Source: Gramella sp. AN32
Lineage (GTDB): Bacteria > Bacteroidota > Bacteroidia > Flavobacteriales > Flavobacteriaceae
Length of the DNA: 64,000 nucleotides
Direction: 5' to 3'
Assembly (NCBI RefSeq): GCF_023718305.1
Contig: NZ_QEYO01000015.1
Location: forward strand, 62,001 to 126,000
Within the stretch, counting starts at the first letter, position 1; each line of letters starts with the position of its first letter. Under the pieces are notes generated by a model. The model did not search any database. It saw only the letters and a list, made by a program, of their open reading frames with translations, and was not told the origin of the DNA. Shown piece by piece: positions 1 through 64,000 of this stretch. A program made the translations under genes and the position numbers.

Positions 1-1857
1 ATGTACGGGATTTTCTTTGAAGATATCAATTTCGCGGCCGATGGTGGTTTATATGCCGAAAAAGTGAAGAACAGGTCCTTCGAATTTGAACTTCCTAAAA
101 TGGGGTGGATAGAACCTGACAGTGATCGGCATTCTTTCAATAAAAATTCAGGGATCGCCAAAATTGTAAGATATCAGGATGAATCCGGAAACCACAATTT
201 CGCCAGAATCACGATAAATGATGCTTCAGGATATAAACTGATTAATGAAGGTTATCGCGGAATGGGGATTAAGGAAAATGCTGAATACCGCATATCTATT
301 CAGGCGGCCCAACCTAAGGGTATTGAAAAAATCAATTTTAAGCTGATCGATGAAAGCGGAAATGTTATTGGCAAAACAAGTATTTCTGTAGATTCTGATT
401 CATGGAAAACCTATGAGTCAGTTTTTACTGCAACCAAAACTCTTGAAAAAGCCAGGCTTGAAGTGACTTTTGAAGGAAACGGTGCAATAGACCTGGATAT
501 GATCTCCCTGTTCCCGGTAGATACCTGGAAAGGAAGAAAGAATGGATTGAGAAAGGATCTGGTACAGCTGCTTGATGATATGGATCCCGGATTTTTACGC
601 TTTCCAGGCGGTTGTATCGTAGAAGGAAGAACCCTCGAGAAAAGATATCAGTGGAAAAAGACGGTTGGACCGGCTGAAGATCGGGAGATTTTGGTGAATC
701 GTTGGAATACCGAATTTTCTCATCGCCTTACCCCAGATTATTACCAGAGTTTCGGACTTGGATATTTTGAATATTTTCAACTTGCCGAAGATATGGGAGC
801 AGAAGCGCTGCCAATTCTTGGAGTTGGGATCGCCTGCCAGTTCAATACAGGAGAATTAGTACCTATGGAAGATCTTGATCCCTATGTAGAAGATGCCATA
901 GACCTTATCCAGTTCGCAAATGGTTCAGTCGATTCTGAATGGGGAAAAATACGTGCCGAAATGGGACATCCGGAACCTTTTAATCTCAAATATATCGGGA
1001 TTGGAAATGAGCAATGGGGTCCGGAATATATTGAACGTTATAAAGTTTTTCAGACAGCAATTCAGGAAAAATATCCTGAGATTACCATAGTTTCCGGTAG
1101 CGGACCTTTCCCTGAAGGTGATTATTTTGAATACGGCTGGGAGCAGCTAAAAAAGCTCGACGCGGCTATTATTGATGAGCATTATTATAAGCCGCCAAAA
1201 TGGTTTAGAGAGAACGCTACCCGTTATGATGATTATGATCGCAACGGCCCCAAAGTATTCGCGGGAGAGTATGCCGCGCAAAGTGTTGCCATAGCCAGCC
1301 CTGATAATAAGAATAACTGGGAAACCGCAATGTCTGAAGCTGCTTTTATGACCGGTTTAGAGAGAAACGCCGATGTGGTTCATTTAACCTCGTATGCTCC
1401 ACTTATGGCACATAAAGAAGGATGGCAATGGACACCCGATCTTATCTGGTTTGATAACCTTTCCTCTTACGGAACTCCTAATTACTATGTTCAGAAATTA
1501 TTTGCGAATAATTCCGGAACTGATCTTCTCAAAATAACTGAAAATAAAAAAGCACTTACCGGGCAGAAAGAACTTTATGCTTCTGCGGTTCGAGATACAG
1601 ATAAAAATGAGATTATTATAAAACTCGTGAATACTTCCAGTTCAGAAAAAGAAATAGAAATGGATATAAAAGGAGTTCGTTTAAATGAGAGTGGGGAGAT
1701 GTTGACTTTACAAACTAGTGACCTTTCCGCCGAAAATTCTTTTGAGAAACCTAAGAATATAAGTCCTCAAACTCAGAATGTTAAACTTAAGGGGAGAGAA
1801 CTTGAAGTAGACCTTAAACCATATTCAGTAAATATTATAAAGTTTAAGATTAATTGA
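1..1857 (+). CDS. GH51 alpha-L-arabinofuranosidase, 5' end cut by the window edge
   Basis: Releases terminal alpha-L-arabinofuranose from arabinan or arabinoxylan side chains. 618 residues are visible. The acid/base Glu is E337 in the motif IGNEQWG and the nucleophile is E423 in FAGEY, both typical of GH51; a carbohydrate-binding-like stretch (about 60-170) lies inside the N-terminal half and a beta-sandwich closes the C terminus. The visible sequence opens with MYGIFFEDIN, which in this family is the first barrel strand preceded by a signal peptide and a short leader, so the ATG at base 1 is probably internal and the true start lies upstream. It is followed 70 nt later by araB, and the operon context fits arabinan breakdown. 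Family assignment is firm; exact substrate is inferred. Confidence 0.93.
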   Translation: MYGIFFEDINFAADGGLYAEKVKNRSFEFELPKMGWIEPDSDRHSFNKNSGIAKIVRYQDESGNHNFARITINDASGYKLINEGYRGMGIKENAEYRISIQAAQPKGIEKINFKLIDESGNVIGKTSISVDSDSWKTYESVFTATKTLEKARLEVTFEGNGAIDLDMISLFPVDTWKGRKNGLRKDLVQLLDDMDPGFLRFPGGCIVEGRTLEKRYQWKKTVGPAEDREILVNRWNTEFSHRLTPDYYQSFGLGYFEYFQLAEDMGAEALPILGVGIACQFNTGELVPMEDLDPYVEDAIDLIQFANGSVDSEWGKIRAEMGHPEPFNLKYIGIGNEQWGPEYIERYKVFQTAIQEKYPEITIVSGSGPFPEGDYFEYGWEQLKKLDAAIIDEHYYKPPKWFRENATRYDDYDRNGPKVFAGEYAAQSVAIASPDNKNNWETAMSEAAFMTGLERNADVVHLTSYAPLMAHKEGWQWTPDLIWFDNLSSYGTPNYYVQKLFANNSGTDLLKITENKKALTGQKELYASAVRDTDKNEIIIKLVNTSSSEKEIEMDIKGVRLNESGEMLTLQTSDLSAENSFEKPKNISPQTQNVKLKGRELEVDLKPYSVNIIKFKIN

Positions 1858-1897
1858 TATTATAAATGTTTAATACACACTTACTAAATGAAAAGTT

Positions 1898-1905
1898 TAT
1901 ATTTG
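1898..1905 (+). promoter_or_regulatory. possible -7 element before araB
   Basis: The octamer TATATTTG fits the Bacteroidetes -7 consensus TAnnTTTG exactly and lies 22 nt before the araB start codon. No TTG -33 element is seen at the usual distance, so this may be a weak internal promoter or chance in an AT-rich spacer. Confidence 0.3.
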
Positions 1906-1927
1906 AAAACAATAAAGTAAACAGAGC

Positions 1928-3619
1928 ATGGGTAATTATGTTATAGGACTGGATTATGGGACCGATTCGGTGCGGGCAGTTTTAGTAAACGCTGAAACCG
2001 GAAAGGAAGAAGCGTCTGCCGTTCACTGGTATAAGAGATGGAAGGAGAAATTGTATTGCGAAGCTTCTCAAAACCTTTTCCGGCAACATCCACTTGATCA
2101 TGTGGAAGGACTGGAGAATACGATCAGGGAAGTGATTTCAAAATTAGGTGTAAAGGCAGAAGAAGTAAAAGCCATCTGTATAGACACTACCGGATCATCT
2201 CCGGTACCGATTAACAGGGAAGGTAAGCCGCTTGCATTTGAAAGTGGCTTCGAAGAGAATCCTAATGCCATGATGGTTTTATGGAAAGATCATACTTCTA
2301 TTAATGAAGCTAATGAGATCAATGAGCTTGCCAAAAGTTGGGGAGGCCCCGATTATACAAAATATGAAGGGGGGATCTATTCTTCTGAATGGTTCTGGGC
2401 CAAGATCCTGCATATCGCCCGGGAAGATGAGCAAGTGAAAAATGCCGCGTATTCTTGGATGGAACACTGTGATTTAATGACGTTTATGCTGATTGATTCA
2501 GATCTTGAAAATTTTAAAAGAAGTCGCTGCGCTGCGGGTCACAAGGCCATGTGGCATGAGGACTGGGAAGGACTCCCTTCAGAAGATTTTCTGGGGAAAC
2601 TTGATCCTTACCTGGCAGAATTAAGAAATAGACTTTACTGTAATACCTATACTTCTGATGAGGTCGCTGGAAATCTTAACCAAGAATGGGCAACTAAATT
2701 AGGTCTAACCACTAATTGTGTGGTGGCCGTGGGAACTTTTGATGCGCATTCGGGAGCTGTAGGAGCCCAGATAGACCAACATTCCCTGGTTAGGGTTATG
2801 GGAACTTCTACCTGTGATATTATTGTTTCGGCTCATGAGGAAATAGGAACTAATACCGTAAAAGGAATCTGCGGACAGGTTGATGGCTCGGTTATTCCGG
2901 GAATGATTGGCCTGGAAGCGGGACAATCTGCTTTTGGAGATGTACTTGCCTGGTTTAAGGACGTGTTAAGCTGGCCTTTGGAAAATCTGGTTTACAAATC
3001 TGAAACCCTTTCTGAAGAACAAAAGCAGAAACTTAAGGCAGAAATAAATAAAGACTTTATTCCGAAATTATCAAAACAGGCAGAGGAACTGGAACTTTCA
3101 GAAAGTATTCCAATTGCACTTGACTGGATCAATGGCAGGAGAACTCCCGATGCTAATCAGGAACTTAAAAGTGCGATCAGCAATCTTTCCCTGGGGACAA
3201 AAGCCCCGCATATATTTAATGCTTTGGTAAATGCTATTTGCTTTGGCTCTAAAATGATCGTGGACCGGTTTGAAAGTGAAGGGGTAAAAATAGATAATGT
3301 GATTGGTATTGGCGGGGTAGCCAGAAAATCTGGGTATATCATGCAAACTTTGGCAAATGTCCTCAATATGCCTATCAAAGTAGCATCTTCCGATGAAGCG
3401 CCGGCACTTGGTGCAGCAATTTATGCGGCGGTGGCAGCAGGTTTGTATCCAAATGTGATCGAAGCCAGTAAAAAACTAGGCAGCCCGTTTGAAGCCGAAT
3501 ATCATCCACAACCGGAAAAAGTAGAGGAATTCAAAGTTTATCTCAAAGAATATAAAGAACTGGCTGATTTTGTAGAAAATAATATCAGCAAAAAAATCAA
3601 GGCAAATGAGCTCGTATAA
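1928..3619 (+). CDS. araB: ribulokinase
   Basis: Phosphorylates L-ribulose to L-ribulose 5-phosphate in the cytoplasm, the second step of bacterial arabinose catabolism. The 563-residue FGGY-family kinase opens with the phosphate-binding motif GLDYGTDSVRA, and has the substrate-side segment GTFDAHSGAVGAQ and the C-terminal ATP-site motif GIGGVARKSGYI followed by DEAPALGAAIYA. Length and motif order match AraB rather than xylulokinase or glycerol kinase. The 3' end overlaps araD by 14 nt in another frame, which suggests translational coupling. With araD and araA adjacent, the assignment is secure. Confidence 0.96.
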   Translation: MGNYVIGLDYGTDSVRAVLVNAETGKEEASAVHWYKRWKEKLYCEASQNLFRQHPLDHVEGLENTIREVISKLGVKAEEVKAICIDTTGSSPVPINREGKPLAFESGFEENPNAMMVLWKDHTSINEANEINELAKSWGGPDYTKYEGGIYSSEWFWAKILHIAREDEQVKNAAYSWMEHCDLMTFMLIDSDLENFKRSRCAAGHKAMWHEDWEGLPSEDFLGKLDPYLAELRNRLYCNTYTSDEVAGNLNQEWATKLGLTTNCVVAVGTFDAHSGAVGAQIDQHSLVRVMGTSTCDIIVSAHEEIGTNTVKGICGQVDGSVIPGMIGLEAGQSAFGDVLAWFKDVLSWPLENLVYKSETLSEEQKQKLKAEINKDFIPKLSKQAEELELSESIPIALDWINGRRTPDANQELKSAISNLSLGTKAPHIFNALVNAICFGSKMIVDRFESEGVKIDNVIGIGGVARKSGYIMQTLANVLNMPIKVASSDEAPALGAAIYAAVAAGLYPNVIEASKKLGSPFEAEYHPQPEKVEEFKVYLKEYKELADFVENNISKKIKANELV

Positions 3620-4307
3620 AGATTTAAAAAAGGAATGTTACGATGCCAATATTCAGTTGAATAATCTTGGGCTGGTGATTTATACCTTCGGAAACGTGAG
3701 TGCGGTAGACCGTGAAAAAAATGTTTTTGCGATCAAACCCAGCGGTGTTCCTTATGAAGATTTAAAACCTGAAGATATCGTGATCCTGGATTTTGAGAAT
3801 AATGTGATCGAGGGAGACATGCGGCCATCTTCTGATACCAAAACCCATGCTTTTTTATATAAGAACTGGAAAAACATCGGTGGGATTGCCCATACACACG
3901 CGACCTACTCGGTGGCCTGGGCTCAGTCGCAAAAGGATATCCCGATTTTTGGAACCACGCATGCTGATCATTTAACCGAAGATATTCCCTGCGCAACACC
4001 GATGAGAGACGATTTAATCGAAGGAAATTACGAGTATAATACAGGAATCCAGATCCTGGACTGCTTTAAGGAAAAGGGAATTTCATACGAAGAAGTGCCT
4101 ATGGTCTTACTGGGAAATCATGGCCCATTTACCTGGGGAAAGGATGCTGCTAAAGCGGTTTATCATAGTAAAGTTTTAGAGGCCGTTGCAGAAATGGCAT
4201 TTCTCACCCTTCAGATAAATCCTGAAGCTCCAAGAATGAAAGATTCATTAATCAAAAAACATTACGAGCGTAAACATGGCAAGGACGCCTATTACGGTCA
4301 GAATTAA
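3606..4307 (+). CDS. araD: L-ribulose-5-phosphate 4-epimerase
   Basis: Converts L-ribulose 5-phosphate to D-xylulose 5-phosphate, feeding arabinose into the pentose phosphate pathway. At 233 residues it has the usual class II aldolase/epimerase size. Zinc ligands are visible as H96 and H98 in IAHTHATYS and the later His in LLGNHGPF; GNVSAVDRE and KPSGVPYE are the phosphate/substrate loops. The ATG lies inside the end of araB, so the two are probably co-translated. Fuculose-phosphate aldolase is a related alternative, but length and neighbours favour AraD. Confidence 0.96.
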   Translation: MSSYKDLKKECYDANIQLNNLGLVIYTFGNVSAVDREKNVFAIKPSGVPYEDLKPEDIVILDFENNVIEGDMRPSSDTKTHAFLYKNWKNIGGIAHTHATYSVAWAQSQKDIPIFGTTHADHLTEDIPCATPMRDDLIEGNYEYNTGIQILDCFKEKGISYEEVPMVLLGNHGPFTWGKDAAKAVYHSKVLEAVAEMAFLTLQINPEAPRMKDSLIKKHYERKHGKDAYYGQN

Positions 4308-4321
4308 TATTATATAATATT

Positions 4322-4354
4322 AGACCTCACAGGTTTTAAAAACCTGTGAGGTCT
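4322..4354. repeat. perfect 16-bp-arm palindrome between araD and araA
   Basis: Arms AGACCTCACAGGTTTT and AAAACCTGTGAGGTCT are perfectly complementary around one A. It sits 15 nt after the araD stop and a short TTTATAAT stretch follows, so it may work as a terminator or RNA-stability hairpin splitting the operon. Its core AGGTTTT...AAAACCT recurs at 38131 and 38402 with different outer bases, so it looks like a member of a dispersed intergenic palindrome family. Confidence 0.8.
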
Positions 4355-4399
4355 TTATAATAGTCACGAAAGAATCCAACTTATTTAATTTAAAAATTA

Positions 4400-5908
4400 A
4401 TGATCAATATTGAACAAAAAGAAGTCTGGTTTATCACCGGAAGTCAGCATTTATATGGAGAAGAAACCCTAAATCAGGTTGCGGCCAATTCAGCAGCAAT
4501 TGTAAAGGGTCTCAACGAATCCAGTTTAGTTCCCGTAAAGCTGGTACATAAAGACACGGTAAAAACTCCGGACGAGATTACTCAGGTGATGCTGGAGGCC
4601 AATAATAATACGGATTGTATCGGGATCATTACGTGGATGCATACGTTTTCACCTGCCAAAATGTGGATTAATGGTTTGAGTATTTTGAAAAAGCCTATCT
4701 GCCATTTGCATACGCAGTTCAATGCTGAAATTCCATGGAGCAAGATCGATATGGATTTTATGAATTTAAACCAGTCGGCTCATGGGGATCGTGAATTTGG
4801 GTTCATTATGTCGAGGATGCGTAAAAAACGAAAAGTGATCGTTGGTCACTGGAAAACCGAAGCTACTCAGCGAAAAGTGGGGAACTGGCTGCGTGTAGCC
4901 CTTGGATGGGATGAACTTCAAAATCTCAAGGTTGCCCGAATTGGGGATAATATGAGGCAGGTAGCCGTAACAGAAGGTGATAAGGTTGCCGCGCAGATCA
5001 AATTTGGGGTTTCGGTGAATGGCTATGATGCTTCAGATGTAGTAAAACATATCAATTCAGTTTCAGATTCAGATTTGAACAAATTGCTGAAAACTTACGA
5101 AAATGAATATGAACTCACTGCTTCTTTAAAGGAAGGCGGCGACAAAAGAGACTCGCTGATAGATGCAGCAAAAATAGAATTGGGGCTTCGCGCATTTTTA
5201 GAAGAAGGTGGATTTAAGGCCTTTACCGATACTTTTGAAAATTTGGGTGAACTAAAACAACTTCCCGGTCTTGCCGTGCAGAGACTAATGGCTGATGGGT
5301 ATGGTTTTGGGGCAGAAGGTGACTGGAAAACAGCGGCATTATTAAGAGCCATGAAAGTAATGACTCAGGGACTTGATGGAGGAACTTCTTTTATGGAAGA
5401 TTATACCAATCATTTTACTTCAGACCGTGATTATGTGTTAGGTTCCCATATGTTGGAAATTTGTCCCTCTATAGCCGATGCAAAACCTACCTGCGAGGTA
5501 CATCCTTTGGGAATTGGAGGGAAAGAAGATCCAGTAAGACTTGTTTTTAATTCTCCTAAAGGCCCGGCTTTAAATGCATCCCTTGTTGATATGGGGAATC
5601 GTTTCAGACTAATCGTAAATGAAGTTGAGGCAGTAGAACCAGAAGCAGATTTACCAAATTTACCCGTTGCACGCGTACTCTGGGATCCAAAACCAGATAT
5701 GGATGTAGCGGTAACTTCATGGATCCTTGCCGGGGGAGCACATCATACCGTCTATACCCAGGCCTTGACCACAGAATTTCTTGAAGATTTTGCAGATATT
5801 GCCGGGATAGAACTTTTGGTGATTGACGATAAAACAACGCTAAGGCAGTTTAAAGATACACTTAATGCTAATGAAGCTTATTACCATTTGTTCCAGCATG
5901 GAATGTAA
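4400..5908 (+). CDS. araA: L-arabinose isomerase
   Basis: Isomerises L-arabinose to L-ribulose, using a divalent metal. The 502-residue length is standard. Visible signatures are [13 protein letters not shown] at the N terminus, the [12 protein letters not shown] segment, and the metal/catalytic region with Glu in FMEDYTNHF and His in [11 protein letters not shown]. The start codon lies 45 nt after the palindrome behind araD. The next gene begins 18 nt downstream, so araA, galM, the symporter, transaldolase and GH97 gene form one tight run. No regulator of the AraC, GntR or LacI type is visible nearby; it may lie upstream of the window. Confidence 0.97.
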
Positions 5909-5926
5909 CCACTAAAAATTTATATT

Positions 5927-7114
5927 ATGAACAACCTTTATAAACCTCTGAAAATTTTAAGCCTTGCACTGGCTCTAATTTTTATCCAGTGTAAGGATGC
6001 GGAAAAAAATAAGGAACCTGAAACTAGTCCTAAAACAGATGGACCGGGAATGAAAATAGATCAAAGCGGTTTTGGTAAAACTGCCGACGGTAAAGAAGTG
6101 GAGAAATATATTATTTCCAATTCCGCAGGACTCGAAATGAGCGTAATTAGTTATGGCGGGATCATTACTTCTTTAAAGGTTCCTGATAAAAATGGGGAAT
6201 ATAAAGATGTAGTTCTTGGATTTGATAATATTCAGGATTATGAAAATGGCAGCCCTTATTTTGGGGCGATCATTGGTCGGTATGGAAACCGTATTGCCAA
6301 GGGGAGATTTTCGCTTGACGGAAAGGAATACAAATTAGATACGAATGATGGGCCCAATAGTCTGCATGGAGGGAATAAAGGTTTTGATAAGGTACTTTGG
6401 AATATTGAGCCAAGTTCAGGGGAAGATGAAGCCTCACTAGAGTTAAGCTATACCAGTAAAGATGGAGAAGGCGGTTACCCTGGAAACCTAGAAACTACCG
6501 TAACCTATACCCTGAATTCAAACAATGAGTTACATATCAAATATGAAGCGACTACCGATAAAAAAACCGTTGTAAACCTCACGCAACATTCCTATTTCAA
6601 CTTAACAGGTGATTTCAGTAAAAAAATCCTTGATCATGTAGTTGAAATAAATGCTGATGAATACCTGCCGGTAGATAAAACTTTAATCCCTACCGGGGAA
6701 CTTAAACCGGTAAAGGGAACTCCATTCGATTTTACTGAACCTGTAAAAATTGCCACCGGCATGGAGCAGGAAAATTCGAATGAACAGCTAAAAAGAGGTC
6801 CCGGCTTTGATCATTGCTGGATATTGAATGAACAGGATAGCGGAGTGCGATTTGCAGCTTCCGCCTATGAACCTGGGAGCGGTCGGTTTATGGAAGTTTA
6901 TACCAATGAACCAGCACTTCAGTTTTATATTGGTAATTTCCTGGACGGCACGTTGCCTGCCAAAGGTGGCGGAAATTATGAAAAACGTACCGGTTTCTGT
7001 ATGGAAACCCAGCACTATCCAGATTCACCAAACCAAAAGGATTTTCCTTCCGTAGTACTGGAACCGGGATCAACCTATACTTCTGAAACCTCTTATAAAT
7101 TCTCAGTTAAATAA
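5927..7114 (+). CDS. galM: aldose 1-epimerase, lipoprotein
   Basis: Interconverts alpha and beta anomers of aldoses such as arabinose. The first 22 residues form a lipoprotein signal ending IFIQC, so the enzyme is predicted to be tethered outside the inner membrane. The mature part has GalM motifs: GFDNIQDYENGSPYFGA, IGRYGNRIAKG, catalytic His221 in LTQHSYFNL and catalytic Glu379 in VVLEPGS. It lies between araA and the sugar symporter, starting 18 nt after araA and ending 1 nt before the symporter. The likely role is to supply the transporter with the preferred anomer; substrate is inferred from context. Confidence 0.93.
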   Translation: MNNLYKPLKILSLALALIFIQCKDAEKNKEPETSPKTDGPGMKIDQSGFGKTADGKEVEKYIISNSAGLEMSVISYGGIITSLKVPDKNGEYKDVVLGFDNIQDYENGSPYFGAIIGRYGNRIAKGRFSLDGKEYKLDTNDGPNSLHGGNKGFDKVLWNIEPSSGEDEASLELSYTSKDGEGGYPGNLETTVTYTLNSNNELHIKYEATTDKKTVVNLTQHSYFNLTGDFSKKILDHVVEINADEYLPVDKTLIPTGELKPVKGTPFDFTEPVKIATGMEQENSNEQLKRGPGFDHCWILNEQDSGVRFAASAYEPGSGRFMEVYTNEPALQFYIGNFLDGTLPAKGGGNYEKRTGFCMETQHYPDSPNQKDFPSVVLEPGSTYTSETSYKFSVK

Positions 7115-7115
7115 T

Positions 7116-8735
7116 ATGCAAATTTTAGATACATTAGACTGGATCACCATTTCGATATATTTCGCTGTGTTAGTGGGAATTGCGGTCTGGGTGATTAGAA
7201 AAAAACAGTCGAATACAGAAGATTATTTTTTAGCGGGTAGAAATGTTGGCTGGTTTGTAGTTGGTGCATCTATTTTCGCCTCCAATATTGGTTCGGAACA
7301 CGTTGTTGGGCTTGCCGGAGCTGGCGCAGGGGATAAACTACCCATGCTTATTTATGAAATACAGGCCTGGGTAGTATTAATATTAGGTTGGGTTTTTCTT
7401 CCCTTCTATGCCCGTAGTGGTGTTTTTACAATGCCTGAATTTCTGGAGAAACGATTTGATGCACGATCTCGCTGGGTCCTTTCAATATTCTCAATTATTG
7501 CCTATGTGCTTACCAAGATATCGGTAACTATTTATGCCGGTGGGATAGTAGTATCAGCTTTACTCGGAATAGATTTCTGGACTGGAGCTCTTGGTACAGT
7601 TATCCTAACGGGAATTTATACCGTTCTTGGCGGAATGCGTGCCGTGGTTTATACCGAAACCTTACAGGCGATTATTTTGGTAATTGGAGCGGCTGCACTT
7701 ACATTTATAGGTTTAGACAAAGTAGGGGGTTGGGAAAGTATGACCCAGACTGTTGGTCCCGAATACCTTGATATGTGGAGGCCGGCTACCGATCCCGATT
7801 TTCCGTGGCCTTCATTATTGATCACAAGTACTATTGTTGGAATCTGGTACTGGTGTACCGACCAATATATCGTTCAGCGCGCTCTAACAGCTAAGAACAT
7901 CAAAGAAGGACGAAGAGGTACTATTTTCGGCGCTTTGCTAAAATTGCTTCCTGTATTCTTATTCCTAATTCCGGGAATTATCGCGCTAACATTGAAGATG
8001 AGAGGAGAACTTCATTGGGATAGCCCGGATGAAGCTTTCCCGGTATTGATGAGTAATTTATTGCCTTCAGGACTTCGCGGACTGGTTGCCGCAGGATTAT
8101 TAGCAGCCCTTATGAGTTCCCTGGCTTCAGTATTTAACTCGTGCTCTACTTTATTTACGGTAGATATTTATAAAAAACTACGTCCCAATACCCCTGAAAA
8201 GAAACTTGTTCAGACGGGACAGATCGCCACGGTATTTATTGTAATTATCGGGATTATCTGGATCCCAATTATGGCAAATATCTCCGGAGTCTTGTATGAA
8301 TATTTACAAAGTGTCCAGTCGTATATCGCACCACCGATTACGGCAGTTTTCCTTCTCGGTATTTTCTACAAACGGATCAACTCAGAGGGCGCTTTAACCA
8401 CGCTGGTGGTTGGATTACTTGTGGGCGCATTGCGTATTGTTCTGGAAATAGTAAAAGATTCCCTTGATCCCGATAGTTTTTTGTTTCTGCTGGGTGATAT
8501 GAACTTCCTTTCCTTTGGGGCATGGTTCTTCCTTTTCTGTATTATATTGATCGTGGTGGTGAGTTTACTAACTCCTGCTCCTGCTGATGAAAAGATTGAG
8601 AACCTAACTTTTCAAACTATTTCAGCGGAAGAGAAAAGAAAAAACAAAACAAGTTATAACTGGAAAGATATCGCTGTGTCAATTTTAATATTGATTATAG
8701 TTGCCGGGGTGATGATATTCTTTAATGGAAATTAA
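7116..8735 (+). CDS. sodium/solute symporter (SSS family), probably arabinose importer
   Basis: An inner-membrane protein of 539 residues with about 14 hydrophobic helices. The N-terminal SSS pattern is clear: a helix, then EDYFLAGRNVGWFVVGASIFASNIGSEH, where the last segment is typical of SGLT-like sugar transporters. The central WYWCTDQYIVQRALTAKN motif is also a family hallmark. A final hydrophobic helix follows a charged cytoplasmic stretch. It is packed between galM (1 nt) and the transaldolase (6 nt) in the arabinose operon, so L-arabinose/Na+ uptake is the best guess; the substrate is inference from context. Confidence 0.9.
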   Translation: MQILDTLDWITISIYFAVLVGIAVWVIRKKQSNTEDYFLAGRNVGWFVVGASIFASNIGSEHVVGLAGAGAGDKLPMLIYEIQAWVVLILGWVFLPFYARSGVFTMPEFLEKRFDARSRWVLSIFSIIAYVLTKISVTIYAGGIVVSALLGIDFWTGALGTVILTGIYTVLGGMRAVVYTETLQAIILVIGAAALTFIGLDKVGGWESMTQTVGPEYLDMWRPATDPDFPWPSLLITSTIVGIWYWCTDQYIVQRALTAKNIKEGRRGTIFGALLKLLPVFLFLIPGIIALTLKMRGELHWDSPDEAFPVLMSNLLPSGLRGLVAAGLLAALMSSLASVFNSCSTLFTVDIYKKLRPNTPEKKLVQTGQIATVFIVIIGIIWIPIMANISGVLYEYLQSVQSYIAPPITAVFLLGIFYKRINSEGALTTLVVGLLVGALRIVLEIVKDSLDPDSFLFLLGDMNFLSFGAWFFLFCIILIVVVSLLTPAPADEKIENLTFQTISAEEKRKNKTSYNWKDIAVSILILIIVAGVMIFFNGN

Positions 8736-8741
8736 TTAGAT

Positions 8742-9398
8742 ATGAAATTTTTTATAGATACAGCTAACCTTGATCAAATTAAAGAAGCCCAGGATCTAGG
8801 TGTATTGGATGGGGTGACTACGAATCCTTCGTTGATGGCAAAAGAAGGGATCACCGGGAAAGATAATATCCTTCAGCATTACCTTGATATTTGTAAAATT
8901 GTTGATGGAGATGTTTCTGCGGAAGTGGTTGCCACAGATTTTGATAATATTATTAAGGAAGGAAAAGAACTTACACAATTGCATGAACAAATTGTAGTAA
9001 AGGTTCCCATGATCAAAGAAGGGGTGAAGGCCATTAAATATTTTTCAGATAATGGCATTCGCACGAACTGTACTCTGGTATTTTCTGCAGGGCAGGCATT
9101 GCTTGCCGCAAAAGCCGGGGCCGCTTATGTGTCTCCTTTTCTGGGCAGGCTGGATGATATTTCTACAGACGGCCTTCAGTTAATTGCAGATATCAGGCTT
9201 ATATATGATAACTACGGTTTTGAGACCGAGATTTTAGCAGCATCCATCAGGCATAGCATGCACGTTATAAACTGTGCGAAACTTGGAGCCGATGTGATGA
9301 CCGGTCCGCTTTCTTCTATAGAGGGATTATTAAAACATCCATTAACAGATTCAGGTTTGGAGAAATTCCTGGAAGATGCCAAGTCATTCAATCTTTAA
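8742..9398 (+). CDS. tal: transaldolase, small fructose-6-phosphate-aldolase-like type
   Basis: Moves a dihydroxyacetone unit between sugar phosphates in the non-oxidative pentose phosphate pathway, which is needed once arabinose has become xylulose 5-phosphate. The protein has 218 residues, the length of the short TalC/MipB/Fsa subgroup. Signatures are [26 protein letters not shown], the Schiff-base Lys in [10 protein letters not shown], and [17 protein letters not shown]. Some members of this subgroup are fructose-6-phosphate aldolases, and sequence alone does not separate the two activities safely. Confidence 0.92.
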
Positions 9399-9435
9399 AT
9401 GAAAAAGCACCTCTATATTCAGAAAAACCTTTTCC

Positions 9436-11400
9436 ATGAGTGATAAACACACTTTATACGCTTTAATTCTTCTTCTACTATCTGCGAGTAGCTTCGGTAT
9501 GTTGGCGCAAACAGTCGGGAATGTAAAAAGCCCGGATAAAAACCTTTCCGTAGAGCTAAAGCTGAATGAAAATGGAGCATTGCTCTATCATATTCAGTTG
9601 AAAGACGAAGTTTTTCTGGAAGATTCCCCGCTGGGATTGAAAACTTCCATAGGAGATTTTTCAACTGGGTTAAAATTTATTTCAACTAAAGATTCGGCTA
9701 TTTCTGAAACTTATGAAATGGATAGGGCTAAGGTGAGTAAGGTAAATTATACGGCAAGAGAACTGGTTAGTACATTTACGAATGAAAATAAGGATACGCT
9801 GCAGGTAATTTTCAGCATAAGCGATCGCGATGTGGCGTTTTCCTATAAAATTATTCCGGGAAATGATCAAACCAAAATTCGCATAAAAGAAGAAACCACA
9901 GGATTCGATCTTCCGGACTATGCGACTACGTATATCACGCCACAGGCGCTACCTATGACCGGTTGGGAGAATACCAAGCCAAGCTATGAGGAAGAATATA
10001 CCCTCAACGGATCTATGGGAACGCCTTCTCAATATGGCGTGGGATATACTTTTCCCGCTTTGTTCAAATTAGCTGAAAATGGCTGGATATTAATTTCTGA
10101 AACAGGCGTCCATGGACAATATGTAGGTTCCAGATTGGGCGAGGGCATAGCCAAAGGACTTTATAAGCTGAATTTTCCGCAGGAAGCTGAAAATAACGGA
10201 ATAGGTGAAACCTTTCCATCCATGGCCTTGCCAGCCCAAACGCCCTGGAGAACAATTACACTGGGAGAAACCTTAAAACCAATAGTTGAGTCCACGGTAG
10301 CTTTTGATGTGGTGAAACCGCTTTATGAGGCTTCGGAAGACTATAAAATGGGAAGGGCTACCTGGAGCTGGATTGTATGGCAGGATAACAGTATGAATTA
10401 TGATGACCAGGTTAAATTTATCGACCTCGCCGCAGATCTTAAATTTGAATATATTCTTATTGATGCCAATTGGGACAGGAATATCGGTTATAAAAGAATA
10501 GAAGAGCTGATTAACCATGCCGACTCCAAAAATGTAAAGACACTTTTATGGTATAATTCCAACGGATACTGGAACAATGCTCCGCAGACTCCGCAAGATA
10601 AGATGAATTTTTCGCCTGAAAGGAAAAAAGAAATGCGATGGATGCAGGAGATTGGGGTGAAAGGTATTAAAGTAGATTTTTTCGGGGGTGACAAGCAATC
10701 AACCATGCAACTTTATGAAGATATTTTATCCGATGCTAATGAATATGGCCTTGGAGTTATTTTTCATGGTTGCACTTTACCCCGTGGATGGCAACGAATG
10801 TTCCCAAACTTTGTAAGTTCTGAAGCGGTGCTGGCATCAGAAAATCTTGTCTTCCGGCAGGATGCTTTAGATAAGCACGCCCTAAATGCCACGCTCTTGC
10901 CTTTTACCAGAAATGCCGTGGGAGCCATGGATTTCGCACCTGTTTTTCTGAATAAGAAGCTGTCCAGAGATCAAAAGGAGGGGACAGTTCGCAGTACCAC
11001 AGATGCTTTTGAACTGGCTACATCGGTGCTATATTTTTCACCCATTCAGCATTTTGGATTGACCCCAAATAATTTAGAAGAACAACCGGAATTTGTACTG
11101 GATTTTTTGAAAAATGTCCCCACTACCTGGGATGAAACGGTATTTATTTCCGGTGCTCCTGAAAAGGAGGTCATTTTGGCCCGAAGAAAAGGTGAAAAAT
11201 GGTACATCTCAGCAGTCAACGGGGAGAAAAAACCTAAAAAATTGGAAGTAGAATTTCCTATGCTGGCAGATAAAAAGGTTCAAATGATTTATGATAAAAA
11301 TGATAAAACTGCCGGAACGAAAGATGTGAAAGTCGGGAATAATGGTGCAATCACTTTAGAACTTTTACCCGAAGGAGGGGCTGTTTTAATCAGTAAATAG
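9436..11400 (+). CDS. GH97 glycoside hydrolase, retaining type
   Basis: A secreted GH97 enzyme of 654 residues with a signal peptide ending GMLAQ. Order of parts: N-terminal beta-sandwich (about 28-290), catalytic barrel (about 300-560, starting WSWIVWQDNSMNYDDQ) and C-terminal sandwich. Asp414 in IKVDFFGGDK and Glu469 in LASENLVF match in position and spacing the nucleophile Asp415 and acid/base Glu470 that I recall for the retaining Bacteroides enzyme BtGal97a; the inverting SusB type uses Glu bases instead. Retaining GH97 enzymes include alpha-galactosidases and beta-L-arabinopyranosidases, which have related substrates. Being the last gene of an arabinose operon, arabinopyranosidase activity is plausible but unproved. 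Confidence 0.88.
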   Translation: MSDKHTLYALILLLLSASSFGMLAQTVGNVKSPDKNLSVELKLNENGALLYHIQLKDEVFLEDSPLGLKTSIGDFSTGLKFISTKDSAISETYEMDRAKVSKVNYTARELVSTFTNENKDTLQVIFSISDRDVAFSYKIIPGNDQTKIRIKEETTGFDLPDYATTYITPQALPMTGWENTKPSYEEEYTLNGSMGTPSQYGVGYTFPALFKLAENGWILISETGVHGQYVGSRLGEGIAKGLYKLNFPQEAENNGIGETFPSMALPAQTPWRTITLGETLKPIVESTVAFDVVKPLYEASEDYKMGRATWSWIVWQDNSMNYDDQVKFIDLAADLKFEYILIDANWDRNIGYKRIEELINHADSKNVKTLLWYNSNGYWNNAPQTPQDKMNFSPERKKEMRWMQEIGVKGIKVDFFGGDKQSTMQLYEDILSDANEYGLGVIFHGCTLPRGWQRMFPNFVSSEAVLASENLVFRQDALDKHALNATLLPFTRNAVGAMDFAPVFLNKKLSRDQKEGTVRSTTDAFELATSVLYFSPIQHFGLTPNNLEEQPEFVLDFLKNVPTTWDETVFISGAPEKEVILARRKGEKWYISAVNGEKKPKKLEVEFPMLADKKVQMIYDKNDKTAGTKDVKVGNNGAITLELLPEGGAVLISK

Positions 11401-11737
11401 AAAAGAATTCAAGTAGTTAAACAAGTATTTTAATTTTCACTAATTTTATTAACTTGACATTATTCTAAATTACTTATTATATAGGGTGTAATTTGTTTAA
11501 ATTTGAAAATCAGCGAGTTAAAAATTCACCGATCGTCAAAAGTTAAACAAGTTAAAAGCCCATCATAAAGGGCAACTCAGCCAGGATATATATTCTGGCG
11601 AGGCTACTTTTTAAATCCCTTCCTAAAACAGCTTAACAGATATTAGCATACTGTTTTAAAGTTTGCTTAAATAACATCGGCTTAACAGTCTTCCCCACAT
11701 CCATCTCTTAAATTCGAGTAACCAAAAAAATAAAATA
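11401..11737 (+). other. 337-bp non-coding stretch with a strong hairpin before the SYLF genes
   Basis: No credible gene is seen. The stretch holds a TAAATTTG octamer at 11498-11505 that fits the -7 consensus, and a near-perfect hairpin at 11580-11599 (arms GCCAGGATAT / ATATTCTGGC with one G-U pair) followed within 8 nt by CTTTTT at about 11608-11612. If transcription starts near 11512, the SYLF gene has a leader of about 225 nt with an internal terminator-like structure, or a short RNA is made. Function is not established. Confidence 0.4.
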
Positions 11738-12283
11738 ATGAAAAAATTAAGCAGTTATTTAGGTATGGCAGGATTATTAATGTTGTTCGTGGCAATAACA
11801 AGTTGTGGCCCCGGGAAAAATGCTAATGTAGATTCTTTGATAAAGGATGCAAATGATGCGAAAGCCAACATGATCCAGGCTGATGCAAGCGTGCAGGAAT
11901 TGTTTGCTAGCTCGGCTGGATATGCCATATTTCCAAATGTTGGAAAAGGGGCATATATCATTGGCGGCGCTTCAGGAAACGGGATTGTTTATGAAAACGG
12001 AACTATGATTGGATATTCCAATCTAAAGCAGGTTGATGTTGGACTTCAGGTAGGTGGTGAAGCTTATAGCGAAGTGCTATTCTTCGAAACTAAGGATGCG
12101 CTGAATGATTTTAAAGATGGGGAATATGAGCTTTCCGGAAATGCAACCGCTGTAATTATCGAAAAAGGTAAATCTAAAACTATTAAGTTTGAGGATGGAA
12201 TTGCCGTAGCAACAATGCCTAAAGCAGGAGCTATGATTGGAGTTTCAGTTGCCGGACAACGATTTGGATATACCGCAAAATAA
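11738..12283 (+). CDS. SYLF (Ysc84-like) domain lipoprotein, copy 1
   Basis: 181 residues with a lipoprotein signal ending ITSC at Cys23. The mature part is one SYLF/Ysc84 domain: GYAIFPNVGKGAYIIGGASGNG, then GLQVGGEAYSEVLFF and the closing ATMPKAGAMIGVSVAGQRF. Eukaryotic SYLF domains bind phosphoinositides; the role of the bacterial lipoproteins is not well defined, though lipid binding at the periplasmic membrane face is reasonable. A near copy follows 130 nt downstream. A hairpin terminator stands between them, so they are probably separate transcripts. Confidence 0.88.
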   Translation: MKKLSSYLGMAGLLMLFVAITSCGPGKNANVDSLIKDANDAKANMIQADASVQELFASSAGYAIFPNVGKGAYIIGGASGNGIVYENGTMIGYSNLKQVDVGLQVGGEAYSEVLFFETKDALNDFKDGEYELSGNATAVIIEKGKSKTIKFEDGIAVATMPKAGAMIGVSVAGQRFGYTAK

Positions 12284-12303
12284 TTAAGCACTTATATGTT
12301 ACA

Positions 12304-12329
12304 AAGCCGATTAAGAATCGGCTTTTTTT
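12304..12329 (+). terminator. intrinsic terminator after SYLF copy 1
   Basis: Arms AAGCCGATT and AATCGGCTT pair perfectly around AAG and are followed by a run of seven T (12323-12329). It lies 20 nt after the stop codon. Confidence 0.9.
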
Positions 12330-12362
12330 ATCCTTTTGCGTTTAATAACAAAGCATTAACTC

Positions 12363-12390
12363 TTGACGAATTGAATTGTAAGTACCTTTA
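12363..12390 (+). promoter_or_regulatory. promoter of SYLF copy 2
   Basis: TTG at 12363-12365 and TACCTTTA at 12383-12390 are 17 nt apart, matching the Bacteroidetes layout TTG-N17-23-TAnnTTTG with one mismatch in the last base. The start codon is 22 nt downstream. Together with the terminator just upstream it makes copy 2 an independent unit. Confidence 0.6.
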
Positions 12391-12412
12391 AGCGTAATAA
12401 AAAATCAAAACT

Positions 12413-12952
12413 ATGAAAAAATTATTTTTACCCGTAATGGCCTTTTTCGTTCTGGCTTTGTCTGGTTGTTCTTCTACGATCGATAATGTAAAAAAAGATC
12501 AGATTGCAAAAGATGCCCAGGTTGCCAAGACAGCTTTCATTAACAGTAGCACCAATCTGGACGAATTATTTCAAAAATCTGAAGGTTATGCGATCTTTCC
12601 TAATGTGGGAAAAGGTGCCATGGTTGCGGGGGGTGCTTCAGGAAATGGAGCAGTTTATCAAAAAGGTAATCTTATTGGATATGCCAAACTTAAACAGGTT
12701 GATATAGGTTTTCAATTAGGGGGCCAGGCTTTTAGACAGGTGATTTTATTTCAAACCACCAAAGAATTAGAGCGTTTTAAAAATGGAAATTTTGAACTTT
12801 CAGGAAATGCATCTGCCGTGGCGATGGATGATGGAGTGGCAAAATCTGTAGAATTTAGAGATGGTTTGGCCATTGCAACTATGCCTAAGGCTGGAGCAAT
12901 GATCGAAGTTTCGGTTGGAGGACAAAAATTTGAATATATTCCATTGAATTAA
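12413..12952 (+). CDS. SYLF (Ysc84-like) domain lipoprotein, copy 2
   Basis: 179 residues, lipoprotein signal ending LSGC at Cys19, and one SYLF domain with the same landmarks as copy 1: GYAIFPNVGKGAMVAGGASGNG, IGFQLGGQAFRQVILF and ATMPKAGAMIEVSVGGQKF. The two proteins are alike along their whole length, which marks an old tandem duplication; signal peptides and the first 20 mature residues differ most. It has its own promoter and terminator. Function as for copy 1: lipid-associated envelope protein, unproved. Confidence 0.88.
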   Translation: MKKLFLPVMAFFVLALSGCSSTIDNVKKDQIAKDAQVAKTAFINSSTNLDELFQKSEGYAIFPNVGKGAMVAGGASGNGAVYQKGNLIGYAKLKQVDIGFQLGGQAFRQVILFQTTKELERFKNGNFELSGNASAVAMDDGVAKSVEFRDGLAIATMPKAGAMIEVSVGGQKFEYIPLN

Positions 12953-12971
12953 TAGTTGAAATATTGAATTT

Positions 12972-12999
12972 AAAAGCCGGCAATTTGTCGGCTTTTTTT
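12972..12999 (+). terminator. intrinsic terminator after SYLF copy 2
   Basis: AAAAGCCG pairs with CGGCTTTT across a 9-nt loop and runs into seven T, 20 nt after the stop codon. The dehalogenase gene starts 14 nt later. Confidence 0.85.
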
Positions 13000-13013
13000 A
13001 ATCCTAAGAAACA

Positions 13014-13679
13014 ATGAAGAATCCCAATCTTATCGTTTTTGACGTAAATGAAACCTTGTTGAATATGAGTCCGTTAAAAGCGAATATCAATAACGCGTTT
13101 CAGCATGACCAGGTGGCAGAGATCTGGTTTGAGCAACTGCTGCATTATAGTCTGGTAGAAAGTACGATCGGTAATTATCAAAATTTCAGTGAGATTGCCC
13201 GGGCAGTCCTACAGATGAATGCAGTTCAGCATAATTTGAAGTTTACAGAATCTGATATTCAAAGTATCCTGGAACCCATTACGCAACTAACCGCGTATCC
13301 CGATGTTCCCAAAGGTTTTGAGATTTTGAAAGAGAAAGGATATAGGCTGGTGGCCTTGAGCAATGGGAAACCTGATGTTTTAAAGGAACAGTTAAATAAT
13401 TCAAATTTGACCGGTTTCCTCGACAATATCTATAGTATTGAGGGTTGTAAAAAATATAAACCCCATCCTGAAGCTTATCACTATGTTTTGGAAAGTGAAA
13501 ACTGTTCCGCAGAAAATGCCATGATGGTCGCGGCCCATGGTTGGGATATCTATGGAGCTTCTGAAGTTGGGATGCAAACAGCATTCATCAGGCGGCAGGA
13601 TAAAGTTTTATATCCTTTGTCTAAAACTCCAAATTTTGATGTGAAAAAAATAACCGATCTCGCGGAAAAACTCCGCTAA
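13014..13679 (+). CDS. HAD-superfamily hydrolase, haloacid dehalogenase type II
   Basis: 221 residues with a complete type II L-2-haloacid dehalogenase pattern: nucleophile Asp10 in VFDVNETLLN, Ser/Asn in ALSNGKPDVL, Lys in KKYKPHPEAY, and the acidic-loop region MMVAAHGWDIYGA. Family members hydrolyse L-2-haloalkanoic acids to D-2-hydroxy acids, and marine flavobacterial members are known to do so; general phosphatase or housekeeping activity cannot be excluded. It is cytoplasmic, with no signal peptide. It stands alone between a terminator and a convergent gene and shares a hairpin with it. Confidence 0.85.
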   Translation: MKNPNLIVFDVNETLLNMSPLKANINNAFQHDQVAEIWFEQLLHYSLVESTIGNYQNFSEIARAVLQMNAVQHNLKFTESDIQSILEPITQLTAYPDVPKGFEILKEKGYRLVALSNGKPDVLKEQLNNSNLTGFLDNIYSIEGCKKYKPHPEAYHYVLESENCSAENAMMVAAHGWDIYGASEVGMQTAFIRRQDKVLYPLSKTPNFDVKKITDLAEKLR

Positions 13680-13690
13680 GATCGGTTATT
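13650..13690. terminator. bidirectional terminator for convergent genes
   Basis: ATAACCGATCT and AGATCGGTTAT are perfect 11-bp arms with an inner GCGG/CCGC stem in the loop. A-rich sequence precedes and TATTT follows, so it can end transcripts from both sides. The left arm lies inside the last codons of the dehalogenase gene and its stop codon is in the right half. Confidence 0.75.
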
Positions 13691-13711
13691 TACCCTGGTT
13701 ATTTAGTTTTT

Positions 13712-16700
13712 TTAAAAATCGAAATTAAAGGTGAAATTTAATCTTCCTCCTTCATCACCTACGTAGTATCCAATATTTCCGGTAAAAGCTTTGAAGGCAT
13801 TTATAAATATCGATCCACCCCAATCGGTATGCCAGTCATTAGAATTATCATCATCCAGCCAAACCCTACCATAATCGAAACCAACGCTGGCTCCCATACG
13901 AATTGGGATAAAATTGGTCCTAAATTGTGCAACACCACTTCTAATATCGATGTTTTGATAGAAAGCATATTTACCATTAAAACGCTGATTACGATAACCT
14001 CTTAGGCTATTTTGATCTCCACCACCCAAAACTGCAGCATGATAAAATTCATAATTATCCCCAATTATCGCTTCCCCGCCAATTTTGGTGGCCAATGCGG
14101 CAAAACCACTTTCATGCAACGGGTAATCCAGCGCTAACATGGGTCTTACGTATGCAAATTTATTATCAAATTCGTCGATATTCGCTTTATAACCTGCGGT
14201 AAGATCCAGTTCTACACCTCTGGATGGAAAAGCTTCCCGATCTTTATTAAAATAATTATAATTCAATTCCCCTCCTGCATAAAGCTGACTTTCAAAAATT
14301 GGATCGGCTGGTGTAAAAGTATCTGCTACAAAACGGCCTTCATCATAATCTACTTCCATAGATTCTATCATGGGCATGACGGTAAAAGAGCTTTTTTTGC
14401 CATTTCTCCAGATGAGCGATGGGGCAAAATGCCATTGTTGAACTTTAACCCGGTTATAATCTTTGGCTACATCATCAGGGTCATATTCACTATCATTACC
14501 GCTTCCGAAGTAGTTCAATGTGAAATTCGGACTGGAATAATAGGCATTTAAGCCGAAGTTCCAGTTATAGAAAATATGTGCAAATTCTGCGTTGTATTCT
14601 ACATCGAATCCCTGCGTAGCGAAAAAGTAGTTACCGCTAAGGCTTTGCCTGGTGGTAAAGGGGTTTCTGGCCAGGCCGTATGTTGTATAGGTGTTTTTAA
14701 TACCAAGTTTAAAACCAGTATCCGAATTAAAATCGGCACCTGGAAATAAAGTATACTCTCTTATTCTTTTCTTTTTAGGGTCATAATTGTTGATGTCGTA
14801 AGAATCGACTAACATTTTATGCGCACCCGGGGTTTTAATGGTATTGTCTTTACTCTTATAATCGTAAAGTTTTGCTTTTCTGGTGTTCTGAAAATCATAA
14901 ATATCATTCTCTTCCCCGCCAATTATTTTTAATGGTACCAATTGGGAGCCTTTCCCCACAATCTTAAATTCGTCGTCACCATCCAGGCCATAAATCCAAA
15001 CCTCCCTGGTCATATCTGAATTATATGATTTTTCAGCTTTGATGTCGCCATCCTTATTTTTAAGCTGGACAGTAGTAATCCCTTTAGCTTTCCTGGTAAT
15101 AAGGAATTTATCATCATCATCAGTACCAATAAACATATCAAATTCAGCCAGATGCTGATAATATTCCCGGGCGATTTTTTCAAGATTGCCTCTTCTCGCT
15201 TTTAGGGTAGTTTTTATATGCTCTACATTTTGATCCTTATTGATTCCAGCGGGTAATACTGCAAATGCTTCCTGTATCACTTCATCAGTAATATTATTCT
15301 GAATATAATCTACTTGTTTTTGCCAGTCTTCCCATTGTGCATTTCTAATAAAAGCTTTATCCAGAGGATACCCGGCTACATTGAACCATTTTGGCCTTTT
15401 CACCATATCGGTATAATTTTCCAAAGCTCTAAATTGTGAAAAACCCAGTTTCAAAAGGGTGAGGGCAAAGCCATCATTTTTTGGAAAAACCTGATCCCGG
15501 TCTTTGGCAATAGGGAGATATTTTTTACCTCCCTTATCATCTTCAAATTCTGCCCATTCATATTGCCCATCATGTCTATCCCAATCGCCCATCAGCATAT
15601 CCAGCAGCCTGGCCCTTATAAACATATCTTCATCTACATAAATATCCTTTGATTCCCTTATCTTCAGAAAAAGATCTGGGGTATTCACGATATCATCAGC
15701 ATTACCGAAAACCTCGAGATCCTTATTTTCATCTCCTACATGTTTCTCAAACATATAAAGTTCATCCCCATAGTCAATATTAAAAACTCCCAAAGCTTCC
15801 TGTTTTGGGACATAATATAATTTTGAATTAGGATGGTAAATATCCAATTCATCCATCAATCTACCAGCAGGAAATGTTCCATAGGGGAAAGCGGTAGTAT
15901 AAAAATCCTGCACATATCGCTCTGCGATGGTATTTTCTAAAAAATCTTCCACATAATGCGTTTGAACAACTGATGTTTGCAGGTATTGTAAGGCACTTTT
16001 CTTAAGTGCCCTTAGTGTATATTCATGTTCATCATCGTCTATAAAACTAAGAGACCTGGACTGGTGACCACCACCGGCGCCCAAAACTTCAAGATTCCCG
16101 GGGATTGTATCTAAATACAGGACTGGAAATTCGAATTTTTTACTATAAAAAGATCTGTAATGTTGTCCCCAGATAGCTTTGAATAAGCCATCCTTATCGG
16201 TTTCCTTCTCGGTGTAAACAGAGGAAATGGTGGTTTTACCTAATTTTTGCTTTGGCCAGGTGACATCAGATAGTTTCGGTCTTTCGCGGGATATTTGTTG
16301 ATTAAAAATAACTTCGGAGCCCGATGGTGTAACTTTAAAAAATTCTACATCTGAACTCCCGTCCTTAAAAACATTCATCTTAGCATAACCCAGGTCATAA
16401 GCCGCAAAATCACCATGACGCTTGATTGGATTTGCTTTTTTTGGATTTTGAGTTACCCCAGATATGATTTGTTCAACTCCATCGTCTTGCAAATACTGTA
16501 AGTTATGATCCTGTCCGGAAAGGAATATTACATCATGATATTGTTGGGCAAGGGTGGACAAAGTTCCCATTAATTTGGCTAAATCTGGATTCCTACGGGT
16601 TTGAGTTCCCGTACCAATTATTTTTTCGAAAAAATTTAATTTGGTTTGGGTCATCACCGGGTGATACACCGCTACTAACACGGTTTTCATCTGGTTATCC

Positions 16701-17311
16701 TCCAGTTCATCATTAAATTCTTCCCTAAACTGGGTACGTGTTTTTATGTCACATTTATTATTGATGTAAGGATGTTCATCCCAATTTTCGAGATACCATT
16801 GTGAATCGATCATAATAAGCTGAACATCATCGCTAAGGCTTTCGCTTTCGATAGGGCAACCGTCATTAGGCCAAAATTTCACTTTTGAATTGTCCTGTAA
16901 AAATGATTCAAGATCATCTATATTATCTGGGGCATCCTCCTGCCATTCGTTATAACCGGGAGTGATAATAACCCTTCCTTTGAATTCTTCAATTTTAGAA
17001 AGCAGGTTTTTTTTCAGGTATTCTTCAACCCGATCACGCCCATTATCTTTATCTGGAAAACCTCCTTTAGGGACGATGTTCCCTGTGATTACTAAAGTTG
17101 AAGAATCTTCTTCTTTTGAAGCTCTCACGATTTCAGAAAGAATTTTATCGTTGGAAGCGTCATCACGTATACCTGTATTGGAAGTGATGTATACAGAGTG
17201 GATATTGTTTTTTTCCTGGGCTAATATGGTAGTGTTCGTAAAAAGGAAAATTATTAAACCGAGATAAGTAAGTAGGTTTTTCGGAAAAACTGAATTGGTA
17301 CTTTGAGACAT
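13712..17311 (-). CDS. calcineurin-like (degenerate) domain fused to a BamA-type outer-membrane barrel
   Basis: 1199 residues, signal peptide ending TTILAQ. Parts: calcineurin-like phosphoesterase domain (about 35-345), a large middle region (about 345-870), and a C-terminal 16-strand-like D15/BamA barrel (about 880-1199) ending in FNFDF. In flavobacterial relatives the first domain keeps metal-binding GDN, GNHD and GHDH motifs. Here they read ITGNIVP (74-81), PGYNEW (118-123) and SGQDHN (265-270), so several metal ligands appear lost; His217 in YHPV and His269 remain. It may be a non-catalytic or altered domain on an outer-membrane protein. The exact role is unknown. It is alone on its strand. 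Confidence 0.82.
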   Translation of the reverse strand: MSQSTNSVFPKNLLTYLGLIIFLFTNTTILAQEKNNIHSVYITSNTGIRDDASNDKILSEIVRASKEEDSSTLVITGNIVPKGGFPDKDNGRDRVEEYLKKNLLSKIEEFKGRVIITPGYNEWQEDAPDNIDDLESFLQDNSKVKFWPNDGCPIESESLSDDVQLIMIDSQWYLENWDEHPYINNKCDIKTRTQFREEFNDELEDNQMKTVLVAVYHPVMTQTKLNFFEKIIGTGTQTRRNPDLAKLMGTLSTLAQQYHDVIFLSGQDHNLQYLQDDGVEQIISGVTQNPKKANPIKRHGDFAAYDLGYAKMNVFKDGSSDVEFFKVTPSGSEVIFNQQISRERPKLSDVTWPKQKLGKTTISSVYTEKETDKDGLFKAIWGQHYRSFYSKKFEFPVLYLDTIPGNLEVLGAGGGHQSRSLSFIDDDEHEYTLRALKKSALQYLQTSVVQTHYVEDFLENTIAERYVQDFYTTAFPYGTFPAGRLMDELDIYHPNSKLYYVPKQEALGVFNIDYGDELYMFEKHVGDENKDLEVFGNADDIVNTPDLFLKIRESKDIYVDEDMFIRARLLDMLMGDWDRHDGQYEWAEFEDDKGGKKYLPIAKDRDQVFPKNDGFALTLLKLGFSQFRALENYTDMVKRPKWFNVAGYPLDKAFIRNAQWEDWQKQVDYIQNNITDEVIQEAFAVLPAGINKDQNVEHIKTTLKARRGNLEKIAREYYQHLAEFDMFIGTDDDDKFLITRKAKGITTVQLKNKDGDIKAEKSYNSDMTREVWIYGLDGDDEFKIVGKGSQLVPLKIIGGEENDIYDFQNTRKAKLYDYKSKDNTIKTPGAHKMLVDSYDINNYDPKKKRIREYTLFPGADFNSDTGFKLGIKNTYTTYGLARNPFTTRQSLSGNYFFATQGFDVEYNAEFAHIFYNWNFGLNAYYSSPNFTLNYFGSGNDSEYDPDDVAKDYNRVKVQQWHFAPSLIWRNGKKSSFTVMPMIESMEVDYDEGRFVADTFTPADPIFESQLYAGGELNYNYFNKDREAFPSRGVELDLTAGYKANIDEFDNKFAYVRPMLALDYPLHESGFAALATKIGGEAIIGDNYEFYHAAVLGGGDQNSLRGYRNQRFNGKYAFYQNIDIRSGVAQFRTNFIPIRMGASVGFDYGRVWLDDDNSNDWHTDWGGSIFINAFKAFTGNIGYYVGDEGGRLNFTFNFDF

Positions 17312-17339
17312 ATATGAGTTAGGTTGTTTGATAATTCAC

Positions 17340-17347
17340 CAAAAGTA
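17340..17347 (-). promoter_or_regulatory. -7 element of the barrel-protein gene
   Basis: On the - strand TACTTTTG fits TAnnTTTG exactly, 28 nt before the start codon. A TTGACGG lies 14 nt upstream, closer than the usual -33 spacing, so only the -7 part is supported. Confidence 0.45.
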
Positions 17348-17471
17348 GTATAGTTAACCGTCAAAAAAATTCAATAAAAATGAATCTTCATTGGGCTTTA
17401 TCAATATTTAACATCTACAACTAAAAATTTTATTAACACATTTTAAGCAATTTAACGAATTATTTTCAGCT

Positions 17472-20303
17472 TTGAACCAGGATGATTACCTTTCAATCAC
17501 ACCAAAAATATTTTTTTTGAACAATTTTTTTAATTCAATATTTTTCTTCCTGTGCTTATCGATTTTCGCTCAGGAATTACCTCCGGTAGTAAATTTCACC
17601 CCAAATGATTACGCTGCGGGAAATCAAAACTGGATGGTCTCCCAATCTTTAGATGATCATTTTTATTTCGCCAATAATAGCGGATTGTTGGAATTTACCG
17701 GTGAAAAGTGGAATTTGTATCCAGTGCCTAATAAAACCGTGGTGCGGTCGGTTTTATCATTTAAAGATAGGATTTATACCGGTGCCTATATGGAATTTGG
17801 TTACTGGACCAAAAATGAATTCAAGGAACTTGAATATCATTCACTAAACGATAAATTTCCCAATCTCATGGTAGACGGGGAACAATTCTGGAATATTGAA
17901 TCTTATGAAGGATTGATCATTTTTAGAAGTTTTGAAGGGGTATATTTTTATGATCCGGAACCCAATTCAATTATCCTTATGGAGAATTCCCGGGGCAAAC
18001 CAATTTCTGCGCTTTATAAACTGGAAGATGGAATTTACTTTCAGTATGTGGGTGAAGGGCTTTTTAATATAAAAAATGGGAAACCACAACTCCTTATTCC
18101 GCAGGAGAAATTAGGAAAAGATCAGGCAGTAATCGAAATTTTTAAAAGGAATGGCAAGTTGGCATACGTTTCCCAAAATGCACAATTTTATGAATGGGAT
18201 GAAAATAATTTGGTGCCTTTCTTTACTGAAACCACTTCGGAATTTAACAACCAACAAATCCTTTCAGCCGATTATTTGAAGAATGGAAACATCTTACTGG
18301 GAACCGTGGGCAAGGGAATTTTTGAAATTAATTCAGAGGGAAAAATGCTTCATCATTTCAACCAGGAAAATGATTTGCTGAACAATACTGCACTTGCTTT
18401 ATATGAGGATAAAACGGGCAATGTTTGGGCGGGGCTGGATTTTGGAATTTCTCTTTTGGACCTCAATTCACCTGTGACCGGTTTTGAGGATAATCGCGGC
18501 GAGATTGGCTCGGTTTATTCATTTTTAGCGGAGGGGGAAGCCTTATATCTTGGAACCAATCAGGGTTTATATTATCGTGATAATGGGGGATCTAAATTTG
18601 ATCTTATTTCGGGAACCAATGGGCAGGTATGGGATATCAGGAAAGAAAACGGAGTAATCTTCTGTGGACATAATAGTGGTACTTTTCAGATAGACGGTAA
18701 TAAGGCGACCAAAATTTCTGATCGCTTGGGAACATGGCTGGTTAAAGCAGTGAATGAGAAAACTTTTATACAGGGACATTACAACGGGATCAGTTTCTTA
18801 AAAAAGAAGGATAATAATACTATTGTGGATACTCCCATGATTGAAGGTTTTCCGCATTCCTCTAAATTTATCGAGATCGACGATAAAGGTGATATCTGGA
18901 TTGGCAATGAACATAAAGGAGTTTTCAGAATAAAATTGAATGATTCGCTGCAGGTATCTTCAATTATAAATTATCCCCTAAAAGAGGAATCTGGTGTGAA
19001 CTCCAGTATTTTTCAGTTTAACGACACGCTTTACTATAGCACCCAGGAACACATTTACCAGTTCAATGAAAGGAGGGAGGTTTTTTCAAAAAAGAATTCC
19101 CTCGAAGAATTATTTAAGAATAAAAGCAGACTTTCCGGCAGAGTGGTAAGCGATACAAATGCTGAAAAAATCTGGGCCTTTGGAAATGAAGGAATTTATG
19201 AGGTAAGTAGGGCCTCTTTAAATAATTCCTATGAACTTAAGGTGATCTATATCGATCAAAAATTCAGGAATATTGCCGTAGGTTATGAAAACCTTTCCAA
19301 AATTAATGAAAATGAATATCTGGTAGGTATTTCAAACGGGTATTTAAAATTTGATAATGCTACTTCTTTTAAGCAAACTCCTTCCGTTCATATAAATAGT
19401 ATAGTCGCCGGAGATATTAATTCTGAAAAGTTTCAGGTAAAGCCTGATGAATCGGGAGAATTTGGGTTTAAAAATAATAATATCGACTTTGAATTTAGCA
19501 CCCCTAATTATTCCAAATATTTAGAAGCACAATATAGTTACCGGCTGTTAGGGCTAACCGCTAAATGGAGCAGGTGGGATACCGGGTCTATGGCCAGTTT
19601 TGAAAACTTACCCTTTGGAGAGTATACTTTTGAAGTTCGTTCAAAAGTCGGAAATGAGCAAAGTGAAATTTCTACTTATGAATTCGAGATCAAGAGGCCG
19701 TTTTACCTGTCTTATATAGCGATCTTCCTGTATGTGTTCATCATTATCGCAATTATTTTACTGGTGAATGTACTTTATAACAGGCATCATCGTAAGATAG
19801 TATTGGAAAACGAGCGTGCCTTAAAACTTAAAAATCTGCAGGCGGAACAGGAGATCATTAAATTGAAAAATGAAAAGCTGGAGCAGGAAATGGATAGTAA
19901 GAACAGGGAACTGGCTGTATCTACTATGAGTATGATTAAAAAGAATGAATTTCTTACGCATATTAAAGATGAATTGAAAGACAAAGCCGATTCTTCAAAA
20001 ATTCGGTCGGTGATTAAAACCATAGATAAGGATATTAATGAAAAAGACAATTGGGAATTCTTCAAAAAAGCTTTTAGTAATGCCGATAAGGATTTTTTCA
20101 AAAAGGTTAAAAACTTGCATCCTGAATTAACTTCCAGTGACCTTAAACTTTGCGCTTATCTCAGATTAAATTTGTCTTCAAAGGAAATTGCTCCACTCTT
20201 GAATATCTCAACTAAAAGCGTGGAAATTAAACGATATCGTTTGCGTAAAAAGATGGATTTAGACAGAAATGTGAATTTGACGGAGTATATTCTAAATCTT
20301 TAA
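17472..20303 (+). CDS. one-component membrane regulator: beta-propeller sensor, Y_Y_Y domain, LuxR-type HTH
   Basis: 943 residues from a TTG codon; no ATG gives a signal peptide. A second in-frame TTG at 17517 gives a compact signal MNNFFNSIFFFLCLSIFAQ and may be the real start. The periplasmic part is a two-propeller reg_prop-like sensor (about 30-665) and a Y_Y_Y domain (about 670-740). One membrane helix (about 742-768) leads to a coiled coil and a LuxR-like helix-turn-helix (about 882-943, with LSSKEIAPLLNISTKSVEIK). Unlike hybrid two-component systems it has no histidine kinase or receiver. It stands just before susC and is the likely glycan-responsive activator of the locus. Confidence 0.85.
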   Translation: MNQDDYLSITPKIFFLNNFFNSIFFFLCLSIFAQELPPVVNFTPNDYAAGNQNWMVSQSLDDHFYFANNSGLLEFTGEKWNLYPVPNKTVVRSVLSFKDRIYTGAYMEFGYWTKNEFKELEYHSLNDKFPNLMVDGEQFWNIESYEGLIIFRSFEGVYFYDPEPNSIILMENSRGKPISALYKLEDGIYFQYVGEGLFNIKNGKPQLLIPQEKLGKDQAVIEIFKRNGKLAYVSQNAQFYEWDENNLVPFFTETTSEFNNQQILSADYLKNGNILLGTVGKGIFEINSEGKMLHHFNQENDLLNNTALALYEDKTGNVWAGLDFGISLLDLNSPVTGFEDNRGEIGSVYSFLAEGEALYLGTNQGLYYRDNGGSKFDLISGTNGQVWDIRKENGVIFCGHNSGTFQIDGNKATKISDRLGTWLVKAVNEKTFIQGHYNGISFLKKKDNNTIVDTPMIEGFPHSSKFIEIDDKGDIWIGNEHKGVFRIKLNDSLQVSSIINYPLKEESGVNSSIFQFNDTLYYSTQEHIYQFNERREVFSKKNSLEELFKNKSRLSGRVVSDTNAEKIWAFGNEGIYEVSRASLNNSYELKVIYIDQKFRNIAVGYENLSKINENEYLVGISNGYLKFDNATSFKQTPSVHINSIVAGDINSEKFQVKPDESGEFGFKNNNIDFEFSTPNYSKYLEAQYSYRLLGLTAKWSRWDTGSMASFENLPFGEYTFEVRSKVGNEQSEISTYEFEIKRPFYLSYIAIFLYVFIIIAIILLVNVLYNRHHRKIVLENERALKLKNLQAEQEIIKLKNEKLEQEMDSKNRELAVSTMSMIKKNEFLTHIKDELKDKADSSKIRSVIKTIDKDINEKDNWEFFKKAFSNADKDFFKKVKNLHPELTSSDLKLCAYLRLNLSSKEIAPLLNISTKSVEIKRYRLRKKMDLDRNVNLTEYILNL

Positions 20304-20351
20304 ACTTTACAATAAAGAAGAATAACTCTACATAGCCTTAACATGATGGAG

Positions 20352-20376
20352 AATTAACCTTTCCTTTCGGTTAATT
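20352..20376 (+). terminator. hairpin after the regulator gene
   Basis: AATTAACC and GGTTAATT pair perfectly across a 9-nt loop, followed by TATTTG. It lies 49 nt after the regulator stop and separates it from susC. The T run is weak. Confidence 0.55.
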
Positions 20377-20544
20377 TATTTGAAGTCTTATTTTTATCGT
20401 AAGTCCTTCTATTTCTTATTTTACAATAATTTTGTGTAAAGATAATTGAGGTTTAATTGTATGTAGATTTTTTGTAAAGGTGGTTCTTCCCAATACTTAA
20501 CACTCCCTCCCTATATTGTACTTTCAATTTTAACAATTATACAC

Positions 20545-23500
20545 ATGAAAAAATACACCTGCCTATTCCTCTTATTATGGAGCGGGTTATTTACGGCGAA
20601 CGCACAGGGTAGATCTGTTAGCGGTACAGTTACCGATTCTAATGGAATACCCCTTCTTGGAGTAAATGTTATTGTGAAAGACCAGTCAAAGGGAACAACC
20701 ACCAATTTTGACGGAAATTATTCACTTAATAATTTGTCTCCCGAAGATGTAATTCAGTTTAGTTATATCGGGTTTATCTCCCAGGAAGTTCGGGTAAGTG
20801 ATCGGCAGATTATAAATATTCAAATGGCGGAAGATGCCCAGGCACTTAATGAGGTGGTAGTAATTGGATATGGAACCCAAACCAAAAAAGAAATTACCGG
20901 GGCGGTTAGTACGGTAAGTAGTGATGTAATAGAAGATCTAAATCCGGTAAGAGTAGAACAGGCATTACAGGGTCGAGTTGCCGGGGTAAATATTACTTCA
21001 ACTTCCGGCTCTCCGGGAAGTGCTTCTACTATTAGTATTCGTGGGATTTCGACTAATGGGGATTCACGACCTTTGATTCTCGTGGATGGCGCTGTTATTG
21101 AGGATTTAAGTGTGATTAATCCAAATGATATTGAAAGTATTAGTGTCCTTAAGGATGCTACAGCAGGTATTTATGGAGTTAGGGCAGCAAACGGGGTAAT
21201 TTTAATCACCACCAAAGGTGGTTTCAAAAATTCTGATTTGAGAGTGGAACTTGATGCCTATACCGGCGTGCAGGAAACCAGTAGGAAATTACCCGTTTTA
21301 AATGCCACTGAATATGCCGTTATCCTTAACGAAGCTTTCGCCGCCGGGGGCCAAAATCCCCCATTCCCAAACTTTAGAAATTTAGGCGAGGGAACCGATT
21401 ATCAGGAGGAGGTTTTTCAGCAGGCAATCATGTCGGACCTTAACCTTAGTGTTTTTGGGGGTGGTGAAAAAACAGCCTATTCCTTTGGCGCGGGTTATCT
21501 CGATCAGGATGGGATCGTAGGTGGGAATGCTTCAAATTTTGAACGATTTACGGGAAGAATGAATTTCGATTATGATATCATGGAAGATCTAAAATTTTCC
21601 ACCACGGCTATTTATACACATTCCAATAGAAAAACGCTTGCGGAAAACAGTCTTGGTTCGGTATTGTTCAACGCAATCAACATGGCGCCCACTATTCCTG
21701 TCCTTGATGAAAATGGGGATTTTAGCCTTGCCGAAGGTTTAGGGAACGAGGTGATCAACCCCGTAGCTCAAATAGCGAATACTTATAACAACTCCGAGGT
21801 AGATAAAATTACCGGGACATTAGGTTTAAGCTATGATTTCTTTGAACATTTTAAAGCGGAAACCCGCTACCAGTTCAACTATTCTGAAGTTAGGGGAAAT
21901 AGCTTTTTACCTACTGCTTTCTATGGTTCAGGAAAAGTTTTTAATATAGACCGAAATGTAGTTAATGAAAGCACGAATTATTTTCGGGATTACACATTTG
22001 ATGCTTTTCTTTCTTATACAAATACATTTAATGAACTTCATAACCTAACCTCTCTTTTAGGTACTTCCGTATTTAAAACTACAGGGGATTTTTACGGTTT
22101 TACAGGTTTTGATATTCCTGGAAACCTTTACGAAAATGCAAGTATCGAGAATGCTTCAGATGTGGTGGATAATTATCAGAATGTAAGCAACAGGATCTTT
22201 GATTCCAGATTGCTGTCATATTTTGCCAGACTTCAGTATAACTACGATCAGCGGTACTTGCTTTCCGCAGTAATACGTCGTGATGGATCTTCCAATTTTG
22301 GTCCTGAAAACAAATTTGGCTGGTTTCCTTCTGCTTCCGCAGGTTGGGTAATTAGTGAAGAGGATTTTTATGGGGAGAACGATATTGTAAATTTCTTAAA
22401 GCTTAGAAGTAGTTATGGGATCCTGGGAAATGACCGTATTGGTGCTTTTGGATATGTTTCCCTACTCAATGGTGAAGGGACTTACGTTTTTGACGATACA
22501 CTTTTTTACGGAATTGCCGCCGGAAGACTTTCTAACCCTGAATTACAATGGGAAGAACAAACTGCTTTTGATATTGGTGTGGACGCAAAATTATTTAACG
22601 ATAAGCTGGATGTTACTGTGGATTATTTCCAACGACAAACCGATGATTTATTATTAGTGCCACAAGTATCCGGAATTTTAGGAGTTGGAGCTCCCGGTGC
22701 CGGTGCACCTATTGTAAACGCAGGTTCTGTAGAAAATAAAGGTTGGGAATTTTCAATGGCATATAATCAATTTGTAAATGACGATTTTGAATTCAATATT
22801 AATTTCAATTTAACCACTTTAGAAAATGAAGTGCTCTCTGTTGCCAATGAAAATGGATTTGTTCCCGGAGGATTTTTCGCCGTGGGACAGGGTGATGCCC
22901 CCTCAAGAATGGAAGCAGGACATCCTATTGGTTACTTCTACGGCTTACAAACCAACGGGATTTTCCAAAATGCCGCTGAAGTTGCCGCAGGAAATCAGCC
23001 TAACGCAAGTCCGGGAGATCTACGTTTTATAGATCAGGACGGTGACGGGACGATCACTCCAGATGATCGTGTAGAAATTGGAGATCCGATTCCAGATTAT
23101 ACCATGGGTCTTAATTTAGGCTTCAATTATAAGAATTTCGATTTTGTCGCTTATGCCTTTGCATCTGTTGGTAATGATATCGTAAGAGCTTATGATCGTA
23201 ACGAAACCAGGACGAATAAAACATCTTTTGTACTTGACCGCTGGACAGGCAAAGATACAAGTAATGATTATCCAAGAGTGAGTACAGGTGCGAATGGGAA
23301 TAATACTTTTTCAGACTTTTTTGTGGAAGACGGTTCTTATTTAAGACTTCAAAATGTGCAGTTGGGTTACAGTCTGGGTGAAAATATAACCGATCAACTG
23401 GGCATTAGAAAATTAAGATTTTACGTTTCAGTGAATAACGCTTTCACCTTAACAGAATATAATGGTTATGATCCTTCTGCATCTTCCGGAGACCCTATTG

Positions 23501-23571
23501 GGGGTGGAATAGATCAGGGGTTTTATCCGGTACCCAGAGTTTATACAGCAGGATTAAACTTTAAATTTTAA
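20545..23571 (+). CDS. susC: SusC-like TonB-dependent glycan transporter
   Basis: Outer-membrane channel that imports oligosaccharides with energy from TonB. 1008 residues: signal peptide ending TANAQ, carboxypeptidase-regulatory-like domain (about 24-98, starting GRSVSGTVTDSNGIPLLGVN), TonB-box/plug region (about 100-225, with NEVVVIGYGTQTKKEITGAV and VDGAVIEDLSVINPNDIESI) and the 22-strand barrel ending AGLNFKF. It is paired with susD 3 nt downstream. A TAATTTTG at 20427-20434 could be its -7 element, giving a leader of about 105 nt. The neighbouring GH16 enzymes point to beta-1,3-glucan (laminarin) as cargo; this is inference from context. Confidence 0.95.
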   Translation: MKKYTCLFLLLWSGLFTANAQGRSVSGTVTDSNGIPLLGVNVIVKDQSKGTTTNFDGNYSLNNLSPEDVIQFSYIGFISQEVRVSDRQIINIQMAEDAQALNEVVVIGYGTQTKKEITGAVSTVSSDVIEDLNPVRVEQALQGRVAGVNITSTSGSPGSASTISIRGISTNGDSRPLILVDGAVIEDLSVINPNDIESISVLKDATAGIYGVRAANGVILITTKGGFKNSDLRVELDAYTGVQETSRKLPVLNATEYAVILNEAFAAGGQNPPFPNFRNLGEGTDYQEEVFQQAIMSDLNLSVFGGGEKTAYSFGAGYLDQDGIVGGNASNFERFTGRMNFDYDIMEDLKFSTTAIYTHSNRKTLAENSLGSVLFNAINMAPTIPVLDENGDFSLAEGLGNEVINPVAQIANTYNNSEVDKITGTLGLSYDFFEHFKAETRYQFNYSEVRGNSFLPTAFYGSGKVFNIDRNVVNESTNYFRDYTFDAFLSYTNTFNELHNLTSLLGTSVFKTTGDFYGFTGFDIPGNLYENASIENASDVVDNYQNVSNRIFDSRLLSYFARLQYNYDQRYLLSAVIRRDGSSNFGPENKFGWFPSASAGWVISEEDFYGENDIVNFLKLRSSYGILGNDRIGAFGYVSLLNGEGTYVFDDTLFYGIAAGRLSNPELQWEEQTAFDIGVDAKLFNDKLDVTVDYFQRQTDDLLLVPQVSGILGVGAPGAGAPIVNAGSVENKGWEFSMAYNQFVNDDFEFNINFNLTTLENEVLSVANENGFVPGGFFAVGQGDAPSRMEAGHPIGYFYGLQTNGIFQNAAEVAAGNQPNASPGDLRFIDQDGDGTITPDDRVEIGDPIPDYTMGLNLGFNYKNFDFVAYAFASVGNDIVRAYDRNETRTNKTSFVLDRWTGKDTSNDYPRVSTGANGNNTFSDFFVEDGSYLRLQNVQLGYSLGENITDQLGIRKLRFYVSVNNAFTLTEYNGYDPSASSGDPIGGGIDQGFYPVPRVYTAGLNFKF

Positions 23572-23574
23572 AAA

Positions 23575-25044
23575 ATGAAGATGAAAATGAAAACAATCAA
23601 GAATCGAATAATCTTCAGTTTAATTGCTTTTGTGGCTATTTCCTGTAGTGATGATTTTGTAAATGTAGTTTCAGAAAATGAAAGTTCAGATAATTATTTT
23701 AATTCTGAAGAAGATTACCAACAGGCGTTGATTGGAGCTTATGATTTGCTGCAGGCAACTTATTTAAATGTGATGATTGGCGAAATAGCGTCAGACAATA
23801 CTGTGGCCGGTGGTGAAAGCGCCAATGATGTAATAGGCTTGCAGCAAATTGATGATATGCAGCATACCCCGGTAAATCAACAATTGCGGGATATCTGGAA
23901 CTGGATGTTTGCGGGGGTAAACCGTGCAAATTATATTATGCAGTACCAGGATAAAACCGATTTTGCCGGAAAGGAAGCTGTAATCGCCCAGGCCAGGTTT
24001 TTAAGGGCTTATTATTACTTTGAACTGGTAAAATTCTTCGGGGATGTGCCTTTAGTGGTAGATCGACCATTGGAATTTGGTGATCAGTTTACCGTAGATC
24101 GTACTCCACAAGCAGAAGTTTATGACCAGATAGAAGCAGATCTTATTTTTGCTGCGGAAAACCTTCCGGCAACTCAGGCTCAGGGGGGAAGAATTACTTC
24201 CGGTGCGGCCAATGCCCTGCTGGGAAAAGCCTATTTATATCAAAAGCAATATGATGACGCAGCAATTGCCCTTGAAAAAGTGGTTAATGGGCCTTATTCG
24301 CTGGTTGCAGATTATGCAAGCATTTTCGAACAGGAAGGTGAAAACGGACCAGGTTCAGTTTTTGAAATTCAGTATACCGATAAAGAAGGAGCGGGATTTG
24401 GTTGTCTACAATGTTCTGAAGGGAATGTTGCCGTTGGTTTTAACGGGATAAGAAATTTTAACGGCCCTATTTTCGATTCAGGTTTTAGTTTTAATCTTCC
24501 CACACAGGAAGTTGTTGATGCCTTTGAGTCTGGAGATATTCGTAAAGATGTGGCCATTCTTGATATTGAAGCTTTTGCTGCCGCCAATGGGGCAACGTAT
24601 GTTGAAGGTTATGAACACACCGGTTATTATAATAGAAAATATATCGCCAGGAAAGGCGATCTCAATACAGGGGATCAAAATCTTACCAATCCTAATAATT
24701 ATCGGGCAATTCGGTTTGCTGATGTCTTATTAATGGCGGCGGAAGCGAACTATTTAAAGGCCAGTTCTAATCCAGATAAGGCTAAAACTTATTTGAACAG
24801 GGTTCGTGACCGTGCAGGATTAGATCCTGTTACTGAAAATGGAGCCGATCTTTTAGATGCTATTTATGATGAAAGACGTGTGGAACTGGTAGGTGAAGGA
24901 CATAGATTTTTTGATCTGGTTCGCACTGGCAGGGCCGCCACAGAGATCGATGGTTTCCAGGCCGGCAAACATGAACTTTTTCCCATTCCACAAATAGAAA
25001 TTGAACTGGCAGGAAATAATTGGGAACAAAATCCAGGATACTAA
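23575..25044 (+). CDS. susD: SusD-like outer-membrane glycan-binding lipoprotein
   Basis: 489 residues, lipoprotein signal with Cys24 (VAISCSDDF). Typical RagB/SusD structure: NSEEDYQQALIGAYDLL near the N terminus, TPR-like helices (ARFLRAYYYFELVKFFGDVP), and the C-terminal SusD block YDERRVELVGEGHRFFDLVR ending in ELFPIPQIEIELAGN. It caps SusC as a lid on the cell surface and binds the incoming glycan. Three methionines open the frame (MKMKMK), so the exact start among them is uncertain. The next gene follows 25 nt later in the same operon. Confidence 0.95.
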   Translation: MKMKMKTIKNRIIFSLIAFVAISCSDDFVNVVSENESSDNYFNSEEDYQQALIGAYDLLQATYLNVMIGEIASDNTVAGGESANDVIGLQQIDDMQHTPVNQQLRDIWNWMFAGVNRANYIMQYQDKTDFAGKEAVIAQARFLRAYYYFELVKFFGDVPLVVDRPLEFGDQFTVDRTPQAEVYDQIEADLIFAAENLPATQAQGGRITSGAANALLGKAYLYQKQYDDAAIALEKVVNGPYSLVADYASIFEQEGENGPGSVFEIQYTDKEGAGFGCLQCSEGNVAVGFNGIRNFNGPIFDSGFSFNLPTQEVVDAFESGDIRKDVAILDIEAFAAANGATYVEGYEHTGYYNRKYIARKGDLNTGDQNLTNPNNYRAIRFADVLLMAAEANYLKASSNPDKAKTYLNRVRDRAGLDPVTENGADLLDAIYDERRVELVGEGHRFFDLVRTGRAATEIDGFQAGKHELFPIPQIEIELAGNNWEQNPGY

Positions 25045-25069
25045 ATAAAAATTAAACACCATTAATAAG

Positions 25070-27775
25070 ATGAAAATATTTCGATTACTAACAGTTTTAT
25101 TCATTTCCACGCTTGGCTTTACCGCCTGCGAAGATGAGGAGATCACGAATTACGCATTTGATGATATTTCAGCTCCAACAAATGTAACTGCAGCATTTGA
25201 TATTGCTCAGGACGATTCAGGAACGGTTACTATTACGCCAAGTGGTGAAGGAGCGCAAATTTTCCAGGTTTATTTTGGAGATGCAGAAAACGAAACTCCG
25301 GTAGAAGTTGCCAATGGTGAAACCATTTCATATACGTACGGAGAAGGAGAGTATCTGGTAAGGGTTGTTGCGGTTGGTTCAACCGGGCTTACCAGCGAAT
25401 TCAACCAAAGATTGATGATCGCCTTTAAAGCTCCAGAAAATTTAGTAGTAAATGTAGATCAGTCTGCTTCAAATCCTGCGATGGTTAGTGTTAGTGCTTC
25501 TGCAGATAATGCCACGATGTACGACGTTTATTTTGGTGATTCTGAAGATGAAGAACCAACACAACTAATGCCAGATGAGACTATCAGCTATACCTACACT
25601 GCTCCGGGAACTTACACCCTAAGGGTAGTAGCGCGTGGTGCTGGTGTGGCAACTGCGGAAACTAGTGTTGAAGTAGTGGTTCCTGAGGCCAGTGATCCAA
25701 TGAAATTACCGGTAACTTTTGACGATCCTGCGGTTGGATATAAGGTTGTTGCTTTTGGAGCTGAAAATACCGCCTTCGAAATTGTGACAAATCCTAAATT
25801 ATCCGGATCTAACGATATAGAATCTATGGTTGGAGCACTAACTAAGACAGGTGCTGCTTATGAAGGACTAACCTTCAACCTTGATGAAGCGATTGATTTT
25901 TCAGCAGGAAGTAAAACATTTAGTTTAAAGGTGTATTCAGAAGAAGCATTCACTACACTTTTAAAATTAGAAACAGGGATAAACGGTGAAAGATCTAATG
26001 AAGTGAAAGCCGAACATGGTGGAACAGGATGGGAAACCTTAACCTATAATTTCGATACAGATGCAACTACCAGTTATGTAAATAATGATGATACGGGTGG
26101 AGCAGCATTTGTTCCGGTTGGCCAGTATGCTGCCGTTTCTTTATTTTTTGACCTTGCCGGAAGCGCTTCTGGAACCTATTATGTAGATGACCTTATGAGA
26201 GAAGGAGATACTGATGGTGGAGGAGATCCCGAAATTGCAGAAAGCTTTCCCATTAGTTTTGAAAATGGCAAGACCCTTTCAGGCGTATTTGAAGGTGATG
26301 TGGTAACCGGGATTCCGGTGGCAAATCCGGATATGACCGGAAATAATTCCGCAACTGTATATGAATTTACAAAAGGTCAGGGAGCTGTGTGGTATTCCGG
26401 TATATTCCATATTTTCCCTCAGGACATTGATCTTAGCAAAGGTCGCACCTTCTCTTTCAAAATTTGGTCGCCTAAAGCGGGCATCAATGTGAGGATGCAG
26501 TTGGAGAAAGAAGGTGACGGCGGCGCTGCCACCAAATTTATAGATAAAACGTTAAGCGAGGCGAACACCTGGGTAACCCTTACCTATGATTTTTCTGAAA
26601 TAATCGATGCCAGTGTGGCTTATGATAAATTCGTGATCTTCCCTGAATTTGATGCTGAAGTTCAACCATCGGGAGATGGTTCAGTATATTATATCGATGA
26701 TATTGCCCAATCTGCAGATGGAGATGGTGGCAACAATGCCGGAACGGCTAAAACCAGTTTTCCTGTAGATTTTGAAGCTGCCATAAATGGTGGTGCGGCA
26801 GGAAATTGGGCAGTTTTTGAAAATGTTGATAATCCTGAATTAGAAATTGTCAATAATCCTGATGCCAGTGGAATTAATACCTCTATGAACGTAGCTAAAT
26901 TCACTGCCAGAGTAGGGGGTGAACCATACGCAGGAACTGAAACTGTGCTTGAAAATCCATTTACGCTCAGTGCATCCAATAGCACCGTTAAAATTATGGT
27001 GTGGAAGTCGGTGATCAGTGATGTGGGAGTAAAATTTGCCAATGCGGCGGGTGGTTCTACCGGGGAGATTAAGGTGGCCAATACCAAAACGAATGAGTGG
27101 GAAGAACTTACTTTTGACTTTTCAGGCGTGATTGGAAATCCTAATAATACAGATATTACCAACCTGGTTATTTTCCCTGATTTTCAGGATAGATCACAGG
27201 AGAACGTAGTGTATTTCGATAATGTTACTTTAAACGCCCAATCTACCGGGGGTAATGGCGGTGGAAGTACAGGAGGAACTTTTGGACTACCTATAGATTT
27301 TGACGGAGGGGATGATTATACAACCGGTACCAACAGTGTTCCTTTTGAAGTTGTTACCAACCCTAAACAAACGGGGATCAATGCTACAGATACTAAAGTT
27401 GGACAGGTTACCAACCAGGGAGGACAATACGAAGCCTTGACTTTTATACTTGATGAAGCCATCGATTTTTCAGGGTCTAACAAGGTCATTACTATGAAGG
27501 TTTATTCCGATGTTGCCTATCAGGTTTTATTCAAACTGGAAACCGGTGTTAATGGTGAAAGGTCTAATGAAGTAGAGGTAAGCCATACCGGTTCAGGATG
27601 GGAAGAATTAACTTTCAATTTCGGCACCAATGCAAGAACGAGCTACATAAGCAATGATGATCCGGGAGGAGCGGCCTTTGTACCAACCGGGCAGTATGAT
27701 GAAATATCTATATTCCTTGATTTTGCCGGATTTACTGCGGGCACTTTCTATATTGATGATATTGAGCAAAACTAG
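25070..27775 (+). CDS. multimodular surface glycan-binding lipoprotein (SusE position)
   Basis: 901 residues with lipoprotein signal ending TAC. Order: two Ig/PKD-like domains (about 30-120 and 120-205), then four jelly-roll, CBM-like modules at about 211-380, 391-547, 561-723 and 737-901. Modules one and four are close relatives (both contain VTNPK, LKLETGxNGERSNEV and SNDDxGGAAFVPxGQY), while the middle two are more distant. Linkers are Gly/Asp-rich. No catalytic residues are recognised. Position after susCD and before a GH16 lipoprotein with a matching N-terminal domain suggests a surface protein that captures laminarin. Close families are known from Gramella-type laminarin loci. Confidence 0.85.
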   Translation: MKIFRLLTVLFISTLGFTACEDEEITNYAFDDISAPTNVTAAFDIAQDDSGTVTITPSGEGAQIFQVYFGDAENETPVEVANGETISYTYGEGEYLVRVVAVGSTGLTSEFNQRLMIAFKAPENLVVNVDQSASNPAMVSVSASADNATMYDVYFGDSEDEEPTQLMPDETISYTYTAPGTYTLRVVARGAGVATAETSVEVVVPEASDPMKLPVTFDDPAVGYKVVAFGAENTAFEIVTNPKLSGSNDIESMVGALTKTGAAYEGLTFNLDEAIDFSAGSKTFSLKVYSEEAFTTLLKLETGINGERSNEVKAEHGGTGWETLTYNFDTDATTSYVNNDDTGGAAFVPVGQYAAVSLFFDLAGSASGTYYVDDLMREGDTDGGGDPEIAESFPISFENGKTLSGVFEGDVVTGIPVANPDMTGNNSATVYEFTKGQGAVWYSGIFHIFPQDIDLSKGRTFSFKIWSPKAGINVRMQLEKEGDGGAATKFIDKTLSEANTWVTLTYDFSEIIDASVAYDKFVIFPEFDAEVQPSGDGSVYYIDDIAQSADGDGGNNAGTAKTSFPVDFEAAINGGAAGNWAVFENVDNPELEIVNNPDASGINTSMNVAKFTARVGGEPYAGTETVLENPFTLSASNSTVKIMVWKSVISDVGVKFANAAGGSTGEIKVANTKTNEWEELTFDFSGVIGNPNNTDITNLVIFPDFQDRSQENVVYFDNVTLNAQSTGGNGGGSTGGTFGLPIDFDGGDDYTTGTNSVPFEVVTNPKQTGINATDTKVGQVTNQGGQYEALTFILDEAIDFSGSNKVITMKVYSDVAYQVLFKLETGVNGERSNEVEVSHTGSGWEELTFNFGTNARTSYISNDDPGGAAFVPTGQYDEISIFLDFAGFTAGTFYIDDIEQN

Positions 27776-27786
27776 AAAATAAAAAA

Positions 27787-29430
27787 ATGAAATATCTAAA
27801 ATTAATTTTAAGCTTTTTGGCAGTCGCACTGCTGGTCACAAGTTGCCAGGAGGATGATCTTGGCCTTGAAACCATGATGGTGCCTTCTAATATCCAGGTG
27901 AATACAGATATAAGCGACGATGGTTCGGGGATTGTGATTTTTAACGTTTCCGCAGATAATGCCATAACCTATCAGTTTAATTTTGGCGACGGCACTACCG
28001 GCACTTCCTTAGACGGCACTTATACCAAACGCTTTAACCGGAATGGCTTAAATACCTATCAGGTAATTGTGGTTGCCTACGGTAAAGGTGGGATTAGTAG
28101 CTCCAAAACGATTGAAGTATCTGTAGAAAGTGATTTTTCAGATCCTACAACAAAACAATTACTTACCGGAGGCGATACGAAAATGTGGTATGTCGCTGCA
28201 TTTCAGCCGGGACACCTGGGAGTAGGGCCTTCTTCAGGAGACGGTTTTAACAGTCCCATTTATTATCAGGCAGCACCTTTTGAAAAAGACGGGGCTGAAG
28301 CCAGTGACTGTTTTTATACCGATGTGCTGACATTTAGCACAACCGGTGAAGAGAACTTCACCTATAACCAGAACAATAACGGCGCGACTTTCTTTAATGC
28401 TGATTTTGTCGGCCAATTTGGAGGGCCCACGGGTAGTGGCGATCAGTGTATCGCTTTTGATACGGGAGCACCAAAAAATGTAACTCTCGCCCCGGCTACT
28501 TCAGGTATTGAAAGTTCTACGGGAACAGTTTTGGAATTTTCCGAGGATGGCTTTATGAGTTATTATATTGGTGCAAGTTCTTATGAAGTACTGGATGTGG
28601 ATGATAACAGCCTTTATGTGCGTGCCATTATGGGCAATAATCCAGATTTAGCCTGGTATTTAAAGTTTACCACAACACCATACGAGCAACAACAAGCTGG
28701 TGGCGGCGGAGGTGGCGAAGCAGATTTTGAATCTCAATATACAGATCTTTTCTTTTCTGATGAATTTGAGGGAGATGCATTAGATACTTCGGTGTGGAAC
28801 TACGAAACGGGAAATGGAACAAACGGATGGGGTAATGGTGAAGTCCAGTATTATACCAATGAGGAGAAAAATGTCAAGGTTGAAAATGGCAACCTTATCA
28901 TCACGGCGATTAAAGAAGAAACCAACGGTTTTGGATACTCTTCCGGACGAATCAATACGATGGATAAATTTGAATTTACCTTTGGGAGGGTGGAGATAAA
29001 AGCAAAACTTGCCGGTGGCGGCGGGACCTGGCCAGCACTCTGGGCTTTGGGCGCTAACTTTGATGTGGTGGGATGGCCTACAACTGGGGAGATCGATATC
29101 ATGGAGTTTGTGGGCAATGAGCCAAACCGCGTTCAATCGGCTTTGCATTTTCCTGGAAATTCTGGTGGGAATGCCATTTTTGAAGGAGTAAGTATAGAAA
29201 ACGCGACATCAGAATTTCATGTTTTTGAAGTTGAATGGACGCCGGAAACTATTACTTTCCTGGTTGATGGGGAAGTAAATTTTAGTTTTGATAATGATGA
29301 AGATAAACCGTTTAACAAAGATTTCTTCTTAATTATGAATGTTGCAATGGGTGGGGCACTTGGTGGCGCTATAGATCCGGCTTTTACGCAGTCTTCTATG
29401 GAAATTGATTATGTAAGGGTTTATAATTAA
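27787..29430 (+). CDS. PKD-GH16 endo-beta-1,3-glucanase (laminarinase) lipoprotein
   Basis: 547 residues: lipoprotein signal ending VTSC, PKD-like domain (about 30-115), a domain of unknown type (about 118-300, with GGDTKMWYVAAFQPGHLG), a Gly-rich linker (GGGGGG) and the GH16 catalytic domain (about 313-547). The nucleophile/acid-base motif GEIDIMEFVG gives E435, D437 and E440. The fold landmarks WNYETGNGTNGWGNGEVQYY and GTWPALWALG match bacterial laminarinases of the GH16_3 type. It probably cuts laminarin at the cell surface for import by the adjacent SusCD. The PKD-like domain resembles that of the preceding binding protein. Confidence 0.92.
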   Translation: MKYLKLILSFLAVALLVTSCQEDDLGLETMMVPSNIQVNTDISDDGSGIVIFNVSADNAITYQFNFGDGTTGTSLDGTYTKRFNRNGLNTYQVIVVAYGKGGISSSKTIEVSVESDFSDPTTKQLLTGGDTKMWYVAAFQPGHLGVGPSSGDGFNSPIYYQAAPFEKDGAEASDCFYTDVLTFSTTGEENFTYNQNNNGATFFNADFVGQFGGPTGSGDQCIAFDTGAPKNVTLAPATSGIESSTGTVLEFSEDGFMSYYIGASSYEVLDVDDNSLYVRAIMGNNPDLAWYLKFTTTPYEQQQAGGGGGGEADFESQYTDLFFSDEFEGDALDTSVWNYETGNGTNGWGNGEVQYYTNEEKNVKVENGNLIITAIKEETNGFGYSSGRINTMDKFEFTFGRVEIKAKLAGGGGTWPALWALGANFDVVGWPTTGEIDIMEFVGNEPNRVQSALHFPGNSGGNAIFEGVSIENATSEFHVFEVEWTPETITFLVDGEVNFSFDNDEDKPFNKDFFLIMNVAMGGALGGAIDPAFTQSSMEIDYVRVYN

Positions 29431-29449
29431 TATAGTTTGATACATGCCA

Positions 29450-29485
29450 AATCATCCCAAAGTCCAGGTTTTGGGGTGATTTTTT
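29450..29485 (+). terminator. intrinsic terminator after the PKD-GH16 gene
   Basis: AATCATCCCAAA pairs with TTTGGGGTGATT (one G-U pair) and is followed by a T run ending at 29485. It splits the locus into susC-to-GH16 and GH5-GH16 units. A TACCTTTA at 29511-29518, one base off the -7 consensus, could start the second unit 43 nt before its first codon. Confidence 0.8.
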
Positions 29486-29560
29486 AATTCAAAGTGAGAT
29501 TTAAATATTTTACCTTTAAGCTTACTTCCTCATTTTTTAAGTAGTTAACGAAAATATTAT

Positions 29561-31303
29561 ATGAAAAAATTTTCTGGTATTTTAATTTTACTGTTTTTGT
29601 TCTTCAACTTCTCAGGATTCTCCCAGGAGAATAATACAGGTTTTTTGCATACAAAAGACAAAAAAATTGTTGATGCTAACGGTGAAAATATAGTTCTAAG
29701 AGGGATTGGCCTTGGCGGATATATGCTCCAGGAAGGCTATATGCTGAAAGTGCCATTTTCAGGACAGCAGTACGTATTTAAGGACAGTATTCAAAAACTG
29801 ATTGGCGAAGAGAAAACGGAAGAATTCTACAAAACCTGGCGACAGAATTTTATTCAGAAAAAAGATATCGATTCCATGAAAAAGTGGGGTTTTAATTCCG
29901 TGAGGCTTCCTATGCATTTTAACCTCTATACTTTACCGGTTGATGCAGAACCTGAAAAAAATAAAAATACCTGGCTGGAAGAAGGTTTCCGATTAACCGA
30001 TTCTTTGGTTAGCTGGTGCAAGGCCAATGAGATGTACCTTATTCTGGATATGCATGCCGCGCCTGGAGGGCAGGGTCAGGACGTAAATATTTCCGATAGG
30101 GATCCTTCCAAACCTTCCTTATGGGATATTGACGAAAATCAGCAAAAACTGGTTGCCTTATGGAAAGAACTGGCATTGAGATATAAAGATGAAAAAACCA
30201 TTGGTGCCTATGATCTTATTAACGAACCTAACTGGAGTTTTGAAGGTCGGGAAAATGGTGTGGAAAAAAATGGGATAGCCGATACTTTAAACGAGCCTTT
30301 AAGAAAGTTGATGGTTAAAATTACCAAAGCCATTCGCGAAATAGATCAAAATCACATGATCGTGATCGAAGGCAATGGCTGGGGAAATAATTATAATGGC
30401 ATTTTCCCGCTTTGGGATGATAATATGGTGATCAGTTTCCATAAGTACTGGAATTATAACAACACGGAATCCATCCAGCAGTTTTTAGATTTTCGTGATG
30501 GGCAAAATGCCCCTGTTTGGATGGGGGAATCTGGTGAAAATTCCAATGCCTGGTTTGCTGATGCTATTGGATTAATGGAAAAGAACAATGTTGGCTGGTG
30601 TTGGTGGCCGTTAAAAAAGTTGGGTTCTAATAATCCAATCGAAATTAAAATAGATGAAGGGTATCAAAATTTGTTGGATTATTGGAAAGGTGAAGCAGAA
30701 AAACCTTCCAAAGAAGAGGCTTATGCTGCCATCATGCAATTAGCTGAAAATACTAAAATTGAAAATTCCCTTATCCATTATGATGTAATTGATGCCATGA
30801 TCCGGCAGCCTCGATCTTCTAAAACCAAACCCTTCAAACCAATTTCCAATAATTCCATTGAAGCTGAAAATTATGACCTGGGCAATGATGGGAATGCTTA
30901 TAAAGACAAGACTTCAGCCAATTACTGGGTTGCCAACGGTGGGAAAAGTGAAACCGGAAACAGCGGTGGTGCTTATCGCAATGACGGAGTGGATATTTTT
31001 GAAAATTCCGAAGCGATTTATGTTTCAGATACCGAAAATGGTGAATTTTTACACTACACCTATTTCCTTCCTGAAGGAGGAACGTACCGAGTAGAATTGA
31101 AAATTTCTTCTGAAGAGGATATTTCGGTCAAAATTGAAAATAATGCGAAAACTTTTGAAATTTTGCCCATTAAAAATACAAATGGCGAATGGAAATGGAT
31201 TCCATCTGATACAGTAAATCTGAAAGAAGGTACGAATACGCTTAAATTTGAAATGCTCTCCGGCGATTTCAAATTCGACAAAATAAGATTCATAAAATTA
31301 TAA
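29561..31303 (+). CDS. GH5 beta-glucanase with C-terminal CBM6-like module
   Basis: 580 residues with a signal peptide ending GFSQ. The GH5 barrel (about 25-400) carries NGENIVLRGIGLGGYM at the N terminus, NSVRLPMHFN, LDMHAAPGGQGQD, the acid/base E222 in LINEPNW and the nucleophile E323 in WMGESGENS. A CBM6/35-like sandwich follows (about 430-580), starting SIEAENYD and ending FDKIRFIKL. Members of this shape cleave beta-1,3- or beta-1,6-linked glucans; subfamily (possibly GH5_46) is not something I can fix by eye. Placed between two GH16 genes, a role in laminarin side-chain or backbone trimming is likely. Confidence 0.9.
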   Translation: MKKFSGILILLFLFFNFSGFSQENNTGFLHTKDKKIVDANGENIVLRGIGLGGYMLQEGYMLKVPFSGQQYVFKDSIQKLIGEEKTEEFYKTWRQNFIQKKDIDSMKKWGFNSVRLPMHFNLYTLPVDAEPEKNKNTWLEEGFRLTDSLVSWCKANEMYLILDMHAAPGGQGQDVNISDRDPSKPSLWDIDENQQKLVALWKELALRYKDEKTIGAYDLINEPNWSFEGRENGVEKNGIADTLNEPLRKLMVKITKAIREIDQNHMIVIEGNGWGNNYNGIFPLWDDNMVISFHKYWNYNNTESIQQFLDFRDGQNAPVWMGESGENSNAWFADAIGLMEKNNVGWCWWPLKKLGSNNPIEIKIDEGYQNLLDYWKGEAEKPSKEEAYAAIMQLAENTKIENSLIHYDVIDAMIRQPRSSKTKPFKPISNNSIEAENYDLGNDGNAYKDKTSANYWVANGGKSETGNSGGAYRNDGVDIFENSEAIYVSDTENGEFLHYTYFLPEGGTYRVELKISSEEDISVKIENNAKTFEILPIKNTNGEWKWIPSDTVNLKEGTNTLKFEMLSGDFKFDKIRFIKL

Positions 31304-31341
31304 ACAAGATTTCTAAATTATAGGATTTCCAAAACCAAAGA

Positions 31342-32142
31342 ATGAAAAATTTCAAAATATTCAACCTATTGCAAAAGAAAACAGGCAAAATTGGACTCTT
31401 CATACTAAGCCTGGGAATAGTATCCTCCTGCGGCAGGAAATTGATCTTTGAAGAGAATTTTGAAGGTGATACCCTGAATATGGAGGTTTGGAATTATGAG
31501 GAGGGAAACGGTTGCCCGGAACTTTGTGGCTGGGGAAATAATGAATTACAGATATATGATCGCAACAACGCTGAAGTAAAAAATGGCAATCTGGTGATCA
31601 CTGTGGAGAAAAAAGACAGCACCTATTATTCTTCCAAGATCACCACAGAAGACAAAATGGAATTCACCTATGGTGAAATTGAAATCCGCGCAAAACTGGC
31701 TACAACTGAAGGTTTATGGCCTGCGCTATGGATGCTTGGTGGAGATATCGATGAGATAGGCTGGCCAAAGAGCGGGGAGATTGATATCCTGGAATATATA
31801 GGCAGAGAACCCGGCATTGTTTTTACAACCTTACATACCCCCGCCAGTCATGGAGATAAAGTAGTAAACACCAAAAAGACTAAAATTGAAGGAATTGAGG
31901 AAGGCTATCATATCTTTAAGGTAAACTGGACCAAAAATTTTATTGAATTTTTTGTAGATGGAAATGCTTTGTACAAGTTTATACCGGAAAAATATGATGA
32001 TGAAAATTATCCTTTCCGCAAGGATTTTTATTTTATCGTAAATATGGCCGTGGGTGGTGGATTAGGAGGGCCGGTGATTCGGGATGAGGAATTACCCGCT
32101 AAATTTTATGTAGATTATATTAAAGTCTGGCAGAAAAATTAA
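31342..32142 (+). CDS. GH16 beta-glucanase lipoprotein, short form
   Basis: 266 residues: a lipoprotein signal (SLGIVSSCGRK) then one GH16 domain. Catalytic motif GEIDILEYIG gives E146, D148 and E151; WPALWMLGGDIDEIGWP and NMAVGGGLGGPV are typical of laminarinases. It lacks the PKD and middle domains of its larger relative at 27787. The stop codon overlaps the end of tadA on the other strand by 4 nt. As the last gene of the locus it likely finishes oligosaccharides in the periplasm or works at the surface; location is uncertain. Confidence 0.93.
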   Translation: MKNFKIFNLLQKKTGKIGLFILSLGIVSSCGRKLIFEENFEGDTLNMEVWNYEEGNGCPELCGWGNNELQIYDRNNAEVKNGNLVITVEKKDSTYYSSKITTEDKMEFTYGEIEIRAKLATTEGLWPALWMLGGDIDEIGWPKSGEIDILEYIGREPGIVFTTLHTPASHGDKVVNTKKTKIEGIEEGYHIFKVNWTKNFIEFFVDGNALYKFIPEKYDDENYPFRKDFYFIVNMAVGGGLGGPVIRDEELPAKFYVDYIKVWQKN

Positions 32143-32588
32143 TTCAGGTTGCGTTTTTCAATAAAAAACCGCTTTAAGAGCTCTGAGGCTTCAGCAGCCA
32201 TAATTCCACTCACAACTTCAGTTTTTGGATGTAATTGAACGCCTGTTTTTCTATAACCGCGTTGAAGGTCTGGAGTGCCAAAAACAATTTTCGAGATCTG
32301 GCTCCAGTAGAGTGCCCCAGCACACATCTGGCAGGGTTCCAGGGTAATATACATGGTACAGCCAGTCAGATATTTTCCGCCTAAAAAATTAGAAGCCGCG
32401 GTTATGGCCTGCATTTCCGCATGCGCGGTCACATCATTTAAAGTTTCGGTAAGATTGTAACCTCTGGCAATGATCTTATCCTTTATCACTACCACTACGC
32501 CTACCGGAATTTCTCCTTTTTCAAAAGCATATTCGGCCTCCTGGAGCGCTTTTTTCATGAAATATTCGTCGTTAAAGGGAGAAAGCAT
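32139..32588 (-). CDS. tadA: tRNA adenosine(34) deaminase
   Basis: Deaminates adenosine 34 to inosine in tRNA. The zinc-dependent cytidine-deaminase fold is shown by TAHAEMQAI (zinc His and catalytic Glu) and PCQMCAGAL (zinc cysteines). I chose the internal ATG at 32588 (MLSPFNDEYFMKKAL), giving 149 residues, which is normal for TadA; an upstream ATG at 32645 would add a 19-residue hydrophobic leader without family support. The gene converges on the GH16 gene with a 4-nt overlap. Guanine deaminase is a related alternative. Confidence 0.88.
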   Translation of the reverse strand: MLSPFNDEYFMKKALQEAEYAFEKGEIPVGVVVVIKDKIIARGYNLTETLNDVTAHAEMQAITAASNFLGGKYLTGCTMYITLEPCQMCAGALYWSQISKIVFGTPDLQRGYRKTGVQLHPKTEVVSGIMAAEASELLKRFFIEKRNLN

Positions 32589-32663
32589 AAAACAATTTTT
32601 CGGAAAGATATAAATTTTAAGATTCAGCAGGTAGTAGCTGGCCATATTTCAGATTTCATAATG

Positions 32664-32671
32664 TAACTTTG
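32664..32671 (+). promoter_or_regulatory. -7 element almost touching the dxs start codon
   Basis: TAACTTTG fits TAnnTTTG exactly and ends 5 nt before the dxs ATG. If transcription starts 5-7 nt after the element, the mRNA is leaderless or nearly so. No -33 TTG is visible. Confidence 0.5.
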
Positions 32672-32676
32672 TTTGC

Positions 32677-34446
32677 ATGTCGCGATTACTGGATCAAATC
32701 AATTTTCCCAAAGATCTTCGGAAATTATCTGAAGAGGAATTAGTTCAGCTTGCTACTGAATTGAGGAAATTCATTATTGATATTGTGGCAACCAAGGAGG
32801 GCCATTTAGGTGCCAGTCTTGGAGTCGTGGAATTGACCATTGCCCTGCATTATATTTTCAATACGCCGAAAGATCTCTTAATTTGGGATGTGGGACATCA
32901 GGCTTACGGCCATAAAATCCTCACCGGCAGAAAAGCTGTTTTTGAAACCAATCGCCAGCTCCATGGAATTAGCGGATTCCCAAAAAGAGGTGAAAGTGAA
33001 TATGACGCTTTTGGAACGGGACATTCCTCTACTTCAATATCTGCGGCACTTGGAATGGCTATCGCTTCCAATTTAAACGGGGAAACCGAAAAACAACATA
33101 TCGCGGTCATCGGCGATGCTTCTATTGCCAGCGGAATGGCTTTTGAAGGTCTTAACCATGCGGGCGTTACGAATGCAAATTTACTGGTGATCCTTAACGA
33201 TAATGCGATTGGTATAGATCCCAGTGTGGGAGCGTTAAAGGAATATCTTACCAGAGCCCGGGTAGGTTACAAACCTGAAAAAAGCAATATTATTGAAGCG
33301 CTTAATTTTAGATATTTTGGTCCGGTAGATGGCCATGATATCAAGGGTTTGCTGAAAATCCTTTCAGAAATGAAAAATATCAAAGGGCCTAAATTTTTAC
33401 ATGTCATCACCAAAAAGGGAAAAGGCCTGAAAAAAGCAGAAGAAGACCAGGTGAAATATCATGCTCCGGGAAAATTTGTTGCGGAAACCGGCGAACTGGT
33501 AACATCTGAGTCGGTTGATTTACCTTTAAAATATCAGGATGTATTTGGTTTGACTTTAGTGGAGCTTGCCGAAAAAAATGAAAAAATTATTGGGATCACT
33601 CCGGCCATGCCTACAGGTAGTTCCTTAAAATATATGATGGAACGTTTTCCCGATCGAGCTTTTGATGTGGGCATTGCCGAGCAACATGCGGTGACACTTT
33701 CTGCCGGAATGGCGACGCAGGGATTTGTTGTTTTTTGTGCTATTTATTCAACCTTTCTGCAAAGGGCATACGATCAATTGATCCATGACGTGGCTTTACA
33801 GGATTTACCGGTAATTTTCTGTTTGGACCGGGCGGGGCTGGTGGGCGAAGACGGCGCCACACACCATGGGGTTTTTGATATTGCCTATGCCCGCGGTATT
33901 CCAAATTTGCATATTGCGGCTCCCAGAAATGAAGTGGAACTTCGAAATTTGCTTTACACCGTTCAGTTGGGAATTGAACATCCCATTATAATTCGATATC
34001 CCCGTGGTCGCGGGGTTTTAAAAGAATGGAAATTGCCTTTCAAAAAAATTGAAATTGGGAAAGGTGAATGTTTAAAGGAAGGTTCAAAAATTGCAGTTTT
34101 AAGCCTTGGAAATATGGCTCAAAATGTGGAAAAAGCAATTGAAGCTATTTCAGAAAAAGATAAAATTGCGCATTATGATATGAAATTCGTAAAGCCAATT
34201 GACGAGCATTTGTTAAAATCTATCTTCTCCAGGTATAAAATAATATTCACTATTGAGGACGGGGTAAAAAAAGGTGGTTTTGGAAGTGAAATTTTAGAAT
34301 TCGCTGCAAAGCAGGAGTATAAAGGGCTTATTGAAATTTTAGGTGTAAAAAATACGTTTATTGAACACGGAAATATAAATCAGTTACAAGAAATCGCGCA
34401 AATTAACGTTGAAGGAATACGGCAAAAGCTGGAATCTTTAATATGA
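32677..34446 (+). CDS. dxs: 1-deoxy-D-xylulose-5-phosphate synthase
   Basis: First enzyme of the non-mevalonate isoprenoid pathway: joins pyruvate and glyceraldehyde 3-phosphate, with thiamine diphosphate and Mg2+. 589 residues with WDVGHQAYGHKILTGR, GHSSTSISAALGMA, the ThDP motif VIGDASIASGMAFEGLNHAG...LNDN and the transketolase-like pyrimidine domain containing DVGIAEQHAVTLSAG and LDRAGLVGEDGATHHG. It is a little shorter than the E. coli enzyme but complete. It stands alone with a promoter-like octamer right before its start; a DUF3078 gene follows with its own -7 element. Confidence 0.96.
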   Translation: MSRLLDQINFPKDLRKLSEEELVQLATELRKFIIDIVATKEGHLGASLGVVELTIALHYIFNTPKDLLIWDVGHQAYGHKILTGRKAVFETNRQLHGISGFPKRGESEYDAFGTGHSSTSISAALGMAIASNLNGETEKQHIAVIGDASIASGMAFEGLNHAGVTNANLLVILNDNAIGIDPSVGALKEYLTRARVGYKPEKSNIIEALNFRYFGPVDGHDIKGLLKILSEMKNIKGPKFLHVITKKGKGLKKAEEDQVKYHAPGKFVAETGELVTSESVDLPLKYQDVFGLTLVELAEKNEKIIGITPAMPTGSSLKYMMERFPDRAFDVGIAEQHAVTLSAGMATQGFVVFCAIYSTFLQRAYDQLIHDVALQDLPVIFCLDRAGLVGEDGATHHGVFDIAYARGIPNLHIAAPRNEVELRNLLYTVQLGIEHPIIIRYPRGRGVLKEWKLPFKKIEIGKGECLKEGSKIAVLSLGNMAQNVEKAIEAISEKDKIAHYDMKFVKPIDEHLLKSIFSRYKIIFTIEDGVKKGGFGSEILEFAAKQEYKGLIEILGVKNTFIEHGNINQLQEIAQINVEGIRQKLESLI

Positions 34447-34451
34447 TTTTT

Positions 34452-34459
34452 TATTTTTG
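34452..34459 (+). promoter_or_regulatory. -7 element of the DUF3078 gene
   Basis: TATTTTTG fits TAnnTTTG exactly, 24 nt before the start codon and 5 nt after the dxs stop. It suggests a separate promoter in the narrow spacer. Confidence 0.5.
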
Positions 34460-34483
34460 CAATCCTGAAACATCTACCAATTA

Positions 34484-35473
34484 ATGAAATTCAAAATATT
34501 CCTTCTTTTTCTTTGTTTATTTTGCCTTCAATCTTATGCGAAAACTAGTTATCCTGTAAGCGTTAGCGATACAACATCTATTAAAAAAGATACTACGGTT
34601 TCTGATACCATGATGATTTACTGGACAGAGAAAAACACCTTAGGAGTAAATTTGAATGAGGTCGCATTTGTGAATTGGAACTCTGGAGGGAATAATTCCA
34701 TTTCAGCATTATTTTATGCAAATTTTGAACGCAACTTTAAAAGGGATTATACGATCTGGAAAAATTCGGCAAGTTTTCGCTTCGGAATAAACGCGCAGGA
34801 AGGGCGGGAAATTAGAAAAACTGAGGATGAATTCAGGATAAATTCATCTTTTGGTTTCCGAAGGGATTCTACCTCCCACTGGTACTATTCGGGTCAGTTT
34901 AGTTTTAATACACAATTTTATAAAGGCTTTAAATATCCGGATACCGATGTGGCTATCTCTCAATTTATGGCTCCAGGATATTCATTCTTGGGTGTTGGAG
35001 GCCAATATTCAGATCCTGTGGAAGACCTCACGGCATATTTTTCCCCGCTTACCATGAAATCTACTTATGTGCTCAACCAACGGCTGGCCAATGAAGGGAT
35101 GTTTGGGGTGGAACCAGCGGTAACAGATGAACTGGGAAACATTATCAAAGAAGGTGAAAATATGCGTACCGAAATTGGTGTTCTGGTCACCAGCGATTTT
35201 TCCAAAGAAGTCTGGGAAAATATAAACCTGAACAATAAGGTTAGTTTGTATAGTGATTACCTTAATAAATTCGGAAACATTGATGTAGACTGGCAGCTTA
35301 ATGTCAACCTGAAAGTAAACGATTTTGTGAAAGCCAATGTAGGTACACATATTCGTTATGATGACGATGTGAAATTTAAAGAGGATACCAACGGAGATGG
35401 TCGTCTGGAAACTTTAGGCCCCAGGCTGCAGCTAAAGCAAATGCTGGGGGTTGGGGTGATCTATGAATTTTAG
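34484..35473 (+). CDS. DUF3078-type outer-membrane/periplasmic protein
   Basis: 329 residues with a signal peptide ending LQSYAK. The body alternates hydrophobic and polar residues in beta strands (for example NSASFRFGINAQEGREIRKTEDEF and SHWYYSGQFSFNTQF), and it ends LGVGVIYEF with a terminal Phe, as outer-membrane barrels do. The start of the mature region, YWTEKNTLGVNLNEVAFVNWN, is characteristic of DUF3078 proteins common in Flavobacteria. No function is established. It sits after dxs, but is probably transcribed from its own promoter. Confidence 0.75.
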   Translation: MKFKIFLLFLCLFCLQSYAKTSYPVSVSDTTSIKKDTTVSDTMMIYWTEKNTLGVNLNEVAFVNWNSGGNNSISALFYANFERNFKRDYTIWKNSASFRFGINAQEGREIRKTEDEFRINSSFGFRRDSTSHWYYSGQFSFNTQFYKGFKYPDTDVAISQFMAPGYSFLGVGGQYSDPVEDLTAYFSPLTMKSTYVLNQRLANEGMFGVEPAVTDELGNIIKEGENMRTEIGVLVTSDFSKEVWENINLNNKVSLYSDYLNKFGNIDVDWQLNVNLKVNDFVKANVGTHIRYDDDVKFKEDTNGDGRLETLGPRLQLKQMLGVGVIYEF

Positions 35474-35594
35474 TTCTTCATTTAAAGTTTACCTGCAAGC
35501 TAGGCAAATTACCCGTGTTTCTTGATTTGCTTCCGTTAGCTGGGTAGATGATTCAAATAAAGTGTGGCTGCTATTTTTAGTAATCTAACAGGTC

Positions 35595-36740
35595 TCAGAA
35601 AAGCTCGATTAAACTAAGCAAATAACCCAAGAGTGCCCCGCCCAAAACGATATAGACCACATTCACTTTTTTAAAAGTAAAGGTGATAACAATACTCAAA
35701 ATAGCGATTAGCCACGCCCTCCAATCGGTTAAAACGGCTTCGCCTAATTTAATGGTGACGGCTATCATAACGCCTACGGCAGCGATATTTACGGCATCAA
35801 GGAAGCCAGCGGCAAGGGCAGAATTTCGAAGTTTCGGTACGATGGGGTTTAGCAGTAAAACAAAAAAGAAAGAGGGTAAAAATATTCCGGCCGTGGCCGC
35901 CAGTGCCCCACCTAATCCGTTAACCTGAAAGCCGATAAAGGTAGCGGTGGAAAGTACGGGTCCCGGGGTAAACTGGCCAATGGCAATGGCATCCAAAAGT
36001 TGCTGTTTTGTGAGCCAACCGAGTTTTTCTACCAATTCCCCGTCCAGATAAGCCACCAGTACATAGCCGCTGCCAAATAATACCGCGCCTATTTTCAGGA
36101 AAACCAAAAACAGTTTAGTGTTGGAAATACCTTGCACGGCCAGTGAAAGGGAACCGGCAATACCCAATGGAAAAATAAAAGTACTATCTGCCTTTTTAAG
36201 CATTTTAGGTACGCCAAACCAAAGCAGTCCTATTGCCCCGGCCCCCAGGATAGCCATAATTTCATTTACCCCGAGAAAAGAGGCTGTGATTACCAAAACA
36301 CCTATAACCCCAAGTTGCCAGTTTTTTAAAGCCTTTTTACCGAGTTTGTAGATGGCAGATAAAATAATGGCGAGCACAGCGGGCTTAATTCCGTAGAGGA
36401 AAGGTTCAATGGCGGGCACTTTTCCATATTCCACATAGAGCCAGCCTAATATCCCGGTGAGTACCACTGCGGGAAAAATAAAGCAGGCACCAGCCACAAA
36501 AAGGCCTTTCCATCCGGCCCGTTCATGGCCGCAATGCATGGTCATTTCAGTAGAATTGGGTCCGGGAATAAGGTTGGTGGCACCAACCAGGTCGAGAAAA
36601 TGTTGCCGGGACATCCATTTTCTTTTTGTGACCACTTCCTCCTCCATCATGGCGATATGGGCCGCAGGACCTCCAAAAGCGATGATCCCCAATTTAAAAA
36701 ACAGCCCGGCTACTTCTTTTAATTTGTCACTTTGATTCAT
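35595..36740 (-). CDS. chrA: chromate transporter, fused two-domain form
   Basis: 381-residue inner-membrane protein of the CHR family. Two related halves (about 8-185 and 205-378) each carry the family pattern: FGGPAAHIAMMEEEVV with NLIPGPNST in the first and FGSGYVLVAYLDGELV with IGQFTPGPVLST in the second. Family members export chromate by a chromate/sulfate-linked mechanism and can give chromate resistance. No chrB-type regulator is nearby, so its physiological anion is uncertain. Its promoter overlaps the end of dgt. Confidence 0.92.
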   Translation of the reverse strand: MNQSDKLKEVAGLFFKLGIIAFGGPAAHIAMMEEEVVTKRKWMSRQHFLDLVGATNLIPGPNSTEMTMHCGHERAGWKGLFVAGACFIFPAVVLTGILGWLYVEYGKVPAIEPFLYGIKPAVLAIILSAIYKLGKKALKNWQLGVIGVLVITASFLGVNEIMAILGAGAIGLLWFGVPKMLKKADSTFIFPLGIAGSLSLAVQGISNTKLFLVFLKIGAVLFGSGYVLVAYLDGELVEKLGWLTKQQLLDAIAIGQFTPGPVLSTATFIGFQVNGLGGALAATAGIFLPSFFFVLLLNPIVPKLRNSALAAGFLDAVNIAAVGVMIAVTIKLGEAVLTDWRAWLIAILSIVITFTFKKVNVVYIVLGGALLGYLLSLIELF

Positions 36741-36759
36741 TCCCTTGAATTTTAAGTTG

Positions 36760-36767
36760 CAAATTTA
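36760..36767 (-). promoter_or_regulatory. -7 element of chrA
   Basis: On the - strand TAAATTTG fits TAnnTTTG exactly, 19 nt before the chrA start and overlapping the dgt stop codon. It implies chrA is not only read through from dgt. Confidence 0.5.
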
Positions 36768-38111
36768 TAGACGCATGCCCATATATTTTTCAAAGGAAGC
36801 CACCGTCTTACCATCGGTTAACGAAGCGGTATAAGAACAAATGCCAATCAATTTTTCATAAACAGAATCTTTCTCCTGTAAATAATCTAATTGAGATAAT
36901 GATTTTAAGATCAGTTTTCTGAAATTGGAAGCCTCATTTTCTTTTTCCGGAATTAAAGCGGAAGTGAAAATATCAAGTAAATAAGCCAGCATTCGGTAAC
37001 CCGCAATTTCTTTGTTGATCACTTCTTCACTTTCATAGATTTTTTCAATACTAATTTTGATAATATCTTTGATCTGGGCTTCGTAACTGCTTTTGTCAAA
37101 AAGGGATTCATGAAATTCCCCTTTTAAAATTGCTTCCTCATTTTTAAGAAAAATATCTGCAGCTTCGTTGATTAATGTGCTTATAGCTAGTGCTCGCAAA
37201 TAAGCAAGACGATCAGCCGTATTGGTGAGCTGATTGTATTTTGAGGTATTAATGTTATTTTTGACCAGTTTTATGAGGTACTCCAACGCATAATCTTCAT
37301 CGATTAATCCCAGATTAATTCCGTCTTCAAAATCGATAATCGTGTAACAAATATCATCAGCCGCTTCTACCAGAAATGCGAGCGGATGCCTGCAATATCC
37401 AATATCCTTACCTTCTCTCGTCTTCTCAAGCCCCAATTCCTCAGCAACTTCTTCAAAAACCGCTTTTTCATTTTGGAAAAAACCGAATTTCTTATCCTCA
37501 ATTTTTTTTGAAGGTTTATGCGGAAGTGATTCTTTAGGATATTTGGTAAAGGCTCCAAGAGTTGCATAGGAAAGGCGAAGGCCACCCTGAATTCCCGGAA
37601 GGTTTTCAGTTAAAATTTTAAAACCATTGGCATTTCCTTCAAATTTCGCCAGATCCTGAAATTCTTTTTCTGAAAGTTGCTCTTTAAACCGCTGCCCGTT
37701 TCCGTAGCTAAAATATTCACCAATCGCTTTTTCCCCGGAATGTCCGAAGGGCGGATTCCCAATATCATGCGCCAGAGCCGCTGCAGCTACAATTGCTCCA
37801 AAATCATTCATCTGGTAGCCAAAAGTATCTTTGAGATGCGGATGTTTTTCCAGTAATTTTTGACCGGTCAGTCTTCCTAAAGACCTTCCCACTACTGAAA
37901 CTTCCAGGCTATGCGTTAAACGGGTATGTACAAAATCGGTTTTGGAAAGTGGGATTACCTGGGTTTTATCCTGTAAACTGCGGAAAGCCGATGAAAAGAT
38001 GATCCTATCATAGTCTACTTCAAAGCCAAGCCGGGTTTCATTTTGTTCTTTACGCAGCCTTTTGTGCGTATCTCCAAAACGTTTTAATGAAAGCAGCTGT
38101 TCCCAGTTCAT
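36765..38111 (-). CDS. dgt: deoxyguanosinetriphosphate triphosphohydrolase-like protein
   Basis: 448-residue HD-domain enzyme that removes triphosphate from dGTP or other dNTPs, controlling nucleotide pools. Signatures: THSLEVSVVGRSLG (first HD His), ALAHDIGNPPFGHSGEKAI (His-Asp pair and following His), and CYTIIDFEDG carrying the last metal Asp. The N terminus MNWEQLLSLKRFGD is typical of Bacteroidetes Dgt. Its position next to the ribonucleotide reductase genes on the same strand fits a role in dNTP balance, though a 347-bp spacer with repeats separates them. Confidence 0.92.
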   Translation of the reverse strand: MNWEQLLSLKRFGDTHKRLRKEQNETRLGFEVDYDRIIFSSAFRSLQDKTQVIPLSKTDFVHTRLTHSLEVSVVGRSLGRLTGQKLLEKHPHLKDTFGYQMNDFGAIVAAAALAHDIGNPPFGHSGEKAIGEYFSYGNGQRFKEQLSEKEFQDLAKFEGNANGFKILTENLPGIQGGLRLSYATLGAFTKYPKESLPHKPSKKIEDKKFGFFQNEKAVFEEVAEELGLEKTREGKDIGYCRHPLAFLVEAADDICYTIIDFEDGINLGLIDEDYALEYLIKLVKNNINTSKYNQLTNTADRLAYLRALAISTLINEAADIFLKNEEAILKGEFHESLFDKSSYEAQIKDIIKISIEKIYESEEVINKEIAGYRMLAYLLDIFTSALIPEKENEASNFRKLILKSLSQLDYLQEKDSVYEKLIGICSYTASLTDGKTVASFEKYMGMRL

Positions 38112-38130
38112 TTTTTTGAATTTAGTAAAG

Positions 38131-38158
38131 TCTGCAAGGTTTTTAAACCTTACCGGAT
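38131..38158. repeat. degenerate copy of the AGGTTT palindrome
   Basis: TCTGCAAGGTTTTTAAACCTTACCGGA keeps the inner AAGGTTT/AAACCTT arms of the palindrome at 38402, but the outer arms have decayed. It lies just upstream of the dgt start. Confidence 0.5.
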
Positions 38159-38215
38159 TATTTTAGGTTAACCAAAAATACGTAAAAGAAAGCCCCGCCT
38201 AAAAAGTAATTCGAT

Positions 38216-38309
38216 CGTCCTCCTGAATTTATTTCAGGATCTTATATAACTGAAATTTCAATAATTCAGAAGCTGAAACATCCCGATAGTCATAGGGACA
38301 TCTTGACGG
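38216..38309. repeat. intergenic inverted repeat element
   Basis: Starts CGTCCTCCTGAA, contains the hairpin TCCTGAA-N5-TTCAGGA at 38221-38239, and ends CATCTTGACGG, so its ends are roughly inverted copies (CGTC...GACG). It resembles the 'CGTCATGCTGAA...TTCAGCAT' elements at 57981-58060. It fills the dgt-nrdA spacer, which otherwise shows no gene. Confidence 0.55.
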
Positions 38310-38401
38310 AAAAAGTTTTTGTTCCTGGTAAATCCTCTTTGAGGTGTCGTCTATTTTTTAGGTGGAAATAGTGGTTCCCGGTCCATTTAGTAAAATTTAT
38401 T

Positions 38402-38434
38402 AATCCTGCAAGGTTTTCGAAACCTTGCAGGATT
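38402..38434. repeat. perfect 15-bp-arm palindrome downstream of nrdA
   Basis: Arms AATCCTGCAAGGTTT and AAACCTTGCAGGATT are perfect around TCG. The T run (GATTTTTTC) follows on the + strand, but the gene that ends nearby (nrdA) is on the - strand, so a simple terminator role for nrdA is doubtful. The core matches the element at 4322. Confidence 0.75.
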
Positions 38435-38458
38435 TTTTCTTCGTTAATAACAAGCTGG

Positions 38459-40924
38459 TTAAGATCCGCACATAAGGCAGTCGTCTCCTTCAGCTTCTTT
38501 AGACTGTGCGATGATCGCTCTTAATTCTTCAGGGCTCAGCGAACCTTCCTCTTCAGAGCGTGGAGAAAGTACCGTATTTGGCTTATCCTGAAGTTTTTCC
38601 GCAGCTCTTTGCGGAGCCGTGGAAATTTCTTCAACCGCAATAGGTTCTTTTTTTACTTCTTTTTCCAAAGTGAATTTGATAGCGTCTACAGCAGATTTTG
38701 TTCTCAAATAATACATTCCGGTTTTGAGTCCGCTTTTCCAGGCGTAAAAATGCATGGACGTAAGCTTGCTGTAATTCGCATTTTCCATGAACAGGTTAAG
38801 CGATTGGGACTGGTCGATAAAATATCCGCGGTGACGGGACATATCGATAATATCTTTCATGCTCAATTCCCAAACGGTTTTGTACAATTCCTTAAGATCA
38901 TCTGGAACCACATCGATATCCTGGACTGAACCATTATTCCTCATAATAGCGTTTTTCACATCTTCTGTCCACAGGTCTCTGGAGACAAGATCCTCCAGTA
39001 AATGTTTGTTTACCACGATAAATTCTCCCGAAAGCACTCTTCGGGTATAGATATTTGAAGTGTAAGGTTCAAAAGCTTCGTTATTTCCCAGGATTTGAGA
39101 AGTGGATGCGGTGGGCATGGGAGCTAAGAGAAGTGAGTTTCTTACTCCGTTTTTCATCACCTGCTTGCGTAATTTTGCCCAGTCCCATCTTCCGCTTAAA
39201 TCTTCATCTTTAATTCCCCATAAGTTATACTGAAATTGACCTTCGCTAATAGGCGAGCCCTTAAAGGTGGAATAAGCGCCTTCTTCCTTAGCCATTTCCA
39301 TAGAAGCGGTAACCGCTCCAAAATAAAGGGTTTCAAAGATTTCCTGATTTAGTTTTTTAGCTTCATCTGAAGTAAACGGAAGTCTTAATTTAATAAAAGC
39401 ATCAGCCAGGCCCTGAACTCCAAGCCCGATGGGACGATGACGCATATTGGAATTTTCTGCCTCAATTACGGGATAGTAATTACGGTCGATCACTTTATTC
39501 AGGTTCTTGGTCACCCTTTTAGTGATCTTAAAAAGTTCTTTGTGGTCAAATTCATCTCCTTTCACAAACATGGGCAGCGCAATGGAAGCAAGGTTACACA
39601 CCGCTACTTCATCTGGGCTGGTATATTCTAATATTTCTGTACAAAGGTTGGAAGAGCGAATGGTTCCCAGGTTTTTCTGGTTAGATTTCCTGTTCGCGGC
39701 ATCTTTGTAAAGCATGTACGGAGTTCCGGTTTCAATTTGAGACTCCATGATCTTTTCCCAGACTTCCCGGGCTTTTATTGTTTTCCGTCCTTTATTTTCA
39801 GCTTCATATTTTTCATAAAGTGCTTCGAATTCATCTCCATAGGTATCGAATAGCCCAGGACATTCATTAGGGCACATCAGCGTCCACTTCCCATCTTCCT
39901 GAACACGTTTCATAAAAAGATCTGGAATCCACATCGCGTAGAAAAGATCCCTGGCGCGCATTTCCTCTTTTCCGTGGTTCTTTTTAAGATCAAGAAAATC
40001 GAAAATATCAGCATGCCATGGTTCTACATACATAGCGAAAGAGCCTTTACGTTTCCCGCCACCCTGGTCCACATAACGGGCAGTATCATTAAAAACTTTT
40101 AACATAGGAACAATCCCATTGGAAGTTCCGTTCGTTCCGGAAATATAGGATCCGGTCGCACGAACATTATGAATAGAAAGGCCAATTCCCCCGGCAGACT
40201 GGGATATTTTCGCAGTTTGCTTGAGCGTATCATAAATACCATCGATACTGTCATCTTTCATAGTTAAAAGAAAACAGGATGACATTTGTGGTTTTGGCGT
40301 TCCTGCATTAAAAAGTGTTGGAGTTGCATGTGTAAAGAATTTCTTCGACATTAACTCATACGTTTCAATTGCAGCATCTAAATCATCGATATGAATCCCA
40401 ATTGAAACACGCATCAACATATGCTGGGGCCGCTCAGCGATCTGGCCGTTCAGTTTTAATAAATAGGACCTTTCCAAGGTTTTAAAACCAAAATAATCGT
40501 AGCTAAAATCGCGGTTATAAATAATGGTTGAATCCAGTAATTCTTTGTTTTCTGCAATGACCTTATAAACCTCGTCTGAAAGCAGGGGTGCTTTTTCATC
40601 ATTCCGCGGATTCACATATTCATAAAGATCTGTCATCACTTCAGAAAACGACTTTTTTGTATTTTTATGAAGGTTGGAAACCGAAATTCTTGCGGCAAGC
40701 CTGGCATAATCCGGATGAGCCGTAGTCATTGTAGCGGCAATCTCTGCTGCTAAATTGTCCAGTTCACTCGTAGTTACATTATCATATAATCCTTCAATAA
40801 CCCGCATTGCAACCTTTACAGGATCTACAAGTTCATTTAAACCATAACAAAGTTTTTTAACTCTGGCGGTGATCTTGTCGAACATTACAGGTTCCTTTCT
40901 CCCGTCTCTTTTTACTACATACAT
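38459..40924 (-). CDS. nrdA: ribonucleoside-diphosphate reductase class I, alpha subunit
   Basis: Catalytic subunit that reduces ribonucleotides to deoxyribonucleotides. 821 residues: N-terminal ATP-cone (about 1-90, starting [20 protein letters not shown]) for allosteric control, the barrel with active-site Cys in [11 protein letters not shown] and the NLASIAL loop, a radical-transfer region, and a C-terminal CLMCGS tail carrying the shuttling cysteines. It resembles eukaryotic class Ia large subunits in its tail and sequence style. It lies 153 nt after nrdB and is probably transcribed with it. Confidence 0.97.
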
Positions 40925-41043
40925 AGGCTGGTATTTTTTTAAAAGGCTCGAAAAATTGTCGTTAAAATTGGCAAATAACGAATCCTTTCGGTTTAAAACC
41001 GGTGTTAGAAAATTATGATATTAGTGAAAATATAAACTCAGCA

Positions 41044-41067
41044 GCGCTGTGTTGGGGTTCGCAGCGC
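41044..41067 (-). other. GC-rich hairpin between nrdB and nrdA
   Basis: GCGCTG and CAGCGC pair across a 12-nt loop in an otherwise AT-rich spacer, 10 nt after the nrdB stop. No T run follows on the - strand, so it may protect or process the nrdB message rather than end it. A second small palindrome, CGGTTT-A-AAACCG, lies at 40989-41001. Confidence 0.45.
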
Positions 41068-41077
41068 AAGTGAGCTT

Positions 41078-42055
41078 TTAGAAATCAGCATCAAAGCTAA
41101 TTTCGTCTGATTCTTTGTCTTTGTTCATCACCCCTGCTTTTTGATATTCACTTACGCGTTTCTCAAAGAAGTTTGTTTTACCCTGCAGGTTGATCATATC
41201 CATAAAGTCGAATGGATTGGAAACATTGTATTCCTTTTCACATTCCAGTTCTACTAATAGTCTATCTGTAACAAATTCAAGATATTGGGTCATCAATTTC
41301 GCGTTCATTCCAATAAGGCTTACCGGTAAAGATTCGGTAACGAATTCACGTTCAATATTTAATGCATCCACAAGGATCTCTCTAATTTTTTCCTTGGGAA
41401 CTTTATTTACTAAGTGATGATTATGAAGATGCACCGCAAAATCACAATGCATTCCCTCATCACGGGAAATTAGCTCGTTCGAAAAAGTAAGCCCGGGCAT
41501 TAATCCCCGTTTCTTCAGCCAGAAGATAGAGCAAAACGCACCTGAAAAGAAAATTCCTTCTACGGCAGCAAATGCTATCAATCTTTCGGCAAATGAATCA
41601 GAATCAATCCATTTTAGAGCCCAATCGGCCTTTTTCTTAATCGCCGGAAAAATTTCAATAGCTTTAAAAAGGTTGTTCTTCTCCTTATCATCTTTCACAT
41701 AAGTGTCAATCAATAAAGAATAGGTTTCAGAATGGATATTTTCCATCATAATCTGAAAACCATAGAAAAATTTAGCTTCTGAATATTGTACTTCATTCAC
41801 AAAGTTTTCAGCTAAATTCTCATTTACAATCCCATCTGAAGCCGCGAAAAAAGCGAGAATATGCTTTAAAAAATAACGCTCATCAGCATTTAATTTATTT
41901 GTCCAGTCATTCATGTCCTGGTGAAGATCGATCTCTTCAGCCGTCCAAAAGCATGCCTGCATTTTTTTGTACCAATCCCAAATATCATTGTGTTTGATAG
42001 GGAAAATTACAAAGCGATCTTTGTTTTCCAATAAAATTGGTTCTGGTTGAGACAT
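41078..42055 (-). CDS. nrdB: ribonucleoside-diphosphate reductase class I, beta subunit
   Basis: Forms the di-iron tyrosyl radical used by NrdA. 325 residues with ferritin-like metal ligands in [42 protein letters not shown] and [18 protein letters not shown]. The segment [15 protein letters not shown] matches the eukaryotic R2 region with the radical Tyr, so this is a eukaryote-like class Ia subunit with an intact Tyr rather than a Tyr-less class Ic. The C-terminal tail ends ISFDADF, which should dock on NrdA. Gene order is nrdB then nrdA. Confidence 0.97.
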
Positions 42056-42141
42056 GGGGGATAATTTTTTGGTAAAAGGTTAATATGCTTTTAACAAAGA
42101 TTTAAAATAGAAAGGAATAATGAAACAAATGTGCGTAAACC

Positions 42142-42162
42142 TTTTCAACAAAGTTTTCAACA
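42142..42162. promoter_or_regulatory. tandem TTTTCAACA nonamers upstream of nrdB
   Basis: Two identical nonamers start 12 nt apart, 87-107 nt from the nrdB start. They differ from the DnaA box TTATCCACA at two positions. DnaA sites upstream of nrdAB are known in E. coli, so this is a possible but weak regulatory site. Confidence 0.3.
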
Positions 42163-42444
42163 CGGGCAATTATTTGCTTTCATGGCATTTTGCTAATATG
42201 CAATTTTAAAAGAATGATAATCAATTAATTATGTAGAATACTGGGGCGTTTTAATATATATAATCCTAAATACTGAAGCGGTGAAAAGCGCTGTTTCAGG
42301 GGTCTGTTGGAATGGTTAATAAAAATTAAAATTTTTGTCAAAATCAAATTTTTTGGACTCAAATTTTGAGCTAAAGCGTTAATTTTAAATCTGAAAAATA
42401 TATAAAGGCGTTTTGTTTGACTTTTCAACTGCGCTTAAGGCGAC

Positions 42445-42478
42445 AAAAAACTTATGTGAGGTATCTGAACGGATAAGT
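42445..42478 (-). terminator. possible terminator after the DUF3109 gene
   Basis: Read on the - strand, ACTTAT and ATAAGT flank a 17-nt loop and are followed by TTTTTTG. It lies 9-40 nt after the stop codon. The stem is only 6 bp. Confidence 0.45.
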
Positions 42479-42486
42479 ATATGATT

Positions 42487-43068
42487 TTATTTTTTAATTC
42501 CTTTTTCAAACTTACCGGCTACTTTTTCAAGTTCCTGATACCAATTTTCGCCAAATTTCCGGATAAGGGCATCTTTAACAAATTTATAAACAGGAACCTG
42601 TAATTCAGCTCCAAGGCTACAGGCATCATCGCAAATATGCCAGCGATGATAATTTACCGCAGAAAACGAGGAATAATCATCTACCCGGACCGGGTATAAA
42701 TGGCAGGAAACAGGTTTTTTAAAAGATATTTTTCCGGCATTATAGGCTTCTTCAATGCCACAAAGCGCAGTTCCCCTCGTGTCAAAAACAACATAGGCAC
42801 AATCTGCCCCGTCGATCAGGGGTGTTTCAATTTCACCATTTTCCGTAATGACGTAAACACCTTGTTCTTTAATCGCTTTTTTACCTTCTTCCCGGAGAAA
42901 CGGTTCCACTTCCGCATAAATTTCTTCCATGATCTTTGTTTCCCCTGGCTCTATCGGCGCACCCGCTTCCCCATCAATACAACAAGCCCCTTTGCAAGCA
43001 GATAAATTACACACAAAATCATTCTTGATGATCTCTTCAGAAACGATGGTTTTATCAATTTGAAACAT
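42487..43068 (-). CDS. DUF3109 family cysteine-rich protein
   Basis: 193 residues with no signal peptide. Cysteines cluster in the style of a metal- or Fe-S-binding family: FVCNLSACKGACCIDGEAG near the N terminus, DCAYVVFDTRGTALCGIEEA in the middle and KPVSCHLYPVR plus WHICDDACSLG later. The pattern resembles the zinc/iron-chelating CxxCxxxCC families (UPF0153-like). DUF3109 has no established function. It is divergent from the MarC-like gene; its -7 element lies only 4 nt before the start codon. Confidence 0.82.
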   Translation of the reverse strand: MFQIDKTIVSEEIIKNDFVCNLSACKGACCIDGEAGAPIEPGETKIMEEIYAEVEPFLREEGKKAIKEQGVYVITENGEIETPLIDGADCAYVVFDTRGTALCGIEEAYNAGKISFKKPVSCHLYPVRVDDYSSFSAVNYHRWHICDDACSLGAELQVPVYKFVKDALIRKFGENWYQELEKVAGKFEKGIKK

Positions 43069-43072
43069 GGGG

Positions 43073-43080
43073 CAAATATA
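43073..43080 (-). promoter_or_regulatory. -7 element abutting the DUF3109 start codon
   Basis: On the - strand TATATTTG fits TAnnTTTG exactly and ends 4 nt before the ATG, so any transcript from it would be leaderless. The same arrangement is seen at dxs. Confidence 0.45.
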
Positions 43081-43171
43081 ATTTTTAAAGCTGAATTTTT
43101 GACTTAAAAGGATGCCTTTAATATTTGCTAAATTTTAACCATTAAGGAATTATATATCTGAAAAAACAGAC

Positions 43172-43179
43172 TACTTTTG
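43172..43179 (+). promoter_or_regulatory. -7 element of the MarC-like gene
   Basis: TACTTTTG fits TAnnTTTG exactly, 24 nt before the start codon. No clear -33 TTG is present upstream. Confidence 0.5.
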
Positions 43180-43203
43180 CCGGCAATTTGAAAATAAGGA
43201 ATT

Positions 43204-43785
43204 ATGTTTAAACTCATTGATTTCAGAGAAATATTCACAGCAGGGATGATTCTTTTTGCCGTAATCGATATTGTTGGGAGCATTCCAATCATTATCGATT
43301 TAAAAAGGAAAACCGGACATATAGAAAGTAAAAAAGCTTCTATAGTGGCCGGCATTATTATGATTGTCTTTTTATTTTTAGGAAAGGAAATATTGAACTT
43401 AATTGGGATTGATGTTAATTCGTTTGCAGTAGCAGGTTCTTTTATTTTGTTTTTCCTGGCCTTGGAAATGATTTTAGGAATTAGTCTTTATAAAGACGAT
43501 CAACCGGAAACGGCCTCTATTGTACCCCTGGCATTTCCTTTAATCGCAGGAGCAGGAACTATGACTTCTTTGGTCTCCTTACAGGCGGAATATGAAACGA
43601 TAAATATTATTGTCGCTATCGTTATCAATATTATATTTGTATACCTGGTTTTAAGATCTTCCACGAAAATCGAAAAATTTCTTGGTAGCCAGGGTATTAA
43701 TGTAGTGAGAAAAGTATTCGGGGTGATTTTACTGGCCATTGCGGTTAAACTTTTCGCTGCGAATATTCAGAACCTTTTTATATGA
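43204..43785 (+). CDS. MarC family integral membrane protein
   Basis: 193 residues with six predicted membrane helices. MarC-family landmarks: an early FAVIDIVGSIPIIIDL segment and the central PLAFPLIAGAGTMTSLVSLQ, with a conserved Pro-Leu-Ala-Pro-like turn and GAGT motif. The family was once linked to multiple antibiotic resistance, but the role is unproven. A downstream 65-residue membrane protein overlaps its stop codon by 4 nt (ATGA), so they are co-translated. Confidence 0.9.
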   Translation: MFKLIDFREIFTAGMILFAVIDIVGSIPIIIDLKRKTGHIESKKASIVAGIIMIVFLFLGKEILNLIGIDVNSFAVAGSFILFFLALEMILGISLYKDDQPETASIVPLAFPLIAGAGTMTSLVSLQAEYETINIIVAIVINIIFVYLVLRSSTKIEKFLGSQGINVVRKVFGVILLAIAVKLFAANIQNLFI

Positions 43786-43979
43786 AGTATCTTATTTATA
43801 CCATAATTGCCTTAGCTGTTGTTTTTATTGGAATTAGTGTGGGTAAACTGGATTTCCAGAATCTACTTGAGGGAGACAGTATGTATGCACTTATAGTCAT
43901 TCTTGCAAGTCTTTGTGTAATCGTATTAATGTCTATATTGCTGGTTTCCAGAACCATTTCTAAAAAGCAGGACTCTTAG
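43782..43979 (+). CDS. small two-helix membrane protein
   Basis: 65 residues with two hydrophobic helices (about 2-20 and 36-56) joined by a short acidic segment (GKLDFQNLLEGDSM) and ending in a basic tail. The ATG overlaps the MarC-like stop codon, which is good evidence that it is a real translated gene. No family is recognised; a partner role with the MarC-like protein is inferred from coupling only. Confidence 0.65.
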   Translation: MKYLIYTIIALAVVFIGISVGKLDFQNLLEGDSMYALIVILASLCVIVLMSILLVSRTISKKQDS

Positions 43980-44154
43980 GTTTAGCTTTTAATTATCACG
44001 ATTGTACTGCGGATAATTTCACTTTAAAAATAAAAGCCGAAATGAATCAGGTACTTGCTAAAAGCATACCTTTTGTTGCTGAGTAATATAGAGCCAATAA
44101 ATTTTGGATGGAAAAATAAATTCTCCATCACAAGTAAAAATTTTAAATAAAATG

Positions 44155-44183
44155 GAATAATTGTGAATTTGGTTTCACAATTT
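44155..44183 (-). terminator. hairpin at the end of the 100-residue membrane-protein gene
   Basis: AATTGTGAA and TTCACAATT are perfect 9-bp arms around a 6-nt loop, overlapping the stop codon of the gene at 44182. T-rich sequence follows on the - strand. Another hairpin, GATGGA/TCCATC, stands at 44107-44129. Confidence 0.7.
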
Positions 44184-44484
44184 AGAAATTTAAGAAGTAA
44201 TATATACTTAGAGGAAGTGAAAACAAGGCGATCATCATACAGCTTTGCTGAAGGTTCCTAAAGATCAGGGCTTTTTTCAAATTTTTTCTGAATTCTAGGT
44301 CTTCGCTATTTCTAATCTGGTCTTTTAATAATTTTCTGGAAACATTCGACGAGTTTACAAGAATTTCCTTTTTAAGAAAGAGCACAGCGCTGTTATCCAT
44401 CAATCGGAAAGTAACTGCGACGATAAAAAAAATTAGAGGGGATATTGCTCCTAAAAGGCTAATATTTTCAATAAAAAAGTCCAC
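44182..44484 (-). CDS. hypothetical membrane protein, 100 residues
   Basis: Two hydrophobic helices (about 8-28 and 78-98) enclose a basic, Lys/Arg/Asn-rich soluble middle. No family is recognised. It starts 15 nt after the S41 protease gene on the same strand and ends at a hairpin, so it may be the last gene of the dCMP deaminase-protease transcript. Length and composition are believable for a real gene but evidence is limited. Confidence 0.55.
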   Translation of the reverse strand: MDFFIENISLLGAISPLIFFIVAVTFRLMDNSAVLFLKKEILVNSSNVSRKLLKDQIRNSEDLEFRKNLKKALIFRNLQQSCMMIALFSLPLSIYYFLNF

Positions 44485-44499
44485 TTCATCCCGAAACTA

Positions 44500-46092
44500 T
44501 TATTTTTCTTTCGACAATTGGATAATTTTCTCGATTAATCGATCATCATCATTTAAATATCGTTCAAATACATTGCTTCCAAGCAATTGCTGGATCATTT
44601 CAGCCTTGATATAATTGCGTAATAGGGGTTTGTATTCGTTACTCGTCGTGTTAATTCGTTCATTAAATCCTCGAAGAAATCGATCAAATCCCAATAACAT
44701 ATCATCTGAAACCACGATTTTTTCTTCGAAATTTTCTATGGTGACGGTGTTATAAAATTTACGGTCTTTTTCCAGCAAATCGAACACGAATTTGCTCATA
44801 TAACCCCCGCGAAGCAAAAGGGTTAATTTCTCCCGTTCGGGATTGGTGTTTTTAGGTACAAAAACATCGGGGATGATCCCGCCACCACCATACACCACCT
44901 TACCTCCGGGTGTCACATAACGAAGGGAATCATTCACCTGAATGCTGTCCTGGCTGCTTAATTCTCCATTTTTATACCTGCGCATATAATCTTTAAAGTA
45001 TGACTCATTTCCTTCCTGGTAGGATTTCTGGATAGATCTGCCCGTAGGGGTATAGTAGCGTGCTATGGTTAGTCTCACGGCACTACCATCGCCAAGATCC
45101 ATTTCACGCTGCACCAAACCTTTTCCATAAGAACGCCTCCCTACAATGGTGCCTACATCATTATCCTGTAAGGCTCCTGCCACGACTTCGCTAGCAGATG
45201 CTGAGTTTTCATCAATTAAAACAAATACTTTTCCGTTCTCAAAATCGCCTTTTCTTTGTGCATAGGTTTTTTCTATCGCGCCGCTTTTGTTTTTAGTAAA
45301 AAGGATAAGCTTATCATCTTTAATAAATTCATCTGCAATATTAATAGCTTCAGAAAGATAACCTCCCGGATTACCACGAAGATCAAGGGCGATTTGTTTC
45401 GCGCCTTTTTTTTCCAGAAACTTCAATGCATCCCGAAATTCCTCATAGGTACTTTCAGCAAAACGGTTCACTTTTATATATCCCAGATCTTTGGTGAGCA
45501 TATAAGTGGCGTCTACACTTTTTAAGGGTACTTTACCCCTTTTCAGCTTAAACGTCAAAAGGTCCTGAAAGCCTTTTCGCATAACTTTTAAGGTCACCGG
45601 AGTATTCGCTTTTCCTTTTAATTTGTGGGTGATGGAATCTTCAGAAAGATTTTTATCGAACAGTCGCTCCCCATTTGCAAACATGATACGATCGCCACCT
45701 TTTATCCCAATTTGTTCACTTGGGCCATTTTCCAAAGCGCGAATCACCACAATAGTATCCCCAACTTTATAAAAACTAACGCCAATACCCACGAAATCAC
45801 CTTTCATATTCTCGGTAACCGAGGCATATTCTTCTTTGGGGATGTATACGGAATGTGGATCGAGATTCTCAAGAATCCTGTTGACGGTAACATCTACGAT
45901 GCTATCGGTATTTACATCGTCTACATATTCATAATCGATATAATCAATAAGCCTGTTTAACTTTTGCTTTTTTGGGTTGGCAGAAAACAATTCATCTGAA
46001 GTATCAAAATTCAACCTGGCGCCAAGGATTATTCCTGCCGCACAGGCAATACTTAAAAGAATGGGTGTGTATATGCCTCTTTTTGTTTTCAA
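44500..46092 (-). CDS. S41 family C-terminal processing peptidase
   Basis: Periplasmic serine protease of the CtpA/Prc type that trims or degrades proteins from their C terminus. 530 residues: an N-terminal membrane anchor or uncleaved signal (about 8-26), PDZ domain (about 90-170, with GIGVSFYKVGDTIVV), and S41 catalytic domain with the SASASE block (297-302) holding the nucleophile Ser and the general base Lys324 in SYGKGLVQ. The C-terminal extension (about 390-530) is helical. The start codon overlaps the dCMP deaminase stop by 4 nt, so the two are translated together. Confidence 0.93.
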   Translation of the reverse strand: MKTKRGIYTPILLSIACAAGIILGARLNFDTSDELFSANPKKQKLNRLIDYIDYEYVDDVNTDSIVDVTVNRILENLDPHSVYIPKEEYASVTENMKGDFVGIGVSFYKVGDTIVVIRALENGPSEQIGIKGGDRIMFANGERLFDKNLSEDSITHKLKGKANTPVTLKVMRKGFQDLLTFKLKRGKVPLKSVDATYMLTKDLGYIKVNRFAESTYEEFRDALKFLEKKGAKQIALDLRGNPGGYLSEAINIADEFIKDDKLILFTKNKSGAIEKTYAQRKGDFENGKVFVLIDENSASASEVVAGALQDNDVGTIVGRRSYGKGLVQREMDLGDGSAVRLTIARYYTPTGRSIQKSYQEGNESYFKDYMRRYKNGELSSQDSIQVNDSLRYVTPGGKVVYGGGGIIPDVFVPKNTNPEREKLTLLLRGGYMSKFVFDLLEKDRKFYNTVTIENFEEKIVVSDDMLLGFDRFLRGFNERINTTSNEYKPLLRNYIKAEMIQQLLGSNVFERYLNDDDRLIEKIIQLSKEK

Positions 46093-46520
46093 TCTTCTAA
46101 ATCTTTAATCTGCTCAATTTCAACCCCGGCTTTTCCTAAAAATTCGATCCCGGAATTATCCTTATAATCTATATTAAAAACCAGTCTTTTAATTCCCGAC
46201 TGGTGAATTAATTTGCTACATTCTTTACAAGGGCTCATCGTTATGTACAAGGTAGCATCTTTACAGGACTGTGTAGAACCGGCAACCTTTAAGATTGCGT
46301 TAGCTTCAGCGTGTAAAACATACCATTTTGTATAACCTTCCTCATCTTCACAAAAGTTCTCAAAACCTGTAGGGGTTCCATTGTAACCATCAGAAATAAT
46401 CATTCTATCCTTTACAATTAACGCACCAACCTGTTTTCTATTACAATGAGATAATTTACTCCATTCCCGGGCGATCCTCAAATAAGCCTTATCGAACTTC
46501 AGCTGTTTCTCTGTATTCAT
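46089..46520 (-). CDS. dCMP deaminase-type cytidine deaminase
   Basis: Converts dCMP to dUMP for thymidylate synthesis. 143 residues with zinc motifs HAEANAIL and PCKECSKLI and the substrate-side segment VGALIVKDRMIISDGYNGTPTGFEN, the hallmark of dCMP deaminase/ComEB proteins. The stop overlaps the start of the S41 protease gene by 4 nt. Substrate specificity is inferred from family resemblance; placement in a window that also holds nrdAB and dgt is consistent with nucleotide metabolism. Confidence 0.92.
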   Translation of the reverse strand: MNTEKQLKFDKAYLRIAREWSKLSHCNRKQVGALIVKDRMIISDGYNGTPTGFENFCEDEEGYTKWYVLHAEANAILKVAGSTQSCKDATLYITMSPCKECSKLIHQSGIKRLVFNIDYKDNSGIEFLGKAGVEIEQIKDLED

Positions 46521-46598
46521 AAATGGCGGAAAATCATTATTTTATATCTTTCTCTGCAAATTAAAGCATTCTGAAGAATTCTGAGGAATAATAAAGCG

Positions 46599-47192
46599 CT
46601 AAAGTGAAAGATTTACATAGGCTTTTTGAAGTATGGGAAGAATCACCCCAATCACAATGGAGGAAGTAATTAAAATCCAATCGCGGCGATTCACTTTTAA
46701 AAAATTCTGAAAAATATAGGCCAGGATTAAGACAGATAAAACCACGATCACCTGGGCCAGTTCTATGCCCAGCGCAAACTCCAATAATGGAAGGATTTTA
46801 GAATGCGCTCCTGCGGCGATCATTTTGAAATATGTAGAAAATCCCAGTCCGTGGATAATTCCAAAGAAAAGTGTGGTGATATATAAAAGATTGAAGCCGC
46901 TCTTTGCCGGTTTCTTCTTCGCTATAAAAATGTTATAAAGCGCTGTGATCAAAATGGTAACGGGAATTAAGAATTCTACCAGAGAAGATTGAAAATTGAT
47001 TACCCCGTAGGCTGCCAGAAACAATGCGATCGTATGGCCCAGCGTAAATAAGCTTACCAGCAATAATACTTTTCGCCAGCTATTAAAGTTATAACCTGCT
47101 ACCAAAACAATTAAAAACATCACATGGTCGTATGCGTTCCAGTCTAAAACATGTTTTAGGCCTAATTCGAAATAAAGTTGGAATTGAGACAT
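46599..47192 (-). CDS. HupE/UreJ-like membrane protein
   Basis: 197 residues and six to seven hydrophobic helices. The segments GLKHVLDWNAYDHVMFL and LFTLGHTIALFLAA carry the histidines typical of the HupE/UreJ_2 family, as does FFGIIHGLGFSTYF. Some relatives are putative nickel or cobalt permeases near hydrogenase or urease genes, but no such genes are seen here, and most Bacteroidetes copies have no proven substrate. It seems to be a single-gene unit. Confidence 0.85.
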   Translation of the reverse strand: MSQFQLYFELGLKHVLDWNAYDHVMFLIVLVAGYNFNSWRKVLLLVSLFTLGHTIALFLAAYGVINFQSSLVEFLIPVTILITALYNIFIAKKKPAKSGFNLLYITTLFFGIIHGLGFSTYFKMIAAGAHSKILPLLEFALGIELAQVIVVLSVLILAYIFQNFLKVNRRDWILITSSIVIGVILPILQKAYVNLSL

Positions 47193-47316
47193 TTTTTAAA
47201 TTTAAAACGAAATTACAATTCCTTCCCAGAAGATAAAAGTATCCAAATAATTTATAAAATTCCCCTACGGTTTGCCTCGGAGATAATGGGTTTTAAGAAT
47301 TTTTTTATTAAAAAAA

Positions 47317-47407
47317 CCGTCATTCCGAACGAAATAGGAATCTTTTTTATTTATAAAGTTTAGATCTTTATTAAAATAAGATTTCTCGACTTCGCTCGAA
47401 ATGGCGG
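47317..47407. repeat. intergenic inverted repeat element
   Basis: About 90 bp beginning CCGTCATTCCGAACGAAAT and ending TCGACTTCGCTCGAAATGGCGG. The outer 20 bp on each side are imperfect inverted copies. The half on the right ('tcgacttcgctcgaaatg') looks like common Bacteroidetes intergenic repeats. It lies in the spacer between the HupE-like gene and katE, which shows no other feature. Confidence 0.6.
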
Positions 47408-47445
47408 AATATCATTTTCTGAGACAACTTCTTAGTTTTAGTTCA

Positions 47446-49575
47446 TTATGCCGGAATTTTTTTCGCTTCTTTTTCCCGCTTCCAGTTTCTATGCATGGCA
47501 ATTGCCTTTATAAATTTTGAAGGTTGCTTATCTATACAAACTGCCTCATCATCTTTAAAATCCTTTCCGTGGGTAGCTTCGAACAAATCTTTTGCTTCCC
47601 CATCCAGCGCAATTGCTTTACAATGCTTCAGGCTTTCATTGATAAATTTCTTGGCTTTAGCGGTTTCCATTAATGTATCGATACTTTTCTTTCCTCCCGG
47701 AATATATAAGGCATCAAACACTACACTTTCCGTAGTCATAATCGCGGCGTCCACTTTATGGGATTCATTTTTAGAACATTTAACTTCCCCGCCGTGTGAA
47801 CCCACTACTTTAACCATGGCATTTTCTTTTTCCAAAGCAGTTTTCATTTTACTGAATTGTTCATGATTAAAACCATCACTTACCAGGAAGGCAATTTGGC
47901 GTGTGGCAATGCCTTTGGTTTTAATATGGGTTTGACTTAGCGCTTCAGATTTGTCTAAGTAATCTTTCCTTTTCTTAGGTTCGTTTTTATCCCCGGGATC
48001 ATCGGCGCCAATAGCCTGATTTATCGGTTTTTCAATTTTAGAAGGAATTTTCATCCCAAGGTTTTCAGCAACTTTCTTGGCCAAACTTTTATCAATTTCA
48101 TTGATTAGCCATAACATCCTTTTTTTGATATGGTCGTAATTTACCTTGCCCAACTCAAATGAATAAGCCTCGGCAACATGCTCTTTTTCCCAGTCTTCCA
48201 AACTGCGGTAGAAAATTCCCGGTTGAGAAAAATGATCGCTAAAACTTTCACTTCGCGCCCGTACTTTTTTTCCATCCAATCGTTCTTCGTAGCTGGTGAA
48301 GCCACCATCAGCCATTTTTGCCAGATGGGGACAACCTCCACCTAGTGAATTGGGGAAATAAGCAGTTTTACCTTTATTCACGGTCATACGCATGTGCGCA
48401 TCACGTTGGTTATTATGTGTTTCATTGATGGGCCTATTGATAGGGATTTCATGAAAATTAGGGCTTCCCAAACGAGACAATTGCGTATCTGTATAAGAAA
48501 ATAGTCTTCCCTGCAATAAGGGATCATTTGAAAAATCGATACCGGGCACAAGATGTCCCGGATGGAATGCCACCTGCTCGGTTTCAGCAAAGAAGTTATC
48601 GGGGTTCCTATTTAAGGTCATTTTACCAATTCGCTGTACCGGCACCATTTCTTCCGGAATTAATTTGGTAGGATCTAAAAGGTCAAATTCAAATTTATGC
48701 TCATCTTCTTCGGGAACGATTTGGAGACCAAGTTCCCATTCGGGGAATTGTCCCGCATCAATCGCATCCCAAAGGTCCCGACGGTGAAAATCACTATCAG
48801 CGCCGTGAAGTTTTACCGCTTCATCCCATGTTATGGATTTTACTCCCAGCAAAGGTTTCCAATGGAACTTTACAAAATGGGATTTCCCCTCTTTATTGAT
48901 GAGTCTAAACGTATGGATTCCGAAACCTTCCATCATTCTTAAACTTCGTGGAATCGCCCTGTCGCTCATGACCCAAATGTGATTGTGCAATGTTTCCGGA
49001 CTAAGCGATACAAAATCATAAAAAGTATCGTGAGCAGAAGCTGCCTGCGGAATTTCACGATCTGGTTCAGGTTTAACCGAATGGATCAAATCCGGGAATT
49101 TCATGGCATCCTGTATAAAGAAAATGGGCATATTATTCCCTACCAGATCAAAAATGCCTTCTTCCGTATAAAATTTAACGGCAAATCCGCGAACGTCCCT
49201 GGCCGTATCTGCAGAGCCTTTGGAGCCTGCAACTGTTGAAAATCTTGTAAAAACTGGTGTTTTTCGATTGGTATCCGTAAATATTCCTGCTTTGGTATAT
49301 TTTTCCTGACTTTCATATAATTCGAAATGTCCATGGGCAGCACTTCCGCGGGCATGCACAATTCTTTCCGGAATTCTTTCGTGATCAAAATGGGTGATCT
49401 TTTCGCGAAGGATAAAATCTTCCAGAAGCGTTGCCCCACGTTCGCCTGCTTTTAAGGAATTATTAGTGTCATTTACTTTAAGTCCCTGATTAGTGGTCAT
49501 TGTTTTACCTTCAGCAGTGGAAATATTCTTTTCTAAATCCTGAATTTTTTTGCTTTCATCTTTCTTTTTCGCCAT
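47446..49575 (-). CDS. katE: large-subunit catalase (clade 2, HPII-like)
   Basis: Breaks down hydrogen peroxide with haem. 709 residues: catalase core (about 30-520) with the active His74 in RIVHARGSAAHGHFE, the distal Asn in FDLVGNNMPIFFIQD and the proximal Tyr in RLFSYTDTQLSRLG, then a C-terminal flavodoxin/DJ-1-like domain (about 550-700, starting RQIAFLVSDGFNHEQF). This is the long-subunit layout of E. coli HPII. The N terminus is Lys/Glu-rich with no signal peptide. No regulator of the OxyR type is adjacent. Confidence 0.96.
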   Translation of the reverse strand: MAKKKDESKKIQDLEKNISTAEGKTMTTNQGLKVNDTNNSLKAGERGATLLEDFILREKITHFDHERIPERIVHARGSAAHGHFELYESQEKYTKAGIFTDTNRKTPVFTRFSTVAGSKGSADTARDVRGFAVKFYTEEGIFDLVGNNMPIFFIQDAMKFPDLIHSVKPEPDREIPQAASAHDTFYDFVSLSPETLHNHIWVMSDRAIPRSLRMMEGFGIHTFRLINKEGKSHFVKFHWKPLLGVKSITWDEAVKLHGADSDFHRRDLWDAIDAGQFPEWELGLQIVPEEDEHKFEFDLLDPTKLIPEEMVPVQRIGKMTLNRNPDNFFAETEQVAFHPGHLVPGIDFSNDPLLQGRLFSYTDTQLSRLGSPNFHEIPINRPINETHNNQRDAHMRMTVNKGKTAYFPNSLGGGCPHLAKMADGGFTSYEERLDGKKVRARSESFSDHFSQPGIFYRSLEDWEKEHVAEAYSFELGKVNYDHIKKRMLWLINEIDKSLAKKVAENLGMKIPSKIEKPINQAIGADDPGDKNEPKKRKDYLDKSEALSQTHIKTKGIATRQIAFLVSDGFNHEQFSKMKTALEKENAMVKVVGSHGGEVKCSKNESHKVDAAIMTTESVVFDALYIPGGKKSIDTLMETAKAKKFINESLKHCKAIALDGEAKDLFEATHGKDFKDDEAVCIDKQPSKFIKAIAMHRNWKREKEAKKIPA

Positions 49576-49799
49576 GTTTTTTCTAATTAGTTGTTGTTTA
49601 AATTTAGGAGTATTAAGGAAGCATCTTAAGGCTTGTACTGTTAAACATTTCTTATCTTTTCAAAGAAAAAATTCTGGAAAGCTTTAGAATGGAATACATT
49701 ACTTTAAATCGCTTTTGGAGTTTATATCAAGCCGGAAATTCTATAGATTTATTCAATAATTTTTTCCTGAAATAAAATGTAAGCTTACAACAAATCAAT

Positions 49800-50975
49800 A
49801 TGGATTCAACAGCTGCGCCTTCCAGGATTCCAGACTATTACGATCAGGTAGATAATACTATCCTGGATGCTTTTGCCCGTGAATTTGCAAGGGATTTACC
49901 TCCCCCTCGTGAAACTGTAAAATGTATAATTACAATTCCCGCACATAATGAAGAGGCGGTAATATCTCAATTATTACTTTCACTCCATAATCAGAAAGGC
50001 TTTCCGGAAGATAAGGCTGTGGATGCGTTCTATGAAGTTATTATCTTTTGTCATAAATGCAGTGATAAAACCTATTTGCGCTGTCAGGAATTTAAAAATT
50101 CAGCGAATTATACCAATTTTCATATCATTCAATCTCAGGATGAATTAATTAATAATGTTGGGGCCGTTCGTAGAATACTTATGAATATGGCCTATGCGAG
50201 GCTTGCCGACAAAGAAGGATATATCGCAACGAGCGATGCGGATACAATCCTGCATCCTTATTATATTTCAACATTAAATACTTTTTTGAACAGCAGTTAC
50301 GATCTTATTTGTGGTAAAATAAATATACAATCCCAGGCAGATGGAAATGCCCATAAAACCATATTGCTGAAAGAGGATTACCATAAATCACGTTTGGAAC
50401 TCGAAGCGCGGTTGCAAATGGCTACTGAAAATCCCCTCCCGGAACATTTGGACAATTCCGGGCCTAATTTGGCGGTTCGGGCAAGGGTTTATAAAGAAAT
50501 TGGCGGTTTACAGCCTATAGGTTTTTGTGAGGATATCGCCTTTTATGACACGATAAAATGGAGTGGTTATCATGTATTTCACACTTCTCAATTAATTGTC
50601 ACTACGTCTTCAAGAAAACAAACGAAAGTGCCCTGGGGTTTTGGTACCGAATTGGAAATATGGGACAAGTCTGATTCGATTTCTTTCGAGGTAGAAAGTT
50701 TAGAGGAAATTTTGCAAATGTCCAAAATCATGCAGCTTCTACAAAGGTCGGGAGAAACGTTTACTTCTGAGGATTTGGCGAAAATTCAGGAATTAACCGG
50801 ATTATTAGATGTAGACTTTAATATTCTTCGAAAAACCTGGCCAACCAGTATTGGATTATATCATTATATAAGGAAACAACTTGAAAAAGACGCTGCATGG
50901 AGAAAGAGATTTCCAAAAAAAGTTATTACTGAAGCCTTAAAAGAACTACAGGATTATGTGACATCATTTAAATAA
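49800..50975 (+). CDS. soluble GT2-type glycosyltransferase
   Basis: 391 residues, no membrane helix. A GT-A fold is shown by the N-terminal strand CIITIPAHNEEAVI (41-54), the metal-binding D146-A-D148 in ATSDADTILHPYY and the acceptor-side GFCEDIAFYDTIKW. A helical C-terminal third (about 290-391) is unusual for plain GT2 enzymes. It converges with the PIG-L/methyltransferase gene with a 22-nt tail overlap, and that gene overlaps an acyl-CoA-dehydrogenase-like gene. Conserved grouping of such enzymes in other bacteria is my recollection, not checked. Likely transfers a sugar, perhaps GlcNAc, to an unknown acceptor. Confidence 0.8.
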   Translation: MDSTAAPSRIPDYYDQVDNTILDAFAREFARDLPPPRETVKCIITIPAHNEEAVISQLLLSLHNQKGFPEDKAVDAFYEVIIFCHKCSDKTYLRCQEFKNSANYTNFHIIQSQDELINNVGAVRRILMNMAYARLADKEGYIATSDADTILHPYYISTLNTFLNSSYDLICGKINIQSQADGNAHKTILLKEDYHKSRLELEARLQMATENPLPEHLDNSGPNLAVRARVYKEIGGLQPIGFCEDIAFYDTIKWSGYHVFHTSQLIVTTSSRKQTKVPWGFGTELEIWDKSDSISFEVESLEEILQMSKIMQLLQRSGETFTSEDLAKIQELTGLLDVDFNILRKTWPTSIGLYHYIRKQLEKDAAWRKRFPKKVITEALKELQDYVTSFK

Positions 50976-52336
50976 TTCTTTTGCCAGACCTGAAGGATAT
51001 AATTTTGAGTTTCCTGCTGTTCGATTTCCTGAAATAGTCCATTTTTCAGAATAAACCTTTCAAATTCATGATGCACTATTTCCCCGGTTAGTGGATAATC
51101 TGGCACAAATCCCGTCCAGTGGACCATCAGAAATTTACCTCCATCCACTAGATTTTCTTCAATATTCCTGAATAAATTTTGGAGCTCTTCCATACTGAGA
51201 TAATAAGCCATTTCGCAACAGGTGATAAGATCAAAACTGCCCTGAGGAAATGTTTTGGTAATATCCTCCACCTTAAACCTAATATTATCAATTCCTAAAC
51301 AGGTTTTCTTGGCCATTTCTATAGCGGTGGAATTAATATCTATTGCCAGTAATTTTTCACTCAACTGAGATAATAATTTTGTTTGCACCCCAATAGAACA
51401 ACCTAACTCCAATGCATTTTTAAACTTTGCATTCCCGAGTGCCTCCACACTTACTTTGTATTTTTCATGTTCATAAGGGCTCTCCTTAAAATTCCATGGA
51501 TCGGGATTATTTTCATATAACCGGTCAAAATAATTTTCTCCCAGGCTTTTGCGATCACCGGTAATTTCAGTAAAAAAATATTCATAATCACCGGTGAATG
51601 GCTTCAGCAAATCTTCAGTTAATATAAAGCCATTGGGATCATCAAAGATGAGTTTCCCCAGTTGTGATTGGTGGCAATGGATAGCTTTCCATTTTAATTC
51701 TTTCACCGAAGAAATATCCAATCGAAAAGGGGATATTTTTTGCATATCCGGATAATCTTCAGGATCTCCATTTTTCCAGAGCCAGATAGGATATTCAAGT
51801 ATTATTAAAGGTGCTTCAAGTTTAGAAATTGCCAGTTGCCCAATCTTGCTGGTGATGATATGATCTGGATGTGGGTCTTTTCTCCAGGGAAGTAAAAGGG
51901 TTTTGATTTTGTTCTTCTCAATATATAATTGAAGATGTGTGGCTAATTGCTCCAGTTCTTCATCATTTAAAGAAGAGAGGCCGGAATCCTGCTGCCTTAA
52001 AAATTCCACTGCATTTACATTTATTCCTAAAGTTTCGCACGAACTAAGTGCTTCTTTCTCGCGAAGTTTAGCCAAAGCTTCTACCGGATGGGTTTTTGAA
52101 GTATGCGAAGCAGTTCCACTGGTCATAAAAATAACCTTTACCCGTACTTTTTTTGCCGTCATCAAGGCTATAAAACCGCCGCAACCCAAAGCCTCATCAT
52201 CGGGATGTGGGGCCAGCACCAGCGTATTACCAAAATCTTCCGCAAGTCTGGCCAGGTTTAATAACGGAGCCTTGCGAATGCCTGCCCGGGTGTTTTTATT
52301 TGCCATTCTGGAAGAGTTCAATCTGTCGTTTGCCAA
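50954..52336 (-). CDS. PIG-L deacetylase fused to a NodS-like methyltransferase
   Basis: 460 residues with two enzymes. The PIG-L/LmbE part (about 35-240) has the zinc site APHPDDEALGCGG (H44, D46, D47) and HPDH at 156-159; relatives remove acetyl groups from GlcNAc units in small molecules. The methyltransferase part (about 262-455) begins with NPDPWNFKESPYEHEKY, a NodS-family signature, followed by the SAM loop ALELGCSIG (308-316) and LAIDIN. NodS proteins N-methylate de-acetylated glucosamine. Two start codons are possible: 52336 (overlap 41 nt with the gene before) and 52306 (11 nt); I use the first. Cytoplasmic. Confidence 0.88.
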   Translation of the reverse strand: MANDRLNSSRMANKNTRAGIRKAPLLNLARLAEDFGNTLVLAPHPDDEALGCGGFIALMTAKKVRVKVIFMTSGTASHTSKTHPVEALAKLREKEALSSCETLGINVNAVEFLRQQDSGLSSLNDEELEQLATHLQLYIEKNKIKTLLLPWRKDPHPDHIITSKIGQLAISKLEAPLIILEYPIWLWKNGDPEDYPDMQKISPFRLDISSVKELKWKAIHCHQSQLGKLIFDDPNGFILTEDLLKPFTGDYEYFFTEITGDRKSLGENYFDRLYENNPDPWNFKESPYEHEKYKVSVEALGNAKFKNALELGCSIGVQTKLLSQLSEKLLAIDINSTAIEMAKKTCLGIDNIRFKVEDITKTFPQGSFDLITCCEMAYYLSMEELQNLFRNIEENLVDGGKFLMVHWTGFVPDYPLTGEIVHHEFERFILKNGLFQEIEQQETQNYILQVWQKNYLNDVT

Positions 52337-53387
52337 TATTTAATAAAGTATGATCGGGGGCAGGCTGTTTAAGATATACGCTTAGATCCCGATGGATGCG
52401 TTCTAAAGGATGGGGTTTTAGCAGGCCCTGAAGCCCAACGCTCATCTCACAAAGAGCCAGTGTTTTTTCACAAATTTCACGGGTAAGGATTCGGAAGGAA
52501 TTGGCAATATCCATGCATTCTTCAGGAAATTTCTCCCTTTTGTCGAAGGCTTTTCCTGCTTTTTTCAACCAGAGATTTCCAGTTTCCATGAGTACTTTTA
52601 TTTTGCCAATTCTTGTAAGCTGTAAAACATCATCAGTTCGTTTATATTCCACTAAATGATCCAGGGTTGCTTGAAATGCAGCCCGTGCACCGCCAAGTTG
52701 AACCGCTGCAAACCGAATGGCACCTCCCACAAATTCAGGATTGGCAAAATATGCTGATGGTTTTCCCAGGATTTGATCCTCTGTAATAGTAATTTCAGAA
52801 AAATCGAATCTGCAGCTCACGGAAGCACTCATTCCCATTGGTTTCCAATAGGCATAATCTTCAGTAAGCCCATATTCATCTAAATTCAAGACAAGCATCA
52901 ATTTTCCGTCTTCGCCATCGGCCGTCACTATAGGCCGAAGAATATGATTAGCTCCGGAACAAAATATTTTCGCGCCTTTTAAGGTATATCCCTCTTTGGT
53001 TTTATTTATCTGAAGTGCCTCTGCGGGAATTTCAGAATTCCATATTCCGAAGAATGTGCCGTTTTTGGCCTGAGAAAAATAGTCTCTTTTTTGTGCTTCA
53101 GTTCCAAATTGATTGATGAGGGACAGGGCATTTATATGTCCTTCGTAGATTCTACCTACAGATAAATCATAAGCTCCAAGTTTTTGTAATACCCGTAGAA
53201 TTTTGGATGTGCCCCCATTAATTCCCAAACCTTCCCCCCCATATTCGATGGGAACATTTAAAACCATCAGGGGAGTAGACTGAAGTTTTTCCATAAACTT
53301 TTTTGGATAGTTTTCATCACCGGAAGTATATTTTTTGGGGATAAACCTGGTGTAGGCCGTTTGCGTAGGAACAGGATTAAAATTCAT
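52296..53387 (-). CDS. acyl-CoA-dehydrogenase-like flavoprotein
   Basis: 363 residues in the acyl-CoA dehydrogenase fold: helical N-terminal part, the beta domain with GIWNSEIPAEALQI and KGAKIFCSGANHIL, and the C-terminal helix bundle. The ending HPLERIHRDLSVYLKQPAPD is the place where true dehydrogenases bind FAD and CoA, and the sequence looks more like the Acyl-CoA_dh_2 or DszC group of flavin oxidases/monooxygenases. Its start lies in a 544-bp non-coding spacer. Its stop overlaps the start of the PIG-L fusion gene, so the two are one transcript. Substrate is unknown. Confidence 0.78.
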   Translation of the reverse strand: MNFNPVPTQTAYTRFIPKKYTSGDENYPKKFMEKLQSTPLMVLNVPIEYGGEGLGINGGTSKILRVLQKLGAYDLSVGRIYEGHINALSLINQFGTEAQKRDYFSQAKNGTFFGIWNSEIPAEALQINKTKEGYTLKGAKIFCSGANHILRPIVTADGEDGKLMLVLNLDEYGLTEDYAYWKPMGMSASVSCRFDFSEITITEDQILGKPSAYFANPEFVGGAIRFAAVQLGGARAAFQATLDHLVEYKRTDDVLQLTRIGKIKVLMETGNLWLKKAGKAFDKREKFPEECMDIANSFRILTREICEKTLALCEMSVGLQGLLKPHPLERIHRDLSVYLKQPAPDHTLLNIGKRQIELFQNGK

Positions 53388-53864
53388 ATTTTCTAATTAT
53401 TCTATAATAGCTCATGAAAATTAATGGAAAGTTTATTGATCCGTTTTCTGATAACATACAGGGCATATAAAAAGCCTCAGGACTCCTTATTATGCGTATT
53501 TCTCCCACAACCTTATCACAACAATTTATGCCAGTTAAGGCTTGCGTAGCGTATCTAATGAAGAAACCGAAGAAGAACCGCTTCACTACTAATTTTGCTC
53601 TTTAATTGGGATTGAAATGTTTCGCATTCTCTTCCTTCAATTTTTTAAATATACAACAACAAGCTTTTATGGGAAATTATAAAACTCCTGTAATTTCGTT
53701 AAAATAACAGTATAATTACTTCACATCTATAATCCCTGCGCCAATAAATTTGATCACAAGGCTTAAATTTTCTTCCACTAAAAAAATGACCAAAATCAAG
53801 TTTCTGTGAGTTCTGAATTGTATTGTAAAATCCTATGCGCTTAATTTTCTAATTGTTAAAAAAG
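53388..53864. other. 477-bp spacer without a convincing gene
   Basis: It lies between the divergent acyl-CoA-dehydrogenase-like and YceI genes. A 69-codon frame on the - strand at 53377-53586 overlaps the start of the flavoprotein gene and shows no family features. A short + frame at 53414 (MKINGKFIDPFSDN, then a stop) looks like a possible gene fossil but cannot be assigned. The right end leads into the Crp/Fnr-like palindrome. No hairpin terminator is obvious. Confidence 0.5.
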
Positions 53865-53908
53865 ATGACCCTCGTCATAATTTAAGAAGTACTCCTGACG
53901 CAACTTTG
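53865..53908 (+). promoter_or_regulatory. Crp/Fnr-like palindrome and -7 element of the YceI-porin operon
   Basis: ATGAC-CCTC-GTCAT (53865-53878) is a perfect 5-bp-arm palindrome in the TGAC-N4-GTCA style of Crp/Fnr-family sites. CAACTTTG at 53901-53908 is one base off TAnnTTTG. The palindrome centre lies 29.5 nt before the -7 element, which puts it at about -41.5 from the start of transcription, a class II activator position. Exactly the same geometry occurs at 58376. A start near 53913 would exclude the ATG at 53911 and supports translation from 53932. Confidence 0.65.
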
Positions 53909-53931
53909 TAATGATTTTAAAAGCAATTATT

Positions 53932-54522
53932 ATGAAAACATATGCTAAACTGAAGTTTTTGATCACAGTATTCCTATTAGGCACTGTATTAAACTTTAAC
54001 CTTCAGGCTCAGACTTACAAACTGGATAATAAATCTACCCAGGTAATTATCGAGGGCACCTCAAATATCCATGATTGGGAACTTAAAGCTGAAAAATGCT
54101 CGGGGACCCTTAGTGTAAAAACTGATGACGGAAAATTAGAAGAGATAGAAAATCTTCAATTTTCGGTAGTCGCTGAAAGTCTGAAAAGCGGCAAAAGCGG
54201 AATGGACAAAAACACCTATAAAGCTTTAAATACCAGCGAGCACAAAAACATCAGTTTTAAGCTGGATAAAGTAAATTCCATTGAAGCATCTTCCGGAGAT
54301 ACTTATGCTGTAAAATCTTCAGGAACACTAGAAGTTGCCGGGGTAAAGAAAACTATCAATCTCAAATTCAAAATCAAAATGAGGGAGGATAGCGCAATTT
54401 TAACCGGCCGGTACAAACTCGATATGACCCACTATAAGATAGAACCTCCTACCGCGGTATTTGGAACGATTACTACCGGGGAAATCGTGATCATCAAATT
54501 CGAAACACATTTTAATAAATAA
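53932..54522 (+). CDS. YceI family periplasmic protein, copy 1
   Basis: 196 residues from the ATG at 53932, chosen because it gives a clean signal peptide (ending FNLQAQ) and because the upstream ATG at 53911 would lie at or before the predicted transcription start. The mature part is a YceI lipocalin-like domain: YKLDNKSTQVIIEGTSNIHDW, then TLEVAGVKKTINLKFKIK and a closing VIIKFETHF. YceI proteins bind polyisoprenoid or amphiphilic molecules in the periplasm. It is the first gene of an operon with a porin 24 nt later. Confidence 0.9.
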   Translation: MKTYAKLKFLITVFLLGTVLNFNLQAQTYKLDNKSTQVIIEGTSNIHDWELKAEKCSGTLSVKTDDGKLEEIENLQFSVVAESLKSGKSGMDKNTYKALNTSEHKNISFKLDKVNSIEASSGDTYAVKSSGTLEVAGVKKTINLKFKIKMREDSAILTGRYKLDMTHYKIEPPTAVFGTITTGEIVIIKFETHFNK

Positions 54523-54546
54523 ATTCAACCTTAAAATTCCATAAAA

Positions 54547-55818
54547 ATGAAAACTACTATGAAATATGTAAGCATTGTGTTAATCGCGCTCGCAGCGATT
54601 CCATTATCAGCACAAACCCAGAGGGACCTGGATAATTACAGGTTTCCAGATCAACGCGGAGTGAGCGTTTTTGAAGCGAAAAAGGACACTGTAAGCACCT
54701 TCGACGGAGTTCACGTTAGAATTGGCGGTGCGTCCACCCTTCAATTCCAGGCATTGGACCATGAGAATTCGGGCGCTGCGGAAACTCCTGTATTGCAGGA
54801 GATCGGGGACAATTTTAACCTCGCTACAGCAAACCTGGACCTTGATGTGGTTCTTTATAGCGGTATACGCATGCACCTTAGAACCTATCTTTCTTCGCAA
54901 AACCATACCGAAACTTATGTGAAAGGCGGGTATATCCAGATAGATAAACTGGACTTTATAAGCCCGGGTTTTGCTGAAGATATTATGGACCACTTACGAG
55001 TGAAAATTGGCCATATGGAAAACAATTATGGGGATGCCCATTTCCGAAGAACCGATAACGCCATGTCTCTTCATAACCCATTCATCGGGAATTATTTAAT
55101 GGACAGTTTCACCACTGAAGTTGGTGGGGAAGTGTATTATTTCAATAACGGATGGATTGGAATGCTGGGGCTTACCAACGGGAAGTTGAACCAGGCTGTT
55201 ACCAGGCCCGGCACGACCAGCCCTTCATTTCTGGCAAAATTTGGTTACGATAACTACCTCACCGAGGATTTTAGATTCAGGTTAACAGGATCTCTATATA
55301 GCACCAATCAAACCTCTAGCGCTTATTTATATAGTGGTGACCGTGCAGGATCCAGGTATTACAAAGTATTTACCGATGTTGATGGCGTCGGGGATGGTTT
55401 TAGGGCCGGTAGGATCAACCCCGATCTTAAGAATGAAATGGCCTCTTTTATGATCAACCCGTTTTTTAAATATGGCGGACTGGAATTCTTCGGAATTTAT
55501 GAAAGGGCAAAAGGTAAAAAATCTTCTGAAGCCGATTCCAGAACCTGGAACCAGTATTCCGGAGAACTAATTTACAGATTTGGAACTGAAGAAGACTTCT
55601 ACCTGGGCGGGCGTTATAACGTTGCCGATGGAACTCTTAGCAGCGGTGACGATGTGAGCGTGAATCGCTTCCAGCTGGGTGCGGGATGGTTTATGACCAA
55701 AAATATCCTAATGAAAGCTGAATATGTCAACCAGGAATACAACGATTATCCTTTGAGCGATATCCATAACGCTGGGAAATTCAATGGATTAATGCTAGAA
55801 GCTGCCATTGCCTTCTAA
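54547..55818 (+). CDS. porin-like outer-membrane beta-barrel protein
   Basis: 423 residues, signal peptide ending PLSAQ. Amphipathic beta strands alternate with Asp/Asn/Gly-rich turns over the entire length (for example FRLTGSLYSTNQTSS, YSGELIYRFGTEEDFYLGG), and the protein ends LMLEAAIAF with terminal Phe. It resembles phosphate-selective or general porins of Bacteroidetes but I cannot name the solute. It follows the YceI gene by 24 nt, shares its transcript and ends at a strong hairpin. Confidence 0.75.
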   Translation: MKTTMKYVSIVLIALAAIPLSAQTQRDLDNYRFPDQRGVSVFEAKKDTVSTFDGVHVRIGGASTLQFQALDHENSGAAETPVLQEIGDNFNLATANLDLDVVLYSGIRMHLRTYLSSQNHTETYVKGGYIQIDKLDFISPGFAEDIMDHLRVKIGHMENNYGDAHFRRTDNAMSLHNPFIGNYLMDSFTTEVGGEVYYFNNGWIGMLGLTNGKLNQAVTRPGTTSPSFLAKFGYDNYLTEDFRFRLTGSLYSTNQTSSAYLYSGDRAGSRYYKVFTDVDGVGDGFRAGRINPDLKNEMASFMINPFFKYGGLEFFGIYERAKGKKSSEADSRTWNQYSGELIYRFGTEEDFYLGGRYNVADGTLSSGDDVSVNRFQLGAGWFMTKNILMKAEYVNQEYNDYPLSDIHNAGKFNGLMLEAAIAF

Positions 55819-55831
55819 AAATCAACATAAG

Positions 55832-55871
55832 AATTGGACCTGTGGGAATCTTCTGCAGGTTCAATTTTTTT
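55832..55871 (+). terminator. intrinsic terminator after the porin gene
   Basis: AATTGGACCTG pairs with CAGGTTCAATT (one G-U) across a 13-nt loop and runs into seven T. It lies 14 nt after the porin stop and separates it from the second YceI gene. Confidence 0.85.
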
Positions 55872-55894
55872 AATCTGAATCAAATTCTCGAATT

Positions 55895-56461
55895 ATGAAA
55901 AATCTTCTGCCAGTATTGAGTTTGCTTTTCTGCAGCTTTTTAATAGCCCAGAAAGATTTTGAAAAAACCGAATTAGCTATTTTGCCCGGCAGTGAATTGA
56001 TCATTAACGGAAGCACGAACGTGAACAACTTCCATTGCCGCTTTGATATAGATCTTATCAGCGAAGCCAGAAAGGTGAATTTCACCATGGAGGATAGCTG
56101 TATTTGGGTGAAAGATCTCGTTTTGCGATTAGATACTTCCGGCTTTGATTGCAGAAATAAGAGGATGAATGAAGATTTTCAGGATCTTCTCATGTTCGAT
56201 ACCTACCCCGAAATACACATTAGTATCGATAAAATTCAGATAATTTCTGAACAATATGCCAGGGCATTCATCAAGGTACATCTCGCCGGACAAAACAATT
56301 TTTATGAGTTACCCGTGAAAACAGAAAGGAATAGATACGAGGGGAAATTGAAACTCAATATTCGGGATTTTGGACTCGAACCTCCAAAAAAAGCTTTGGG
56401 ATTGATACAGGTAGATGAAGAAATCGAGATAGCATTTAACCTCATTGTGAGTGGCTTATAA
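55895..56461 (+). CDS. YceI family periplasmic protein, copy 2
   Basis: 188 residues, signal peptide ending FLIAQK. YceI-like fold with SELIINGSTNVNNFHCRF at the start and GLIQVDEEIEIAFNLIV at the end. It is more divergent than copy 1: it has Cys residues in FHCRF and GFDCRNKR that copy 1 lacks, and a shorter strand region. The porin between the two copies makes a YceI-porin-YceI arrangement. A terminator lies before this gene and no clear promoter is seen, so it may depend on read-through. The cargo is unknown. Confidence 0.82.
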   Translation: MKNLLPVLSLLFCSFLIAQKDFEKTELAILPGSELIINGSTNVNNFHCRFDIDLISEARKVNFTMEDSCIWVKDLVLRLDTSGFDCRNKRMNEDFQDLLMFDTYPEIHISIDKIQIISEQYARAFIKVHLAGQNNFYELPVKTERNRYEGKLKLNIRDFGLEPPKKALGLIQVDEEIEIAFNLIVSGL

Positions 56462-56527
56462 AAAAACCAATCATCCAGAATTTTACATTCGACATATTTA
56501 CCTTAATTTAAATAGCAAAAAAATTCT

Positions 56528-57805
56528 ATGAAAGAATTCAAAACGGTTTCTCCTCAGGAAGCAGTGAGCCAGGTTAAATCTGGACAAAGGGTATTTTTAC
56601 AGGGGGCAGCAATGACTCCAAATGTTCTTATCGATGCTTTGTGTGAACGCTATGCAGAGCTGGAAAATGTGGAATTAATACAGATTCATACGGAGGGAAA
56701 TGCTCTATATACCCGGGAACCTTATAACAAATCCTTTAAAATAAACAGTTGCTTTGTAGGCGGTAATGTGAGAAAAGCGGTGAATTCAGATCACGGTGCC
56801 TATATACCTATTTTCCTGAGTGAAATTCATGTCTTATTCCGCAGAAATATATTGCCCTTGGATTTTGCATTTATACAGGTTTCTCCTCCAGATAAGCATG
56901 GCTATTGTTCGCTGGGAGTTTCCGTAGATATTACCTTACCCGCGATCCAGAATGCTAAGAACGTGATTGCACAGATAAATCCGAAGGTTCCCAGAACGCA
57001 TGGTGACGGGATTATCCATATTAGCAATATAGATGCAGCGATAGAAACCAGGCAGCCCATTCATGCTCATGAACTTTTAGAACCTACAGATGTTGAAAAG
57101 AAAATTGGTAAACACGTGGCCAATCTGGTTGAAGATGGCGCGACCCTGCAAATGGGGATTGGGGGTATTCCCAACGTGGTGCTGAATAATCTTGCCAACC
57201 ATAAAGGACTGGGAATTCATACGGAAATGTTTTCTGATGGAATCCTGCCGCTTATTGAAAAAGGTGTGATCACCGGGGAAGAAAAAAAGGTAAAAACCGG
57301 TAAACTGGTCACCTGTTTTGCCGTAGGTTCACCAAAATTGTACGATTTTATTGATGATAATCCTATCGTACATTTTAAGGAAGCTGCCTATACCAACGAT
57401 ACGGCAATTATTAGGAAGAACCCGAAGGTAACTGCAATCAATTCAGCCATTGAGATCGATCTCACCGGTCAAATTTGTGCAGATACGATTGGAAAGTTGC
57501 AATTTTCAGGGGTTGGGGGGCAAATGGATTTTATTCGTGGTGCTTCGCTTTCAGAGGGGGGAAAAGCGATTATTGCCATGCCTTCCCTGACTAATAAAGG
57601 TATTTCCAAGATCGTTCCCTATTTAAAAGAAGGCGCGGGAGTGACGACCACCAGGGCGCATGTTCATTATGTAGCCACCGAATATGGCGTGGTGGATCTC
57701 TTCGGAAAAAACCTAAAACAACGCGCAGAAGCATTAATTTCAATCGCGCATCCCGATTTTAGAGAGCAACTTTCACGCGAGGCGTATGAACGATTGAATA
57801 TGTAG
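56528..57805 (+). CDS. CoA-transferase / acetyl-CoA hydrolase family protein
   Basis: 425-residue cytoplasmic enzyme of the Cat/AarC-like family I CoA-transferases, which swap CoA between acyl groups (for example 4-hydroxybutyrate or acetate). The catalytic Glu is in INSAIEIDLTGQICAD, and the oxyanion loop is GVGGQMDFIRGASLSEGGKA. Other landmarks: SPPDKHGYCSLGVSVD and MGIGGIPNVV. It lies 66 nt after the second YceI gene. The exact acyl substrate cannot be read from sequence. Confidence 0.9.
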   Translation: MKEFKTVSPQEAVSQVKSGQRVFLQGAAMTPNVLIDALCERYAELENVELIQIHTEGNALYTREPYNKSFKINSCFVGGNVRKAVNSDHGAYIPIFLSEIHVLFRRNILPLDFAFIQVSPPDKHGYCSLGVSVDITLPAIQNAKNVIAQINPKVPRTHGDGIIHISNIDAAIETRQPIHAHELLEPTDVEKKIGKHVANLVEDGATLQMGIGGIPNVVLNNLANHKGLGIHTEMFSDGILPLIEKGVITGEEKKVKTGKLVTCFAVGSPKLYDFIDDNPIVHFKEAAYTNDTAIIRKNPKVTAINSAIEIDLTGQICADTIGKLQFSGVGGQMDFIRGASLSEGGKAIIAMPSLTNKGISKIVPYLKEGAGVTTTRAHVHYVATEYGVVDLFGKNLKQRAEALISIAHPDFREQLSREAYERLNM

Positions 57806-57870
57806 AGATACTTTTTTTAGTAGTTGAGCCCGAAGTTATAATCTTTTCAAATCTTCTAAACTAACATTTT

Positions 57871-57959
57871 CGCGAGCGAAGTGTAACGTAGCGTGGCGAT
57901 CTCATGTTTCAACGTAAATCATGAGACTGCTTCGTTCGTTTCCCTTCCTCTCAGTGACG
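57871..57959. repeat. intergenic repeat, copy A
   Basis: About 89 bp from CGCGAGCGAAGTGTAACGTA to CCTCTCAGTGACG, with the middle GGCGATCTCATG / CATGAGACTGCTTCG forming an inverted pair. It matches copy B at 58229 closely in the same orientation. A MITE-like or structured-RNA nature is possible. Confidence 0.7.
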
Positions 57960-57980
57960 TATTTTTATTTGGTTACGTAT

Positions 57981-58060
57981 TAGAGACCCTGAAACCAGTT
58001 CAGGGTGACGATGCTGGTTTTTAGAATTGCCGTCATGCTGAACTTGGTTCAGCATCTCAT
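57981..58060. repeat. intergenic inverted repeat pair
   Basis: Left half AGAGACCCTGAAACCAGTTC ending GGGTGACG (to 58010) and right half from CGTCATGCTGAACTTGGTTC ending CAGCATCTCAT are imperfect inverted copies around a 20-nt centre. Each half also contains its own small palindrome. It resembles the element at 38216. Confidence 0.65.
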
Positions 58061-58228
58061 TAGATCTTCTAAAAAATACGTCAATTTTCTACGCGAGATA
58101 TTTTTTTTATTACGGGTCTCGCAGTGACAGTTCTACTTTTAGGAGATGCTTTTATGGTTTTAAGAGACTTCATAATAAACAATTTTTGTGCAATTTGAAT
58201 CCGAGACGTCGGCAGTATCATTTAGATT

Positions 58229-58324
58229 CCGTCATCGCGAGCGAAGTGCAACGTAGCGCGGCGATCTTATGATGGGAATTAGGATTGTGAGACTGCTTCG
58301 TTCGTTCCCTCCCCCTCAGTGACG
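58229..58324. repeat. intergenic repeat, copy B
   Basis: About 96 bp from CCGTCATCGCGAGCGAAGTG to CCCCCTCAGTGACG. It has CGTCA/TGACG ends and an inner GGCGATCTTAT / TGTGAGACTGCTTCG pair. Copies A and B are the same element in the same direction, about 270 bp apart. Together with the pair between them they fill most of the 637-bp spacer; the rest holds a degenerate GCGAGA/TCTCGC hairpin at 58093-58131. Confidence 0.7.
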
Positions 58325-58375
58325 ATCTTACTTTTTATAAAACCTGCGAGGATTAAATAATTTACCTTTAGTTTC

Positions 58376-58419
58376 ATGATAGTCGTCATATTTTAAAATA
58401 AGCTCCTGGAATACTTTTA
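58376..58419 (+). promoter_or_regulatory. Crp/Fnr-like palindrome and -7 element of the truncated-haemoglobin operon
   Basis: ATGAT-AGTC-GTCAT (58376-58389) differs from the site at 53865 by one base in one arm, and TACTTTTA (58412-58419) is one base off TAnnTTTG. The offset from the first base of the palindrome to the first base of the -7 element is 36 nt, the same as at 53865. The start codon is 24 nt further. Regulation by an oxygen- or NO-responsive Crp/Fnr protein is inferred. Confidence 0.65.
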
Positions 58420-58442
58420 GAGTAGAATTAAAACAGGAAATC

Positions 58443-58724
58443 ATGACTTTTTATCAAAAACAACTTTCGGAATTTACCAGGGATTATTTTGCCGGCACCA
58501 CTACAGGAATTCTGGTTTCCAGCTGTTTGGGATCAATCGCTGCAATGTTAATCCTTATGAATGGCCATGCAGTGGTGAATATGATCCAGCTAGGTGTGAT
58601 AGTTGTCGTTTGTATGTGGTATAATGCTTCCGTAATTGGACAATTAAAACCCAAAATTGTGTTCAATTCATTAATTTTAAGTCTTTTGGTGAGCAGTATT
58701 TTTATTCTCATTAATATTTTATGA
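58443..58724 (+). CDS. small three-helix membrane protein
   Basis: 93 residues with an N-terminal amphipathic stretch (MTFYQKQLSEFTRDYF) and three hydrophobic segments (about 20-40, 46-64 and 74-92). No family is recognised. The ATG of the haemoglobin gene overlaps its stop codon by 4 nt, and both follow the Crp/Fnr-like promoter at 58376. Co-translation with a group III truncated haemoglobin suggests a membrane partner or a related oxygen/NO function, which is inference. Confidence 0.75.
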   Translation: MTFYQKQLSEFTRDYFAGTTTGILVSSCLGSIAAMLILMNGHAVVNMIQLGVIVVVCMWYNASVIGQLKPKIVFNSLILSLLVSSIFILINIL

Positions 58725-59113
58725 ATAAAAGAAAAGATTTAAAAAATCGCGAAGATATTAGCCTCCTGGTGACCAGCTTCTATAAAAAGGTAAGGAAGAA
58801 TGAAGAGATAGGCCACTTTTTCAATGGAATCAATAATTGGGATAAACATCTTCTTAAAATTACCGACTTTTGGGAAAGCAATCTTTTTTTTTCCGGTAAT
58901 TTTTCCGGTAATCCCGCTGTGGCTCATGCCAGGGTTGATGCGGAAAATGATCATTCAATTACCGAGTATCATTTTGGGATTTGGTTAAATCTTTGGTTCC
59001 AGAGCATTGATGAGCTTTATGAAGGAGAAATGGCCCAGCGCCTAAAAACAAATGCCCGTAAAATGTCTACCCACCTTTTTCTTAAGATCTACCAAAGTAG
59101 AAAGCGGGTGTAA
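58721..59113 (+). CDS. group III truncated haemoglobin
   Basis: 130 residues in the 2-over-2 globin fold. Proximal His84 is in the group III motif ITEYHFGIWLNLW, Tyr21 in TSFYKKV is the B10 Tyr, and FWESNLFFSGNFSGNPAVAH is the group III-type CD/E region. The protein binds O2, CO or NO; group III function is not settled but links to low oxygen or NO stress are reported. It is translationally coupled to a small membrane protein, under a Crp/Fnr-like site. Confidence 0.9.
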   Translation: MNKRKDLKNREDISLLVTSFYKKVRKNEEIGHFFNGINNWDKHLLKITDFWESNLFFSGNFSGNPAVAHARVDAENDHSITEYHFGIWLNLWFQSIDELYEGEMAQRLKTNARKMSTHLFLKIYQSRKRV

Positions 59114-59387
59114 AAAAGATATCTCATTACTTCAGTTATTGCACCGATTTATGTTAGATAAATTTGGGAAAGATTTGTATTGAAAAAAACGTATTAAAAA
59201 CTTCCTAGAATGCCGGAACTGGCCACACCCTTTCTGAAATTTATTGAGCAGCATTATGCTTCGATATTCAAACTGTTCAAAGCAGTCTCAATTTTACCAA
59301 TACTACATTTTTAAACCTGATCTTTCAATTCTTTTATTAGAGTTCAAAAAACAGATTTACCCTTTCCAAGTGTAACATAATGAAAAA
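59114..59387. other. spacer before the DUF2135 lipoprotein gene
   Basis: No supported gene. A 34-codon frame at 59210 (MPELATPFLKFIEQ..., ending LHF) has no recognisable match or start signal and is not called. The 3' end leads into the TACCT palindrome. No terminator for the haemoglobin gene is obvious. Confidence 0.4.
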
Positions 59388-59434
59388 TACCTAGGAATGG
59401 GTATTTTATAGAGAAAGGATGTTAGTTAGATTTA
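59388..59434 (+). promoter_or_regulatory. TACCY-N6-GGGTA palindrome and -7 element of the DUF2135 lipoprotein gene
   Basis: TACCT-AGGAAT-GGGTA (59388-59403) sits inside larger arms AAAATACC / GGTATTTT. TAGATTTA (59427-59434) is one base off TAnnTTTG. The offset from palindrome start to -7 start is 39 nt. The same palindrome at the same offset occurs before the gene at 61425. The start codon follows 31 nt after the -7 element. Confidence 0.65.
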
Positions 59435-59464
59435 TGATTATCAATAGTTTAAATACTTTAAATC

Positions 59465-61003
59465 ATGAAAAATCTTTATTTATCTTTCTGTGTAGTAGTA
59501 ATGGTCTTAGCTGTGCAAAGTTGTGAAACACCTGATGATTCTGAATCTAATGGACAAACTGAAATTTTAGAAATTGGTTCAATAGAAAACCTAAAGGTTA
59601 TTCCCTATGAAATCTTTGAAATTCCGGTAAATAATCCTCCCGGGGTGGTTGGTGATTATAAATTATATTTTGGGGCTACTAAAGTAATTGTCTCTGAAAT
59701 TTTATCAGACGGTATTGAAATAGTCATTCCAAGGGATATTGCGGTTGGTTCTACAGATGCGGTCCTGAACTATAAAGAACAGGAATATCCTTTAGGTAGG
59801 GTCGAGGTGTTAAATTATAACAACTATTTTCCTGCAAATCTGGGTTATATTTTTCCTGAAAATGGAGAATATCCTATCATAATGGTAGATTCAGCCCAAA
59901 CAGTCATTACTCCACATGTTGTAGAGGGAAAAGTTGATAATATAAGTTTCCAGTTTAAGAATGGTACTAGCAGTCACTTAGAATTAAATGAACTTGGTCT
60001 GCCGAAGCAATTTTATAGTGAAAAGTTAAAGGTTATTTACGATAACTATGATTTTCAGAATAAAACAGTGAACATTGCTTATTACGTAGATGATGATATA
60101 GAAAATGCTGAATTTGAATATGCCGTAACTTTAAATCAGGAGGCATTGGAGTTATTGGAACAATCAAGAAACCAAAGTCGTAGTCAATCAAGCATTTCCA
60201 ATATGTTGGCCAATAGTATTAGTGCATCTATTAGCCTTGCTGCCTGTGCAGCAAGTATTGCTACAGCTCCAACGGGAATTGGACTAGCATTGGTGATGAT
60301 AAGTTGTAGCTCAGCGACTTATGATGCTATGAAATTAATAGATCCAGGCCTTAGTAATGAAGTGGCCAATAAGATGCAGGCATTCGTAGGTTTGGAAATG
60401 GATGCAATAGATTGTTTAACCTTACCTGTTCATGGAATGCCCACTCATGCTTTGGAATTTTATGGCGCTCTAAATGGCTGTATTAATACCATTATTGCAG
60501 GAGTGCAAGGAATTGGGGAAACGTATGATTATTATAACGCAGAAAGAGAAAGAATTTTGCAAAGTTATAGAAGCATGTTGAATTCTGGTTACGGTGATAT
60601 AAAAATTACCCTGAGTTGGGATACGGAAACCGATATTGATTTATGGGTAACAGATCCATTTTCTGAAAAGATCTGGTATGATAGCCCTTTTTCTTCGTCG
60701 GGTGGCGAATTAGATGTGGACAATGTAGAGGGATATGGGCCTGAGAATGTTTTTTGGCCAACCAATGAAGCTCCCTTTGGTACCTATACTGTGCAAATAC
60801 ATTACTATGGACCCGAAGATGGACCCGTAACAAATTGTAAGGTGGTAATTGATAATTTCGGGGTTCAAACAACTTATCATCAAGCTTTAACTCCAGACGG
60901 TTTAGCGACTATCGCAATTTTTGAAGCTGGAGCTCGTGGAATGCTTATCCAATCTGGGGAAATTTCATTGGTTACTAGTTCCGGTTTACCTTCAAAAAAC
61001 TGA
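59465..61003 (+). CDS. DUF2135-domain lipoprotein
   Basis: 512 residues, lipoprotein signal ending VQSC (Cys20). An N-terminal IPT/beta-sandwich-like part (about 28-120) is followed by a beta-rich region, a strongly hydrophobic Ala/Ser-rich segment at about 252-289 (with SLAACAASIATAPTGIGLAL) and a helical stretch. A DUF2135 domain (about 377-490) closes the protein, with DIKITLSWDTETDIDLWV, GGELDVDNVEGYGPENVFW and APFGTYTVQIHYYGP. DUF2135 (YfaP-like) is a secreted domain of unknown function. The hydrophobic core is unusual for a soluble lipoprotein. It shares an operator with the next gene. Confidence 0.82.
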   Translation: MKNLYLSFCVVVMVLAVQSCETPDDSESNGQTEILEIGSIENLKVIPYEIFEIPVNNPPGVVGDYKLYFGATKVIVSEILSDGIEIVIPRDIAVGSTDAVLNYKEQEYPLGRVEVLNYNNYFPANLGYIFPENGEYPIIMVDSAQTVITPHVVEGKVDNISFQFKNGTSSHLELNELGLPKQFYSEKLKVIYDNYDFQNKTVNIAYYVDDDIENAEFEYAVTLNQEALELLEQSRNQSRSQSSISNMLANSISASISLAACAASIATAPTGIGLALVMISCSSATYDAMKLIDPGLSNEVANKMQAFVGLEMDAIDCLTLPVHGMPTHALEFYGALNGCINTIIAGVQGIGETYDYYNAERERILQSYRSMLNSGYGDIKITLSWDTETDIDLWVTDPFSEKIWYDSPFSSSGGELDVDNVEGYGPENVFWPTNEAPFGTYTVQIHYYGPEDGPVTNCKVVIDNFGVQTTYHQALTPDGLATIAIFEAGARGMLIQSGEISLVTSSGLPSKN

Positions 61004-61027
61004 TAGGTTTTTTCTAAAAGCATAGGA

Positions 61028-61058
61028 AGAGCTATCATTTTTTGTGATAGCTCTTTTT
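61028..61058 (+). terminator. intrinsic terminator after the DUF2135 lipoprotein gene
   Basis: AGAGCTATCA and TGATAGCTCT pair perfectly across a 7-nt loop and are followed by TTTT. It lies 25 nt after the stop codon. Confidence 0.9.
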
Positions 61059-61308
61059 ATATAAATACGTACACAAGCCATCAGATAATTTTCATTGTTC
61101 CTGTTAGTAATGATCTTATTTTATAATCGTGAAACTTCCAAGCATTTTATCTTCGTTCAGTATTCAGTAGATCAATAATACTCTAGAGGGCTGGTGATCG
61201 AGTGGAAAAATTTAGGATCCAGATAGGAATAAGTATAAGATAGTACCATAGGAGTATCTCCGCTAGTGCCTATAGAATATTTCCTAAATGATTTTCAACA
61301 TACTAATT

Positions 61309-61355
61309 TACCCAGTAGTGGGTATTTTCTTGTGTTCACTTGCCTGGTAATTTTA
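61309..61355 (+). promoter_or_regulatory. TACCY-N6-GGGTA palindrome and -7 element of the barrel gene
   Basis: TACCC-AGTAGT-GGGTA (61309-61324) followed by TTTT matches the site at 59388 as TACCY-AGKART-GGGTATTTT. TAATTTTA (61348-61355) is one base off TAnnTTTG and begins 39 nt after the start of the palindrome, exactly as at 59388. The start codon is 69 nt further. Upstream 61059-61308 shows no gene or clear motif. Confidence 0.65.
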
Positions 61356-61424
61356 ACCTATTAATTCGGAAGACCTTCTAAAGATTGGAAAATCGGTCGG
61401 GCTTACCTCTAAACTATTTCAATT

Positions 61425-62096
61425 ATGAAAACTATTTTAAAATTTACGCTGGCTATGCTCATTATGGGTATTACAAATCAGGGGTTTTCCCAGAATGTTT
61501 CAGAGCAAACAGTTACTTCAGATCATGAGGTAAATGTGAGGCCAATCCGGATCGGGTTTAAATTAGGTTTTCCCAATTTAATTGGCGGGAACCTTGAGTA
61601 TGTATTGCCACTATTAAATAATAAGATTGCCGTAAGCGCCGATTATTCCAGGTTTAAATCTTCCAACATTATAAAAGCTTTGGGTGTTGAAGATACAGAT
61701 GATGTTGATATGAGCGTCAGTTTTCTGGAAGGGGGCTTAAATTATTACATTTTTAAACCGGGCGATGGCCTATACGCCGGGGTAAGTTACAACCGGTTAA
61801 AATTTGATGGGACTATCTTCGATTTTTTTGAGTCTCAAACAGAAGAAGGGAAATACGGTGATGGGATCGTAGATTTCACCAATAGCTCTTTCAACCTTAA
61901 AATTGGGATAAAAATGGGTGGCCTGTTTTATTTTAGGCCGGAAGTGGGGTATGCATTCACAGCTTTTCCAACGGAAATTCCGGTTGAGGTAAGGTTTGAA
62001 GATGGCACTACGGAACAACAAACCTATGATACCTATACCACCGATATTATTCATAATGGACTTATTTTCAACATAGGCCTCGGTTTCGCATTTTAA
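61425..62096 (+). CDS. outer-membrane beta-barrel-like protein, about 220 residues
   Basis: 223 residues, signal peptide ending QGFSQ. Alternating strands and a final IFNIGLGFAF with terminal Phe suggest a small 8-strand-like outer-membrane barrel; strands such as IGFKLGFPNLIGGNLEYVL and GLYAGVSYNRLKF are typical. No family name can be given. It follows the second TACCY palindrome and is 21 nt before a PEGA-domain gene, so the two are one unit. Confidence 0.75.
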   Translation: MKTILKFTLAMLIMGITNQGFSQNVSEQTVTSDHEVNVRPIRIGFKLGFPNLIGGNLEYVLPLLNNKIAVSADYSRFKSSNIIKALGVEDTDDVDMSVSFLEGGLNYYIFKPGDGLYAGVSYNRLKFDGTIFDFFESQTEEGKYGDGIVDFTNSSFNLKIGIKMGGLFYFRPEVGYAFTAFPTEIPVEVRFEDGTTEQQTYDTYTTDIIHNGLIFNIGLGFAF

Positions 62097-62117
62097 TTAA
62101 TCTAAATTTTATAAGTA

Positions 62118-62816
62118 ATGAAAAATCAAATTTTACATGTAACGTATTTATTTTTAGTATTTAGCCTATGCTCAGTTCAGGCAAGCAATAAGGTTTTGTT
62201 AGACGACTACGGAAAGAAAAAAATACAGGTAAGTACCTCCCAGGCCGATGCAGAAATAATTGTTAATGGAAAAATGGTCGGGAAAGGATCAGCAGAAGTT
62301 TTAGTGGCTAAAGATGATTGTGTCATGGTTACTGCTAAAAAAGTAGGCTACTTAACAGAGCAAATTGAATTTTGTAATCAAAAGGGAATGGCCAGCCCTC
62401 CAAAAACACATTATTTTGAAATGCGGGCCGATGATGCCTTTGATGCTTCTGTTCAAACTGATATCGCCAATGTGGATATCGAAATTCAGGTAGATCAAAT
62501 GAATAAAGATAAATCCTGGAAGCTTATCAACCAGATTGTCCTGAATTATATTGATGTTATAGAAATGACCGACAAGGAAACAGGCTATTTAAGGACCGCA
62601 TGGTCTCTGCAAACATTTGAACAGAATACTATACGGACTAGAATGATCATTAAAGAATCTTCTAATGATCCTTTGGTTTTCAAAGTAAAACTGGTAAGTG
62701 AAGAATCTGGGGGTTCCATGACCAGCGTAAAAGACGATCATTTATATAAAGAATGGGATCGGGTACTTAGAAGTTACAATGATGCCATTTCAGAATTCCA
62801 GGATAGGGTAAAATAA
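62118..62816 (+). CDS. PEGA-like domain protein with NlpB/BamC-like C-terminal part
   Basis: 232 residues with a signal peptide ending SVQAS. A PEGA-like surface-binding domain (about 34-100: IQVSTSQADAEIIVNGKMVG, VMVTAKKVGYLTEQIEF) is followed by a helix-grip-like half (about 118-225). The segment KLINQIVLNYIDVIEM then TDKETGYLRTAW resembles the repeated domain of BamC/NlpB lipoproteins, but the resemblance is by eye only. It has no lipobox. It follows the barrel gene by 21 nt and may interact with it. Confidence 0.65.
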   Translation: MKNQILHVTYLFLVFSLCSVQASNKVLLDDYGKKKIQVSTSQADAEIIVNGKMVGKGSAEVLVAKDDCVMVTAKKVGYLTEQIEFCNQKGMASPPKTHYFEMRADDAFDASVQTDIANVDIEIQVDQMNKDKSWKLINQIVLNYIDVIEMTDKETGYLRTAWSLQTFEQNTIRTRMIIKESSNDPLVFKVKLVSEESGGSMTSVKDDHLYKEWDRVLRSYNDAISEFQDRVK

Positions 62817-62843
62817 GAAGTAGGGTTTGAATTTTGCCAATTT

Positions 62844-62871
62844 AGCCCCTTCATAATTGAAAGGAGGGGCT
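62844..62871 (+). terminator. hairpin after the PEGA gene
   Basis: AGCCCCT and AGGGGCT pair across 14 nt and are followed by TTTAATT. It lies 28 nt after the stop. The T run is short, so termination may be partial. Confidence 0.6.
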
Positions 62872-63035
62872 TTAATTAAAATTTTCCTCAAAGATCCCAA
62901 GTTATTCTTCGGCACAAATCTTCTGAAGAATTGAAGATGCTGGGAAATAAAACCTTAAAAATTATTCTTACCGGTTTTTTTTAAAATCCCTTATTGCTTA
63001 ATTTTTAAAAAAGCTGGATTTATCCAAGGAAGAAC

Positions 63036-63061
63036 TTGACTAACAAATAGATATATTTTTG
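63036..63061 (+). promoter_or_regulatory. possible promoter of the gene at 63091
   Basis: TTG at 63036-63038 and TATTTTTG at 63054-63061 (exact TAnnTTTG) are 15 nt apart, slightly closer than usual, and 29 nt before the start codon. No TACCY palindrome is present here. Confidence 0.4.
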
Positions 63062-63090
63062 TAGATTTAATCATAACCAATCAAATAATT

Positions 63091-63486
63091 ATGGGAAATT
63101 CAAATTTAAAAGAATATAAACGTACCGAGTTTGGGATCGATCAAAAGAAAAATAGCTTCCAGATTACTACTAAAGATGGAAAAGATATCTATAAAAATAT
63201 AAAATTGGATTTTCATTTTCCTTCCGAATTCAGGTATAGGAATCAATGGGATATCGATGGGGAGGAGCTTAAATTATATTTTAAAGGTGGTACAGCTAAC
63301 GACACCAATGAGGATTTAATCAAGTTATCCAATAGCGAACGTTCGGAGACTATAAATGAGAACGTGGAGTCCAGGGATATTCCTGTAGTGAAAAAATTAA
63401 GGATATGTTTTGTCCGGGATCAAAATGAAGATGGATCGGGATTTCTTCCGGAAACTACGGGAGGCGGAATCCTTGTTGGTACTTAA
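63091..63486 (+). CDS. hypothetical protein, 131 residues
   Basis: No signal peptide and no recognised family. It is Lys/Asp/Glu-rich with two beta-like stretches (NSFQITTKDGKDIYKNIKLD, VKKLRICFVRD) and ends in a flexible tail TTGGGILVGT. It precedes the repeat-protein gene by 2 nt, which suggests a shared transcript, and stands in the uncharacterised envelope cluster. A cytoplasmic partner of the downstream sensor-like protein is one guess. Confidence 0.6.
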   Translation: MGNSNLKEYKRTEFGIDQKKNSFQITTKDGKDIYKNIKLDFHFPSEFRYRNQWDIDGEELKLYFKGGTANDTNEDLIKLSNSERSETINENVESRDIPVVKKLRICFVRDQNEDGSGFLPETTGGGILVGT

Positions 63487-63488
63487 AA

Positions 63489-64000
63489 TTGAAAATTACT
63501 TTACAACATATCATGCTGCCTATAGCAAGTTTATTACTTGCTGCCTTTTCGTATGGTCAAAATCCGGCGTTTGGAGAGATCGATTCTCTTCTCAAAATCA
63601 GGGAAACCACAAAGGCATTTGCCCGACTGGAAAAAGTGGATTCCATCAATTTAAATCCTGCCCAAAAAGCGGAATATTATTACTTACTGGGTACCGCCGA
63701 AAGCCTCGATAACCAATCTCATAAAAGTTTCGATCACTGGCTCAAGGCGCGTAAAATCTTTCGGGAACTTGATAGCCTTGGCCGGGTGGCTCAAATCAAT
63801 TTGCAGATTGTCGAGACGATTAATGCTACTAATTATTTGGAATTGGATATAAGCCCGTTTATGGATGAATACCTCGATTATGCGGAAGAACAGGGTAGTC
63901 CCAGACTTTTGTCCATTGCCTATATGCAGCTGGCAAAAGTCTTTATTGAAACCGATTCGATCCAATCCCGAAACTTTTTTCAGAAAGCACTCGCAGAAAA
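63489..64000 (+). CDS. secreted helical-repeat (TPR-like) protein, 3' end cut by the window
   Basis: 170 codons are open to the window end. From the TTG at 63489 the product starts MKITLQHIMLPIASLLLAAF and has a signal peptide ending SYGQ; from the in-frame ATG at 63513 the basic N-region would be lost, so I prefer the TTG, 2 nt after the previous stop. The mature part shows TPR-like helix pairs: KAEYYYLLGTAESLDNQ, HWLKARKIFRELDSLGRVAQI, SIAYMQLAKVFIETD. This layout is typical of Flavobacterial proteins with periplasmic TPR, a membrane helix and a LuxR-type HTH or kinase, but that part is outside the window. Confidence 0.7.
   Translation, partial: MKITLQHIMLPIASLLLAAFSYGQNPAFGEIDSLLKIRETTKAFARLEKVDSINLNPAQKAEYYYLLGTAESLDNQSHKSFDHWLKARKIFRELDSLGRVAQINLQIVETINATNYLELDISPFMDEYLDYAEEQGSPRLLSIAYMQLAKVFIETDSIQSRNFFQKALAE

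Follow-up and report, generated by a model that had tools for sequence, protein, structure and literature searches.

The 64-kb window analyzed here (the whole 64,000-nt stretch of Gramella sp. AN32 DNA, numbered from its first letter) ends in a run of forward-strand envelope genes followed by the start of a two-component system. A gene for a 512-aa putative lipoprotein (59465..61003; weak DUF2135 match below cut-off) is followed by a strong hairpin and a T run (61027..61055), which folding and a terminator scan identify as its probable terminator. Next come genes for a 223-aa beta-barrel-like outer membrane protein (OMP; 61425..62096, OMP_b-brl match below cut-off) and, 21 nt downstream, a 232-aa PEGA-like protein (62118..62816; PEGA match below cut-off). 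A small variable ORF of 131 aa, here called X (63091..63486, with the C-terminal sequence PETTGGGILVGT), precedes a TPR histidine kinase gene, which starts at TTG 63489 or ATG 63513, occupies the end of the window with its 5′ part (63489..64000), and extends past the window end to about 65258 (same numbering). The next gene lies beyond the window end (about 65255-65872; L016:2756-3373) and has as its 205-aa product a response regulator of the REC-GerE type. Downstream of the regulator gene is a type II-C-like CRISPR locus, with a cas9-like frame in two same-frame ORFs (L016:3861-4292 and 4329-8549; 143 and 1406 aa) and then genes resembling cas1 and cas2 as well as a repeat-like ORF, all named from reading the sequences. 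None of the four window genes submitted to PADLOC had a match.

The kinase contains TPR, HisKA_3, and HATPase_c domains by Pfam, and reading its sequence by eye suggests a signal peptide and a membrane-spanning stretch. The first-pass annotation had described the gene at 63489 as sensor-like with helical repeats and as a possible DNA-binding protein; the sensor with helical repeats is borne out, but the kinase shows no HTH domain, which leaves the response regulator from the next gene as the likely DNA-binding protein. This protein is a NarL/FixJ-type response regulator, with REC (PF00072, E value 3.4e-26) and LuxR-type HTH GerE (PF00196, E value 3.6e-18) domains above cut-off. Its residues E8 D9, D54, and K104, which correspond to the conserved receiver residues, are invariant in 12 aligned orthologues.

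Two similar 16-bp palindromes precede the envelope genes on the forward strand. The first, TACCTAGGAATGGGTA (59388..59403), begins 77 nt before the ATG of the lipoprotein gene, and the second, TACCCAGTAGTGGGTA (61309..61324), lies ahead of the OMP-PEGA pair; they start 274 and 305 nt, respectively, past the upstream gene. The copies are identical at 13 of 16 bases, each is directly followed by TTTT, and each has a −7 box, TAGATTTA (59427..59434) or TAATTTTA (61348..61355), whose start is exactly 39 nt from the palindrome start. The palindrome positions, the shared bases, the TTTT, and the 39-nt offset agree with the first-pass annotation, as does the presence of envelope genes behind both sites (several of their Pfam matches are below cut-off). 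The flavobacterial sigma-A −7 box, TAnnTTTG, occupies −12 to −5 according to PMC9723704. Placing the window boxes accordingly puts the dyad at −51 to −36 with its center at −43.5, and yields predicted start sites at 59439 and 61360, the positions that the annotation had proposed. Both sites carry TTT at −35 to −33.

The combination of dyad, N23, and TAnnTTTR matched the window just twice, at 59388 and 61309, and matched none of 60 windows simulated under a first-order Markov model. The bare pattern proposed in the annotation gave 3 strand-hits, with 61309 scored on each strand; the expectation from shuffles was 0.20, and 1 of 100 shuffles reached 3 hits. Across the 4.6-Mb genome, TACCYN6RGGTA occurred 27 times compared with 26 for reversed controls, and the looser TACCN8GGTA occurred 78 times compared with 113. 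The bare dyad is thus not enriched in this genome, and the loose form was dropped as a signal. One word, TACCTTTAAGTAGGTA, was found seven times on either strand (contigs C3, C18, C23, C25, C27, C29, and C30 of the genome, G000), in some cases near contig ends; these recurrences are probably a repeated element, and they inflate the bare-dyad count of 27. When the −7 box at offset 39 was included, 4 sites remained compared with 0 for the control. The specific element is therefore the dyad with a −7 box at offset 39 (hereafter a full site), and the bare dyad alone carries no signal.

Regulator orthologues of at least 70% identity were found in 9 of 24 genus genomes, including the genome studied here, and at an E value of 1e-70 or better the regulator was present in 57/397 family genomes and 46 of the 237 genera sampled. 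We collected 49 regulator loci: the locus described above, the remaining 8 from the genus, and those of 40 out of 55 further family genomes, taken best-scoring first (G385 was skipped because it shares a genus with another). These loci were searched with a strict dyad, TACCY-N6-RGGTA, and a relaxed one, T[AC]CCY-N6-RGG[TG]A, in which at most one end is relaxed. Frequent copies inside genes or at random distances from promoters had been named in the annotation as counterevidence. Only 1 of the 83 relaxed dyads in the 49 loci lay within an ORF of at least 100 aa, although such ORFs cover 86% of the DNA, and a TAnnTTTR box stood at offset 39 in 39 of the 83, whereas every other offset in the range 16 to 61 was represented no more than twice. 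Allowing one −7 mismatch raised the count at offset 39 to 68/83, compared with 1 to 8 elsewhere. The spacer is equally constrained: strict halves were separated by 6 nt at 64 sites (63 of them intergenic), never by 5 or 7, and by each of the other lengths from 1 to 14 at 1 to 6 sites. In eight loci (L108, L110, L120, L130, L132, L139, L142, and L145), the dyads end in GGGGA instead of GGGTA, with the −7 box still at offset 39.

These sites are concentrated around the regulator gene. A strict dyad lay within 150 bp after the stop codon of 22/50 regulator genes (30/50 for the relaxed dyad) compared with 3/428 other genes in the same loci, and many dyads begin 2 to 35 nt past the regulator stop. 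In the 40 family genomes, 22 of the 47 strict full sites fell in the 0.33% of DNA surrounding the regulator, where 0.16 were expected. A relaxed dyad linked to a −7 box with at most one mismatch was present in 34/49 loci, pointing outward after the regulator in 25, into the operon in 17 (dyad within 1.5 kb upstream), and both ways in 8.

The family-wide scan suggested in the annotation gave 222 full sites at offset 39, in 112 of 397 genomes, compared with 19 control matches. At least one full site was present in 34/57 regulator-bearing genomes compared with 78/340 others. A scan of 120 family genomes for −7 boxes at offsets 33 to 45 placed 71 of 117 matches at 39, 11 at 38, and at most 6 at each other offset. 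Among 345 phylum genomes, a full site occurred in 29 (same family, 10/38; order, 1/8; class, 10/39; others, 8/260, counted by hand from the listing), and the control matched in 5. The best 80 of more than 573 loci from a contig search of named genomes, which include Kordia algicida, Zunongwangia mangrovi, Aquimarina, Tenacibaculum, Winogradskyella, and Nonlabens, contained 64 loci at ≥50% identity; removal of 7 that repeat earlier loci (exact 100-base match) left 57. These 57 new loci from the best 80 held 57 strict dyads and 0 reversed controls, with 27 full sites at offset 39 in 20 loci and at most 3 boxes at any other offset. Of the loci in the best 80 with less than 50% identity, 2/16 had a full site.

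The dyad consensus is aaaTACCCA-nTAn-TGGGTAttt. At the positions left free by the search pattern, 72 distinct full sites were A-rich at −5 to −1 before the dyad, favored C over T at dyad position 4 (68%), and had A at position 5 (53%), a T-A center (57/68%), and T at position 10 (78%). Relative to the predicted starts, the −7 box (TAnnTTTR) has a fixed place, with its last base divided between A (51%) and G (49%), and T occupies −35 to −33 in 94/74/62% of sites. The claim that these promoters lack a −33 element thus holds in part: the −33 boxes are degenerate, but TTT (36/72 sites) or TTG (12/72) at −35 to −33 abuts the dyad.

An ORF of at least 60 aa stood behind 66 of the 72 full sites, at a median of 77 nt from dyad start to ATG, and a crude rule marked a signal peptide in 35 of these 66. 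Pfam (E value of 0.001) matched 9 of 20 target proteins, leaving 11 without a match; the matches comprised LRR or FG-GAP proteins with a T9SS sorting tail, Kelch, DUF4831, and CarboxypepD_reg, and PEGA and OMP matches were below cut-offs. Homologues of the window targets also have dyads: a G154 homologue of the OMP is preceded by a dyad whose −7 box stands at offset 40, and a homologue of the PEGA-like protein (59% identity, in G102) lies behind a full site of its own. The OMP was dropped as a locus marker because of its patchy distribution (14/149 family and 4/24 genus genomes), and a dyad scan around its two paralogues on contig C4 found none. Each of these two paralogues (L039; G000:C4:14000-32000) adjoins a short protein that matches the regulator, probably its GerE domain.

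Based on the sites themselves, their fixed offset and spacer, their intergenic location, and their association with the regulator, all of which can be read directly from the DNA, we consider it likely that the dyad is the operator of the REC-GerE regulator paired with the TPR kinase, and that it serves to activate surface and lipoprotein genes and often the regulator's own operon. The binding protein, its dependence on phosphorylation, the activation, and the signal are what we infer from these patterns. The periplasmic-TPR sensor kinase would phosphorylate the regulator, whose dimer would then occupy the inverted repeat of 16 bp (−51 to −36) beside the −33 region. From there it would bring sigma-A RNA polymerase to promoters that have a good TAnnTTTR but a degenerate −33 box. 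In the genome studied here, the outcome would be the switching on of the neighboring envelope genes (the lipoprotein and the OMP-PEGA pair); in relatives, the regulator's own operon and the gene just downstream would also be activated. A fixed distance between dyad and box argues for contact with the polymerase and against plain repression, and the conservation of the 39-nt offset across the Flavobacteriaceae supports the activator site near −43 that the annotation had postulated.

Several observations count against this explanation, among them the lack of bare-dyad enrichment in this genome. The kinase-regulator operon studied here has no dyad immediately on either side and is one of 15/49 loci that lack a promoter-linked dyad of the kind counted above, and 23/57 regulator-bearing genomes have no strict full site. 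A third full site in the same genome (L017:6492-6507; G000:C8:17491) is divergent from another GerE two-component pair. A GerE gene was found within 1.5 kb of only 8/30 family and 4/17 phylum site loci, compared with 0/21 random dyads from the genome studied here and 1/14 OMP loci. The promoter at C8:17491 points at a lipoprotein-like ORF with a stop after about 30 codons.

The adjacency of C8:17491 to a different GerE pair also fits a rival explanation, which we regard as possible but clearly less probable, in which the operator is bound mainly by other GerE/LuxR-type regulators, single-component or paralogous, and the pair described here is one of several users. Nonorthologous GerE proteins adjoin some sites (L152, L154, L158, L159, L168, L187, L197, and L198), and 150 of the 222 full sites lie in genomes that lack the regulator at 1e-70. 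The clustering of full sites in the small fraction of DNA around this regulator argues otherwise, as does a closer look at the 30 site-richest regulator-negative genomes. The regulator was detected at 1e-48 in 13 of these, several times adjoining a site (G076, G012, G041, and G416), compared with 0 of 30 “negative” genomes without sites, picked down the list. Even at 1e-48 it was absent from the other 17 site-richest genomes, so other proteins may share the site.

The remaining readings were rejected based on the fixed offset, the spacer, and the family-wide counts. A repressor bound at −43 might block the promoter by keeping polymerase away from the adjoining −33 region, and NarL can act as an activator or a repressor according to PMC7419079. 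Repression does not need exact spacing, however, and the strong preference for offset 39 and degenerate −33 boxes like those of activator-dependent promoters make this improbable. It is much less plausible still that the palindromes are intrinsic terminators (A-tract, hairpin, and T-tract) of the upstream gene, even though the dyad RNA folds, 61309 passes a simple terminator scan, and the dyads are often close behind the regulator stop. Intrinsic terminators are gene-end hairpins with a T run and no fixed downstream promoter; the dyads have a −7 box exactly 39 nt on, a spacer of 6 but never 5 or 7, and stem ends set by sequence, and the window sites lie hundreds of nucleotides past the previous gene. 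The lipoprotein gene is already followed by a strong terminator-like hairpin (61027) and would not need the 61309 dyad for termination. That two similar words arose by chance in AT-rich intergenic DNA fits the control-like frequency of bare dyads in this genome but is contradicted by the family-wide statistics and by the recurrence of the offset in independent genomes, and we give it almost no weight.

One of the closest known arrangements is that of NarX/NarL in Escherichia coli. According to PMC7419079 and PMC9314961, one 7-2-7 site is enough for NarL to activate ogt1052, where it lies at −44.5 (32 bp above the −10 box), and yeaR is activated from a NarL site just above the −35 box; PMC4886647 gives the half-site heptamer as TACYYMT. 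The system described here shares a REC-GerE regulator and a 16-bp inverted repeat with TACCY ends that can be read as 7-2-7, in keeping with the NarL geometry of length 16 and fixed spacing (spacer 6 in the 64 sites counted above). Its single site likewise abuts the −35 region, with its center 31 bp above the −7 box compared with the 32 bp given for ogt1052. The TACYYMT heptamer, in contrast, was present in 30/144 halves and in both halves of 3/72 sites, and the NCBIfam NarL equivalog model scored 118 bits on the regulator against a threshold of 250. The TAnnTTTR box, the TPR sensor, and the surface-protein targets also differ from NarX/NarL. Two of the three residues that we take to be NarL base contacts differ in the aligned regulator, and we know of no link between this system and nitrate.

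A second comparison is with FimS-FimR of Porphyromonas gingivalis, a periplasmic-TPR kinase with a regulator that activates surface structures by promoter binding, as outlined in PMC1974823 and PMC11053733. Both are Bacteroidota kinases with TPR repeats and a partner regulator, and in the kinase described here a periplasmic sensor is suggested by the signal peptide and membrane-spanning stretch read by eye. The targets of FimS are fimbriae, however, and the FimS equivalog reached 32.5 bits on the kinase, with the best stretch in the TPR region, against a threshold of 600. Since the REC-GerE architecture and the geometry agree with NarL whereas orthology, heptamer, and the FimS model do not fit, we describe the system as probably working like NarL at ogt, by the same kind of activation judged by analogy, and do not file it as NarL or FimR. 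By sequence, the nearest relative of the regulator with a solved structure is VraR (5hev, E value 5.1e-39). VraR/LiaR-type regulons are envelope-related.

The kinase-regulator module is notable for its strikingly variable first gene. A small ORF preceded the kinase in 44/49 loci (L110 has a second kinase instead), where X was taken as the longest ORF of at least 70 aa whose end is no more than 100 nt from the kinase start, a rule that may include chance ORFs. These 44 ORFs fell into 22 groups unrelated by blastp (E value 1e-4), and a pattern scan found a GGGILVG-like C-terminal tail in 12. Among the 64 named-genome loci retained from the best 80, an X-type ORF was present in 44, in 17 groups that include the X of the window; 18 of the 20 members of the largest group were aligned, and all keep one C-terminal cysteine. 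Across the X ORFs of the window (63091-63486), L072-L147, and L201-L264, some carry recurrent tails that are GGGILVGTGG-like or have a conserved Cys before a hydrophobic strand. Matches to X were found in 8/24 genus genomes, each as one copy adjoining the kinase. The structure model of the window X was poor (mean pLDDT of 36.9 from a two-row alignment), whereas that of the L207 X, which is from another group and belongs to the largest one mentioned above, was all-beta with the tail as its last strand (mean pLDDT of 83.1). Foldseek returned no match to the L207 model at an E value of ≤0.001 (best 0.031, NigD-like 3qwn), and the best VIA match (Z score of 4.7) was an adaptin ear (3zhf; rmsd of 3.9, 99 aligned). 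A PADLOC match of LmuB to the X of a relative (E value 0.0035) was weak and was disregarded.

A broader and quite speculative reading, which we hold less probable than not by a wide measure, is that the operator is part of a family-wide, diversifying surface-display module. The TPR kinase and regulator would be its conserved core, and the hypervariable X, which often conserves its C-terminal tail (PETxGGGILVGTGG-like, or Cys plus a hydrophobic strand), might act as a sensor partner or ligand that the module itself encodes. One fixed promoter architecture would serve a variable cargo of lipoproteins, T9SS LRR proteins, and OMPs, surface effectors that would be rapidly exchanged as in kin recognition or conflict systems.

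Our search of the open-access literature, which covered titles and abstract beginnings, found no description of the operator, a scope too narrow to call it undescribed. Under the preferred explanation, that of an operator for the REC-GerE regulator, these results define, precisely enough for sequence searches, the operator and promoter architecture of a two-component system present in 46/237 sampled genera of the family, so that regulons of uncharacterized flavobacterial surface proteins may be predictable from sequence.
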